NCBI GenBank assembly: GCA_009920665.1
Contig: RFZL01000023.1
Location: forward strand, 1 to 36,703
Direction: 5' to 3'
Origin: Alphaproteobacteria bacterium
Lineage (GTDB): Bacteria; Pseudomonadota; Alphaproteobacteria; Puniceispirillales; Puniceispirillaceae
DNA length: 36,703 bases
Below are positions 1-36,703 of this stretch, piece by piece. Numbering within the stretch: position 1 is the stretch's first letter; the number at the start of each line of letters is the position of its first letter. The notes below the pieces were generated by a model, which saw only the letters and a program-made list of their open reading frames with translations, had not been told where the DNA came from and did no database searches. Position numbers and translations under genes: made by a program.

Positions 1-1235
1 TGTGTGCGGGTCAGCTCACGCATTTCCTGATTGTCGGCCTCGACAGCACGTCGCAGCCGGTATCCAAGATCGGGAATGGCGGAATTCACGCGGGTCCAGG
101 GGGCGATGAAAGGCGTTTCCATCGGCGTGTAGGTGAAGTCATCGCCAGCCCGCATGATGTTCTCGGCGAACAGCTCGACAGCACGTTCCTCGGCATTGAT
201 GTCAAAGGATAGCCCGTTCAGTTCGGCGTCGCTCTGATAGAAGCTGACCATGTCCAGTGCGATCCGGAAATAGGTGGCCTTGATCGTCCGGAAGGTATCC
301 GAACCGAAGCAGTGCCCCTGCGTCGCCAGCTTGCGGATCAGCACTTTTGAAATATCGATCGACATGCGCGACAGGCCGGAGGTGCTGTCGGATTCCGACA
401 GGTCCTGGTGCTTGTGATCATAATTCGCCGCGATATCGACCTGGCAAACCCGGTTGCTTGCCTGATTGCGCTGCATCTCGGACAGAACACCGACCTCAAG
501 CCCCCAATCCCACGGGATCCGCAATTCCGGGATCAGCGAGCGCCGGAAGGAAAATTCGCCGGCAAGCGGATAACGGAAGCTTTTCATGAAGCTGATATAG
601 TCGCTTGGCCCCAGAACGCGTTCCATGGCCAGCAGCAACGGGGTAACAAGAAGCCTCGACACGCGGCCATTCATCCGCCCCTCGGCGACGCGGGCATAAT
701 AGCCCTTGCAGAACTCGAACTGGAAATTCGGATTGGCGATCGGATAGAACAGCCGTGCCAGCAAACTGCGGTCATAGGTCAGAATATCGCAATCGTGAAG
801 CGCCACCGCCTCGGCCTTGCCACGGGCGTTCGTGAAGCCGATGCAGTACCAGACATTGCGGCCCTTGCCGGCCTCGGTCGGACCAAGCGACCGTTCCTCG
901 AGCTCCTGCTGGATGGCGCGCAGGCGCGGCCCGTCATTCCACAGGATCGAAAACGGCGTGTTCAGCCGCGAAAAGAAGCTGTGGGCGCGCTCGAAACCGT
1001 CACGATCCGCCCTGTCGAGCCCGATGGTGACATGACCAAGGTAGTCGACCTTGGCGATCTCATCGACAATATGGTCAAGCGCCGGTCCGTCCAGCTCCGA
1101 ATACAGGCTTGGCAGGATCAACTCCATGGGCCGATAGCCGGAAAACAGCTTCAGATCCGCCTCAAGTTCCTCAAGCGGCTTGGTGTCGAAATTATGGAGT
1201 GTGGCGACCACGCCGCCCTGCTGGAAATCACCCAT
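1..1235 (-). CDS. gpgS: Glucosyl-3-phosphoglycerate synthase-like glycosyltransferase (GT81 type), cut by the left window edge
   Basis: This should transfer glucose from an NDP-sugar to 3-phosphoglycerate, the first step of glucosylglycerate (compatible solute) synthesis in the cytoplasm. At least 411 codons are open from the ATG at 1235 with no stop before the edge. Visible marks are a DCD metal/sugar-nucleotide motif at residues 148-150, a PLAGEFSFRR segment near 230, DWGLEVG from residue 243 and a YDHKHQ motif near 272-277, all of which I associate with the GpgS family. The start is supported by GAGGGGAG about 9 bases upstream. It overlaps the end of the phosphatase gene by 8 bases, so the two are co-translated. 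The family is recognised from memory of its motifs; mannosyl-3-phosphoglycerate synthase is the main alternative, and the sugar specificity is not certain. Confidence 0.72.
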   Translation of the reverse strand, partial: MGDFQQGGVVATLHNFDTKPLEELEADLKLFSGYRPMELILPSLYSELDGPALDHIVDEIAKVDYLGHVTIGLDRADRDGFERAHSFFSRLNTPFSILWNDGPRLRAIQQELEERSLGPTEAGKGRNVWYCIGFTNARGKAEAVALHDCDILTYDRSLLARLFYPIANPNFQFEFCKGYYARVAEGRMNGRVSRLLVTPLLLAMERVLGPSDYISFMKSFRYPLAGEFSFRRSLIPELRIPWDWGLEVGVLSEMQRNQASNRVCQVDIAANYDHKHQDLSESDSTSGLSRMSIDISKVLIRKLATQGHCFGSDTFRTIKATYFRIALDMVSFYQSDAELNGLSFDINAEERAVELFAENIMRAGDDFTYTPMETPFIAPWTRVNSAIPDLGYRLRRAVEADNQEMRELTRT

Positions 1236-2049
1236 GTTGGTCTCCCCTCTTGCATTCCAGAATTGAAAGCGCCTGCCGCGCCGCTTCCAGCCATCCTTCC
1301 GGCGCCGCGCGCCGGGCAGTGATGACCGTTGGCGGCGGCGAGGCCAGCGTCAGTGGCGGGTGGCCCGGTCGCGGCACAACACAGGCAATGTCGGATGTCT
1401 CGAGCATGCCGATGTCATTGTCACCATCGCCAAACCCGACAATGACAAGCTCGCTGCCGGCGGCCTGATATTCCGCACGTAGTGACTGCGCGAATCCCGA
1501 CTTGTCATGGCCGGCCGACAGATTGCAGACCCGGCCACCCCGTTTAACGGCCAGCCCGGCCGTGGCGGCCTGCTGCCGCAAGCCAGCAAATGCCGGTTCC
1601 GGACCAGTGAACACAAAGGGCACCGAATAATCGCGCGCCATCGCCTGTTTCAGCGCGGCACCGCGAAGCCCGAGATGCCAGGCCTGCTCAGCCTCGGGAA
1701 GATCAGCCAGAAAATGGCAATGACGCTTCAACGAGGCCTCGATGTGATGGTCCCACAACGCCATCAGGCGGTCCGGCGCGAGGCCGACGACATCCGCGCT
1801 GGCCGGGGTCGGCGGCAGATCGAAAAGCTGCCTGTTGACCAGAGCCGCGCCATTCTCGCAGATGAACGGAAGGCTGGCGCCAAGTTCATCACAGAAAACG
1901 CTGATCTCACGGCTTGTCTTGCTTGAATTCGGGACAATCGTGACACCGGCGCCGAGCAAGGCCAGAATGTCATCTCGGATCGACGCAAAGCTGAAATCGT
2001 CATGGCCCAGCAATGTGCCGTCAAGATCGGTCATGAACATCAGTCCCAT
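1228..2049 (-). CDS. mpgP: Mannosyl/glucosyl-3-phosphoglycerate phosphatase (HAD superfamily, IIB type)
   Basis: A 273-residue HAD phosphatase expected to remove the phosphate from glucosyl- or mannosyl-3-phosphoglycerate, giving the free osmolyte. HAD motif I is DLDGT at residues 8-12 (nucleophile D8, acid D10), motif II is the S42-S43-K44 segment, ENGA near 65-68 is typical of the IIB cap type, the conserved lysine is in HDKSG near 183, and motif IV is GDGDND at 207-212. AAGGGG lies about 8 bases before the ATG. It is the first gene of a two-gene unit whose partner is the GT81-like synthase, and this pairing is what fixes the substrate class. The family name in databases is usually the mannosyl one, while the neighbour argues for glucosyl. 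A LacI-type palindrome sits about 90 bases upstream. Confidence 0.8.
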   Translation of the reverse strand: MGLMFMTDLDGTLLGHDDFSFASIRDDILALLGAGVTIVPNSSKTSREISVFCDELGASLPFICENGAALVNRQLFDLPPTPASADVVGLAPDRLMALWDHHIEASLKRHCHFLADLPEAEQAWHLGLRGAALKQAMARDYSVPFVFTGPEPAFAGLRQQAATAGLAVKRGGRVCNLSAGHDKSGFAQSLRAEYQAAGSELVIVGFGDGDNDIGMLETSDIACVVPRPGHPPLTLASPPPTVITARRAAPEGWLEAARQALSILECKRGDQHG

Positions 2050-2140
2050 TACAATGCCCCTTCCCTTGCTCGCGAGTGCATCAGCCTGCGGTGGTAAGGC
2101 GGGATTGCATATACTGAAAGGGCTGTATTTGACCGGCAGC

Positions 2141-2157
2141 GATGCAAATTTTGCATC
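2141..2157. promoter_or_regulatory. LacI-family-like palindromic operator candidate
   Basis: A perfect inverted repeat, GATGCAAA-T-TTTGCATC, lies in the 156-base gap upstream of the phosphatase/synthase pair. The TGCAAA/TTTGCA half-sites with a tiny centre resemble operators of LacI-family sugar repressors. It is 92 bases upstream of the ATG at 2049 and 49 bases beyond the stop of the DMT gene, so it most likely acts on the osmolyte operon. No LacI-type regulator is in the window; the assignment is inference from symmetry and place. Confidence 0.45.
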
Positions 2158-2205
2158 AGCAGATGATGGTCCGAGGCTGAAGGCGGTCTGCTGCCGGCGC
2201 CTTTG

Positions 2206-3141
2206 CTATCTTGCCCGGTCCGGGCGGACCTGCTTCATGGCGGCGCGTTTGCGCTCACGATGAAAGACATAAAGCCCCGACGCCATGATCACGAAGGACC
2301 CGGCCCAGGTCCAGATGTCGGGAAACTGGCCAAAGATCAGATAGCCATAGAGGCTCGCCCAGATGATGATGGTATAGTGAAGTGGCGAGACAAAGACAGC
2401 CTGCCCGATCTCGAGCGCGCGGATGACAAGGAATTCACCAAGCGCCGCCATCAATGACATTGAGGTGATGATGGCAATGACTTTCAGCGAGCCGACCGGC
2501 TGCCAGATGAAAGGCTGCACAACGCTCAGCATCAGGAAGGCCGTCAGCGCCGTATAGGCCAGCGTTGTCTCGGTACGGTCACGCGACCCGATATGGCGTG
2601 AGATAACCTGCCTGACGGCAAACAGGATTGCCGCCATCAGAGGCAGGAGCAGGCCGGGATGGAAACCCTCCATCCCGGGCCGGATGACGATCAGGGCGCC
2701 AAGAAATCCGATGATCGTGGCAGCCCAGCGATGCAGCCCGACATGCTCGCCAAGCAGCAGCGCCGCCATCATGGTGACGACAAGCGGGGCCACGAAGGTG
2801 ACCGCCACGGCGTCCGCCAGCGCAACGAAATTCAGCCCGAAGATAAAAAAGGTCGCCGACAGGGCCGCCGCCACCCCGCGGCCGACCTGCAACATCGGAA
2901 AGCCGGTCTGCAAGACTGTCCGGCCATGCCAGGCAATCAGCATCAGAACACCCAGCACAAGTCCGATCTGACGGACCCAGACGATCTGCAGCGCCGGCAA
3001 GTGCGAAGTCAGATATTTGGCCTGCGCATCGACAGCCGAGAACACAAACATGCCGGCAAGCATGAACAGCGCACCCTTGACATTGTCGCCAGCTTGCAGG
3101 GCCGGGCGCGGCGGCACCCCGCCTGCTATCGGGATGGTCAT
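2206..3141 (-). CDS. EamA/DMT-superfamily permease
   Basis: A 311-residue inner-membrane protein with about ten hydrophobic segments arranged as two EamA-type halves, as in drug/metabolite exporters (RhaT/YdcZ-like). Sequence cues are the early SAVDAQAKYL segment after TM1, the ALADAVAVTFVAPLVV segment ending the first half, the LLLGEHVGLHRWAA loop, and FGQFPDIWTWAGSFVIMASG near the end. The open frame runs upstream to a TTG at 3252, but those 37 extra residues have no domain and DMT proteins start shortly before TM1, so I chose the ATG at 3141, although no strong ribosome binding site is visible there. The substrate cannot be told. Neighbours are the osmolyte pair downstream and the aminotransferase upstream. 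Confidence 0.8.
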   Translation of the reverse strand: MTIPIAGGVPPRPALQAGDNVKGALFMLAGMFVFSAVDAQAKYLTSHLPALQIVWVRQIGLVLGVLMLIAWHGRTVLQTGFPMLQVGRGVAAALSATFFIFGLNFVALADAVAVTFVAPLVVTMMAALLLGEHVGLHRWAATIIGFLGALIVIRPGMEGFHPGLLLPLMAAILFAVRQVISRHIGSRDRTETTLAYTALTAFLMLSVVQPFIWQPVGSLKVIAIITSMSLMAALGEFLVIRALEIGQAVFVSPLHYTIIIWASLYGYLIFGQFPDIWTWAGSFVIMASGLYVFHRERKRAAMKQVRPDRAR

Positions 3142-3263
3142 GCCGCACCGGCGTTCACGGAGCGGGACCGGCACGTCGGCGGTGACAGCAAAGGCATGCG
3201 CTGGCGGATATATCTGAAGATGGCAGCTCTCCCTGAGGGCGACGATCACCAATGCTCTTCAAT

Positions 3264-3298
3264 GGCAACACTATCTATGTTGCCGTGTCGGTGACACG
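3264..3298. promoter_or_regulatory. Two adjacent inverted repeats upstream of the DMT gene
   Basis: GGCAACA-N7-TGTTGCC (3264-3284) is followed directly by CGTGTC-GGT-GACACG (3284-3298), the two sharing one base. Both are perfect dyads. They sit 120-160 bases upstream of the chosen DMT start, in the 226-base gap after the aminotransferase stop. They could be operators for the DMT gene. No cognate regulator can be named. Confidence 0.3.
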
Positions 3299-3367
3299 CC
3301 GATCTCTCATGTTGGCGCAGAATGGCCGCTGATACCAGCCTTGAAACGGTGTCGGGCCTGAACCGTG

Positions 3368-4690
3368 TCAGGCCAGCGCCGATTGCACCGCCACATCCAG
3401 CTTGTCACACATCTCCCCGATCTGGTCATCACTGATGATGAAGGGCGGCGCCAGCATCACGTGATCGCCCCGGTGGCCATCAAGGGTGCCGCCCATCGGA
3501 TAGCAGATCAGCCCGGCCTCGAATGCCGCCGCCTTGAACGCCCGGTGCCGCGCCTCGGCCGGGTCAAACGGGGTCTTCGTCGCCCGGTCGGCGACAAATT
3601 CCATGCCGAGGAACAGGCCGCGGCCCCGAATGTCGCCAATATGCGGATGCGCGCCGAAACGGTCATCAAGCGCGGCCTTCAGCTTCGCGCCCTGAACCTG
3701 GACACGGCCGATCAGCTGTTCATCGAGAAGCGTCGTCACCACCGCCAGCGCCGCCGCGCAGGCTGTCGGGTGACCAAGATAGGTGTGGCCATGCTGGAAG
3801 AAGCCGCTTCCGGATTCGATGGTGCGGTAAATGTCACCGCTGCACAACATCGCGCCGACAGGTTGATAGCCGGCGCCAAGCCCCTTGGCGATGGTCACGA
3901 TATCGGGACGCACATCATCCGCCTCGCTGGCGAACAGATACCCGGTGCGCCCCATGCCGCACATCACCTCGTCAAGGATCAGCAGCACGCCATGGCGATC
4001 ACAGATATCACGAATCCTGGCGAAATATCCTGCTGCCGCCGGCACCGCGCCAAGCGTGGCGCCGACAACGGGCTCGGCAATGAAGGCCATCACATTGTCC
4101 GCGCCAAGGCGCTGGAGTTCGGTCTCGAGTTCATCGGCGACACGCTCGCCAAAGGCGCGCTCGCTTTCATCATCGCGCATCTCGCGATAGGCGTAGCAGG
4201 GCGCGATATGGCTTGTTTCGACCAGCAGCGGCGCAAAGGCCCGGCGGCGCCATTCATTGCCGCCGGCGGCCAGCGCACCAAGTGTGTTGCCGTGATAGCT
4301 CTGGCGGCGCGCGATGATGTGCCGTCGCTCCGGCATGCCGCGCTCGACAAAATATTGCCGTGCCAGCTTGATCGCCGCCTCCACCGCCTCAGATCCACCG
4401 GACACGAAATAGACATGGTCAATACCCGCAGGCGCCTGCGCGGCAAGAAGGCTGGCCAGGGATTCCGCCGGCTCGGAGGTGAAAAACCCGGTATGCGCGA
4501 AGGCCAGCCTGCCGATCTGGTCGCGCACCGCATCAATTACCGCCGGATGGTCATGGCCAAGACAGGACACTGCCGCGCCGCCGGACCCGTCGAGATAGCG
4601 CTTGCCGTTGGAATCGACGATGTAGCACCCCTCACCGGCCACGGCGACCGGCGGGTCGGTCTTCATGCTTCGCGGAAATACATGTGACAT
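3368..4690 (-). CDS. Class III (omega) PLP-dependent aminotransferase
   Basis: A 440-residue cytoplasmic transaminase of the class III fold. Visible are the cofactor phosphate-binding segment SGGSEAVEAAIKLAR (near 97-111), the AEPV segment (near 206), LILDEVMCGMGRTG with D240 that contacts the pyridine ring, and the PLP-binding lysine K269 in TIAKGLGAGYQP. The length fits the family. The frame opens at a TTG at 4696, but AAGGAAGGA is 7 bases before the ATG at 4690, so I use that. It lies 79 bases downstream of the M24 hydrolase on the same strand and may be its operon partner. The amino donor cannot be read from sequence. Ectoine-type diaminobutyrate transaminase is possible, but other ectoine-degradation genes are absent. 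Confidence 0.85.
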   Translation of the reverse strand: MSHVFPRSMKTDPPVAVAGEGCYIVDSNGKRYLDGSGGAAVSCLGHDHPAVIDAVRDQIGRLAFAHTGFFTSEPAESLASLLAAQAPAGIDHVYFVSGGSEAVEAAIKLARQYFVERGMPERRHIIARRQSYHGNTLGALAAGGNEWRRRAFAPLLVETSHIAPCYAYREMRDDESERAFGERVADELETELQRLGADNVMAFIAEPVVGATLGAVPAAAGYFARIRDICDRHGVLLILDEVMCGMGRTGYLFASEADDVRPDIVTIAKGLGAGYQPVGAMLCSGDIYRTIESGSGFFQHGHTYLGHPTACAAALAVVTTLLDEQLIGRVQVQGAKLKAALDDRFGAHPHIGDIRGRGLFLGMEFVADRATKTPFDPAEARHRAFKAAAFEAGLICYPMGGTLDGHRGDHVMLAPPFIISDDQIGEMCDKLDVAVQSALA

Positions 4691-4724
4691 TGCCAAATCC
4701 TTCCTTGCTGTCTTGATGCCGGGG

Positions 4725-4758
4725 TTGTCCGGATACCGGGGCTGTCCGGATACCGGGC
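4725..4758. repeat. 17-bp tandem duplication (two copies)
   Basis: Two adjacent 17-base units differ at two positions and share TGTCCGGATACCGGG. They lie in the 79-base gap between the M24 hydrolase and aminotransferase genes. Each unit also holds a CCGG-ATA-CCGG dyad, so the transcript could form small hairpins. It is one of several short tandem duplications in gaps of this window. Confidence 0.8.
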
Positions 4759-4769
4759 GGCGAATCCGG

Positions 4770-5954
4770 TCACCCGATCAGGGGCAGCTCCGGCGGGGCG
4801 CGGCGTGTCAGCAATTCAGCCCCGTCTTCACGCACCACGATATTTTCCTCATGAACCATCATCAGGCCGTCACCATAGGACAGGGACGGCTCGATCGTCA
4901 GCACCATGTTCTCGGCAAGCTCGGTCCGGTCGAACATGGCGTGCGAAGGCTGTTCGGTCAGCTGCATGCCAAGCCCATGACCAAGCCGTCCGACATCACC
5001 GCCGCTGTCATCCATCTCGGCAATCACTTCGGACATGGCGATGAACAGGTCGCGACAGCTGTTGCCCGGCCGCGCCGCGGCGATGCCGGCCTCGGTGGCG
5101 CGCCACAGCACATCATAGGCCTGCCTTGCCGTCTCATCGGCACGGCCAATCGCCCAGTTACGGTCGAAATCACAGAAATAGCCGTCCCAGACACAACCGG
5201 TGTCGAGCATCAGCACATCGCCTGGCTGCAAGGGTCGCGAGGTCGGCGGCGAGATCACATCCGCATAGCCGCCCTGATCGGCCCCGCCAACAAGGTAGGG
5301 CGTATCATCGGCGCCAAAGCCGATAGCGGCACGCCTGAAGGCGCGAAACACATCGTCAAGCGGCTGGCCGGCCACAGCAAATTCCGGCACCGCGTCAAAG
5401 GCCGCCGAGCCGATGGTGCAGATATGACGAAGCTTGTCGATCTCGGCCTCGCTCTTCACCATGCGCAGCCCCTGGACAAGGGTTGTCGCATCGGCAATCT
5501 CGAGCCCCGGCAGCAACGCTGTCAAACGCTCCCAGTCGCCAAGCGGCATGCGAAGATGCGTTTCATGGCCCTTCATGACGCCTAGTGTCGCGCCATCCCG
5601 CGCCAGCGGCCTCAACAGGTCGGCCAGCAGGCTGATACCGTCATCATCAGGAGCCGGCGCGCTCCAGGTCCGGATGTCATCAAGCCAGCTCCGCCGCATC
5701 AGCGCGGCGCCAATCTCAGGGATCACCGCGACAGGTTTGCCGGTCGCCGGCACGAACAGGAACCAGGGGCGCGTCGGGCTCTGCCAGAACAGCGTCTGGA
5801 AGCCGCTGAAATACCGCACCTCCGGCTCGCTCATCAGCAACAGCCCGGCGATTCCTGCCAGTGACATCTGCCGCTGGGTGCGCGCCGTGCGTACCGCAAA
5901 TTCGGCTTCATCAAAGCCGCGTTCTGGGGCGTTCCGGGGAAGGGATGGGTTCAT
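4770..5954 (-). CDS. M24-family metallohydrolase (Xaa-Pro aminopeptidase/creatinase-like)
   Basis: A 394-residue pita-bread-fold enzyme: a creatinase-like N-terminal domain (about 20-160) and an M24 catalytic domain (about 170-390). All five metal ligands expected for a dinuclear M24 peptidase are present: D251 in MLDTG, D262 in the following CDFDR, H326 in LGHGLGM, E355 in TIEPS and E369 in VHEENIVV. No signal peptide, so it is cytoplasmic. GAGGA is about 9 bases upstream of the ATG. Substrate could be X-Pro peptides or an N-acyl/amidine small molecule (ectoine hydrolase DoeA and creatinase belong to the same superfamily). Its neighbour is a class III aminotransferase, which hints that the product is an amino compound, but this is inference. 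Confidence 0.82.
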   Translation of the reverse strand: MNPSLPRNAPERGFDEAEFAVRTARTQRQMSLAGIAGLLLMSEPEVRYFSGFQTLFWQSPTRPWFLFVPATGKPVAVIPEIGAALMRRSWLDDIRTWSAPAPDDDGISLLADLLRPLARDGATLGVMKGHETHLRMPLGDWERLTALLPGLEIADATTLVQGLRMVKSEAEIDKLRHICTIGSAAFDAVPEFAVAGQPLDDVFRAFRRAAIGFGADDTPYLVGGADQGGYADVISPPTSRPLQPGDVLMLDTGCVWDGYFCDFDRNWAIGRADETARQAYDVLWRATEAGIAAARPGNSCRDLFIAMSEVIAEMDDSGGDVGRLGHGLGMQLTEQPSHAMFDRTELAENMVLTIEPSLSYGDGLMMVHEENIVVREDGAELLTRRAPPELPLIG

Positions 5955-6072
5955 GTCGTCAAGTCCTCACCATGGCCACGCCAGCATGGAAGCCGCGATA
6001 GCCAGTCCCTGATCCTGGGCCGCCCGGCGTGTCAAATCAAGCCGACCGACAGCAATCGATCTGAAGGTTCTC

Positions 6073-6098
6073 TGGCAGGTCGGCTTGGCAGGTCGGCA
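6073..6098. repeat. 13-bp tandem duplication (two copies)
   Basis: TGGCAGGTCGGC occurs twice in direct succession in a 13-base period, with one mismatch. It lies in the 166-base gap between the PfkB kinase stop and the M24 hydrolase start. I see no gene or clear terminator in that gap. Confidence 0.75.
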
Positions 6099-6120
6099 AC
6101 CTCTCGAAATCCGTTCCGGG

Positions 6121-7062
6121 TTAAACGCTCCCCAGTTCTTCACGCCATGGCGGGTTGCAACCCGACCTGCCGCAATTGATGGCGGCAGCACCGGCGGCGC
6201 GGTGGATGGCGGCACGAAGCGTATTCTCGTCAATCGCCGCCAGCGCGGCGCGCGAGGTCAGGCCGGTTTCCACCACCCAGGACAGGATGGTGGCCATATA
6301 GGTATCGCCGGCGCCAACCGTATCGACAAGGGTTTCGACAGCGGGGGCATCCGCCTGTATCTCGATATCGCCTAGAAACGCGCGCGATCCCGCCCCGCCA
6401 AGCGTCAGGATGAACAGCACGGCATCGCAATCATCGCGGCACGCGGCAAGAGCATCGTCATGCGATCTGTCCGGATAGAGCCATTCCAGATCCTCGTCGC
6501 TGAGTTTGAAGATATCGACATGACGCATCATCCGCCTGATTCGCGCGACATAGCTGTCGCGGTCGCTGATCAGGCCGGGCCGCACATTCGGGTCCATCGA
6601 CGTCATCAAGCCACGGCCCTGGCAGCCGGCGAAAAATGTCTCCCAGATGTCGGCATCATCGCCGTCGATCAGCGCGAGCGAGCCGACATGAAACAGCGTG
6701 GTGGCAGCTGGCATGTCGCGTTGAAGGCTGTCGATGCTGACCTGACGTTCGGCCGTGCCATTGCGGTGAAAGGCATAGGACGGGATGCCGTCGGTGATCG
6801 ATACGACAGCCAGCGATGTCGGGTGCGGCAGCCGCGGCGCAACAAGCTCCACATGGCTCTGCACAAGGCATTCAGCCAGAAGTTCGCCAAGCGCATCCTC
6901 GGAGACCGGTGTCAGATAGGCAACCTGCCGGCCCTGCCGGCCGGCCGCCATGGCGACATTGAAGGGTGAGCCTCCCGGATTGGCAACATATTGCGGCAGA
7001 CCGTTTGCAGCCGCCTCGCCGGACACCAGATCGATGAGATTTTCACCACCTACCGAAATCAT
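6121..7062 (-). CDS. PfkB-family carbohydrate kinase (fructokinase-like)
   Basis: A 313-residue cytoplasmic sugar kinase of the PfkB/ribokinase fold. The N-terminal glycine motif NPGGSPFNVAMA (residues 28-39) is the first PfkB signature. The second, DTVGAGDTYMA at 247-257, carries the anion hole and catalytic base D253. The NPGGSPFNVA version is common in fructokinases, so fructose is the first guess for the substrate, but other sugars are possible. AAGGG lies about 9 bases upstream of the ATG. It is divergent from the flavin oxidoreductase at 7330 and separated from the M24 hydrolase by 166 bases, so a direct pathway link with its neighbours is not evident. Confidence 0.85.
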   Translation of the reverse strand: MISVGGENLIDLVSGEAAANGLPQYVANPGGSPFNVAMAAGRQGRQVAYLTPVSEDALGELLAECLVQSHVELVAPRLPHPTSLAVVSITDGIPSYAFHRNGTAERQVSIDSLQRDMPAATTLFHVGSLALIDGDDADIWETFFAGCQGRGLMTSMDPNVRPGLISDRDSYVARIRRMMRHVDIFKLSDEDLEWLYPDRSHDDALAACRDDCDAVLFILTLGGAGSRAFLGDIEIQADAPAVETLVDTVGAGDTYMATILSWVVETGLTSRAALAAIDENTLRAAIHRAAGAAAINCGRSGCNPPWREELGSV

Positions 7063-7269
7063 TCAGATTACCCTTCTGGCGTTTCCTGTCCCGGCGCTGC
7101 GGGATTTTCAAAGTCAGGCCGCATATCCCGTCCGGGCGCGTCAAAGACGGTGATAGCATGTCGGCGGTAAATCTGCCTTCGAAATCCACCTCGTTATTCC
7201 CGGCGGCGAAATCGGGGGCATGGCAGCAAAGGACTATCGCCACCTGTCGGCACCTGTATCAGCTCCAGT

Positions 7270-7286
7270 GGCGACAGCTTGTCGCC
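7270..7286. promoter_or_regulatory. Inverted repeat in the divergent promoter region
   Basis: GGCGACA-GCT-TGTCGCC is a perfect 7-bp dyad in the 267-base gap between the PfkB kinase (minus) and the FAD oxidoreductase (plus). Just downstream AATTTGAC occurs twice, 19 bases apart (7292 and 7311). Both could bind a regulator of the oxidoreductase gene, whose ATG is 44 bases after the dyad. The rest of the gap shows no convincing gene. Confidence 0.35.
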
Positions 7287-7329
7287 GAATGAATTTGACT
7301 GCTACCTGCCAATTTGACATCGTCAGTCC

Positions 7330-8613
7330 ATGAACACCAATCAGGATTTCAACTGCTACTGGTGGCAGGAACGGCCACCCCGCCCGGCACCGCCAGCCGA
7401 GTGGCAACAGCATGCCGACATCGCCATCATCGGATGCGGCTTCACCGGGCTGTCGGCAGGCCTCACACTCGCCCGCGCAGGCAGAAACGTCGTCATTCTG
7501 GAAAAAGGGCTGATCGGCGAAGGGGCATCCACCCGCAATGGTGGTATCACCAGCGGCAATATCAGGCTTTCCGCAACTCAGCTGAAGAAACGTTTTGGCG
7601 CCGAACGGGCACAGCAATTCTTCGATGAAGCCGTGGCGGCTCGGGCCGACCTTGCCCGATTCATCCAGGACGAGAATATTGATTGCGACTTTCAGCCGGT
7701 CGGCCGGGTTGTCGGCCTGACGGGCCAGTTTTCCGCCGACAGGATCAAGCGGGACAATGACGCCTTTCAGGCCCGGTACGGCATTGGCCCGGTCTTCATC
7801 GAAAAGCATGAGATGGCCGACTACACCGAATCATCGATCTATGAAGGCGGCATTCTGAGGCCCGATATCGGCGGCATCCATCCGGCAAAGCTGATGCATG
7901 AAATGCTGCGCCTGGCGCTGGAGGCCGGGGTGAAGGTCTTTTCCGAGACGCCAGTCCTGCAAATAGAAAGGCGGCAATCGGATTTTGTCATTCTGACAGA
8001 TCGCGGCGAAATCGCGGCGGAACATGTCATTTCGGCGACCAATGCCTATACGGATCGGGCCCAGCCCTGGCTGCGGCGCCGCCTCGTGCCGGTGATATCC
8101 GAGATGATCGCGACCGAGAAAATCGGCCGGAACCGTGTTCAGTCACTGATGCCGAAGCTGACCATGTTCGGCGAGTCAAAACAGCTTGGCTATTATTACC
8201 GGCCATCGCCTGACGGCGAGCGGATCCTGCTTGGCGGCCGCCGCGGGCACAAGGACACCGCACGCGCGAAACGCCAGCTTCATGACGCTCTGGCGACCAT
8301 TTTCCCGGCGCTCGGTGACACCCGGATCGACGCTCATTGGCAGGGATTCGTCGCCTTCCCCTTTGACCAGTTGCCGAAACTTGTTGTCAGGGACGGGGTC
8401 ATCTATCCGGCCGGATTCTGCGGGTCCGGAACCGTCTGGGCGCGCTGGCTTGGCCAGAAGGCGGCGCTGATGATCCTTGGCGAGGAGGGCGACAGCGTGT
8501 TCGGCAACCTGCCGATGCACACGCTTCCCTTCTATACCGGTGACCCGTGGTTCATGCCGCTGGCGATGACCTATTACCGGCTTCGTGACAGGCTTGCGGC
8601 CAGCCCGAAATAG
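7330..8613 (+). CDS. FAD-dependent oxidoreductase (DAO family; PuuB/OrdL-like amine oxidase)
   Basis: A 427-residue cytoplasmic flavoenzyme of the D-amino-acid-oxidase fold. The FAD-binding dinucleotide motif is GCGFTG at residues 35-40, with the ribose-binding E58 at the end of the second strand. The tryptophan-rich start (CYWW at 9-12), the STRNGGITSGNIR segment and the C-terminal YPAGFCGSGTVWARWLG segment resemble gamma-glutamylputrescine oxidase and related OrdL proteins that oxidise secondary amines. No Shine-Dalgarno is evident before the ATG. It is convergent with the beta-like oxidoreductase at 8620, only six bases away. The exact amine substrate is unknown. Confidence 0.8.
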   Translation: MNTNQDFNCYWWQERPPRPAPPAEWQQHADIAIIGCGFTGLSAGLTLARAGRNVVILEKGLIGEGASTRNGGITSGNIRLSATQLKKRFGAERAQQFFDEAVAARADLARFIQDENIDCDFQPVGRVVGLTGQFSADRIKRDNDAFQARYGIGPVFIEKHEMADYTESSIYEGGILRPDIGGIHPAKLMHEMLRLALEAGVKVFSETPVLQIERRQSDFVILTDRGEIAAEHVISATNAYTDRAQPWLRRRLVPVISEMIATEKIGRNRVQSLMPKLTMFGESKQLGYYYRPSPDGERILLGGRRGHKDTARAKRQLHDALATIFPALGDTRIDAHWQGFVAFPFDQLPKLVVRDGVIYPAGFCGSGTVWARWLGQKAALMILGEEGDSVFGNLPMHTLPFYTGDPWFMPLAMTYYRLRDRLAASPK

Positions 8614-8619
8614 GACAGG

Positions 8620-9750
8620 TCAGGCGGCGCTTTCAAACCGGCGGGGATCGAACGCCTCGAGCGAGACACGCGGCTGCCGTCCCATGACAAGATCGGCCAG
8701 CGCTTCGCCGACCGCCGGGCCCAGTTGAAAGCCATGCGCGGAAAAGCCGAATCCATGCACCAGCCCCGGCTGTCGGCCACGGCCGATTACCGGCAGATTG
8801 TCAGGCATATAGCCTTCAATTCCCGACCAGCAGCGGATGATCTGCGTGCTGGCAATATCGGCAAACAGCGTCGTTGCGAGCCGCATCGACGACGCCAGTT
8901 CGGGAATGGCGACCTCGCCCCTGTTCTTGTCCAGATCCGCCCGCGCCCTGACCCCGCCGCCAATGACAAACTGCCCGGTATCAAGCTGTTTCAGGGACAA
9001 TGTATGGCCCAGCACACCCATCACCGCCGGCAGGATCGGCGGCCGGCGATCGGTCACCGCCAGCATTGGCGCATGGGGGGACAGCGGCAAGGCCGGCTCA
9101 CCGGCCCGCCGGGCAAGCGCGGCGGCCCAGGCACCGGCACAGTTCACCACCTGATCGGCCGCGAATGTTCCCTTTGAGCTGTTCACCTGCCAGCCTTCAC
9201 CATCCCGCTTCAGGTCGAGAACGCGGCAGTCCTCGACCAGCGTCGCGCCGTGCCTGACCGCCGCTCTGGCAAAACCCTGGACGATCCGCCATGGCACGGC
9301 CCACCCGTCACCCTCAACCAGAATGCCGCCAAATGTCCGGCCGGACAGGTGCGGGAGTCTTGAACGAATATCGGAATCCTCCAGCCAGACCTCATGCCGG
9401 AAGCCGGCCTGCCGCAGCGAGTCCACCCGCGCAAGGCCAAGCGCGTGTCCGGCCTCATCAAGGGCAACCTTCAGATAGAAGCACGGGTGAAAGGCATCGG
9501 CATGCCCGCCGATTTCGTCATCGAGCGAAGTCCAGATATCCATCGCCGCAAGGCTGAGCGGAATTTCACACGGATCGCGACCAAGGCGTCGCACACCACC
9601 GGCATTGACCCCGGACGCATGGCGGCCGATATGGTCCTTTTCGATCAGCGTCACCTGCTGTCCCCGCTTGGCCAGAAAACAGGCGGCGGCGCAGCCCTGG
9701 ATGCCACCACCAATGACAATGATCCGCTCCCTAGGCGTTGGCATCGTCAT
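8620..9750 (-). CDS. FAD-dependent oxidoreductase, beta subunit of a heterotrimeric amino-acid/opine dehydrogenase-like complex
   Basis: A 376-residue DAO-fold flavoprotein with FAD motif GGGIQG at 14-19 and acidic E37. It resembles HcnC, opine oxidase subunit B and sarcosine oxidase beta-type subunits, which oxidise a C-N bond and pass electrons through the partner subunits. It is the last gene of the flavoenzyme array and overlaps the end of the alpha-like subunit gene by 20 bases, so translation is coupled. With the adjacent alpha subunit and the [2Fe-2S] subunit it makes a complete three-subunit set like HcnABC, OoxAB or D-hydroxyproline dehydrogenase. The substrate cannot be decided from sequence. 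Confidence 0.8.
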   Translation of the reverse strand: MTMPTPRERIIVIGGGIQGCAAACFLAKRGQQVTLIEKDHIGRHASGVNAGGVRRLGRDPCEIPLSLAAMDIWTSLDDEIGGHADAFHPCFYLKVALDEAGHALGLARVDSLRQAGFRHEVWLEDSDIRSRLPHLSGRTFGGILVEGDGWAVPWRIVQGFARAAVRHGATLVEDCRVLDLKRDGEGWQVNSSKGTFAADQVVNCAGAWAAALARRAGEPALPLSPHAPMLAVTDRRPPILPAVMGVLGHTLSLKQLDTGQFVIGGGVRARADLDKNRGEVAIPELASSMRLATTLFADIASTQIIRCWSGIEGYMPDNLPVIGRGRQPGLVHGFGFSAHGFQLGPAVGEALADLVMGRQPRVSLEAFDPRRFESAA

Positions 9751-11125
9751 TCGCCAGCGCCGCCAGCTCGCCCACCGTCAGCGGCCGGATCGGCGGACGG
9801 ATCCTCAGATGGCCGACCTTGTCCTCCGGCTGGCCGCCATGATCATGAATCATCTTCTGGATGGTCAGCGAGCACATGCGCCCCTGGCACCGGCCCATGC
9901 CAGCGCGGCAATAGCCTTTCAACTGGTTCGGGCCGGATACGCCCAACGCGATGGCGGCGGCGACATCGGCCTTTGTCAGCGCCTCGCAGCGACAGACAAT
10001 CGCCTTGTCATCCTGCGGCACCCGCCATTCGTCAGGCGGTCTGAACAGACTGTCGAGAAAGGGTCTGATCGCCGCCTGTCGCCATTTCAGGAGACGCCAG
10101 ACAGGGGCCATGGGAAGGGCGATTCCCCTTGCCCTGGCGATGATCCGGCGCGCCGCCAGCCTGCCGGATGATACCGCCGCCGCCGCACCGGCAATGCCCA
10201 TACCGTCACCGGCGACAAAGATGCCGGCAACCGAACTCTCGCCAAACAGGTCGGTCCGGGGATGCCAGCACAGCTGGCGTGAACACCATCTGTGGGCAAG
10301 ATCGCTCGCCATGGTCAGGCTTACATTGGGGACAACACCCTGATGGATGAACAGATGCTCGGCCGGAATCGTCTGCCGCTTCCCGCCGGCATCCGTGAAG
10401 GACAGGCCTGTCACCTGCTCCTCACCGGTGATCGCGACCGATGTGGCCTGTACAAAATAGTCCGTCTTCCGGCGAATCGCGGCGCGCCAGCGAAGCCCCT
10501 TCAGCAACAGCCCCGGTTGCAGCAATGCCGGCAGGGCCAGCCAGTACTGCGCCAGCGTCATTTTGGCCGGGGCGGTATCGATCACCGCCCTGACGGCAAA
10601 GCCTGCCTGCAGATACTGCCAGATCGTCAGATAGAAAAGCGGGCCCGAGCCGGCGAACACCGCCCCGTCGGCGCCGCTGCCAGCGGTTTTCAGCATGGTC
10701 TGCGCCGCGCCGACACTCATCACCCCGGGCAATGTCCAGCCGCGCACCGGCATCGGGCGCTCCATCGCGCCTGTCGCAATCAGGATCGCCCCGGCGCTGA
10801 CGCTCTGCGCCGCACCATGGCGAGAAAGGAACACCTGCCTGTCACCGGTGATCTGCCAGACCCGGCTTTCCGACCACAATTCGGCCGATGAGGCCGCGAA
10901 GGCATCGGCAAGCGCCTGTCCCGACCAGTAATCGCCGCCAAGATAGGGTACGGCCTCGCGCCGGACAGCGTTCTGTGAGATATGGCGATAGACCTGTCCG
11001 CCCGGCGCCGGCTGGTCATCGAGGATCAACACGCGCAACCCGCCCCTCGAGGCCTCGATGCCGGCAGCCATGCCGGCCGGTCCGGCGCCGATGATGACAA
11101 GGTCATAATGCGATCCGGCGGTCAT
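9731..11125 (-). CDS. NAD(P)/FAD-dependent oxidoreductase alpha subunit with C-terminal [2Fe-2S] domain (HcnB/opine oxidase A-like)
   Basis: A 464-residue protein with an N-terminal Rossmann motif GAGPAG at 13-18, a PGGQVYR segment at 41-47, an ATGA motif near 117-120, and a second nucleotide-binding motif GSGPL near 159. The C-terminal BFD-like domain carries C378-x-C380 and C413-x4-C418, the four ligands of a [2Fe-2S] cluster. This layout is that of HcnB, OoxA and the alpha subunit of D-hydroxyproline dehydrogenase. The start overlaps the upstream ferredoxin-like gene by ATGA. It should relay electrons between the flavin of the beta subunit and the membrane acceptor. Family assignment is firm; the substrate is not. 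Confidence 0.83.
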   Translation of the reverse strand: MTAGSHYDLVIIGAGPAGMAAGIEASRGGLRVLILDDQPAPGGQVYRHISQNAVRREAVPYLGGDYWSGQALADAFAASSAELWSESRVWQITGDRQVFLSRHGAAQSVSAGAILIATGAMERPMPVRGWTLPGVMSVGAAQTMLKTAGSGADGAVFAGSGPLFYLTIWQYLQAGFAVRAVIDTAPAKMTLAQYWLALPALLQPGLLLKGLRWRAAIRRKTDYFVQATSVAITGEEQVTGLSFTDAGGKRQTIPAEHLFIHQGVVPNVSLTMASDLAHRWCSRQLCWHPRTDLFGESSVAGIFVAGDGMGIAGAAAAVSSGRLAARRIIARARGIALPMAPVWRLLKWRQAAIRPFLDSLFRPPDEWRVPQDDKAIVCRCEALTKADVAAAIALGVSGPNQLKGYCRAGMGRCQGRMCSLTIQKMIHDHGGQPEDKVGHLRIRPPIRPLTVGELAALANDDANA

Positions 11126-11415
11126 TGGCCCGACTCATCGACAACGCTTACCGGCAGATAGATCCGCAGACCGTCCTCGGCATATGTCTGGCAGGCCTGT
11201 TCAAAACGTCCATCCTCGAGCCTGACCATGCAGTCGAAACAGACACCCATCATGCAATAGGGGCCTCGCGGCGTGCCGTTCGGGGCGGCATGCACCGCGC
11301 TCATGCCTTCCTGCAGCAGAATGTTGGCAAGCAAATCACCAACCCTCGCCGCACAGGGTCTGTCGTCGATATAGATGGTGATGTCCTGTGGTTGTGGTCT
11401 AACCTGGCGAAACAT
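11122..11415 (-). CDS. Small [2Fe-2S] ferredoxin-like subunit (HcnA-like)
   Basis: A 97-residue protein with a plant-type ferredoxin fold. Its cluster ligands are C54, C59, C62 and C75 (C-x4-C-x2-C-x12-C), in a PYCMMGVCFDCMV context typical of the small gamma subunits of HcnABC-like dehydrogenases. An in-frame GTG exists at 11439, but the ATG at 11415 has GGAAAGACGG just upstream and starts right before the domain, so I chose it. The gene overlaps the upstream FAD oxidoreductase by 17 bases and the alpha subunit by 4 bases. It should be the electron-carrying third subunit of the complex. Confidence 0.85.
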   Translation of the reverse strand: MFRQVRPQPQDITIYIDDRPCAARVGDLLANILLQEGMSAVHAAPNGTPRGPYCMMGVCFDCMVRLEDGRFEQACQTYAEDGLRIYLPVSVVDESGQ

Positions 11416-12511
11416 TGAACCGTCTTTCCGTGAATTCACTCAAATGATACGCCAGCCCGCCAGAGGCAATATCGCCGGCAAGATCGAGGGCATGCGCCGC
11501 CGCCAGCGTCACCCCGCTATGACAGGTGATGGCGAACGCCCCGGGATGCGTGAGCGACTGGTCATAGACCGGAAAGCCATCCGGTGACATTACCCGCAAG
11601 GCGGCCCAGCTGCGGATGATCTGCTGGTGTTTCAGGGCTGGAATCGTCCGTTCCGCCCGATGCGCGATCTGCGCCATCACATCGGTCGTGGACGAGATAT
11701 CAAACCCGACCTCCTCCTTGCTGTCACCAATCATGATACTGCCCTCGGCGGTCTGGCGAAGCAATGTCATCGGCAGTCTGATCATCCTGTCGGTCTTCTG
11801 CGTGACCAGGATCTGGCCCTTCTGCGGGCGAACCGGCTGAGTGAGCCCCACCAGCGGGGCCAGCGTCCGGTTGCCAAGGCCGGCGGCAAGGACAAGGCGC
11901 GGCGCCCGCACGACACCCTGCCTGCTGGTCACGGTGAAAATGCCCGTCTTGGAAGCGATGTCGCTGACTTCGGCGTCCGAATGCACCTTTCCGCCATGGC
12001 GCAGGAACCCGTCATGAAGACTTCGCAACAGATAGAGCGGATTGACATGGCCATCGGCCGGGCACCAGGACCCGCCAACAACATCCGGGCCCAGGTCAGG
12101 CTGCAGATCAAGCAGCGCCTGCCGGTCCAGCATTTCATAATGAAAGCGGCCATTCTGGTGCGATCTCAGCGCATCGAGCCTTGCCTTGCGGTCGTCATAT
12201 TCCGCCTGGCTGAGGCAGATATGGATGCCGCCCTCCTGCTCAAGCCCGAGATCACGGCCGGTCAGTTCCTGCAGTTCCGAAGAGAGTGTCGGCCATAATT
12301 CGGCGGATCGCATCGTCCAGTCGGCATAGGCCGAAAAGCCGGACCCCTTGCCCTGCACCCAGACCAGCCCGAAATTTCCCCGCGCCGCCCTGAAATCGGT
12401 GTCGGAGGCGTCAAGCAGAACACAATCCAGACCACGTCTTGCCAGCCCGTAGGCAATGCTGAACCCGACAAGACCGCCACCGACAATAATGGTTTCGTAA
12501 TTCTGTTTTAT
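11399..12511 (-). CDS. FAD-dependent oxidoreductase (DAO family) with apparent non-canonical AUA start
   Basis: A 370-residue DAO-fold flavoprotein; the FAD motif GGGLVG comes within the first 20 residues and a GNFGLVWVQGKG segment follows. It ends in TAG at 11399. There is no ATG, GTG or TTG in frame near the domain start. The best initiator is ATA at 12511-12509, overlapping the TAA of the upstream gene and preceded by AGGACAGGCAGG, ending 5 bases away. A single A to G change would restore an ordinary ATGA stop-start overlap. The first internal ATG lies about 60 codons in and would remove the FAD motif. The frame stays open upstream to 12865 through the neighbour gene, but that part matches no domain. 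Likely an amine or D-amino-acid dehydrogenase. Confidence 0.75.
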   Translation of the reverse strand: MKQNYETIIVGGGLVGFSIAYGLARRGLDCVLLDASDTDFRAARGNFGLVWVQGKGSGFSAYADWTMRSAELWPTLSSELQELTGRDLGLEQEGGIHICLSQAEYDDRKARLDALRSHQNGRFHYEMLDRQALLDLQPDLGPDVVGGSWCPADGHVNPLYLLRSLHDGFLRHGGKVHSDAEVSDIASKTGIFTVTSRQGVVRAPRLVLAAGLGNRTLAPLVGLTQPVRPQKGQILVTQKTDRMIRLPMTLLRQTAEGSIMIGDSKEEVGFDISSTTDVMAQIAHRAERTIPALKHQQIIRSWAALRVMSPDGFPVYDQSLTHPGAFAITCHSGVTLAAAHALDLAGDIASGGLAYHLSEFTERRFNVSPG

Positions 12512-13767
12512 GTGAACCTGCCTGTCCTGTAGGGCTGTAGATTGATATCGGATTTGCGACCGGTCACGCAGTCGGCGATGATCCGACCCGTGGTCGGCGC
12601 CTGACCCAACCCGTAATGCGAGTGGCCAAACGCCGCAAACAGGCCATCCTGTCCCGCCACCGGACCGATACAGGGCAGGCTGTCGGGAAAGGTCGGCCGT
12701 CGCCCCATCCAGGGTTCCGCCTGATCCGTGTTGATGCCGGGGAAAAGGCTTTGCAGCGCCTTTCTGAAGACAAAGGCGCGCCGGTGATCCGGCGCCGCCT
12801 GAATGCCGGCGAATTCTGCCGTGCCGGCAATCCGGACGCCGGCCGCCATCTGGCTGGCGACACACATATGCTCGACATCCATGATGGAATTATTGATGTT
12901 TATTCCCGGTTCACGGCACAGAAGATGATACCCGCGCTCCGCCTCGAGCGGCAGGTTGAATCCAAGCGGTTTCAGCAGCGAGGCCGACCAGACGCCGGCC
13001 GCCAACACCATCTTGCGGGCGTTATATTGCCTGTCGCCGCAGATCGCGGTCCAGCCATCCCCGTGACGCGAAATGGTCCTTGTTTCGGACAGGTTGAAAC
13101 GAACCCCGAGTGCCTTTGCCTTGTCGGCGATCGCCTTGCCAATCGCCGCCGGGTTGAGGGCGCGCCCCTGTTCATGAATGAGGATGGCAGCCTCGTATGC
13201 GGGTGAGATATCAGGCTCTCGCTCACGCAGTTCGGCGCCACCGATCAGGCTCAGCGGCACGTCGCGCATCTTGCGCATCCGCCAGCCAAGCTGATCCAGA
13301 TTCGCCTGCGCCGCCTGTCTGTAGACAAAGACGTAGACAGAATCCTGAACCAGCTCAAGCGCCGGCGTGTCCTGAAGAAGCGCGCGATAGTTGGCCGGCG
13401 AATTCCGGCTCAACGCCATCATCGCATCGCCGACAACGTCCACCCGGTCCGGCCTGCCGGCGGCGAGGAATTTCAACGCCCAGGGCAGAAACACCGGCGC
13501 ATGGCGCTTGCGAATGAAAACCGGGCCCTGCGGGTCGAGAAGCCATTTCGGGAGTTTGCGCCACAGACCCGGCACCGATTGTGGCACACAGCTCCAGGGC
13601 GAGATCACACCCGCATTGCCGAAACTTGTTTCCTCGCATGGCGGCTTCCGGTCAATGACGGTGACGGAAAGTCCACGTTCAGCAAGCTGCAGGGCGCAGC
13701 AAACACCGACAATGCCGGCACCGATGACGACAACATCGTCCCTGTTCTGACCGCCCTGCCCTTTCAT
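12508..13767 (-). CDS. DadA-like D-amino-acid dehydrogenase (FAD)
   Basis: A 419-residue flavoprotein with FAD motif GAGIVG at 16-21 and ribose contact D39, followed by SFGNAGVISPWS near 48-59, a stretch characteristic of DadA (the small D-amino-acid dehydrogenase subunit). The C-terminal GHSHYGLGQAPTTGRIIAD segment closes the FAD domain. It should oxidise D-amino acids to keto acids at the inner face of the membrane, feeding quinones. It is the first enzyme gene after the TRAP permease (65-base gap) and its TAA overlaps the initiation region of the next flavoenzyme. The linkage to a TAXI transporter suggests the substrate is imported. Confidence 0.83.
   Translation of the reverse strand: MKGQGGQNRDDVVVIGAGIVGVCCALQLAERGLSVTVIDRKPPCEETSFGNAGVISPWSCVPQSVPGLWRKLPKWLLDPQGPVFIRKRHAPVFLPWALKFLAAGRPDRVDVVGDAMMALSRNSPANYRALLQDTPALELVQDSVYVFVYRQAAQANLDQLGWRMRKMRDVPLSLIGGAELREREPDISPAYEAAILIHEQGRALNPAAIGKAIADKAKALGVRFNLSETRTISRHGDGWTAICGDRQYNARKMVLAAGVWSASLLKPLGFNLPLEAERGYHLLCREPGININNSIMDVEHMCVASQMAAGVRIAGTAEFAGIQAAPDHRRAFVFRKALQSLFPGINTDQAEPWMGRRPTFPDSLPCIGPVAGQDGLFAAFGHSHYGLGQAPTTGRIIADCVTGRKSDINLQPYRTGRFT
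12509..12528 (-). promoter_or_regulatory. Ribosome binding site and AUA initiator of the FAD oxidoreductase gene
   Basis: On the minus strand AGGACAGGCAGG (12528-12517) is followed by five bases and ATA (12511-12509). The purine-rich stretch inside the end of the upstream gene is a good Shine-Dalgarno, which argues that translation really begins at the ATA, or at an ATG that mutated or was mis-sequenced. Confidence 0.55.
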
Positions 13768-13832
13768 TGCCTGTCTGTGCCCCCGTCAGCGCGCCAACAA
13801 TTCAGCCTTCAGGGGTGTTCACCCGCACGATT

Positions 13833-15923
13833 TCACTCGGCCGGTTCCGGCACCGCCCGGCGTCTGTAGGCAAGCACCTGCATCACCAGCACCGGCGCCG
13901 CGAAAAATGCCGCATACAAGGTTGAGCTGAAAGTTGGCGCGACCAGGAAAATACCGGCAATGCCGAACAGCGCGCGGCTTGGCCCGTTCATGTTCGCGAG
14001 GAAATACCCGGCCACCGAAGCCGATAGCAGGAACACGCCAAGACCACATGTGATCACGGTGTGCAGGAATTCCTGCCAGGTGAAATAGTCATCGAGAACA
14101 ATCAGCATGGCTGGCGAGTAGACAAACACCATCGGCACCAGAAGCTTGCCAATGCCAAGCGAAAAGGCGGACAGGCCGGTCCTGAACGGATTCGATCCGG
14201 CGATGCCGGCGGCGGCATAGGCCGACGCGCAGACCGGTGGCGTGATCTCGGAAATCACCCCGTAATAGAGAACGAACAGATGCGATGCGAGCGGCGGAAT
14301 GCCGAGATTCGCCAGCGCCGGTTGGGCGACAGTCGCCAACATAACATAGAGCGCCGTCGTCGGTAGTCCGGCCCCCATCAGGATACATGTCACCGCGATC
14401 AGGATGAGCGAGATGAACAGGGTGATGTCGTTCAGCGTGAAATCGGCGAACGGGATCAGGGAAAACAGCGGCAGGATGGATTCGCCCATGCCAAGCGCGC
14501 TGTTGGTGACCATGAAGCCAAGCCGGAAACCGAGTCCGGTCGCGTTGACCACGCCCACGACAATGCCGATCGCCGCACAGACCGCCCCGACCGAGAGGGC
14601 GTATTTCACACCCTGCGATGCGCCGGCGATCAGATCGCCAAGACCGATCCGGTGGCTCGGGTTGATGAAGCCGACGATCAGGACCGCGGTGATCCCCCAG
14701 AAAGCCGCCATATGCGGCGAATAGCCCGAGAACAGGACATAGATCAGCACAATCAGCGGTATTGCTGTCATCCAGCCCCGCTTGATGACTTCGATAAATT
14801 GCGGGATCTGCTCTGCCGACAGACCCTTCAGCCCCAGCTTCTTGGCCTTGAAATGGACGATGGACATCACGCCGATATAGTGCATGGCGGCCGGCACAGC
14901 CGCGGCGATCACCACGGTGCTGTAGGGAATTTCGAGGAATTCGGCCAACACGAATGCCGCCGCCCCCATGATCGGCGGGGTGATCTGCCCCCCCGCGCTG
15001 GCAGCGGATTCAACACCGCCGGCGAAATGCCCCGGATAACCGCTTTTCTTCATGTTCGGGATGGTCAGCGACCCGGTCGAGACGGTGTTCGCGATCGACG
15101 ATCCGGAGATGGTTCCGAACAGCGCCGATGACACCACCGACACCTTGGCCAGCCCGCCTGTATAGCGGCCGGCGGCAACCGTGGCGAGATCGACGAAGAA
15201 CTGGCCAAGGCCGATGCGCTGCGCCAGCACACCAAACAGCACGAAATGGAACACCACCGTCGAGACAATCCACAGCGTGACGCCATAGATACCCAGATCG
15301 GGGAAATACATATTGTTGACGAACAGCGACCAGCTCAGGCCCGGATGCTTCAATATCTGAAGCGGGATATAGGGCCCGAGAACGGCATAGCCGATGAAGA
15401 ACAGGATGATGATCGGCACGACGATCCCGATTGTTCGGCGCACCGCCTCCAGCAAAACGAGGATCAGCAGGGTGCCGAACACAACATCGACAGGCAGCGG
15501 CACGCCCATCCGCAGAACCTGTTCGGGAATGGAATAGCTGAAGCCAAGGAAATTCAGGTCGACGCCGTACCATGTCACCCCGACATAGAGCGACGATGCC
15601 ACGCCGACAATCATGAACATCCAGTCATAGAATGGCACGCCGGACAGCATGCCGGTGACGGTGGAGGCCTCGTCATTTCGTTTCAGCCGCTTGAAAGCCG
15701 GAAAGGAAATGAAGATCAGGATGATGACGCCCGACATGTGGGCACCCATATGCCAGTAATCCACCGGCACGCCGATGCCGGCGGTCACATAATGATAAAG
15801 GGCAAAAAGAACGCTGAACCAAAGAACGAATTTGGCAAGCCAGTCGCCGATAGGGCGTGTTTGTAATGAATCGTCATATTTACTCTCCAGAGAGAGCGCC
15901 CGTTCAAGACTGAACTTTTCCAT
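13833..15923 (-). CDS. TRAP transporter fused permease (4TM + 12TM, TAXI-associated)
   Basis: A 696-residue integral membrane protein, the fused small and large permease subunits (DctQM-type) of a TAXI TRAP transporter. The large-domain signatures SGSSIANTVSTGSLTIPNM and AGGQITPPIMGAAAF are clear in the first DctM half, and GAGLPTTALYVMLA with ITPPVCASAYAAAGIAG in the second. The frame begins at a TTG at 15935, but the ATG at 15923 has GGGGG seven bases upstream, so I chose that. Uptake is driven by an ion gradient (usually sodium in the family). The partner binding protein is immediately upstream, with an intrinsic terminator in the gap. Downstream flavoenzymes suggest an amino-acid-like cargo. 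Confidence 0.92.
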   Translation of the reverse strand: MEKFSLERALSLESKYDDSLQTRPIGDWLAKFVLWFSVLFALYHYVTAGIGVPVDYWHMGAHMSGVIILIFISFPAFKRLKRNDEASTVTGMLSGVPFYDWMFMIVGVASSLYVGVTWYGVDLNFLGFSYSIPEQVLRMGVPLPVDVVFGTLLILVLLEAVRRTIGIVVPIIILFFIGYAVLGPYIPLQILKHPGLSWSLFVNNMYFPDLGIYGVTLWIVSTVVFHFVLFGVLAQRIGLGQFFVDLATVAAGRYTGGLAKVSVVSSALFGTISGSSIANTVSTGSLTIPNMKKSGYPGHFAGGVESAASAGGQITPPIMGAAAFVLAEFLEIPYSTVVIAAAVPAAMHYIGVMSIVHFKAKKLGLKGLSAEQIPQFIEVIKRGWMTAIPLIVLIYVLFSGYSPHMAAFWGITAVLIVGFINPSHRIGLGDLIAGASQGVKYALSVGAVCAAIGIVVGVVNATGLGFRLGFMVTNSALGMGESILPLFSLIPFADFTLNDITLFISLILIAVTCILMGAGLPTTALYVMLATVAQPALANLGIPPLASHLFVLYYGVISEITPPVCASAYAAAGIAGSNPFRTGLSAFSLGIGKLLVPMVFVYSPAMLIVLDDYFTWQEFLHTVITCGLGVFLLSASVAGYFLANMNGPSRALFGIAGIFLVAPTFSSTLYAAFFAAPVLVMQVLAYRRRAVPEPAE

Positions 15924-15937
15924 AATAACCCCCAAAC

Positions 15938-15968
15938 AAAAAATGAGGGCGCCCGAAAGGCGCCCTCA
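15938..15968 (-). terminator. Intrinsic terminator/attenuator between binding protein and permease
   Basis: On the minus strand TGAGGGCGCC, a 5-base loop and GGCGCCCTCA form a perfect 10-bp stem, directly followed by six T. It begins 9 bases after the TAA of the TAXI binding protein and lies just before the permease start. Partial readthrough would give many binding-protein transcripts and few permease transcripts, a common need in binding-protein-dependent transporters. Confidence 0.88.
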
Positions 15969-15977
15969 CTCATATGA

Positions 15978-16970
15978 TTACATCAAGCCTGCTTCTTTAT
16001 AGAAGCGCTCTGCGCCCGGATGCAGCGGGATGAGAACGCCCTTCAGAGCGGTCGAAGGCTGGATGGCCTTACCCTTCGGGTGACCCTTGTCCAGCAGCTT
16101 GCGGGTGTTGTCGTTCCACAACGCCTTGGTGATGTCGTAGATCAGGTCTTCCGGCTGGTCGATGGAGGTGATGAGCTGGCCATTCACCGCCACGGTGTTC
16201 ACATCATAACCGATGTTTTCATAGACGCCCGAAGTGATCACATCCTCGACATAATAGGGAATGATCTCGTTGATCGCCTTCTGCTCATCGGCAGAGAAGC
16301 TGTAGAGATCAAAGCCCTTTGTCGAACCAAGCTGGATCAACGCCGACAGCGGTGTGCCGGCAGCATAGAAGAACGCGTCGATCTGGCCGTCGGCAAGACG
16401 CTGCGCACTCTGACCGACATTCAGCTCATACTCGTCAGCCTTGATGTCGTAATGCTTCAGAATCATGCGCACGGAAACCTGCGTTCCCGAACCTGCCGCA
16501 GCCACACCGACCTTCATGCCGTTCAGGTCCTTCAGGCTGTTCAGCTTGGTGCCCTTTTTCAGGACAAGGTGCATGCTTTCCGGATACAGGTTGGCGATGA
16601 CACGGATCTTGTCCTTCTTGTTGTCAACGAACTTGCCTTCACCATTGTAGCTCTGCACAACGGTCTGGGCGCCGGCCAGACCGGCATCAAGCGAGCCTGC
16701 CTGGATGGCGTTTGCGTTGAACACGGACGCTGTCGTCGAAACCGCGATGGCTACGAGACCGGGAACGCCGCAGCTGCCGCCCTTGTCACAGGGGCGCGAC
16801 CCCGGAGGGTTGGAAATCGCGTTCGCGATCAAACCACCGATCGGGTAGTAGGTGCCGCCGGTACCGCCGGTGCCGATCTTGAAGAACCGCATCTCCTGTG
16901 CGGAAGCGACGCCTGCGAAAGCAAAACTTGCTGTCAGCAGGGTTGCGACTGCTTTAACCCATCTTTTCAT
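15978..16970 (-). CDS. TAXI-family TRAP transporter solute-binding protein
   Basis: A 330-residue periplasmic protein. The first 24 residues (MKRW, hydrophobic core, then VASA) form a signal peptide with likely cleavage between A24 and Q25. The mature start FKIGTGGTGGTYYPIGG is the hallmark of TAXI proteins, followed by an SCGVPGLVAIAVSTTASV segment and GVAAAGSGTQV near the second lobe. The frame opens earlier at 16994, but AGGGAG is 7 bases before the ATG at 16970. It captures the ligand and docks on the permease encoded next. A two-cysteine segment, PCDKGGSC, is visible near the ligand lobe and could form a disulfide in the periplasm. The ligand is unknown. Confidence 0.92.
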   Translation of the reverse strand: MKRWVKAVATLLTASFAFAGVASAQEMRFFKIGTGGTGGTYYPIGGLIANAISNPPGSRPCDKGGSCGVPGLVAIAVSTTASVFNANAIQAGSLDAGLAGAQTVVQSYNGEGKFVDNKKDKIRVIANLYPESMHLVLKKGTKLNSLKDLNGMKVGVAAAGSGTQVSVRMILKHYDIKADEYELNVGQSAQRLADGQIDAFFYAAGTPLSALIQLGSTKGFDLYSFSADEQKAINEIIPYYVEDVITSGVYENIGYDVNTVAVNGQLITSIDQPEDLIYDITKALWNDNTRKLLDKGHPKGKAIQPSTALKGVLIPLHPGAERFYKEAGLM

Positions 16971-17176
16971 TATATATCTCCCTGGCTTGGCCATGTTGAA
17001 ACCCGGGGAGATTCAAAGTCGATTTGTCTGCGTCCCTCACAACCAAGGCAAGACATGACTCCTGCCGTGACTTGCGAGGTGGTGTTTGCAGCCATCCCGA
17101 TGACCTCCCCTGTCTCGCCATGAAAGCCTGAATCACCCGATCACCTCAAGCGAAAAAACGAGATTGGATTAACTAT

Positions 17177-17195
17177 GTCTTCATTTTCCGAAGAC
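17177..17195 (-). terminator. Possible weak terminator after the PLP lyase gene
   Basis: GTCTTC-N7-GAAGAC can fold on the minus strand two bases after the TAA of the D-cysteine desulfhydrase-like gene. The stem is only 6 bp and the run of T (17154-17159 region) comes about 20 bases later, so it is a poor intrinsic terminator. The remaining gap to the binding-protein start (about 200 bases) shows no gene. Confidence 0.25.
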
Positions 17196-17197
17196 GG

Positions 17198-18205
17198 TTA
17201 TCCGGTGGCATGGTCAAGCAGTTTTGAAAGCTGGTCTTCATAGGCATAGAGTGCGGCCAACCCGCCGGTATGCACGAAACAAACCTTGCTTGCCTTTGGA
17301 ATGGCGCCGGATTCGACGAGTGACGGCACCGCCGCGAAACTCTTTGCCGTATAGACCGGGTCGAGGAACAGGCCTTCGGTGGCGGCCATCATCCGGATGG
17401 CGCCAAGGCTCCTGTCACCAATCTGGCCATATCCCGGGGCCAGTGCCCCGTCCCACACGCAGACATCCTCCGCCGTGACATCATTGGCCGCCGGATACAG
17501 GGCGCCAAGCCTTTTCAGCACCCGTTCGATTCGCGGGCCCTGCAGATCGGCGGCGCGTCTGACGCAACTGCCGATAACGCGCGCCTGCGATCCGCCACCA
17601 CGAAGCCCGGCAAGAAGCCCGGCGTGGGTGGCGCCGCTGCCGGATGCCACGACAAAGATATCGAAATCGTCACGCTGGCCGAGGATCTCCGTGGCGGCAT
17701 CGACATAGCCAAGAGCGCCGAGCGGCGGGTATGTCTCGGACAGGTGAATGATATAGGGGCGGCACCCGGCCGCGCGAAGCTCGTCCGCCCGCGCGTCCAG
17801 CGCCGCATCGGCGCCAGCTTCATCCTCGCCGTCCGGGTAGAATTCGATTTCCGCCCCCATCAGACGGGACAGCAGCACATTGCCCGAATGTCGGTAGCGG
17901 TCAGACGGGCTCTTCACCCGGTCCTCGAACTGCACGATTGCCCGCATGCCACGCGCGCGCGCCACCGCCACGGCGGTGCGGGTGAAATTCGACTGCACGG
18001 CACCGGTGATCAGAATGGTGTCGGCATCCTGTGCCAGCGCCTCGCCAAAATAATATTCAAGCTGCCGCGATTTGTTGCCACCGAATGACGGGCCAGCCAG
18101 ATCATCACGCTTGATATGGAGGTCGATACCGAGCTGTTTCGACAGCTCGCCTGCCAGCTCGAGAGGAGTTGGTCCGGACAGGATGTCGGTCTTCGGGTGC
18201 GGCAT
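17198..18205 (-). CDS. D-cysteine desulfhydrase / ACC deaminase-family PLP enzyme
   Basis: A 335-residue fold-type II PLP enzyme. IKRDDLAGPSFGGNKSRQLEY (around residues 32-52) holds the cofactor lysine, ITGAVQSNFTRT follows, and SGSGATHAG gives the phosphate-binding loop. FVHTGGLAALYAYE ends the family core. Relatives are D-cysteine desulfhydrase, 1-aminocyclopropane-1-carboxylate deaminase and L-cysteate sulfo-lyase (CuyA). All split a small amino acid to a keto acid and ammonia. It lies upstream of the TAXI/flavoenzyme array on the same strand and is divergent from a DMT exporter. The D-amino-acid setting favours a D-cysteine or related activity, but cysteate lyase is a fair alternative. 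Confidence 0.8.
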   Translation of the reverse strand: MPHPKTDILSGPTPLELAGELSKQLGIDLHIKRDDLAGPSFGGNKSRQLEYYFGEALAQDADTILITGAVQSNFTRTAVAVARARGMRAIVQFEDRVKSPSDRYRHSGNVLLSRLMGAEIEFYPDGEDEAGADAALDARADELRAAGCRPYIIHLSETYPPLGALGYVDAATEILGQRDDFDIFVVASGSGATHAGLLAGLRGGGSQARVIGSCVRRAADLQGPRIERVLKRLGALYPAANDVTAEDVCVWDGALAPGYGQIGDRSLGAIRMMAATEGLFLDPVYTAKSFAAVPSLVESGAIPKASKVCFVHTGGLAALYAYEDQLSKLLDHATG

Positions 18206-18232
18206 GAAACGGTCTCCATGAGGTCACTCAGT

Positions 18233-18256
18233 CGGGCAGGCGGGCAGGCGGGCAGA
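18233..18256. repeat. 8-bp tandem repeat, three copies
   Basis: CGGGCAGG occurs twice and a third copy differs at its last base. It lies about 30 bases upstream of the PLP enzyme start, in the 252-base divergent gap with the DMT gene, so it could affect expression of either, or may simply be replication slippage. Confidence 0.75.
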
Positions 18257-18457
18257 AGCACCAGACAATATTTTCCTGCAGCCGGGGCCTGTCAGCCTGC
18301 CGCCAGTCTAGGCGAAATTTCCAGCGAATGAACAGGGTGGTTCGCCAGTGGCACAATAGCTGCGCCCGGCAGGCGCATTGACAAGTATCCCTGACGCCGA
18401 ACAGGATGGAGGCCTCCGGTGGACTTTTCATCCACAATTCCAGCATCAGGGCAAGAC

Positions 18458-19321
18458 ATGCAAGGGCAACCCATCCTTCTTGCCGTCACCGCATCCCTCT
18501 GTTTTGCCGGCAGCACCTTTCTGTCGAAACTTCTTGGCAGTGGATTCTACGGTGACGCCCTGCATCCGCTGCAGGTGGCACACAGCCGGTTCGCCTTCGG
18601 CTTGCTGACTGCGATGCTGCTGTTTCTGGCCAGCCGCCGCCATGTCATCAGGCCGCATTGGCGGCTTCATCTGTTGCGCTCCACCCTGGGCTGGATTGGC
18701 ATCGCGATCCTGTTCACCGGCGTGATCTACATTCCAGCCTCGGATGCTGTCGCGCTGACCTTCCTGAACCCGATCTTCGCGATGATGCTGGCCGTGCTGA
18801 TCCTGCATGAGCGGGTTGGAAAACATCGGTGGACCGCGGCGATCATTGCCTTTTGCGGCGGTGTGTTGCTGATTCGACCCGAGGCCGCCGGGATAAATCC
18901 TGTGGCGCTTCTGTGTCTTGGCGGCGCGGCGCTCATCGGGCTCGAGATCGTTGTCATCAAGATGCTGTCCCTGCGCGAGGATGTCTTCCAGATCCTGCTG
19001 ATCAACAACGCCATCGCCGCAACCGTCGCGACAATCCCGCTATTCTTCACCTTCGAGATGCCGAATGCCGCGCAATGGGGGGCGCTCGCCGCCGTCGGCG
19101 TTGTGATGGTGACCGGCCAGATGCTGTTCCTGTTCGCCATGCGGTCCAGCGATGCCAGCCTTGTCGCGCCTTTCATCTATGCGACACTGATCTTCGTGAT
19201 GCTGTTCGATTTCGGCGTGCTGGGGGTTGTTCCGGATCTGATATCGCTTGCCGGCGCGGGGATCATCATCTCCTGCGGCAGCTATATCGCCATTCGGGAA
19301 CACCGGCAGGGAACATCGTGA
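18458..19321 (+). CDS. EamA/DMT-superfamily permease
   Basis: A 287-residue membrane protein with about ten hydrophobic segments and two EamA halves. Cues are the SLCFAGSTFLSKLL start in TM1, ASDAVALTFLNPIFAMMLAVLILHERVGKHRW at the end of the first half, and FIYATLIFVMLFDFGVLGVVPD in the second. The frame opens at a GTG at 18419, but the ATG at 18458 is preceded by CAGGG at suitable distance and starts directly before TM1. It is divergent from the PLP lyase gene and may export an amino acid or related metabolite; the cargo cannot be inferred. It ends 204 bases before the convergent Anbu gene. Confidence 0.82.
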   Translation: MQGQPILLAVTASLCFAGSTFLSKLLGSGFYGDALHPLQVAHSRFAFGLLTAMLLFLASRRHVIRPHWRLHLLRSTLGWIGIAILFTGVIYIPASDAVALTFLNPIFAMMLAVLILHERVGKHRWTAAIIAFCGGVLLIRPEAAGINPVALLCLGGAALIGLEIVVIKMLSLREDVFQILLINNAIAATVATIPLFFTFEMPNAAQWGALAAVGVVMVTGQMLFLFAMRSSDASLVAPFIYATLIFVMLFDFGVLGVVPDLISLAGAGIIISCGSYIAIREHRQGTS

Positions 19322-19440
19322 CTTCCAGCGCATCCGGGCTTGTGGCGGCCACGATTTGCGAATGCGTCCCGACCGAATCATGGGTGTCATATTTTTTCCG
19401 GACCCAGACCGAAAGCTCTCCATGCGTGACCTTCACACAA

Positions 19441-19470
19441 TGGTCCGCAGTGGTCCGCAGTGGTCCGCAG
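19441..19470. repeat. 10-bp perfect tandem repeat, three copies
   Basis: TGGTCCGCAG is repeated exactly three times in the 204-base gap between the convergent DMT and Anbu genes. Units are contiguous without spacers, so this is not a CRISPR. The rest of the gap shows no gene or clear terminator. Confidence 0.9.
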
Positions 19471-19525
19471 CGACCGTCGCAACCTCGACACCGCGCCTGC
19501 GCGCCCTTACCCGGGTTGTGCGATA

Positions 19526-20266
19526 TCAGTCGCCATCGAGTGCAAAGTTGGGAAGCTGTGAAAGGCTGGTTTTCAGAGCCTCGCCCCAGGCGTTTGAGAT
19601 CATCTGATAATAGGGGTCGTCCTCGGCGATCGTCAGTTCACGACCGGGTTGCAGACTGTCTTTCTCATAGATCCGGATATCCAGAGGCAGACCCACCGAC
19701 AGGTTGGCCTTGATCGTCGAGTCGAACGACACCATCAGAAGTTTGATGGCGTCACTGAATTCCATCTCCGCATCAAAGGCGCGCACCAGAATGGGCCGGC
19801 CATATTTTGTCTCACCAATCTGAAAGAACGGATTGCTCTCGGAGACCTCTATGAAGTTGCCCTCCGGATAGATCAGATACAGGCGCATCTCGCCGCCATC
19901 GATCTGCCCGCCCAGAATCATCGTCGCCGAGAACGCGCTGTCGGCCACCTGCTGGCCGGGTGCGGAGCTGCCGATCACTTCGGAAAGTGTCCGGCTGACA
20001 ATGCGGGCCACCTGAAACATGGTCGGCGCATGAAGGATCGACGGATTGCGCTCGCTCGATTTCTTGCTCTGCTCCGACAGGGTGCTGACAACCGCCTGTG
20101 TTGTGGCCAGATTGCCCGCCGTGGCAAGAAAGATCTGCCGGTTGCCGGGAATGCCCCAGCTGAAGGTCTTCGGATAACAGGAGATATTGTCCACACCGCC
20201 ATTGGTGAGGGTGTCCGACATGAAAATCAGGCCTCGGGTCAGCTTCAGCGCTACGCAGTAGGACAT
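19526..20266 (-). CDS. Anbu (ancestral beta subunit) proteasome-type peptidase
   Basis: A 246-residue Ntn-hydrolase related to proteasome beta subunits and HslV. It begins MSYCVALKL: in Anbu the residue after the initiator Met serves as N-terminal nucleophile, here Ser rather than the usual Thr. The SDTLTNGGVDNIS segment holds the conserved Asp (D18 counting Met) and K33 follows in YPKTF, matching the Ser/Thr-Asp-Lys triad. Anbu forms ring- or helix-like oligomers in known structures; its natural substrates are unclear. GAGG lies about 10 bases upstream. It is the last gene of a four-gene operon and follows the transglutaminase-like gene by 19 bases. The assignment rests both on sequence and on the diagnostic neighbours. 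Confidence 0.9.
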   Translation of the reverse strand: MSYCVALKLTRGLIFMSDTLTNGGVDNISCYPKTFSWGIPGNRQIFLATAGNLATTQAVVSTLSEQSKKSSERNPSILHAPTMFQVARIVSRTLSEVIGSSAPGQQVADSAFSATMILGGQIDGGEMRLYLIYPEGNFIEVSESNPFFQIGETKYGRPILVRAFDAEMEFSDAIKLLMVSFDSTIKANLSVGLPLDIRIYEKDSLQPGRELTIAEDDPYYQMISNAWGEALKTSLSQLPNFALDGD

Positions 20267-20285
20267 GTCACACCGGCCTCGAACA

Positions 20286-21098
20286 TCATTGCTCTATAGT
20301 GATCGTTGTGGATATCTGCTCGCCACCGGTGCCAAAACGAACTCCGGAAACGGGTATCACGTCGGCATAATCGAATCCGGTGGCCAGCTTGATATAGCGT
20401 TGATCGGGCGAGATCGCATTGGAAATATCGAATCCAACCCATCCCAGGCCATCAAGATGAACTTCCGCCCAGGCATGGCTTGCCGACTGTATCTTCGTAT
20501 CATCCAGCATCAGATAGCCGCTGACATAGCGTGCGGCAAAACCGAGACGCCTGGCGATCGCGATAAATGCATGGACGTGATCCTGACAAACGCCGGCACC
20601 CAGTTCCATCGCCTGCTCGGCTGTGGTCGTAACGTCGGTGACATCCCTGGTATAGATGATGCTGTCGCGGACGCGTGCCGACAGCTGATGCATCAGCGCA
20701 GGCTCGCCGAGATCGCCCGGCTTCTGCAGGCTCTCCATCTCACGCACCAGCGGGCGCAGTCGTGGACCCGGCGTAGACAGTGATGTCGGCTGCAGAAACT
20801 GCGCCAACGGCACGGCACCATCATGCTGACCGATGATTCCGCCCAGATCATCGACCTCCACAAGGCCGCGGCATGTGATCGTGATGGAGCCGGCGAGAGG
20901 GTCGTGTCTGCATAGATGGACCCTGTTGCCATGGTAATCCGTTGTCTCGAGTTCCAGAGACCCGCCATCAATATCGATCCGCCATTCAATAACCTGCTGG
21001 CCGGGGAAATCGCGCGGCGTCAGGTGCAGCCGCTGGATTACCGCACCGGGGGCGTCGTCAAATTCAAAACTCGTCTTGTGGGCAATCGAAAAGCGCAT
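20286..21098 (-). CDS. Transglutaminase-like cysteine protease-fold protein of the Anbu operon
   Basis: A 270-residue protein with an N-terminal beta-rich domain (about 1-100, beginning MRFSIAHKTSFEF) and a transglutaminase-like core. The catalytic triad is visible: C171 in GAGVCQDHVHAF, H208 in ASHAWAEV and D224 in GWVGFD. No signal peptide, so it is probably cytoplasmic. Its ATG directly abuts the stop of the alpha-E gene, giving tight coupling. In the family such proteins accompany Anbu, the ATP-grasp enzyme and the alpha-E protein; a role in forming or cutting an isopeptide or gamma-glutamyl bond has been proposed in general, but no activity is established here. Confidence 0.9.
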   Translation of the reverse strand: MRFSIAHKTSFEFDDAPGAVIQRLHLTPRDFPGQQVIEWRIDIDGGSLELETTDYHGNRVHLCRHDPLAGSITITCRGLVEVDDLGGIIGQHDGAVPLAQFLQPTSLSTPGPRLRPLVREMESLQKPGDLGEPALMHQLSARVRDSIIYTRDVTDVTTTAEQAMELGAGVCQDHVHAFIAIARRLGFAARYVSGYLMLDDTKIQSASHAWAEVHLDGLGWVGFDISNAISPDQRYIKLATGFDYADVIPVSGVRFGTGGEQISTTITIEQ

Positions 21099-22040
21099 CT
21101 AGGGTGCCAGATTGAAGTCTGACGCAATCGTCAGGCTGAGGTTGTTATTGTCGACAATAAACCCGTTTATGAAATCCCGAAGGCCGATCCGGTGAATGTC
21201 CTTTTTCCTGCCATCTTCCAGCTGTTGCAGGACGTTGCGCGCGCGCTGTCCGGACGCATGGGTGCGGCCATATTCTGTCTCCAGATCCGCAAGATTGGTG
21301 CAAATCTCACGGTAGCAGAAAGACAGAGACCGCGGCATTCTATCGTCAAAGATCAGGAATGAGGCGACGCCGGACGGGTCCAGATGCCCCCGATTCAGCC
21401 AGTTATAGGACCGCCATGCCGCAAGTGAGCGCAGCATGATCTCCCATTGACTCTGATCGGCACCGCCAAGCGCGCCAGCCGCGGTCGGCAACAGGCGATG
21501 ATATCTGGCGCCGACGATCCGCGCCGTGTTGTCGGCCCGCTCTATGAAGGTCCCGAGCCTGAGAAAATTGAAGATGTCATTATGCAGCATGGTCCCGTAG
21601 AGGGCGCCACGAAACACCGAGCTTCCCTTGATGATGTTTTCCAGAATTGACGGCAGGTCACGGATGTTGACCGGCCGCTTCAGGGCCGTATTGCAGGTCA
21701 TCCAGCTTTCATTCAACGACTGCCAGACCTCCTGTGTCAGCGCCGTGCGCACCGAACGGGCATTCTGGCGCGCATTCGCCAGAAGCGAGATGACGCTGTC
21801 TTCATTCGATTTGTCGCGCAGCAGATAATCGATTGCGTTTGTCATCGACACAGATTCGTGACGCGTGGCAAAGGCATCGGATTTACCGGTGCTGCGGATG
21901 ATGGCGGCCCACTCTTCATCTCCCTCGGCCCGCTGGGTAAGCGTATGAAGAAAGGCGGACTGGATGCGCCGCGCCGAATTTTCGGCACGCTCAAGGTAGC
22001 GCGCCATCCAGAACAGATTGTCAGCGTGCCGACCAAGCAT
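21099..22040 (-). CDS. Alpha-E domain protein of the Anbu operon
   Basis: A 313-residue, mainly alpha-helical protein of the alpha-E family. The start MLGRHADNLFWMARYLERAEN is diagnostic, with further conserved AWRSYNWLNR and FLRLGTFIERADNTARI segments. It is rich in Arg and Glu and has no membrane segment or signal peptide. The gene lies one base after the ATP-grasp stop and abuts the transglutaminase-like gene, so it is made together with them. Its biochemical role is unknown; in some genomes it is fused to the ATP-grasp domain, which suggests a physical complex. Confidence 0.9.
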   Translation of the reverse strand: MLGRHADNLFWMARYLERAENSARRIQSAFLHTLTQRAEGDEEWAAIIRSTGKSDAFATRHESVSMTNAIDYLLRDKSNEDSVISLLANARQNARSVRTALTQEVWQSLNESWMTCNTALKRPVNIRDLPSILENIIKGSSVFRGALYGTMLHNDIFNFLRLGTFIERADNTARIVGARYHRLLPTAAGALGGADQSQWEIMLRSLAAWRSYNWLNRGHLDPSGVASFLIFDDRMPRSLSFCYREICTNLADLETEYGRTHASGQRARNVLQQLEDGRKKDIHRIGLRDFINGFIVDNNNLSLTIASDFNLAP

Positions 22041-22041
22041 C

Positions 22042-23481
22042 CTAGGCCTCCAGAACCCACGTGTCCTTGGTGCCGCCGCCCTGGCTTGAATTCACGACAA
22101 GCGACCCCTTCCGGAGTGCGACGCGGGTCAGTCCGCCGGGCGTGACCCTGATTCCCTCGGGCGAAACCAGAACAAACGGGCGAAGATCGACATGCCGCGG
22201 CGCAAGGCCACTTCTTGTCAGGACTGGCACTGTCGACAGCGACAAGGTTGGTTGCGCGACATAACTCGCCGGACTGGCCTTGAGCTTGCGCGTAAAGGCG
22301 GCAAGTTCACGCTTGCTTGCTGCTGGCCCGACAAGCATGCCATAGCCGCCTGACCCATGGACCTCCTTGACCACGAGTTCAGAAAGATGTGCCAGCACAT
22401 AGGCAAGGTTGTCCGGCTCGGAACAGCGCCAGGTCGGGATGTTGTCGAGAAGCGGTTTTTCACCCATATAGAATTCGATGATTTCGGGCATATAGGAATA
22501 AATCGCCTTGTCATCGGCGATACCCGCGCCCGGGGCGTTGGCAAGCATGACCGCGCCGCTGCGATAGGCATCGAAAAGCCCCGGCGTGCCAAGCACACTG
22601 TCCGGGTTGAAGGATAGCGGATCAAGAAACTCATCATCGATCCTGCGGTAGATCACATCAACCGGGGCCGTGCCTTCGGTGGTGCGGATGATAACACGTC
22701 CATCACGCACCTCGAGGTCCGATCCCTGCAACAGGTCAACACCCATCTCGTCAGCAAGAAAGGAATGTTCATAATAGGCAGAATTATGAATGCCGGGCGT
22801 GAGAACAGCGATATTGGGGTTGTCGATGAAAGAGCGGGCACATCCGGCGAGCGACCTGAACAGCTGCTTCGGGTAGTCACTCACCGGCTGAACGCGGTGG
22901 CTGGCGAACAGTTCGGGAAACATCTGCAGCATCGTGGCGCGGTTCTCGATCATGTAGGAAACGCCGGACGGCACCCGGGCGTTATCCTCCAGAACATAGA
23001 AATCATCCGGACCCGTCCGAACGATATCAACCCCGACAACATGGGTATAGACGTTGCCCGGCGGGGTGAAGCCGCACATTTGCGGCATGAAGGCCTTGTT
23101 CCCGTGGACCAGTGCCGATGGAACGATCCCGGCGCGAATGATTTCCTGGCGATGATAGATGTCGGCAAGGAAGGCATTGATCGCCGCCACCCTCTGAACG
23201 ATGCCACGCTCTAGCCGGCGCCATTCACTGGCCGCAATGATCCGCGGAATCAGGTCAAAGGGGATGATCCGCTCCTCACCGTCGCGCCCCCCATAGACAT
23301 TGAAGGTGATCCCGATCCGCCGAAACAGTTCCTCGGCCTGAAGCGACTGTTTCGAAAGCTTTCGGAAATCCTGATCGTGAAGCCAGGCCAGCAATGCGCG
23401 GTAGGGTTCGCGTGCTTCGGGCCCGGATCCATCGGGCCCGGATCCATCCAACACCGGTCCATCTAACATTTCGTCAAACAT
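22042..23481 (-). CDS. Circularly permuted type 2 ATP-grasp protein of the Anbu operon
   Basis: A 479-residue ATP-grasp-fold ligase-like enzyme, first gene of the Anbu operon. Typical stretches are FNVYGGRDGEERIIPFDLIPR near residue 55, a VLEDNARVPSGVSYMIENR segment near 165, and VKEVHGSGGYGMLVGP near 360, the glycine-rich ATP-binding part. ATP-grasp enzymes join a carboxylate to an amine, so the operon may make a peptide-like modification that the transglutaminase-like and Anbu proteins act on; this is inference. The first 25 residues contain a short Gly-Pro-Asp-Ser repeat from a DNA duplication and precede the domain. An upstream 195-base gap should hold the operon promoter; no clear boxes could be fixed. 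Confidence 0.9.
   Translation of the reverse strand: MFDEMLDGPVLDGSGPDGSGPEAREPYRALLAWLHDQDFRKLSKQSLQAEELFRRIGITFNVYGGRDGEERIIPFDLIPRIIAASEWRRLERGIVQRVAAINAFLADIYHRQEIIRAGIVPSALVHGNKAFMPQMCGFTPPGNVYTHVVGVDIVRTGPDDFYVLEDNARVPSGVSYMIENRATMLQMFPELFASHRVQPVSDYPKQLFRSLAGCARSFIDNPNIAVLTPGIHNSAYYEHSFLADEMGVDLLQGSDLEVRDGRVIIRTTEGTAPVDVIYRRIDDEFLDPLSFNPDSVLGTPGLFDAYRSGAVMLANAPGAGIADDKAIYSYMPEIIEFYMGEKPLLDNIPTWRCSEPDNLAYVLAHLSELVVKEVHGSGGYGMLVGPAASKRELAAFTRKLKASPASYVAQPTLSLSTVPVLTRSGLAPRHVDLRPFVLVSPEGIRVTPGGLTRVALRKGSLVVNSSQGGGTKDTWVLEA
23418..23447. repeat. 15-bp in-frame tandem duplication in the ATP-grasp gene
   Basis: CGGGCCCGGATCCAT is present twice without spacer, and a degenerate third copy follows at 23448-23462. 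It codes for the low-complexity DGSGPDGSGP part near the N-terminus of the ATP-grasp protein. Being a multiple of three it leaves the frame intact. Confidence 0.9.
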
Positions 23482-23676
23482 TTGATCTTCAGCGCACTGC
23501 GGCAGGAAAATTTACTCTCAACACTACACCGAAAAGACGCGACCAAGAAATTGCTAACTTTTCACCTGTTTGATGCGTTTTTTGCAGCGACTTGGTGCTG
23601 ATACCCCGTTTCAGCATGCCATCACCAGCAATGGCTGCCAGCGCATGCGCCGACACCTCCAGCCGGGTGATCCTGA

Positions 23677-24414
23677 TCATATCTTCAATTCCATCCTGTA
23701 TTGGATACAATCATGCCGGTAATGCACCTCGGCACAATAGACCAGCCTGTTCGCGTTGTCGGTGATGTAGCGTTTGACCCTGGCAACAGGATCACCCGGC
23801 AGAACTTTCAGCGCGGTAGCCACCACATGGTCGGCCTTTTCGATCTGCAGCGTCTGCCAGGCCCTGCCAATTTTCAGATCCATGTTTTCAAACAGCACCG
23901 GCAATGCCAGCCTCTGGCGGAAATCCGTCTCGTTTCGGCGGAACAGCTCTTCGTCGATATGGAGAGTAATCAGACAGTATCTCATACCGTCGCGAATATG
24001 CGCCCGTTTCATGAAATAATAGGATTGGCAGAGGGTGAATTCAGCTCCCGACAGGGCCGGCATGCCAACGCCCTCATCCAGCGGCTCCTGCTCCGGACTG
24101 TCATCCGCATAGAGCCGGATCAGGTCACTGACCGTCGATTCGAGATGCAGCGGCCCGGTGTCCGCGCGATCCGCCAATACCGACGTGCCGCGGCCGCGTT
24201 CAGACAGCACGAGACCATCCTCGCGCAGCAGATCAAGCGCCTGGCGAATGGTCACCACCGAAACGCTGAAACGCGCAGCCAGGTCGGGGATTGGCGGCAG
24301 AAAATCACCCGCTTTCCAGACGCCATCCGCAAGCTGCGCGCGCAGGATTTCATACACCTGATAATAAAGTGGCAATGGCTGCGCCCGATCAAGGAGAGAG
24401 GCGGCATGTGTCAT
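23677..24414 (-). CDS. GntR-family transcriptional regulator (HutC type, UTRA domain)
   Basis: A 245-residue regulator: N-terminal winged helix (about 14-80) and C-terminal UTRA ligand domain (about 95-240). The helix-turn-helix is seen in PDLAARFSVSVVTIRQALDL and the wing in SERGRGTSVL, both classic GntR. UTRA proteins bind small metabolites and release DNA. The frame extends upstream to 24528, but GGGAGG stands 7 bases before the ATG at 24414, and the extra residues match nothing. It is divergent from the GMC oxidoreductase gene and most likely represses it together with the aldehyde dehydrogenase; a 12-bp direct repeat in the shared promoter is the likely operator. Confidence 0.9.
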   Translation of the reverse strand: MTHAASLLDRAQPLPLYYQVYEILRAQLADGVWKAGDFLPPIPDLAARFSVSVVTIRQALDLLREDGLVLSERGRGTSVLADRADTGPLHLESTVSDLIRLYADDSPEQEPLDEGVGMPALSGAEFTLCQSYYFMKRAHIRDGMRYCLITLHIDEELFRRNETDFRQRLALPVLFENMDLKIGRAWQTLQIEKADHVVATALKVLPGDPVARVKRYITDNANRLVYCAEVHYRHDCIQYRMELKI

Positions 24415-24447
24415 CCTGTATCCCTCCCGACGCGGAGTTCTGGTCTG

Positions 24448-24471
24448 TATTTGTCCACATATTTGTCGACA
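24448..24471. promoter_or_regulatory. Tandem 12-bp repeat, likely GntR operator
   Basis: TATTTGTCCACA is followed at once by TATTTGTCGACA. The second unit includes the perfect palindrome TGTCGACA and the first a near version. The pair lies 34 bases upstream of the GntR start and about 120 bases upstream of the GMC start, within their 174-base divergent gap, where an autoregulating GntR protein would bind. Each unit spans just over one helical turn. Confidence 0.5.
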
Positions 24472-24588
24472 TGGTTGCCGGCGCGACCGACATCCGGTCC
24501 GGCCTCCCTGTGACAGGACCCTTGCCAACCGGCCATACAGGATTTAAAGTCATAACATAATAAATATAGAATGTTTAGGAATTTCAAG

Positions 24589-26196
24589 ATGCGTTCCGCA
24601 AACACGTCCTTCACGCATGTCATTGTTGGCGCGGGATCAGCCGGATGCCTGCTTGCGAACAGGTTGTCGGCGCATCCGGACAATCATGTTCTGGTTCTCG
24701 AGGCCGGCGGCTGGGATCGAGATTTCTGGCTGAAATTGCCAGTCGGGTATTTCAGGTCAATCAACAACCCGTCAGTCTCACGTCACTTCGCAACCACCCC
24801 CGGCGAAGGCACGGCCGGCCGGTCGATCGACTGGCCCCGTGGCAAGGTGGTCGGCGGGTCAAGCAGCATCAATGGGCTGATCTTCATTCGTGGCCAGAAG
24901 GACACGTTTGATGAATGGGCGGCACAGGGAAATAATGGCTGGTCCTTCAATGAGGTGCTTCCCTATTTTCGGCGCCTCGAATCATTTGCCGGTCCACCCT
25001 CACAATATCATGGCGGCCATGGCGAGCTTCAGGTCTCGCAGCTTCGCAATGACCACCCCTATTGCGAGGCCTGGCTGCGGTCGGCCAGCCAGTTTGGCCT
25101 GCCCCGCAATGATGATTTCAATGGTGTCACCACGCATGGTGTGGGCGCCTATCACCTCTCGATCGGGCAAAGGTGGCGCAGCAGCGCCGCAAAGGCTTTC
25201 CTCAAGCCGGCCATGAAGCGGCCAAACCTGACGGTGATGACCAATGTGCTGGTGGAAAGGATCATCATCAATGACAGGCAGGCCAAGGGCGTGCGACTTC
25301 GCCGCGATGGCAATGCCATGGACATCATGGCGAGCCGGGAAGTCATACTTTGCGCCGGCGCCATCCAGTCGCCACAAATTCTGCAGCTTTCCGGAGTCGG
25401 CCCGGGCAAACTCCTGAAAGACCTCGATATCCCGGTGATCATCGACAGGCCGGGCGTTGGCGGTAATCTGCAGGATCATTACCAGATGCGCACAATAGTC
25501 AGGATGAAGACCGGAAATTCGCTGAACAATCAGGTCCGCAACCCGATTTCCCTTGCAAAGATGGGGCTGGACTGGGCCATCCGGGGGCGGGGGGCGCTGA
25601 CCGTCGGCGCCGGCCAGGTCGGTGGCGGCGCCCGCACCGAACATGCGCCGACCCCGGCGCCGGACATCCAGTTCAATGTGATGCCGCTCTCGGTCGACAA
25701 GCCCGGGGATCCCCTGCACCGCTATTCGGGATTCACCGCCGCGGTCTGGCAGTGTCATCCGGATTCGCGCGGCCGGGTGGATATCGTCTCGAACGATCCT
25801 GCCGCCGATCCACGGATTGATCCGAATTACCTGAGTGCCGAGCGTGACAGGAAAACCATCGTCGCCGGCATCAAGATGCTGCGCGATATTTACCAGCAGG
25901 CCGAGTTCCGCCATCTGTGGGATGTCGAGATGGTACCGGGACCGGACGTCAGGACCGACGATGAAATCCTCGATGCGGCGCGGCGCGGCGGTGGTACGGT
26001 CTATCACTGTACCGGCACCTGTCGCATGGGCGTTGATGAGGATGCGGTTGTCACACCTGATCTGAAGGTGCGCGGCATCGACGGGTTGCGGGTTGTCGAT
26101 GCGTCTGTCATGCCGGTCATTACATCGGCAAACACCAACGCCCCCACCTATATGATCGCCGAAAAGGCAGCCGATATTATTTTATCTCAATCATAG
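24589..26196 (+). CDS. GMC-family FAD oxidoreductase (choline dehydrogenase-like)
   Basis: A 535-residue glucose-methanol-choline oxidoreductase that should oxidise a primary alcohol to the aldehyde. FAD motif GAGSAG at 14-19, VLEAGG near 42, the second GMC signature PRGKVVGGSSSING near 84-97, and AGAIQSPQILQLSGVGP near 255. The active-site His is in YHCTGTCRMG and its Asn partner in TSANTNAPTYMIAEKAAD near the C-terminus. An ATG at 24571 is also in frame, but AGGAA is 8 bases before the ATG at 24589. The aldehyde dehydrogenase follows after 54 bases. Choline is a fair substrate given the choline-sulfatase-like genes nearby, yet many GMC enzymes annotated this way act on other alcohols. Confidence 0.88.
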   Translation: MRSANTSFTHVIVGAGSAGCLLANRLSAHPDNHVLVLEAGGWDRDFWLKLPVGYFRSINNPSVSRHFATTPGEGTAGRSIDWPRGKVVGGSSSINGLIFIRGQKDTFDEWAAQGNNGWSFNEVLPYFRRLESFAGPPSQYHGGHGELQVSQLRNDHPYCEAWLRSASQFGLPRNDDFNGVTTHGVGAYHLSIGQRWRSSAAKAFLKPAMKRPNLTVMTNVLVERIIINDRQAKGVRLRRDGNAMDIMASREVILCAGAIQSPQILQLSGVGPGKLLKDLDIPVIIDRPGVGGNLQDHYQMRTIVRMKTGNSLNNQVRNPISLAKMGLDWAIRGRGALTVGAGQVGGGARTEHAPTPAPDIQFNVMPLSVDKPGDPLHRYSGFTAAVWQCHPDSRGRVDIVSNDPAADPRIDPNYLSAERDRKTIVAGIKMLRDIYQQAEFRHLWDVEMVPGPDVRTDDEILDAARRGGGTVYHCTGTCRMGVDEDAVVTPDLKVRGIDGLRVVDASVMPVITSANTNAPTYMIAEKAADIILSQS

Positions 26197-26250
26197 CATG
26201 CGCTGCCAATAAGGCGTATCAGTTACCGTGGAAACACAGAGGAGTCCCGA

Positions 26251-27687
26251 ATGCCCTATCCAGATTTGAAAATGCTTATTGCCGGAGAGTGGACCGACGG
26301 CAGTTCGGGCAAGAGCGAACCGGTCATCTGCCCGGCAGATGGCAGCACCATCGGAACCCTGCCGCATGCCAGCCCGGCCGATCTCGATGCAGCCTTGCAG
26401 AGCAGCCTTGACGGCTTCAATGTCTGGCGGAAGATGACCCCGCACAGCCGCCAGGCGGTTCTGGAAAAGGCCGCCTGCCATCTTGAGGACAGGTTCGAGG
26501 ATATCAGCGCCAATCTGACGCGTGAAATGGGCAAGCCGATTGGTGAATCCCGGATCGAACTTCGCGTCGCCATCGACCTGTTGCGCTGGTATGCCGAGGA
26601 AGGCAAGCGGGTCTATGGCCGGATCATCCCGTCACGCTTTCCGAATATGCAGCATGAGGCCCGCAAGGAGCCGGTCGGGCCGGTGGTCGCTTTCGTTGCC
26701 TGGAATTTCCCGGCGACCAATACCATGCGGAAAGTCGCCGGCGCGCTGGCTGCCGGCTGCTCGATCACCATCAAGCCGAGCGAGGAAACCCCGGCAACAG
26801 CCATTGCCATTGGCCGCGCCCTGACGGATGCAGGCCTGCCGGCCGGTGTCCTGAACATCGTCTTTGGCGTGCCGCCGGAAGTCTCGGAGCATCTTCTCGC
26901 CTCGCCAATCCCGCGCAAGCTCAGCTTCACCGGAAGCGTTCCCGTCGGCATCCATCTTCAGCAGCTGGCGGCACGGAACATGATTCGCTGCACCATGGAA
27001 CTTGGTGGTCATTCGCCGGTGATGGTGTTCGAGGATTGCGACATCGAGGCGGCGGCAAAACTCTGCGCGGCCGGCAAGTTTCGCAACGCCGGACAGGTCT
27101 GTATTTCACCCACACGGTTCTTCGTTCAGGACAGCATCCATGACAGGTTCCTTGCCCTGTTCAAGGAACAGGTCGAGGCGGTAAAGGTCGGCGACGGCCT
27201 TGATGAAGCGGTGAATATGGGGCCGCTGGTGGCCGAACGCCGTATCGACATCATGGATGGCTTTGTCTCGGATGCCGTCAGCAACGGCGCCGAACTTCTG
27301 GTTGGCGGGTCCCGCATCCAGAGCGAGGGAAGCTTCTTTGCCCCGACATTGCTTCAGGAGGTGCCGGATACGGCGAGGATCATGACCGAAGAGCCGTTCG
27401 GGCCCATCGCGCCCACCGCCAGGTTCTCTTCGCTTGAAGAGGTGATCGACCGGGCCAACAGCCTGCCCTTTGGACTGGCCGCCTACGCCTTTACAGGCAG
27501 CGCGAGAACCGCCGGTGTCCTGAAGCAGGAAATCGAGGCTGGCATGCTGGCCGTCAACTCGCTGCATGTGCATTCGGTCGAAACGCCCTTCGGAGGCCTG
27601 AAATTCAGCGGCTATGGGCATGAGGGCGGCATCGAGGGCCTCGAGGTGTTCCTCGCCACCCGATATTCAAGCGAGATCTATGGCTGA
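26251..27687 (+). CDS. NAD(P)-dependent aldehyde dehydrogenase (succinate-semialdehyde dehydrogenase-like)
   Basis: A 478-residue ALDH-fold enzyme converting an aldehyde to its acid. Catalytic residues are present: N152 in WNFP, K175 in IKPSEE, general base E250 in ELGGHSP and nucleophile C284 in NAGQVCISPTRF. The C-terminal FGGLKFSGYGHEGGIEG segment is typical of the GabD/SSADH-like branch. GAGGAG lies 8 bases before the ATG. It follows the GMC oxidoreductase and is probably cotranscribed, making an alcohol-to-acid module. Betaine aldehyde dehydrogenase activity would fit the choline-sulfate model, but the sequence branch looks nearer to semialdehyde dehydrogenases, so the aldehyde is open. 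Confidence 0.9.
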   Translation: MPYPDLKMLIAGEWTDGSSGKSEPVICPADGSTIGTLPHASPADLDAALQSSLDGFNVWRKMTPHSRQAVLEKAACHLEDRFEDISANLTREMGKPIGESRIELRVAIDLLRWYAEEGKRVYGRIIPSRFPNMQHEARKEPVGPVVAFVAWNFPATNTMRKVAGALAAGCSITIKPSEETPATAIAIGRALTDAGLPAGVLNIVFGVPPEVSEHLLASPIPRKLSFTGSVPVGIHLQQLAARNMIRCTMELGGHSPVMVFEDCDIEAAAKLCAAGKFRNAGQVCISPTRFFVQDSIHDRFLALFKEQVEAVKVGDGLDEAVNMGPLVAERRIDIMDGFVSDAVSNGAELLVGGSRIQSEGSFFAPTLLQEVPDTARIMTEEPFGPIAPTARFSSLEEVIDRANSLPFGLAAYAFTGSARTAGVLKQEIEAGMLAVNSLHVHSVETPFGGLKFSGYGHEGGIEGLEVFLATRYSSEIYG

Positions 27688-27692
27688 TGTCA

Positions 27693-27720
27693 GTTGCCCG
27701 TCAGCACCCCGGCGGGCAAC
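27693..27720. terminator. Bidirectional hairpin between convergent genes
   Basis: GTTGCCCG and CGGGCAAC form an 8-bp stem with a 12-base loop in the 34-base gap between the aldehyde dehydrogenase and the sulfatase. On the plus strand it is followed by CCTATTTT. The T-run is short, so the efficiency is uncertain, but place and symmetry fit a shared terminator. Confidence 0.55.
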
Positions 27721-27721
27721 C

Positions 27722-29287
27722 CTATTTTGGCGGGCGGGGGTTTTGCGGCGGGGTTGTCGGCACAAAGGGATAGCGCTTGCGCGCCTTGGTCGCCGTCGTA
27801 CTGGGATCGACAGCCCCGCGAACATAGGCCCGGCTGGCATCGAATGGCGGGCTGTAGTCCCATGACGGAAATTCCCCGTTCTTCATCGCCTCCTGCACAA
27901 ACAGACGTGTCTTCTGCGACGCCAGGACGCGCTGGCCGAGGGCGGCCTCGTCCCAATGACCCGCCACGCGGTCCCGCATCGCCATGATGGTATCCGCATA
28001 TGCCGGTTCCGCGGCAAGATTACGCTGTTCATCCGGGTCGGCAGCCAGGTCGAAAAGCATTTCCGGGTCAGCGCCACATCGCACATATTTCATGTTCCGA
28101 TGACGACACATCAATGCCGGGTCATGCACGCCCTCGCCGCAATATTCGAAAAAGACAAGATCATCGTCGCTTCCCGCCTCGGGAAGATCGAACAGGCTTC
28201 TGCCGTCAATGGGCGCGACATAGTCTGCATAGCTGCCGCCATTCGCGATGTCGGCAAAGGTTGGCAGCAGATCAACAAGGGTGGTCAGCGCGGTTTCGCA
28301 ATGACCCTGTTTCAGACCCGGCCCCATCGCAATCATGGGCACGCGCACCGAAGCCTCATAGGGATTGAACTTGTACCACATGCCGCGCTCGCCAAGCATG
28401 TCACCATGATCGGAGATGACGAACACATAGGTGTTTTCAAGCTGACCAATCTTTTCAAGCGTGTCGACAAGCCCGCCGACAAGCGAGTCAAAATAGCTTG
28501 TCATGGCAAAATAGGCGTGACGGGCCTTGCGAAGCTGTTCGGTGGTGATGTCGAATTCATCCTGCCTTATGGTCATATAATAACGTTGTGACCATGGATC
28601 GCGTTCCTCATAGGGAATGAAACCCACCCGCGGCATGGCGATCGCCTCATGATCATAGAGATCCCAGAAATCCTGAGTTGTCACAAAGGGATTATGTGGG
28701 TGGGTAAAGGACGCATGAACAAAGAACGGGCGTTCATCATCTGATCTGGCAATGTCAAAAAGTTCCTGCTTTGCCATGTTGAAGACATGGTCGTCATAAT
28801 CAACTTGCAGGCTGCGCTCGCAGGTGCCCGCCTCAACGACGCTCAGAAGACTCATCCGCGAGGGCGCATATTCCTCCTCATATTGCGACCAGTCCGCTGT
28901 CCAGCTGAAATCAGAGGGATAAATATCCGTTGTCAGTCGGCGCTCGAACCCGTGAAGCTGGTCAGGCCCCACGAAATGCATCTTGCCGACAAGACTGGTC
29001 TGATAGCCAAGCGTGCGAAGATAATGTGCGTAGGTCGGCTCGGAAGACAGGAACTCGCCGGCATTGTCATAGACACCGACATTCGATGGCAACCGTCCCG
29101 TCATCATGGAAGCGCGCGACGGGCCACATACCGGGCTGTTGCAATAGCTGTTGAGATAGGTTGTGCCGCGCGCGGCGATACGATCCATATGCGGCGTCAG
29201 CGCATAGGGGGTGCCATACGCCTTGAGGCACAGAGCGGTGAGTTGATCCGCCTGAATGACCAGAATATTCGGTTTTGACACGACCAT
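27722..29287 (-). CDS. Choline-sulfatase-like type I sulfatase (BetC-like)
   Basis: A 521-residue sulfatase. The formylglycine motif is C54-G-P-S-R58, and metal-binding D14 lies in QADQL; SDHGDMLGERG near the middle gives further metal ligands. The KMHFVGPDQLHGFE stretch followed by LTTDIYP is, from memory, a hallmark of choline-sulfatases. There is no signal peptide, so the substrate must be cytoplasmic. The frame runs up to 29350. Upstream of ATG 29287 the AGGGGG touches the ATG, so initiation at the GTG two codons later (29281) is also likely. It is divergent from the ROK regulator and convergent with the alcohol/aldehyde module. A maturation enzyme (FGE) is not in the window. Confidence 0.87.
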   Translation of the reverse strand: MVVSKPNILVIQADQLTALCLKAYGTPYALTPHMDRIAARGTTYLNSYCNSPVCGPSRASMMTGRLPSNVGVYDNAGEFLSSEPTYAHYLRTLGYQTSLVGKMHFVGPDQLHGFERRLTTDIYPSDFSWTADWSQYEEEYAPSRMSLLSVVEAGTCERSLQVDYDDHVFNMAKQELFDIARSDDERPFFVHASFTHPHNPFVTTQDFWDLYDHEAIAMPRVGFIPYEERDPWSQRYYMTIRQDEFDITTEQLRKARHAYFAMTSYFDSLVGGLVDTLEKIGQLENTYVFVISDHGDMLGERGMWYKFNPYEASVRVPMIAMGPGLKQGHCETALTTLVDLLPTFADIANGGSYADYVAPIDGRSLFDLPEAGSDDDLVFFEYCGEGVHDPALMCRHRNMKYVRCGADPEMLFDLAADPDEQRNLAAEPAYADTIMAMRDRVAGHWDEAALGQRVLASQKTRLFVQEAMKNGEFPSWDYSPPFDASRAYVRGAVDPSTTATKARKRYPFVPTTPPQNPRPPK

Positions 29288-29363
29288 CCCCCTTTGATGT
29301 TTGAAGGCTTCCTTGATGTTATGGCAAGGAGGCTGCCAGACCAGCCACATAATTTGCCTTGAC

Positions 29364-29390
29364 TTATTATTTAATTAACTAAAATAATAA
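29364..29390. promoter_or_regulatory. AT-rich palindrome, likely ROK-repressor operator
   Basis: TTATTATTT-N9-AAATAATAA is a perfect 9-bp inverted repeat in an AT-rich island between the divergent sulfatase and ROK regulator genes. TTATTT/AAATAA half-sites with a spacer of about this size resemble the NagC/Mlc operators bound by ROK repressors. A TTGACT hexamer just before it (29359) could be a -35 box of the plus-strand promoter, so bound repressor would block transcription of its own gene and of the TRAP genes. Confidence 0.65.
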
Positions 29391-29418
29391 AATCAACACA
29401 AGGCTTTTTCCGACCCTT

Positions 29419-30669
29419 ATGGCGTTGCCGATGCGTTTTGACATGTCAAACAGTGATGGGGTTCGCAAAACCAATCGCGCCAGAGTCATGCGGCTGATCC
29501 ATGACTCGCCCGGTGTTGACCGAACCGAACTTGCGCTGTCGGTTGGCGTCAGCAATGCCGCCATCACCAATATCGTCAACGAGCTGCTCCGCGCCGGCCT
29601 GGTTCAGGAAGTCGATTCACAGCACAGTCCGGGCGCCCGTGGCCGCAAACGTGTCGGGTTGCAGATCGATGGCACCGGCGGCTACGTGATGGGCGTGAAC
29701 GTTCTCGCCACCAATGTCAGCATCGTTCTTGCCGATATATGCGGCAGCGTGATTGATGAAACTGACGTCAATCCAACGCAGATCCGCAACCCCGACCAAA
29801 CCCTTTCAGAAATACAGAAAACGGCCGATGTCGTACTGGACCGCCACAATGTGCCTGCGGACCGGCTGTTTGGCGTCGGCTTCTCTGTCGCCGGCTATCT
29901 TGATGCCGAAAGCCGTAGCCTTCAGCGCGCGCCCTATCTTGGCTGGCCGAGTTTTGACCTGAAGAGGCGCCTGCAGGGCATCTTTGGAAGCATTGTCACG
30001 ATCGAGAATGTGACGCGCTGCACCGCTCTGGCGGAAAACAGATTTGGCGTTCTGTCGGGCATCAATGACATGGTGCTGATCCGCTCTGCCCTTGGCCTTG
30101 GCGGCGCTGTCATCACCGCCGGCCAGTTGCTTCGCGGCAGCCAGAATTTTGGAGGTGACATGGGACATCTGCTGGCTGTCCCGGAAGGTCCGGCCTGTTC
30201 ATGTGGCAAGCACGGTTGTCTGAACACGGTGGCCTCCGGTTGGGCCGTCATGCACAAGCTTGGCACCACCAGCAGATCCTATGAAACTGTGAACCAGTTC
30301 CGCACCCAGAATTCCCAGCTTCGCCTTCTTCTGGATGCCGACAACGCCCGGGCCGATGCCGTGGAACGGGCAATGAACGAAGCCGGCACCGCATTGGCAA
30401 AACATACCATGACAACGCTTCAGGCATTGAATCCCGAGGCGGTCTGTCTGACTGGCCCGCTTGGCCGCCATGATGCCTATTCGCAGGCATTTCGCGACGC
30501 GCTGACCGCAATGGGGCTGGAAGCGCGGATCATCCTTGCCAGCGAGACCGAGATTATCACCCCGGCAATGGCCTCGGTATATCTGGCGCTTTCAGACATG
30601 GTGTATTCGCCGCAATTCAATTTCAGCCAGATATCCAATATCGACCGGGTTGAGGCGGCATCCAGATGA
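29419..30669 (+). CDS. ROK-family transcriptional repressor
   Basis: A 416-residue regulator: N-terminal winged helix (about 18-65, with RTELALSVGVSNAAITNIVNELLRAG) and a C-terminal ROK sugar-kinase-like domain (about 85-390). The zinc motif appears as C260-x-C262-x4-C267 preceded by H250. The kinase catalytic Asp expected after IEN (residues 195-197) is Val198, so it should sense a ligand without phosphorylating it. No good Shine-Dalgarno is seen; ATGs at 29431 and 29443 are alternatives. The stop overlaps the TRAP permease ATG in ATGA, so regulator and transporter are translated together. Its ligand is probably the imported compound or a product of it. Confidence 0.9.
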   Translation: MALPMRFDMSNSDGVRKTNRARVMRLIHDSPGVDRTELALSVGVSNAAITNIVNELLRAGLVQEVDSQHSPGARGRKRVGLQIDGTGGYVMGVNVLATNVSIVLADICGSVIDETDVNPTQIRNPDQTLSEIQKTADVVLDRHNVPADRLFGVGFSVAGYLDAESRSLQRAPYLGWPSFDLKRRLQGIFGSIVTIENVTRCTALAENRFGVLSGINDMVLIRSALGLGGAVITAGQLLRGSQNFGGDMGHLLAVPEGPACSCGKHGCLNTVASGWAVMHKLGTTSRSYETVNQFRTQNSQLRLLLDADNARADAVERAMNEAGTALAKHTMTTLQALNPEAVCLTGPLGRHDAYSQAFRDALTAMGLEARIILASETEIITPAMASVYLALSDMVYSPQFNFSQISNIDRVEAASR

Positions 30670-32558
30670 GCACGATCTCGAACCCGCAGCTGGATGGCAT
30701 GCCCAGAATGGCGTTCGCGCTTGTCAGCATCGCCCTTGTTTCATTTTCCCTGTATACGGCCATGTTCGGTGTGTTTCCGGACATGATCCAGCGCGGCGTG
30801 CATCTCTCGGCTGTGATCGCGCTTGTCTATATCCGTTTCTTCGGCTTCTCGGCACCCGGAGCGGGGCCTTTGGGACTTGGCTGGAGTCACGCCAAATTTC
30901 TTGTCCTTGGCGTGGTCGGTGTTGGCGTTGCCGGCTATCAGTTCCTTTTCTATGACGATGTCACCTCGCGTTACGGGTCCATCGCCAGCTATGAAATGCC
31001 AATCGCCATCCTGGCCATCATATTGCTTCTTGATGCCACCCGCAGAACCATCGGATGGTCGATGGTCGGGCTTGCCGTATTTTTCCTGATCTATGCGCAT
31101 TTTGGCCGCCAGTTTCCGGGCCTTCTGGCGCACCGCGGATATGACGTGGTCCGCATTCTGGAACAGGTTTATCTCGGGGCGGATGGAATCTACGGCACAC
31201 CGCTTGGCGTCAGCGCCACCTTTGTCATCATCATCGTCGTTCTGGGAGCGTTGCTGGAAAAGACCGGCGCCAGCGGGGTCTTGATGGATATCGCGGTTGC
31301 GATGACCAGAAAGTCACGCGGCGGCCCGGCAAAGGCGGCAGTTGTCGGCAGCAGCCTGATGGGGATGATTTCGGGAACGGCGGTGGCAAATGTTCTGACC
31401 ACCGGCACAATCAGCATTCCACTCATGCGTCGTGCCGGCTATCGCCCCGCAGTGGCAGGTGCTGTCGAGGCGGTGGCCTCGACCGGCGGGCAGTTGATGC
31501 CGCCGATCATGGGGGCGGCGGCCTTCCTGATGGCGGATATCATGGAAGTGCCCTATCTCGAAATCACCAAGGCGGCACTGCTGCCGGCCTTGCTTTTCTA
31601 TATCGCGGTCTTCTGTTCCGTCCATCTCGAGGCCTTGAAATCGGGGCTGCAGCCGCTTGATGATATTGACGTTCCGAATGTTGGCCAGTCGCTTCGCAAT
31701 AGCGGGCATGTGCTGTTGGCGATTCCGGTATTCATCGGCGCGCTGATTTCCGGCTATTCGGTGATGTATTCATCGCTTGCCGGAATTCTCTGCGTGCTTG
31801 GCCTGTCTGTGCTGCGACGGTCCAGCCGGATGTCCCCGCGCCAGCTCATGGCGGCGGCGGTGTCCGCATCCGAGGCCATTCTGCCGGTGGCGCTGGCAAC
31901 AGCGACGGCGGGCATCATCATCGGCGTGGTTACGCTGACCGGAATGGGACTCAAATTCAGCTCCTTCATCATATCGATTTCCGGAAACAATCTGGTGGTG
32001 GCGCTGGTGCTGACGATGGCCTCGTCGCTGATCCTCGGGATGGGATTGCCGACGGCCGCCGCCTATATCCTTGTTGCCACATTGACCGCCCCGGCGCTTG
32101 TCACCATGGGTGTCGACCTGATGGCAGCGCATATGTTCGTCTTCTATTCCGCCATGCTGTCCTCCATTACCCCGCCGGTTGCCCTGGCAGCCTTCGCCGC
32201 CGCGGCCATTTGTCGTGAACCGCCGATGCGTGTTGCCATGATTTCGGTGAAATACGGGTTTGTGGCTTTCCTGCTCCCCTATTTCTTCGTTCTGGAGCCG
32301 CGCCTGCTGGCCGTTGGCAGCTTTGGTGAAATAGCCGGCGTGTTTGCCATGGCGATCATTGGCATCATCGCCCTTGCCTGCGTTCTCCAGGGTTACGCGC
32401 TGGGTCGCCTGTCCTGGGTGATGCGCATCATTCTGGCTGTGGCATCGCTCAGCGTTCTGATGCCTGAAATGACATTCAAATTTCTTGGAATAGCTATCAT
32501 TCTGGCCACCTTGATAGCTTGGAAAATCGGCCAAACCATGAAGTCTGGCGCTGCCTGA
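30666..32558 (+). CDS. TRAP transporter fused permease (TAXI-associated), second locus
   Basis: A 630-residue fused DctQM-type permease. Signatures are GSSLMGMISGTAVANVLTTGTISIPLM and TGGQLMPPIMGAAAFLMADIM in the first DctM half, and GMGLPTAAAYILVATLTAPALV with SSITPPVALAAFAAAAI in the second. It is shorter than the 696-residue permease at the other TRAP locus and clearly a paralogue of it. The ATG overlaps the ROK stop by 4 bases, and the binding-protein gene follows after 48 bases. It should drive uptake of the ligand whose metabolism the flanking sulfatases serve. Confidence 0.93.
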   Translation: MSTISNPQLDGMPRMAFALVSIALVSFSLYTAMFGVFPDMIQRGVHLSAVIALVYIRFFGFSAPGAGPLGLGWSHAKFLVLGVVGVGVAGYQFLFYDDVTSRYGSIASYEMPIAILAIILLLDATRRTIGWSMVGLAVFFLIYAHFGRQFPGLLAHRGYDVVRILEQVYLGADGIYGTPLGVSATFVIIIVVLGALLEKTGASGVLMDIAVAMTRKSRGGPAKAAVVGSSLMGMISGTAVANVLTTGTISIPLMRRAGYRPAVAGAVEAVASTGGQLMPPIMGAAAFLMADIMEVPYLEITKAALLPALLFYIAVFCSVHLEALKSGLQPLDDIDVPNVGQSLRNSGHVLLAIPVFIGALISGYSVMYSSLAGILCVLGLSVLRRSSRMSPRQLMAAAVSASEAILPVALATATAGIIIGVVTLTGMGLKFSSFIISISGNNLVVALVLTMASSLILGMGLPTAAAYILVATLTAPALVTMGVDLMAAHMFVFYSAMLSSITPPVALAAFAAAAICREPPMRVAMISVKYGFVAFLLPYFFVLEPRLLAVGSFGEIAGVFAMAIIGIIALACVLQGYALGRLSWVMRIILAVASLSVLMPEMTFKFLGIAIILATLIAWKIGQTMKSGAA

Positions 32559-32606
32559 ATCCCGATTTCGGGGTGATAACCGCCAGCAGACAAACAGGAG
32601 GAAACA

Positions 32607-33521
32607 ATGCGTTACCCAAGATTAGCAGCAGCTCTGGCTGTGACCGGCAGTATGTTCATGTCGGCCCAACTGCAGGCAGACACATATCTGTCCATCGGCT
32701 CGAACCCGGTCGGCAACACCGCCTATCAGTGGGCGGCCGGCATTTCCGAGGTTGTGAACAAGAATGTCGAGGGTGTGAATGCCGCGGCTGAAGGCACAAA
32801 GGGATATGTTGCGAATGTCCAGCTGATGCTTGACGGCAAGGTCGAGGCCGGCTTTTCAAACACCAAGCTTGCCTATGAGGCGCACCATGCCGAAGGCGAT
32901 TACGCCGGCCAGAAACCAGGCCAGATTGTGGGCTGGATGTCGATCAAGCCAATCATCTGTCATGTCATTGTGATGGCTGATTCAGACATCAATTCGGTGA
33001 CCGACCTGAAAGGAAAGCGCGTTGGCATGGGTCAGCCCGGCGGCACATCAATGCTTGATGCCGATTTTCTGATGCGCACGGCGGGCCTCGAACCCGGGAA
33101 GGATTTCAAGGATTTCCGCGTGAAGCTGCCTGCCATGGTTGACATGCTTGGCGATGGCCAGCTTGATGCGCTGATCTGGAACGGTTCACCACCAATGCCA
33201 CCAGTGATCAAGCTGAAGTCGCAGCACAAGGTCAGGATTCTGGACATTCCACGTGACCTGTCGGCCAAAATTCGCAAGGCATCACCTGCCTATACAGAAG
33301 GTGACCTGCCGGCCAACACCTATGCCGACCAGCCCAAGGACGTGATGTCCTATCGGCTTGGCAATGTGTTGCTGATTAAATCGGATGTGCCTGAGGACAT
33401 CGTCTACAAGGATGGAATCATCAATGGATTCACCATCCCGCTGCATCCTGGCGCGTTGCGTTACTACCGCGAAGCTGGCGTCCCCGGCATCGAGGAATTC
33501 GCCAAACGTGTCGGCAACTAA
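32607..33521 (+). CDS. TAXI-family TRAP solute-binding protein, second locus
   Basis: A 304-residue periplasmic protein with a signal peptide of about 24 residues (MRYPRLAAALAV start, cleavage likely after LQA). The mature part starts LSIGSNPVGNTAYQWAAGI, the TAXI ligand-lobe pattern, then GKRVGMGQPGGTSM near 135 and TIPLHPGALRYYREAG near the C-terminus, the last also shared with the other TAXI protein. AGGAGG stands at ideal distance from the ATG. It is preceded by its permease and followed by a strong hairpin and the sulfatases. The ligand may be a sulfate ester, by context only. Confidence 0.92.
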   Translation: MRYPRLAAALAVTGSMFMSAQLQADTYLSIGSNPVGNTAYQWAAGISEVVNKNVEGVNAAAEGTKGYVANVQLMLDGKVEAGFSNTKLAYEAHHAEGDYAGQKPGQIVGWMSIKPIICHVIVMADSDINSVTDLKGKRVGMGQPGGTSMLDADFLMRTAGLEPGKDFKDFRVKLPAMVDMLGDGQLDALIWNGSPPMPPVIKLKSQHKVRILDIPRDLSAKIRKASPAYTEGDLPANTYADQPKDVMSYRLGNVLLIKSDVPEDIVYKDGIINGFTIPLHPGALRYYREAGVPGIEEFAKRVGN

Positions 33522-33529
33522 CGAGTCTC

Positions 33530-33555
33530 GCCACACGCCCTCCAGGGCGTGTGGC
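33530..33555 (+). terminator. Strong hairpin after the TAXI binding-protein gene
   Basis: GCCACACGCCCT and AGGGCGTGTGGC are perfect 12-base arms separated by two bases, eight bases after the TAA. No T-run follows, so it may protect the upstream message end or act as an attenuator rather than a full intrinsic terminator. It precedes the sulfatase start by 35 bases. Confidence 0.6.
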
Positions 33556-33590
33556 ATCCATACCATTTCAACATCCAGAAACCCCATCAG

Positions 33591-35105
33591 ATGAAAACAG
33601 TCTTCGTACTTCTGGACTCACTGAACCGAAATGCCATGGAGCCCTATGGCGCAAAGACGGTTCACACGCCGAATTTCACACGGTTCCAGCAGCGGGCGGT
33701 CACCTTTGACAATCACTATGTCGGCAGCCTGCCCTGCATGCCGGCGCGCCGCGACCTTCACACTGGCCGCAGCCATTTCCTGCATCGCAGCTGGGGGCCG
33801 CTGGAACCCTTTGATGATTCCTTCCCCGAGATCATGAAGCAGAACGGCGTCTACACCCATCTTGTAACCGACCATCATCATTATTTCGCAGATGGCGGCG
33901 CCACCTATCACCAGCGCTATTCATCCTGGGATCTGGTCAGGGGTCAGGCCATCGACCGCTGGAAGGCGCATGTCGCGCCCGACCTTGACGCGTTGCAATC
34001 GACCTTTCACCCAATGCAGCGACATCGCACCAATTACATGATCAACCGGCAATTCATGGTGGATGAGGAGGATTATTGTTCACCTCAGCTTTTCGCCCTT
34101 GCCGATGATTTTCTGCAACGCAACCATGACAGCGACAACTGGCTTCTGCAGCTTGAATGTTTTGATCCACACGAACCGTTTCATGCGCCACCGCGTTTCC
34201 GTGACAGATACAAAACATCCTATAACGGGCCCATTCTGGACTGGCCAATCTATGACCGGGTCAAGGAATCACCCGAGGAAATTGCCGAGTTGCGGGCGAA
34301 TTATGCCGCCCTCGTCACCATGACAGATGAATATTTCGGGCGGCTTCTAGATATCTTCGACCAGCATGATCTTTGGGCCGACACCGCTCTTGTTCTGACC
34401 ACCGATCATGGATTCCTGCTTGGCGAGCATGACTGGTGGGCGAAGAACCGGATGCCGGTCTATGATGAAATCGCACACATCCCGCTGATGGTCTATCATC
34501 CTGATTTTGCCAGCGAAGGCGGCAGCCGCCGCAAGGCCTTAACGCAGACAACCGATCTGATGCCGACCTTGCTTGATATGGCCGGGCTGGCGATCCCGCC
34601 GGATGTAACCGGCCATTCGCTGATGCCTGTTCTTGGTGGCGAGGACGGCAAACGAGACAGCGTGATCTTTGGTTATTTCGGCGCCGCCGTAAATGTATTT
34701 GACGGACGACACAGCTATTTCCGCTACCCCGCCGTATCTGGGGCAGAATCCTTGCATGAATACACATTGATGCCAACGCGCATGACAACGCGCTTTTCTA
34801 TTCGTGATCTTCTTGGGGCGACCCTGCACCCGTCCTTTTCCTTCACCAAGGGTGTGCCAGTGCTGAAACTAGACCCAAAAACCGATTATGAGGGACAACC
34901 GGTCGAGGTTCAGGGCATGGGATTTGAAGACTGGCAGTCGGCCCTTTACGATCTTGAAACCGATCCCGGGCAGACAACACCGCTGAACAATTCCGAAATT
35001 GAAACGCATCTCTGCCAGAAGATCATCGCCAACATGGCACGGCTTGATGCGCCACAAGAAGCCTATTGGCGATTTGGCCTGCAGGCACGAGGGGAGACCG
35101 CGTGA
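33591..35105 (+). CDS. Type I sulfatase (arylsulfatase A-like, atypical CMPAR motif)
   Basis: A 504-residue sulfatase lacking a signal peptide. The formylglycine motif reads C49-M-P-A-R53, a legal C-x-P-x-R form but unlike the CxPSR of its neighbours. D9 in LLDSLN is a metal ligand, and TTDHGFLLGEHDWWAKN holds further ligands. DHHHYFADGG near 97-106 is a notable His cluster. It is well diverged from the two choline-sulfatase-like enzymes and lacks their KMHF-GPDQLHGFE segment, so its substrate should differ. The frame opens at 33549; the ATG at 33591 begins the domain, though no good Shine-Dalgarno is seen. It overlaps the next sulfatase by TGATG. Confidence 0.87.
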   Translation: MKTVFVLLDSLNRNAMEPYGAKTVHTPNFTRFQQRAVTFDNHYVGSLPCMPARRDLHTGRSHFLHRSWGPLEPFDDSFPEIMKQNGVYTHLVTDHHHYFADGGATYHQRYSSWDLVRGQAIDRWKAHVAPDLDALQSTFHPMQRHRTNYMINRQFMVDEEDYCSPQLFALADDFLQRNHDSDNWLLQLECFDPHEPFHAPPRFRDRYKTSYNGPILDWPIYDRVKESPEEIAELRANYAALVTMTDEYFGRLLDIFDQHDLWADTALVLTTDHGFLLGEHDWWAKNRMPVYDEIAHIPLMVYHPDFASEGGSRRKALTQTTDLMPTLLDMAGLAIPPDVTGHSLMPVLGGEDGKRDSVIFGYFGAAVNVFDGRHSYFRYPAVSGAESLHEYTLMPTRMTTRFSIRDLLGATLHPSFSFTKGVPVLKLDPKTDYEGQPVEVQGMGFEDWQSALYDLETDPGQTTPLNNSEIETHLCQKIIANMARLDAPQEAYWRFGLQARGETA

Positions 35106-36703
35106 TGTCCAACAAACCCAATATCTTGCTGATCATGGCCGATCAGCTGGCAGCCCAAGCCCTGTCGTTGTATGGCAACAAGATCTGCAAGACTCCCAAT
35201 CTGGAACGCCTTGCGGCCGAAGGTGTCACCTTCGGCAATAATTATTCAAACAATCCCCTGTGCGTTCCAAGCCGCGCCTCGATGATGACCGGTAGGTACA
35301 GCCCTGACATCAAAGTGTATGACAATGCCAATGAAATCCCCTCATCACTTCCAACAATGGCGCATTTCATGCGCGCGCTCGGCTATCAGACCTTCCTGTC
35401 CGGGAAGATGCATTTCATCGGCCCCGATCAACTTCACGGCTTCGAGGAACGGCTGACGACAGATGTGTATCCTGCGGATTACCAATGGATTGCCGACTGG
35501 TCGGCGGGACCGGCTTTCGTCCCCTCAGGGACAGCGCTGAACGGCGTTGTTGAAGCCGGCCCCTGTGTGCGTACGATGCAGGAGGATTACGATGACGATG
35601 TCGAATTCCAAGCCCGTCGAAAGATCTTCGACCTTGCTAGACAGGAGGAGGCCAGTCAGGAAGAAGCGAAGCCGTTCTTTGGCGTTGTTTCCTTTACCAG
35701 CCCGCACACACCCTTCAATGTCGCGCAACAATATTGGGATCTTTATGACCATGATGACATAGGCCTTCCCGATGTGCCTGCAATCCCCTTTGCCGAGCTT
35801 GATTATTTTTCCAAGGCGCTGTTTTTCGCCCATGGCCGACACCGGCACAGTGTGACCGAAGATCATGTTCGCAGAACGCGGCATGCCTATTTTGCGATGA
35901 TCTCCTATCTCGACGAGAAAATTGGCAGGCTGCTTGACCAGTTGGAGGAAACAGGTCTTCGCGACAACACGGTCGTCATCTTCACGTCGGACCATGGCGA
36001 AATGCTGGGCGAACGCGGCATGTGGTTCAAACAATGCTTCTGGGAATGGTCCGCCAGAGTGCCATTGGTCGTGTCGGCGCCGAAAGGCCGGCGCGGCGCG
36101 TGGGTCAAGGCCAACACCTCTCTGGTGGATCTAGCGCCAACCTTGATCGAGCTTGGTGGCGGCGCTGCCGGCCTGCCGGATGAGATGGTCGCCGAGCTGG
36201 CCGGCAATGCCATCACGACATTAATGGATGGTGACGAAGAGACCTGGCCGGATATCGTGATCAGTGACTATCTGGCGATCGGGCCCTGCGTGCCATGCCG
36301 GATGGTCAGGAAGGGACGGTTCAAATACATATTCACCTATGGACAGCCTGATCTATTGTTTGATCTTGTGGCCGACCCAGACGAACTCGAAGATCTTGCC
36401 GCTGCGCCAGATCATGCCGCCACAATTGCCGAACTGCGCCGGATCGCGTTGCAGAATTATGATCCGGAAGCCCTGATGTCAGAGGTGATTGCCAGCCAGC
36501 GGCGGCGACGCTTTATCGCAACAATCCCGGGCACAACATCATCTTGGGATTACGTTGCCTATCAGGGTGATGCTGATCGCTATGTCCGCCGTGACGGCGT
36601 CGATGCCACAAAATCACGCCTGCGTCTGCCCCGCATTGAGCCGGTACCGCCGGACATGCCCGAACTCTCGGCCGAGACCATCGAGCGCATGATGCGGGGC
36701 GAG
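35105..36703 (+). CDS. Choline-sulfatase-like type I sulfatase, cut by the right window edge
   Basis: 533 codons are open from the ATG at 35105, which shares one base with the preceding TGA; no stop occurs before the edge. The formylglycine motif is C53-V-P-S-R57, D13 in MADQL binds metal, and SDHGEMLGERGMWFK gives the central ligands. The segment GKMHFIGPDQLHGFEERL and TTDVYPADY match choline-sulfatases closely. The last visible part, SSWDYVAYQGDADRYVRR, resembles the usual C-terminal end of that family, so little is missing. It has no signal peptide and is a paralogue of the sulfatase at 27722. Together they flank the ROK/TRAP genes. Confidence 0.9.
   Translation, partial: MSNKPNILLIMADQLAAQALSLYGNKICKTPNLERLAAEGVTFGNNYSNNPLCVPSRASMMTGRYSPDIKVYDNANEIPSSLPTMAHFMRALGYQTFLSGKMHFIGPDQLHGFEERLTTDVYPADYQWIADWSAGPAFVPSGTALNGVVEAGPCVRTMQEDYDDDVEFQARRKIFDLARQEEASQEEAKPFFGVVSFTSPHTPFNVAQQYWDLYDHDDIGLPDVPAIPFAELDYFSKALFFAHGRHRHSVTEDHVRRTRHAYFAMISYLDEKIGRLLDQLEETGLRDNTVVIFTSDHGEMLGERGMWFKQCFWEWSARVPLVVSAPKGRRGAWVKANTSLVDLAPTLIELGGGAAGLPDEMVAELAGNAITTLMDGDEETWPDIVISDYLAIGPCVPCRMVRKGRFKYIFTYGQPDLLFDLVADPDELEDLAAAPDHAATIAELRRIALQNYDPEALMSEVIASQRRRRFIATIPGTTSSWDYVAYQGDADRYVRRDGVDATKSRLRLPRIEPVPPDMPELSAETIERMMRGE

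Follow-up and report, generated by a model that had tools for sequence, protein, structure and literature searches.

A TAXI-TRAP transporter linked to sulfatases in SAR116-type bacteria: a candidate module for the import and desulfation of a sulfate ester

The 36,703-nucleotide window, which is the entire contig C130, comes from a SAR116-type marine bacterium. Its analysis suggests that one of its loci is a catabolic module that would import a sulfate ester, with a sulfated monosaccharide or sugar acid as the most likely substrate, and then desulfate it, a reading that we favour with moderate confidence. The locus (positions 23677-36703) comprises genes for a GntR regulator, a GMC oxidoreductase, an aldehyde dehydrogenase (ALDH), three S1 sulfatases (SulA, SulB and SulC), a ROK regulator and a TAXI-TRAP transporter with a fused permease. 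All of these genes had been named in the original prediction and were found where it had placed them, each backed by Pfam or NCBIfam profiles (Table 1). That prediction saw here a TAXI-TRAP-based locus for taking up and degrading a sulfate ester; its core is supported by the linkage conserved in relatives, but its choline-sulfate frame is not supported.

Table 1. Features of the locus, with positions in the window and supporting matches.
Feature	Position	Strand	Support and remarks
GntR-UTRA regulator	23677..24411	-	PF00392 63.8 bits, PF07702 46.1 bits
GMC oxidoreductase	24571..26196	+	PF00732/PF05199; under choline dehydrogenase cut-offs
ALDH	26251..27687	+	PF00171 496 bits; under BetB cut-off
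SulA, S1 sulfatase, choline-sulfatase model	27722..29350	-	TIGR03417 601 bits
ROK-family regulator, N-terminal HTH	29419..30669	+	PF00480 127.5 bits
Fused TRAP membrane component	30666..32558	+	TIGR02123 618 bits, cut-off 321 (320.65)
TAXI solute-binding protein, leader peptide, 24 aa short vs orthologs	32607..33521	+	TIGR02122 193 (193.4) bits, cut-off 84 (84.35)
99-bp exact match to contig C5 end, likely assembly-graph joint	33407..33505		sequence match
SulB, divergent S1 sulfatase	33549..35105	+	PF00884 134 bits; likely start Met at 33591
SulC, S1 sulfatase, choline-sulfatase model	~35102..36703	+	TIGR03417 572 bits; off contig end

The profile scan of the locus covered nine genes; the gene at 22042-23481, left of the GntR gene, lies outside it, and no MR_MLE gene is known there. 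The TAXI, permease, SulB and SulC genes run in the same direction with short gaps, and the 3' end of the ROK gene shares 4 nt with the start of the permease gene. The listed open reading frame of the GntR regulator begins further upstream, at a TTG. SulA probably starts further downstream than listed, and its ortholog at locus L017 has 519 amino-acid residues. No stop codon was found in SulC before the contig end, and its putative start was placed from the L017 ortholog, which overlaps SulB by 4 nt.

A TAXI clade of at least 53% identity was found in 11 of 136 Puniceispirillales genomes, and in all 11 a SulB gene lies one to three genes away, so that the co-occurrence of sulfatases with the TAXI pair, which the original prediction had proposed to look for in related genomes, is borne out. 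None of the 66 other TAXI places listed in the order (E ≤ 1e-30, identity of up to 32%) is near SulB, a count in which linkage could be missed at contig ends, many of these genomes being in short contigs. An exception is a weaker, unlisted TAXI of a different TAXI-TRAP, about 5 kb from SulB in genome G056, and SulB is accompanied by a DctP-type TRAP in G017. Genomes from three families of Puniceispirillales share the linkage, as do two from outside the order. The first of these two, a Marinovum MAG (L021), has the components rearranged, with a ROK-TRAP-TAXI-SulB run and SulC, ALDH, GMC, GntR and MR_MLE genes alongside, and in the second, the distant G288, an MR_MLE-GntR pair adjoins GMC-ALDH-SulC-ROK-TRAP-TAXI-SulA, with SulB located elsewhere. 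In a sample of the class, three of 385 genomes carry the TAXI clade at E ≤ 1e-60, two from the window's own family and the third being G288; a plasmid search with the TAXI protein gave 390 records, all under 60% identity, with 28-32% among the 12 matches listed. GMC and ALDH genes were not seen in the stretches examined around L019, L025, L065 and L066. Downstream of L017 lies an aldolase/TPP-enzyme/SDR/galactarate-dehydratase-type set, which was kept out of the module because L019 and L062 carry other genes there. From the TAXI-SulB linkage in relatives we infer, with good support, that import would come first and desulfation would follow in the cytoplasm.

The transporter belongs to the TAXI-TRAP type, with a binding protein over the TIGR02122 cut-off and a single fused membrane component (TIGR02123) encoded in the adjacent gene. 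By inspection, the binding protein has an N-terminal hydrophobic leader whose end reads QLQA-D. The same arrangement of a TAXI binding protein and one fused membrane component is seen in VcGluP, which carries L-glutamate, and in the 2-oxoglutarate transporter of Proteus. The locus differs from the VcGluP type, as described in the excerpt of PMC11574862, in having sulfatases as genomic partners and Ala and Asn at the equivalents of Tyr45 and Gln93 of VcGluP; these correspond to Ala39 and Asn85 of the L017 ortholog, as judged from one pairwise alignment at low identity, making glutamate an unlikely ligand. The TAXI ligands named in the excerpts of PMC12344293 and PMC11574862 are carboxylates, in line with an alternative in which the transporter imports a non-sulfated acid or a desulfated product while the sulfatases act on internal metabolites or on compounds entering otherwise, for which other carriers could supply the cytoplasm. 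We consider this alternative unlikely, given the co-directional, closely spaced TAXI, permease, SulB and SulC genes, the TAXI-SulB linkage in every one of the 11 genomes, and the retention of SulA and SulC beside TAXI in G288 despite the location of SulB elsewhere; the replaced glutamate-site residues, read from the same low-identity alignment, also argue against it.

All three sulfatases keep the CxPxR motif for formylglycine (CGPSR, CMPAR and CVPSR), and the PH and DHG motifs with the active-site His residues align in the S1 sulfatases of the locus. As had been predicted, inspection reveals no signal peptide in SulA, SulB or SulC. A formylglycine maturation enzyme is encoded in the genome on contig C193 (FGE-sulfatase family, 244 bits). 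Against the TIGR03417 choline-sulfatase model, with a cut-off of 433 bits, SulA and SulC pass and SulB fails with 104 bits, which makes SulB the divergent sulfatase of the three. The active-site Lys of the GKxH motif is present in SulA and SulC (both GKMH) and in SmeCOSe, and is replaced by Asp in SulB and all nine aligned SulB relatives, which carry [ST]DHxH instead, and SulB chemistry could therefore differ. The predicted structure of SulB had a mean pLDDT of 42.9 (five sequences) and was set aside as evidence.

Plasmids, chiefly those of Rhizobiales and Rhodobacterales, also carry relatives of SulB. Fourteen stretches, with SulB relatives of 46-56% identity, were chosen for variety among the 40 matches listed of 543 records; in 11 of them the SulB relative is in line with an annotated CUT1-type sugar ABC transporter, and in a twelfth the same is indicated by gene sizes. 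These operons resemble the locus in placing a SulB relative in line with an importer, and differ from it in using a CUT1 sugar ABC importer rather than a TAXI-TRAP and, in many cases, a LysR regulator. Other sulfatases are annotated beside the SulB relative in the Neorhizobium and Salipiger stretches. Taken with the neighbouring dehydratase-family genes, the SulB relatives point to sugars; sulfated sugars are more likely as cargo than choline sulfate. UgpC-named ATPases often accompany the plasmid relatives, and these, together with the missing Lys and a phosphonate monoester hydrolase (4upk) as the second-best PDB match of SulB, would suit a reading in which SulB, perhaps with the whole locus, acts on a phosphodiester or phosphonate ester in the manner of such hydrolases. 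This appears improbable, because SulA and SulC keep GKMH and fall within the sulfatase model and TauE/SafE-type genes occur at two of the loci (L019 and L065); an FGE gene within three of the 14 plasmid stretches adds to this, although formylglycine also serves enzymes of the phosphonate monoester hydrolase type.

Compared with its orthologs at L017, L018, L019 and L021, the TAXI gene of the window lacks 72 nt (24 residues) at 33406/33407, a likely assembly joint, and a predicted structure (pLDDT 80.6), which served only to locate the missing residues, places them in the C-terminal helical part. A helical part shortened in this way is what would be expected if the locus were degraded and its TAXI protein truly broken in this organism. 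We think this very improbable, since the gap preserves the reading frame, its position is precisely that at which the 99-bp exact match to the C5 contig end starts, and the four compared orthologs are intact; from that coincidence of positions, the absence of the 72 nt is probably an assembly fault.

The choline hairpin (GW-X13-WYHN, including His145) is absent from SulA and SulC, in which Trp142, Trp143, Tyr144, His145 and Asn146 are all replaced. SulA has PSRMS at 142-146 in place of WWYHN and keeps Trp129 and Glu386, and SulC has PSGTA there, keeps Trp129 and carries Ile at 386. Choline-O-sulfate is thus an unlikely substrate. Among proteins of the choline-sulfatase model, the hairpin (scored as YHN) was found in 0 of 29 near SulB (within 15 kb of a SulB of at least 64% identity) and in 24 of 38 elsewhere, with one unreadable fragment. 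The first 50 proteins gave 0 of 28 near SulB and 16 of 22 elsewhere, and the other 18 places gave one near SulB without YHN, 16 elsewhere (eight with YHN) and the fragment without the region; two SulA-type proteins on short contigs (G024:C193 and G031:C65), although of the linked type, were counted as elsewhere. The associated Fisher p of 1.1e-8 is descriptive only, as it takes related sequences as independent. Hairpin loss is not peculiar to the locus, since it is also seen in 14 of the 38 proteins counted elsewhere. A sulfatase with both the hairpin and Glu386 is encoded on contig C132 of the same genome. The GMC oxidoreductase scores 546.6 bits against PRK02106 (cut-off 605) and 466 against betA (cut-off 732), and the ALDH scores 364 against BADH (cut-off 669) and 434 against SSADH (cut-off 646), both thus missing the BetA/BetB equivalog cut-offs. 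No BetI, BetT or ChoXWV gene was found among the nine genes scanned, the regulators being GntR and ROK instead of BetI, and with the hairpin absent the choline framing could not be upheld. A variant bet locus, whose TAXI-TRAP would import choline-O-sulfate for splitting by SulA and SulC and oxidation of the choline by GMC and ALDH, would account for the TIGR03417 scores, for choline dehydrogenase as the top model of the GMC protein and for the retained Trp129 and Glu386 in SulA and Trp129 in SulC, but is the most doubtful reading of all in view of these replacements (including Glu386 to Ile in SulC), the C132 enzyme, the missed cut-offs, the lack of Bet and Cho genes among those scanned, and SulB, which to our knowledge has no part in a bet-type pathway. 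The locus does share with the bet pathway (betICBA and BetT; Sinorhizobium and Ruegeria) a Class I sulfatase, from the same sulfatase model in the case of SulA and SulC, followed by a GMC enzyme and an aldehyde dehydrogenase. It differs from that pathway, as far as the excerpts of PMC12442346 and PMC4744692 describe it, in lacking the hairpin, BetI, BetT and ChoXWV and in having a TAXI-TRAP importer, a third, divergent sulfatase, and ROK with GntR.

In the module that we propose, the TAXI protein would capture a small sulfate ester, for which a sulfated monosaccharide or sugar acid is the likeliest candidate, and the fused TRAP permease would draw it inside, presumably driven by an ion gradient. 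SulB, SulA and SulC, matured by the FGE encoded elsewhere in the genome, would then cleave sulfate in the cytoplasm from different positions or related substrates, and the freed alcohol would be oxidised to an acid by GMC and ALDH. In several relatives the acid may pass on to an enolase-type sugar-acid dehydratase and then an aldolase, and some may also carry an exporter of the TauE/SafE type that would dispose of the sulfur anion set free; ROK and GntR would sense the sugar or its acid.

We take the hpsKLM and iseKLM TRAP transporters to be of the DctP type. They resemble the proposed module in TRAP uptake of a small organosulfur compound (DHPS and isethionate, respectively) by a marine alphaproteobacterium, Ruegeria pomeroyi; their cargoes differ in being sulfonates with a C-S bond, for which a sulfatase is unneeded (excerpt of PMC9038784).

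A broader proposal, whose chances seem to us evenly balanced, is that the TAXI clade tied to cytoplasmic sulfatases is an organosulfate-carrying class of TAXI-TRAP, by which SAR116 and a few further marine Alphaproteobacteria take up sulfated sugars or sugar acids intact, and that SulA (PSRMS/Glu386) and SulC (PSGTA/Ile386) are two unrecognised non-choline subfamilies misnamed by the curated model. We know of no organosulfate-carrying TAXI-TRAP described before. If true, sulfate esters would join the short list of TAXI cargoes, of which those that we found reported are carboxylic acids, and passing the choline-sulfatase model need not mean choline-sulfate use, with the hairpin serving as a simple sequence test for correcting such labels. 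Full-length TAXI orthologs are at hand for ligand screening. SAR116-type ocean bacteria would thereby gain a route to small sulfated molecules without outer enzymes.

The contig that bears the locus, C130, is the window in full and belongs to an assembly of 2.69 Mb in 214 contigs; its features and those of related loci are tabulated below. The ROK and permease genes of the window overlap by 4 nt, as do SulB and SulC, two of the three S1 sulfatases (here named SulA, SulB and SulC), in L017, the locus supplying the full-length reference TAXI ortholog. Among named records, the closest TAXI proteins are one labelled Rhodobiaceae, three from the SAR116 cluster and one from a Marinovum MAG. The second, distant TAXI-TRAP of the window adjoins a PLP-dependent enzyme and DAO-type oxidases, with the nearest sulfatase listed at 27722. 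At one further locus of the same genome, two TAXIs and a TctA permease occur with three S1 sulfatases identified by Pfam, a fourth identified by TIGR03417 pieces and a metallo-beta-lactamase-type alkyl sulfatase.

Features of the window and of related loci (genes of the locus in order, 23677 to 36703)
Feature	Location	Coordinates	Strand
GntR	C130		-
GMC oxidoreductase	C130		
ALDH	C130		
SulA	C130		-
ROK	C130		
Fused TRAP permease	C130		
TAXI	C130	32607-33521	
SulB	C130		
SulC	C130		
Second TRAP permease	C130	13833-15935	-
Second TAXI	C130	15978-16994	-
TAXI, TctA and sulfatase locus	G000:C14 (L093 + L094)	22000-56462	
Extra S1-type gene	L024	14143-15642	
Extra S1-type gene	L062	3290-4789	
Sulfatase with GRMH	L095	8106-9629	

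The original prediction joined a TAXI-TRAP importer to the sulfatases, and within the order the two keep together. TAXI places were collected at E ≤ 1e-30 from 136 genomes and compared with the L017 ortholog, revealing a clade in 11 of the 136 genomes at 53-100% identity versus 66 other places at ≤32%. SulB lies one to three genes from the clade TAXI in all 11 genomes, including G018, where only 75 SulB residues precede the contig end and SulB is therefore absent from the match list. None of the 66 other places lies within 20 kb of a listed SulB match when positions are compared, although short contigs may hide linkage. The order ROK-TRAP-TAXI-SulB-SulC is common to families f1 and f4, and in f2 (G061, G065) TAXI and SulB are separated by SulA and the permease. 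The linkage is not reciprocal, as SulB (76%) occurs without the TAXI clade beside a DctP-type TRAP in G017, to which G026 and G028 appear similar. In G056, SulB (87%) is ~5 kb from a different TAXI-TRAP, below the strength of the E ≤ 1e-30 list. Given these partners in G017 and G056, the importer paired with SulB can be exchanged. SulB paralogs (55-56%) adjoin CoA-transferase and AMP-ligase genes at L068 and L069, which belong to other genomes of the family. An extra S1-type gene (29-30% to SulA) lies between SulA and ROK in L024 and L062, with CVSSR as its nucleophile motif and not CxPxR.

Outside the order, a MAG named Marinovum sp. (L021) carries ROK, TRAP, TAXI (75%), SulB (76%) and SulC, followed by a weak ALDH match (30%), GMC (59%), GntR (39%) and an enolase-family (MR_MLE) gene. 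From a different family, the single-contig genome G288 (4.2 Mb) carries MR_MLE and GntR and, divergently, GMC, ALDH (31%), SulC, ROK (29%), TRAP, TAXI and SulA, with SulB far from the rest of the set. Both rearranged sets argue that GntR, GMC and ALDH are part of the unit. The TAXI clade was found in only 3 of the 385 genomes of the class sample, and the module therefore looks rare.

Judged from its sequences, the locus does not appear to be a bet locus. The GMC and ALDH scores fall below the BetA and BetB cut-offs. Choline-site residues were placed by alignment, with correct numbering for 14/14 residues checked; SulA keeps Trp129 and Glu386 and has PSRMS at 142-146, and SulC has PSGTA there and Ile386. 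The hairpin was surveyed at 68 family places, 67 of them readable and one an unreadable fragment. YHN at 144-146 was present in 0/29 proteins within 15 kb of SulB versus 24/38 elsewhere (Fisher p 1.1e-8, not corrected for relatedness of the sequences), and the 14 of these 38 without YHN show that other putatively non-choline members of the family exist as well. The window's genome also encodes, on contig C132, a sulfatase with RWYHN and Glu386 adjoining cytochrome c maturation genes, and no bet genes were present among its scanned neighbours. In L095, a choline-hairpin sulfatase beside cytochrome c maturation genes has Arg for the active-site Lys. G054, G001 and G027 carry a further hairpin-less type (PTNLT, Asp386; L183, L189, L192) at a distance from SulB, and in G017 and G028 this type is found close to SulB. 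Choline-O-sulfate uptake, as outlined in one source, involves BetT and further, unidentified carriers (PMC12442346).

CxPxR is kept in all three sulfatases and GKMH in SulA and SulC. In SulB and 9/9 aligned relatives, [ST]DHxH stands in place of the GKxH motif, a change that could reflect a different substrate geometry or, as a rival reading, another ester. FGE, the formylglycine-generating enzyme, is encoded on C193 of the same genome, and L019 and L065 carry TauE/SafE-type genes next to the module.

A second version of the TAXI end, SulB and SulC is present on contig C5 (3282 bp; L060), which aligns end to end with window positions 33407-36703 at 84.6% identity, the first 99 bp being identical. 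C5 matches L017 at 93% and 92%, versus 87% and 81% for the window over the same stretch, and the 72-nt in-frame gap in TAXI falls exactly at 33406/33407. The simplest reading would be an assembly-graph joint between two strain versions; the window's last 3.3 kb may therefore derive from a different strain, and the gap in TAXI is probably an artefact.

Among solved chains, those nearest to TAXI in sequence belong to VcGluP (8s4j) and to other TAXI proteins. Ligand-site residues of VcGluP were taken from PMC11574862, where Tyr45 and Gln93 are called critical. By alignment, both are altered in the L017 TAXI (Ala39 and Asn85), as are Ser75 (Tyr67), Glu125 (Ile116), Tyr200 (Trp191) and Met201 (Asn192), and Tyr46 is retained as Tyr40. 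TAXI cargoes named in one account are glutamate, 2-oxoglutarate/2-hydroxyglutarate and orthophthalate (PMC12344293). A literature search of titles and abstract openings, covering few subscription journals, returned no paper linking TAXI-TRAP to sulfatases. In South Pacific surface water, TRAP systems are described as having the highest expression among SAR116 transporters (PMC11366302).

SulB-like proteins occur on 543 plasmid records, 87 of which cover at least 80% of the query. Among 14 plasmid stretches chosen for variety from the matches listed, a CUT1-type sugar ABC transporter is annotated in line with the SulB relative in 11, and Rhizobium ACO-34A provides a twelfth, judged from the sizes of its genes together with a single permease annotation. 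In the Salipiger stretch, a tripartite tricarboxylate transporter lies downstream and the opposite strand bears a sugar ABC set, and the Paenibacillus stretch has no transporter in line with the SulB relative. DUF4432 genes are annotated in 5/14 stretches and an FGE gene lies inside 3/14; the Marinovum algicola stretch also has a mandelate racemase and a DHDPS-type aldolase. MR_MLE genes adjoin GntR in L024, L021, L180 and G288, and neither of two scored against NCBIfam attained any cut-off. ROK proteins are typical sugar regulators. Together, these features suggest that the substrate may be a sulfated sugar or sugar acid.
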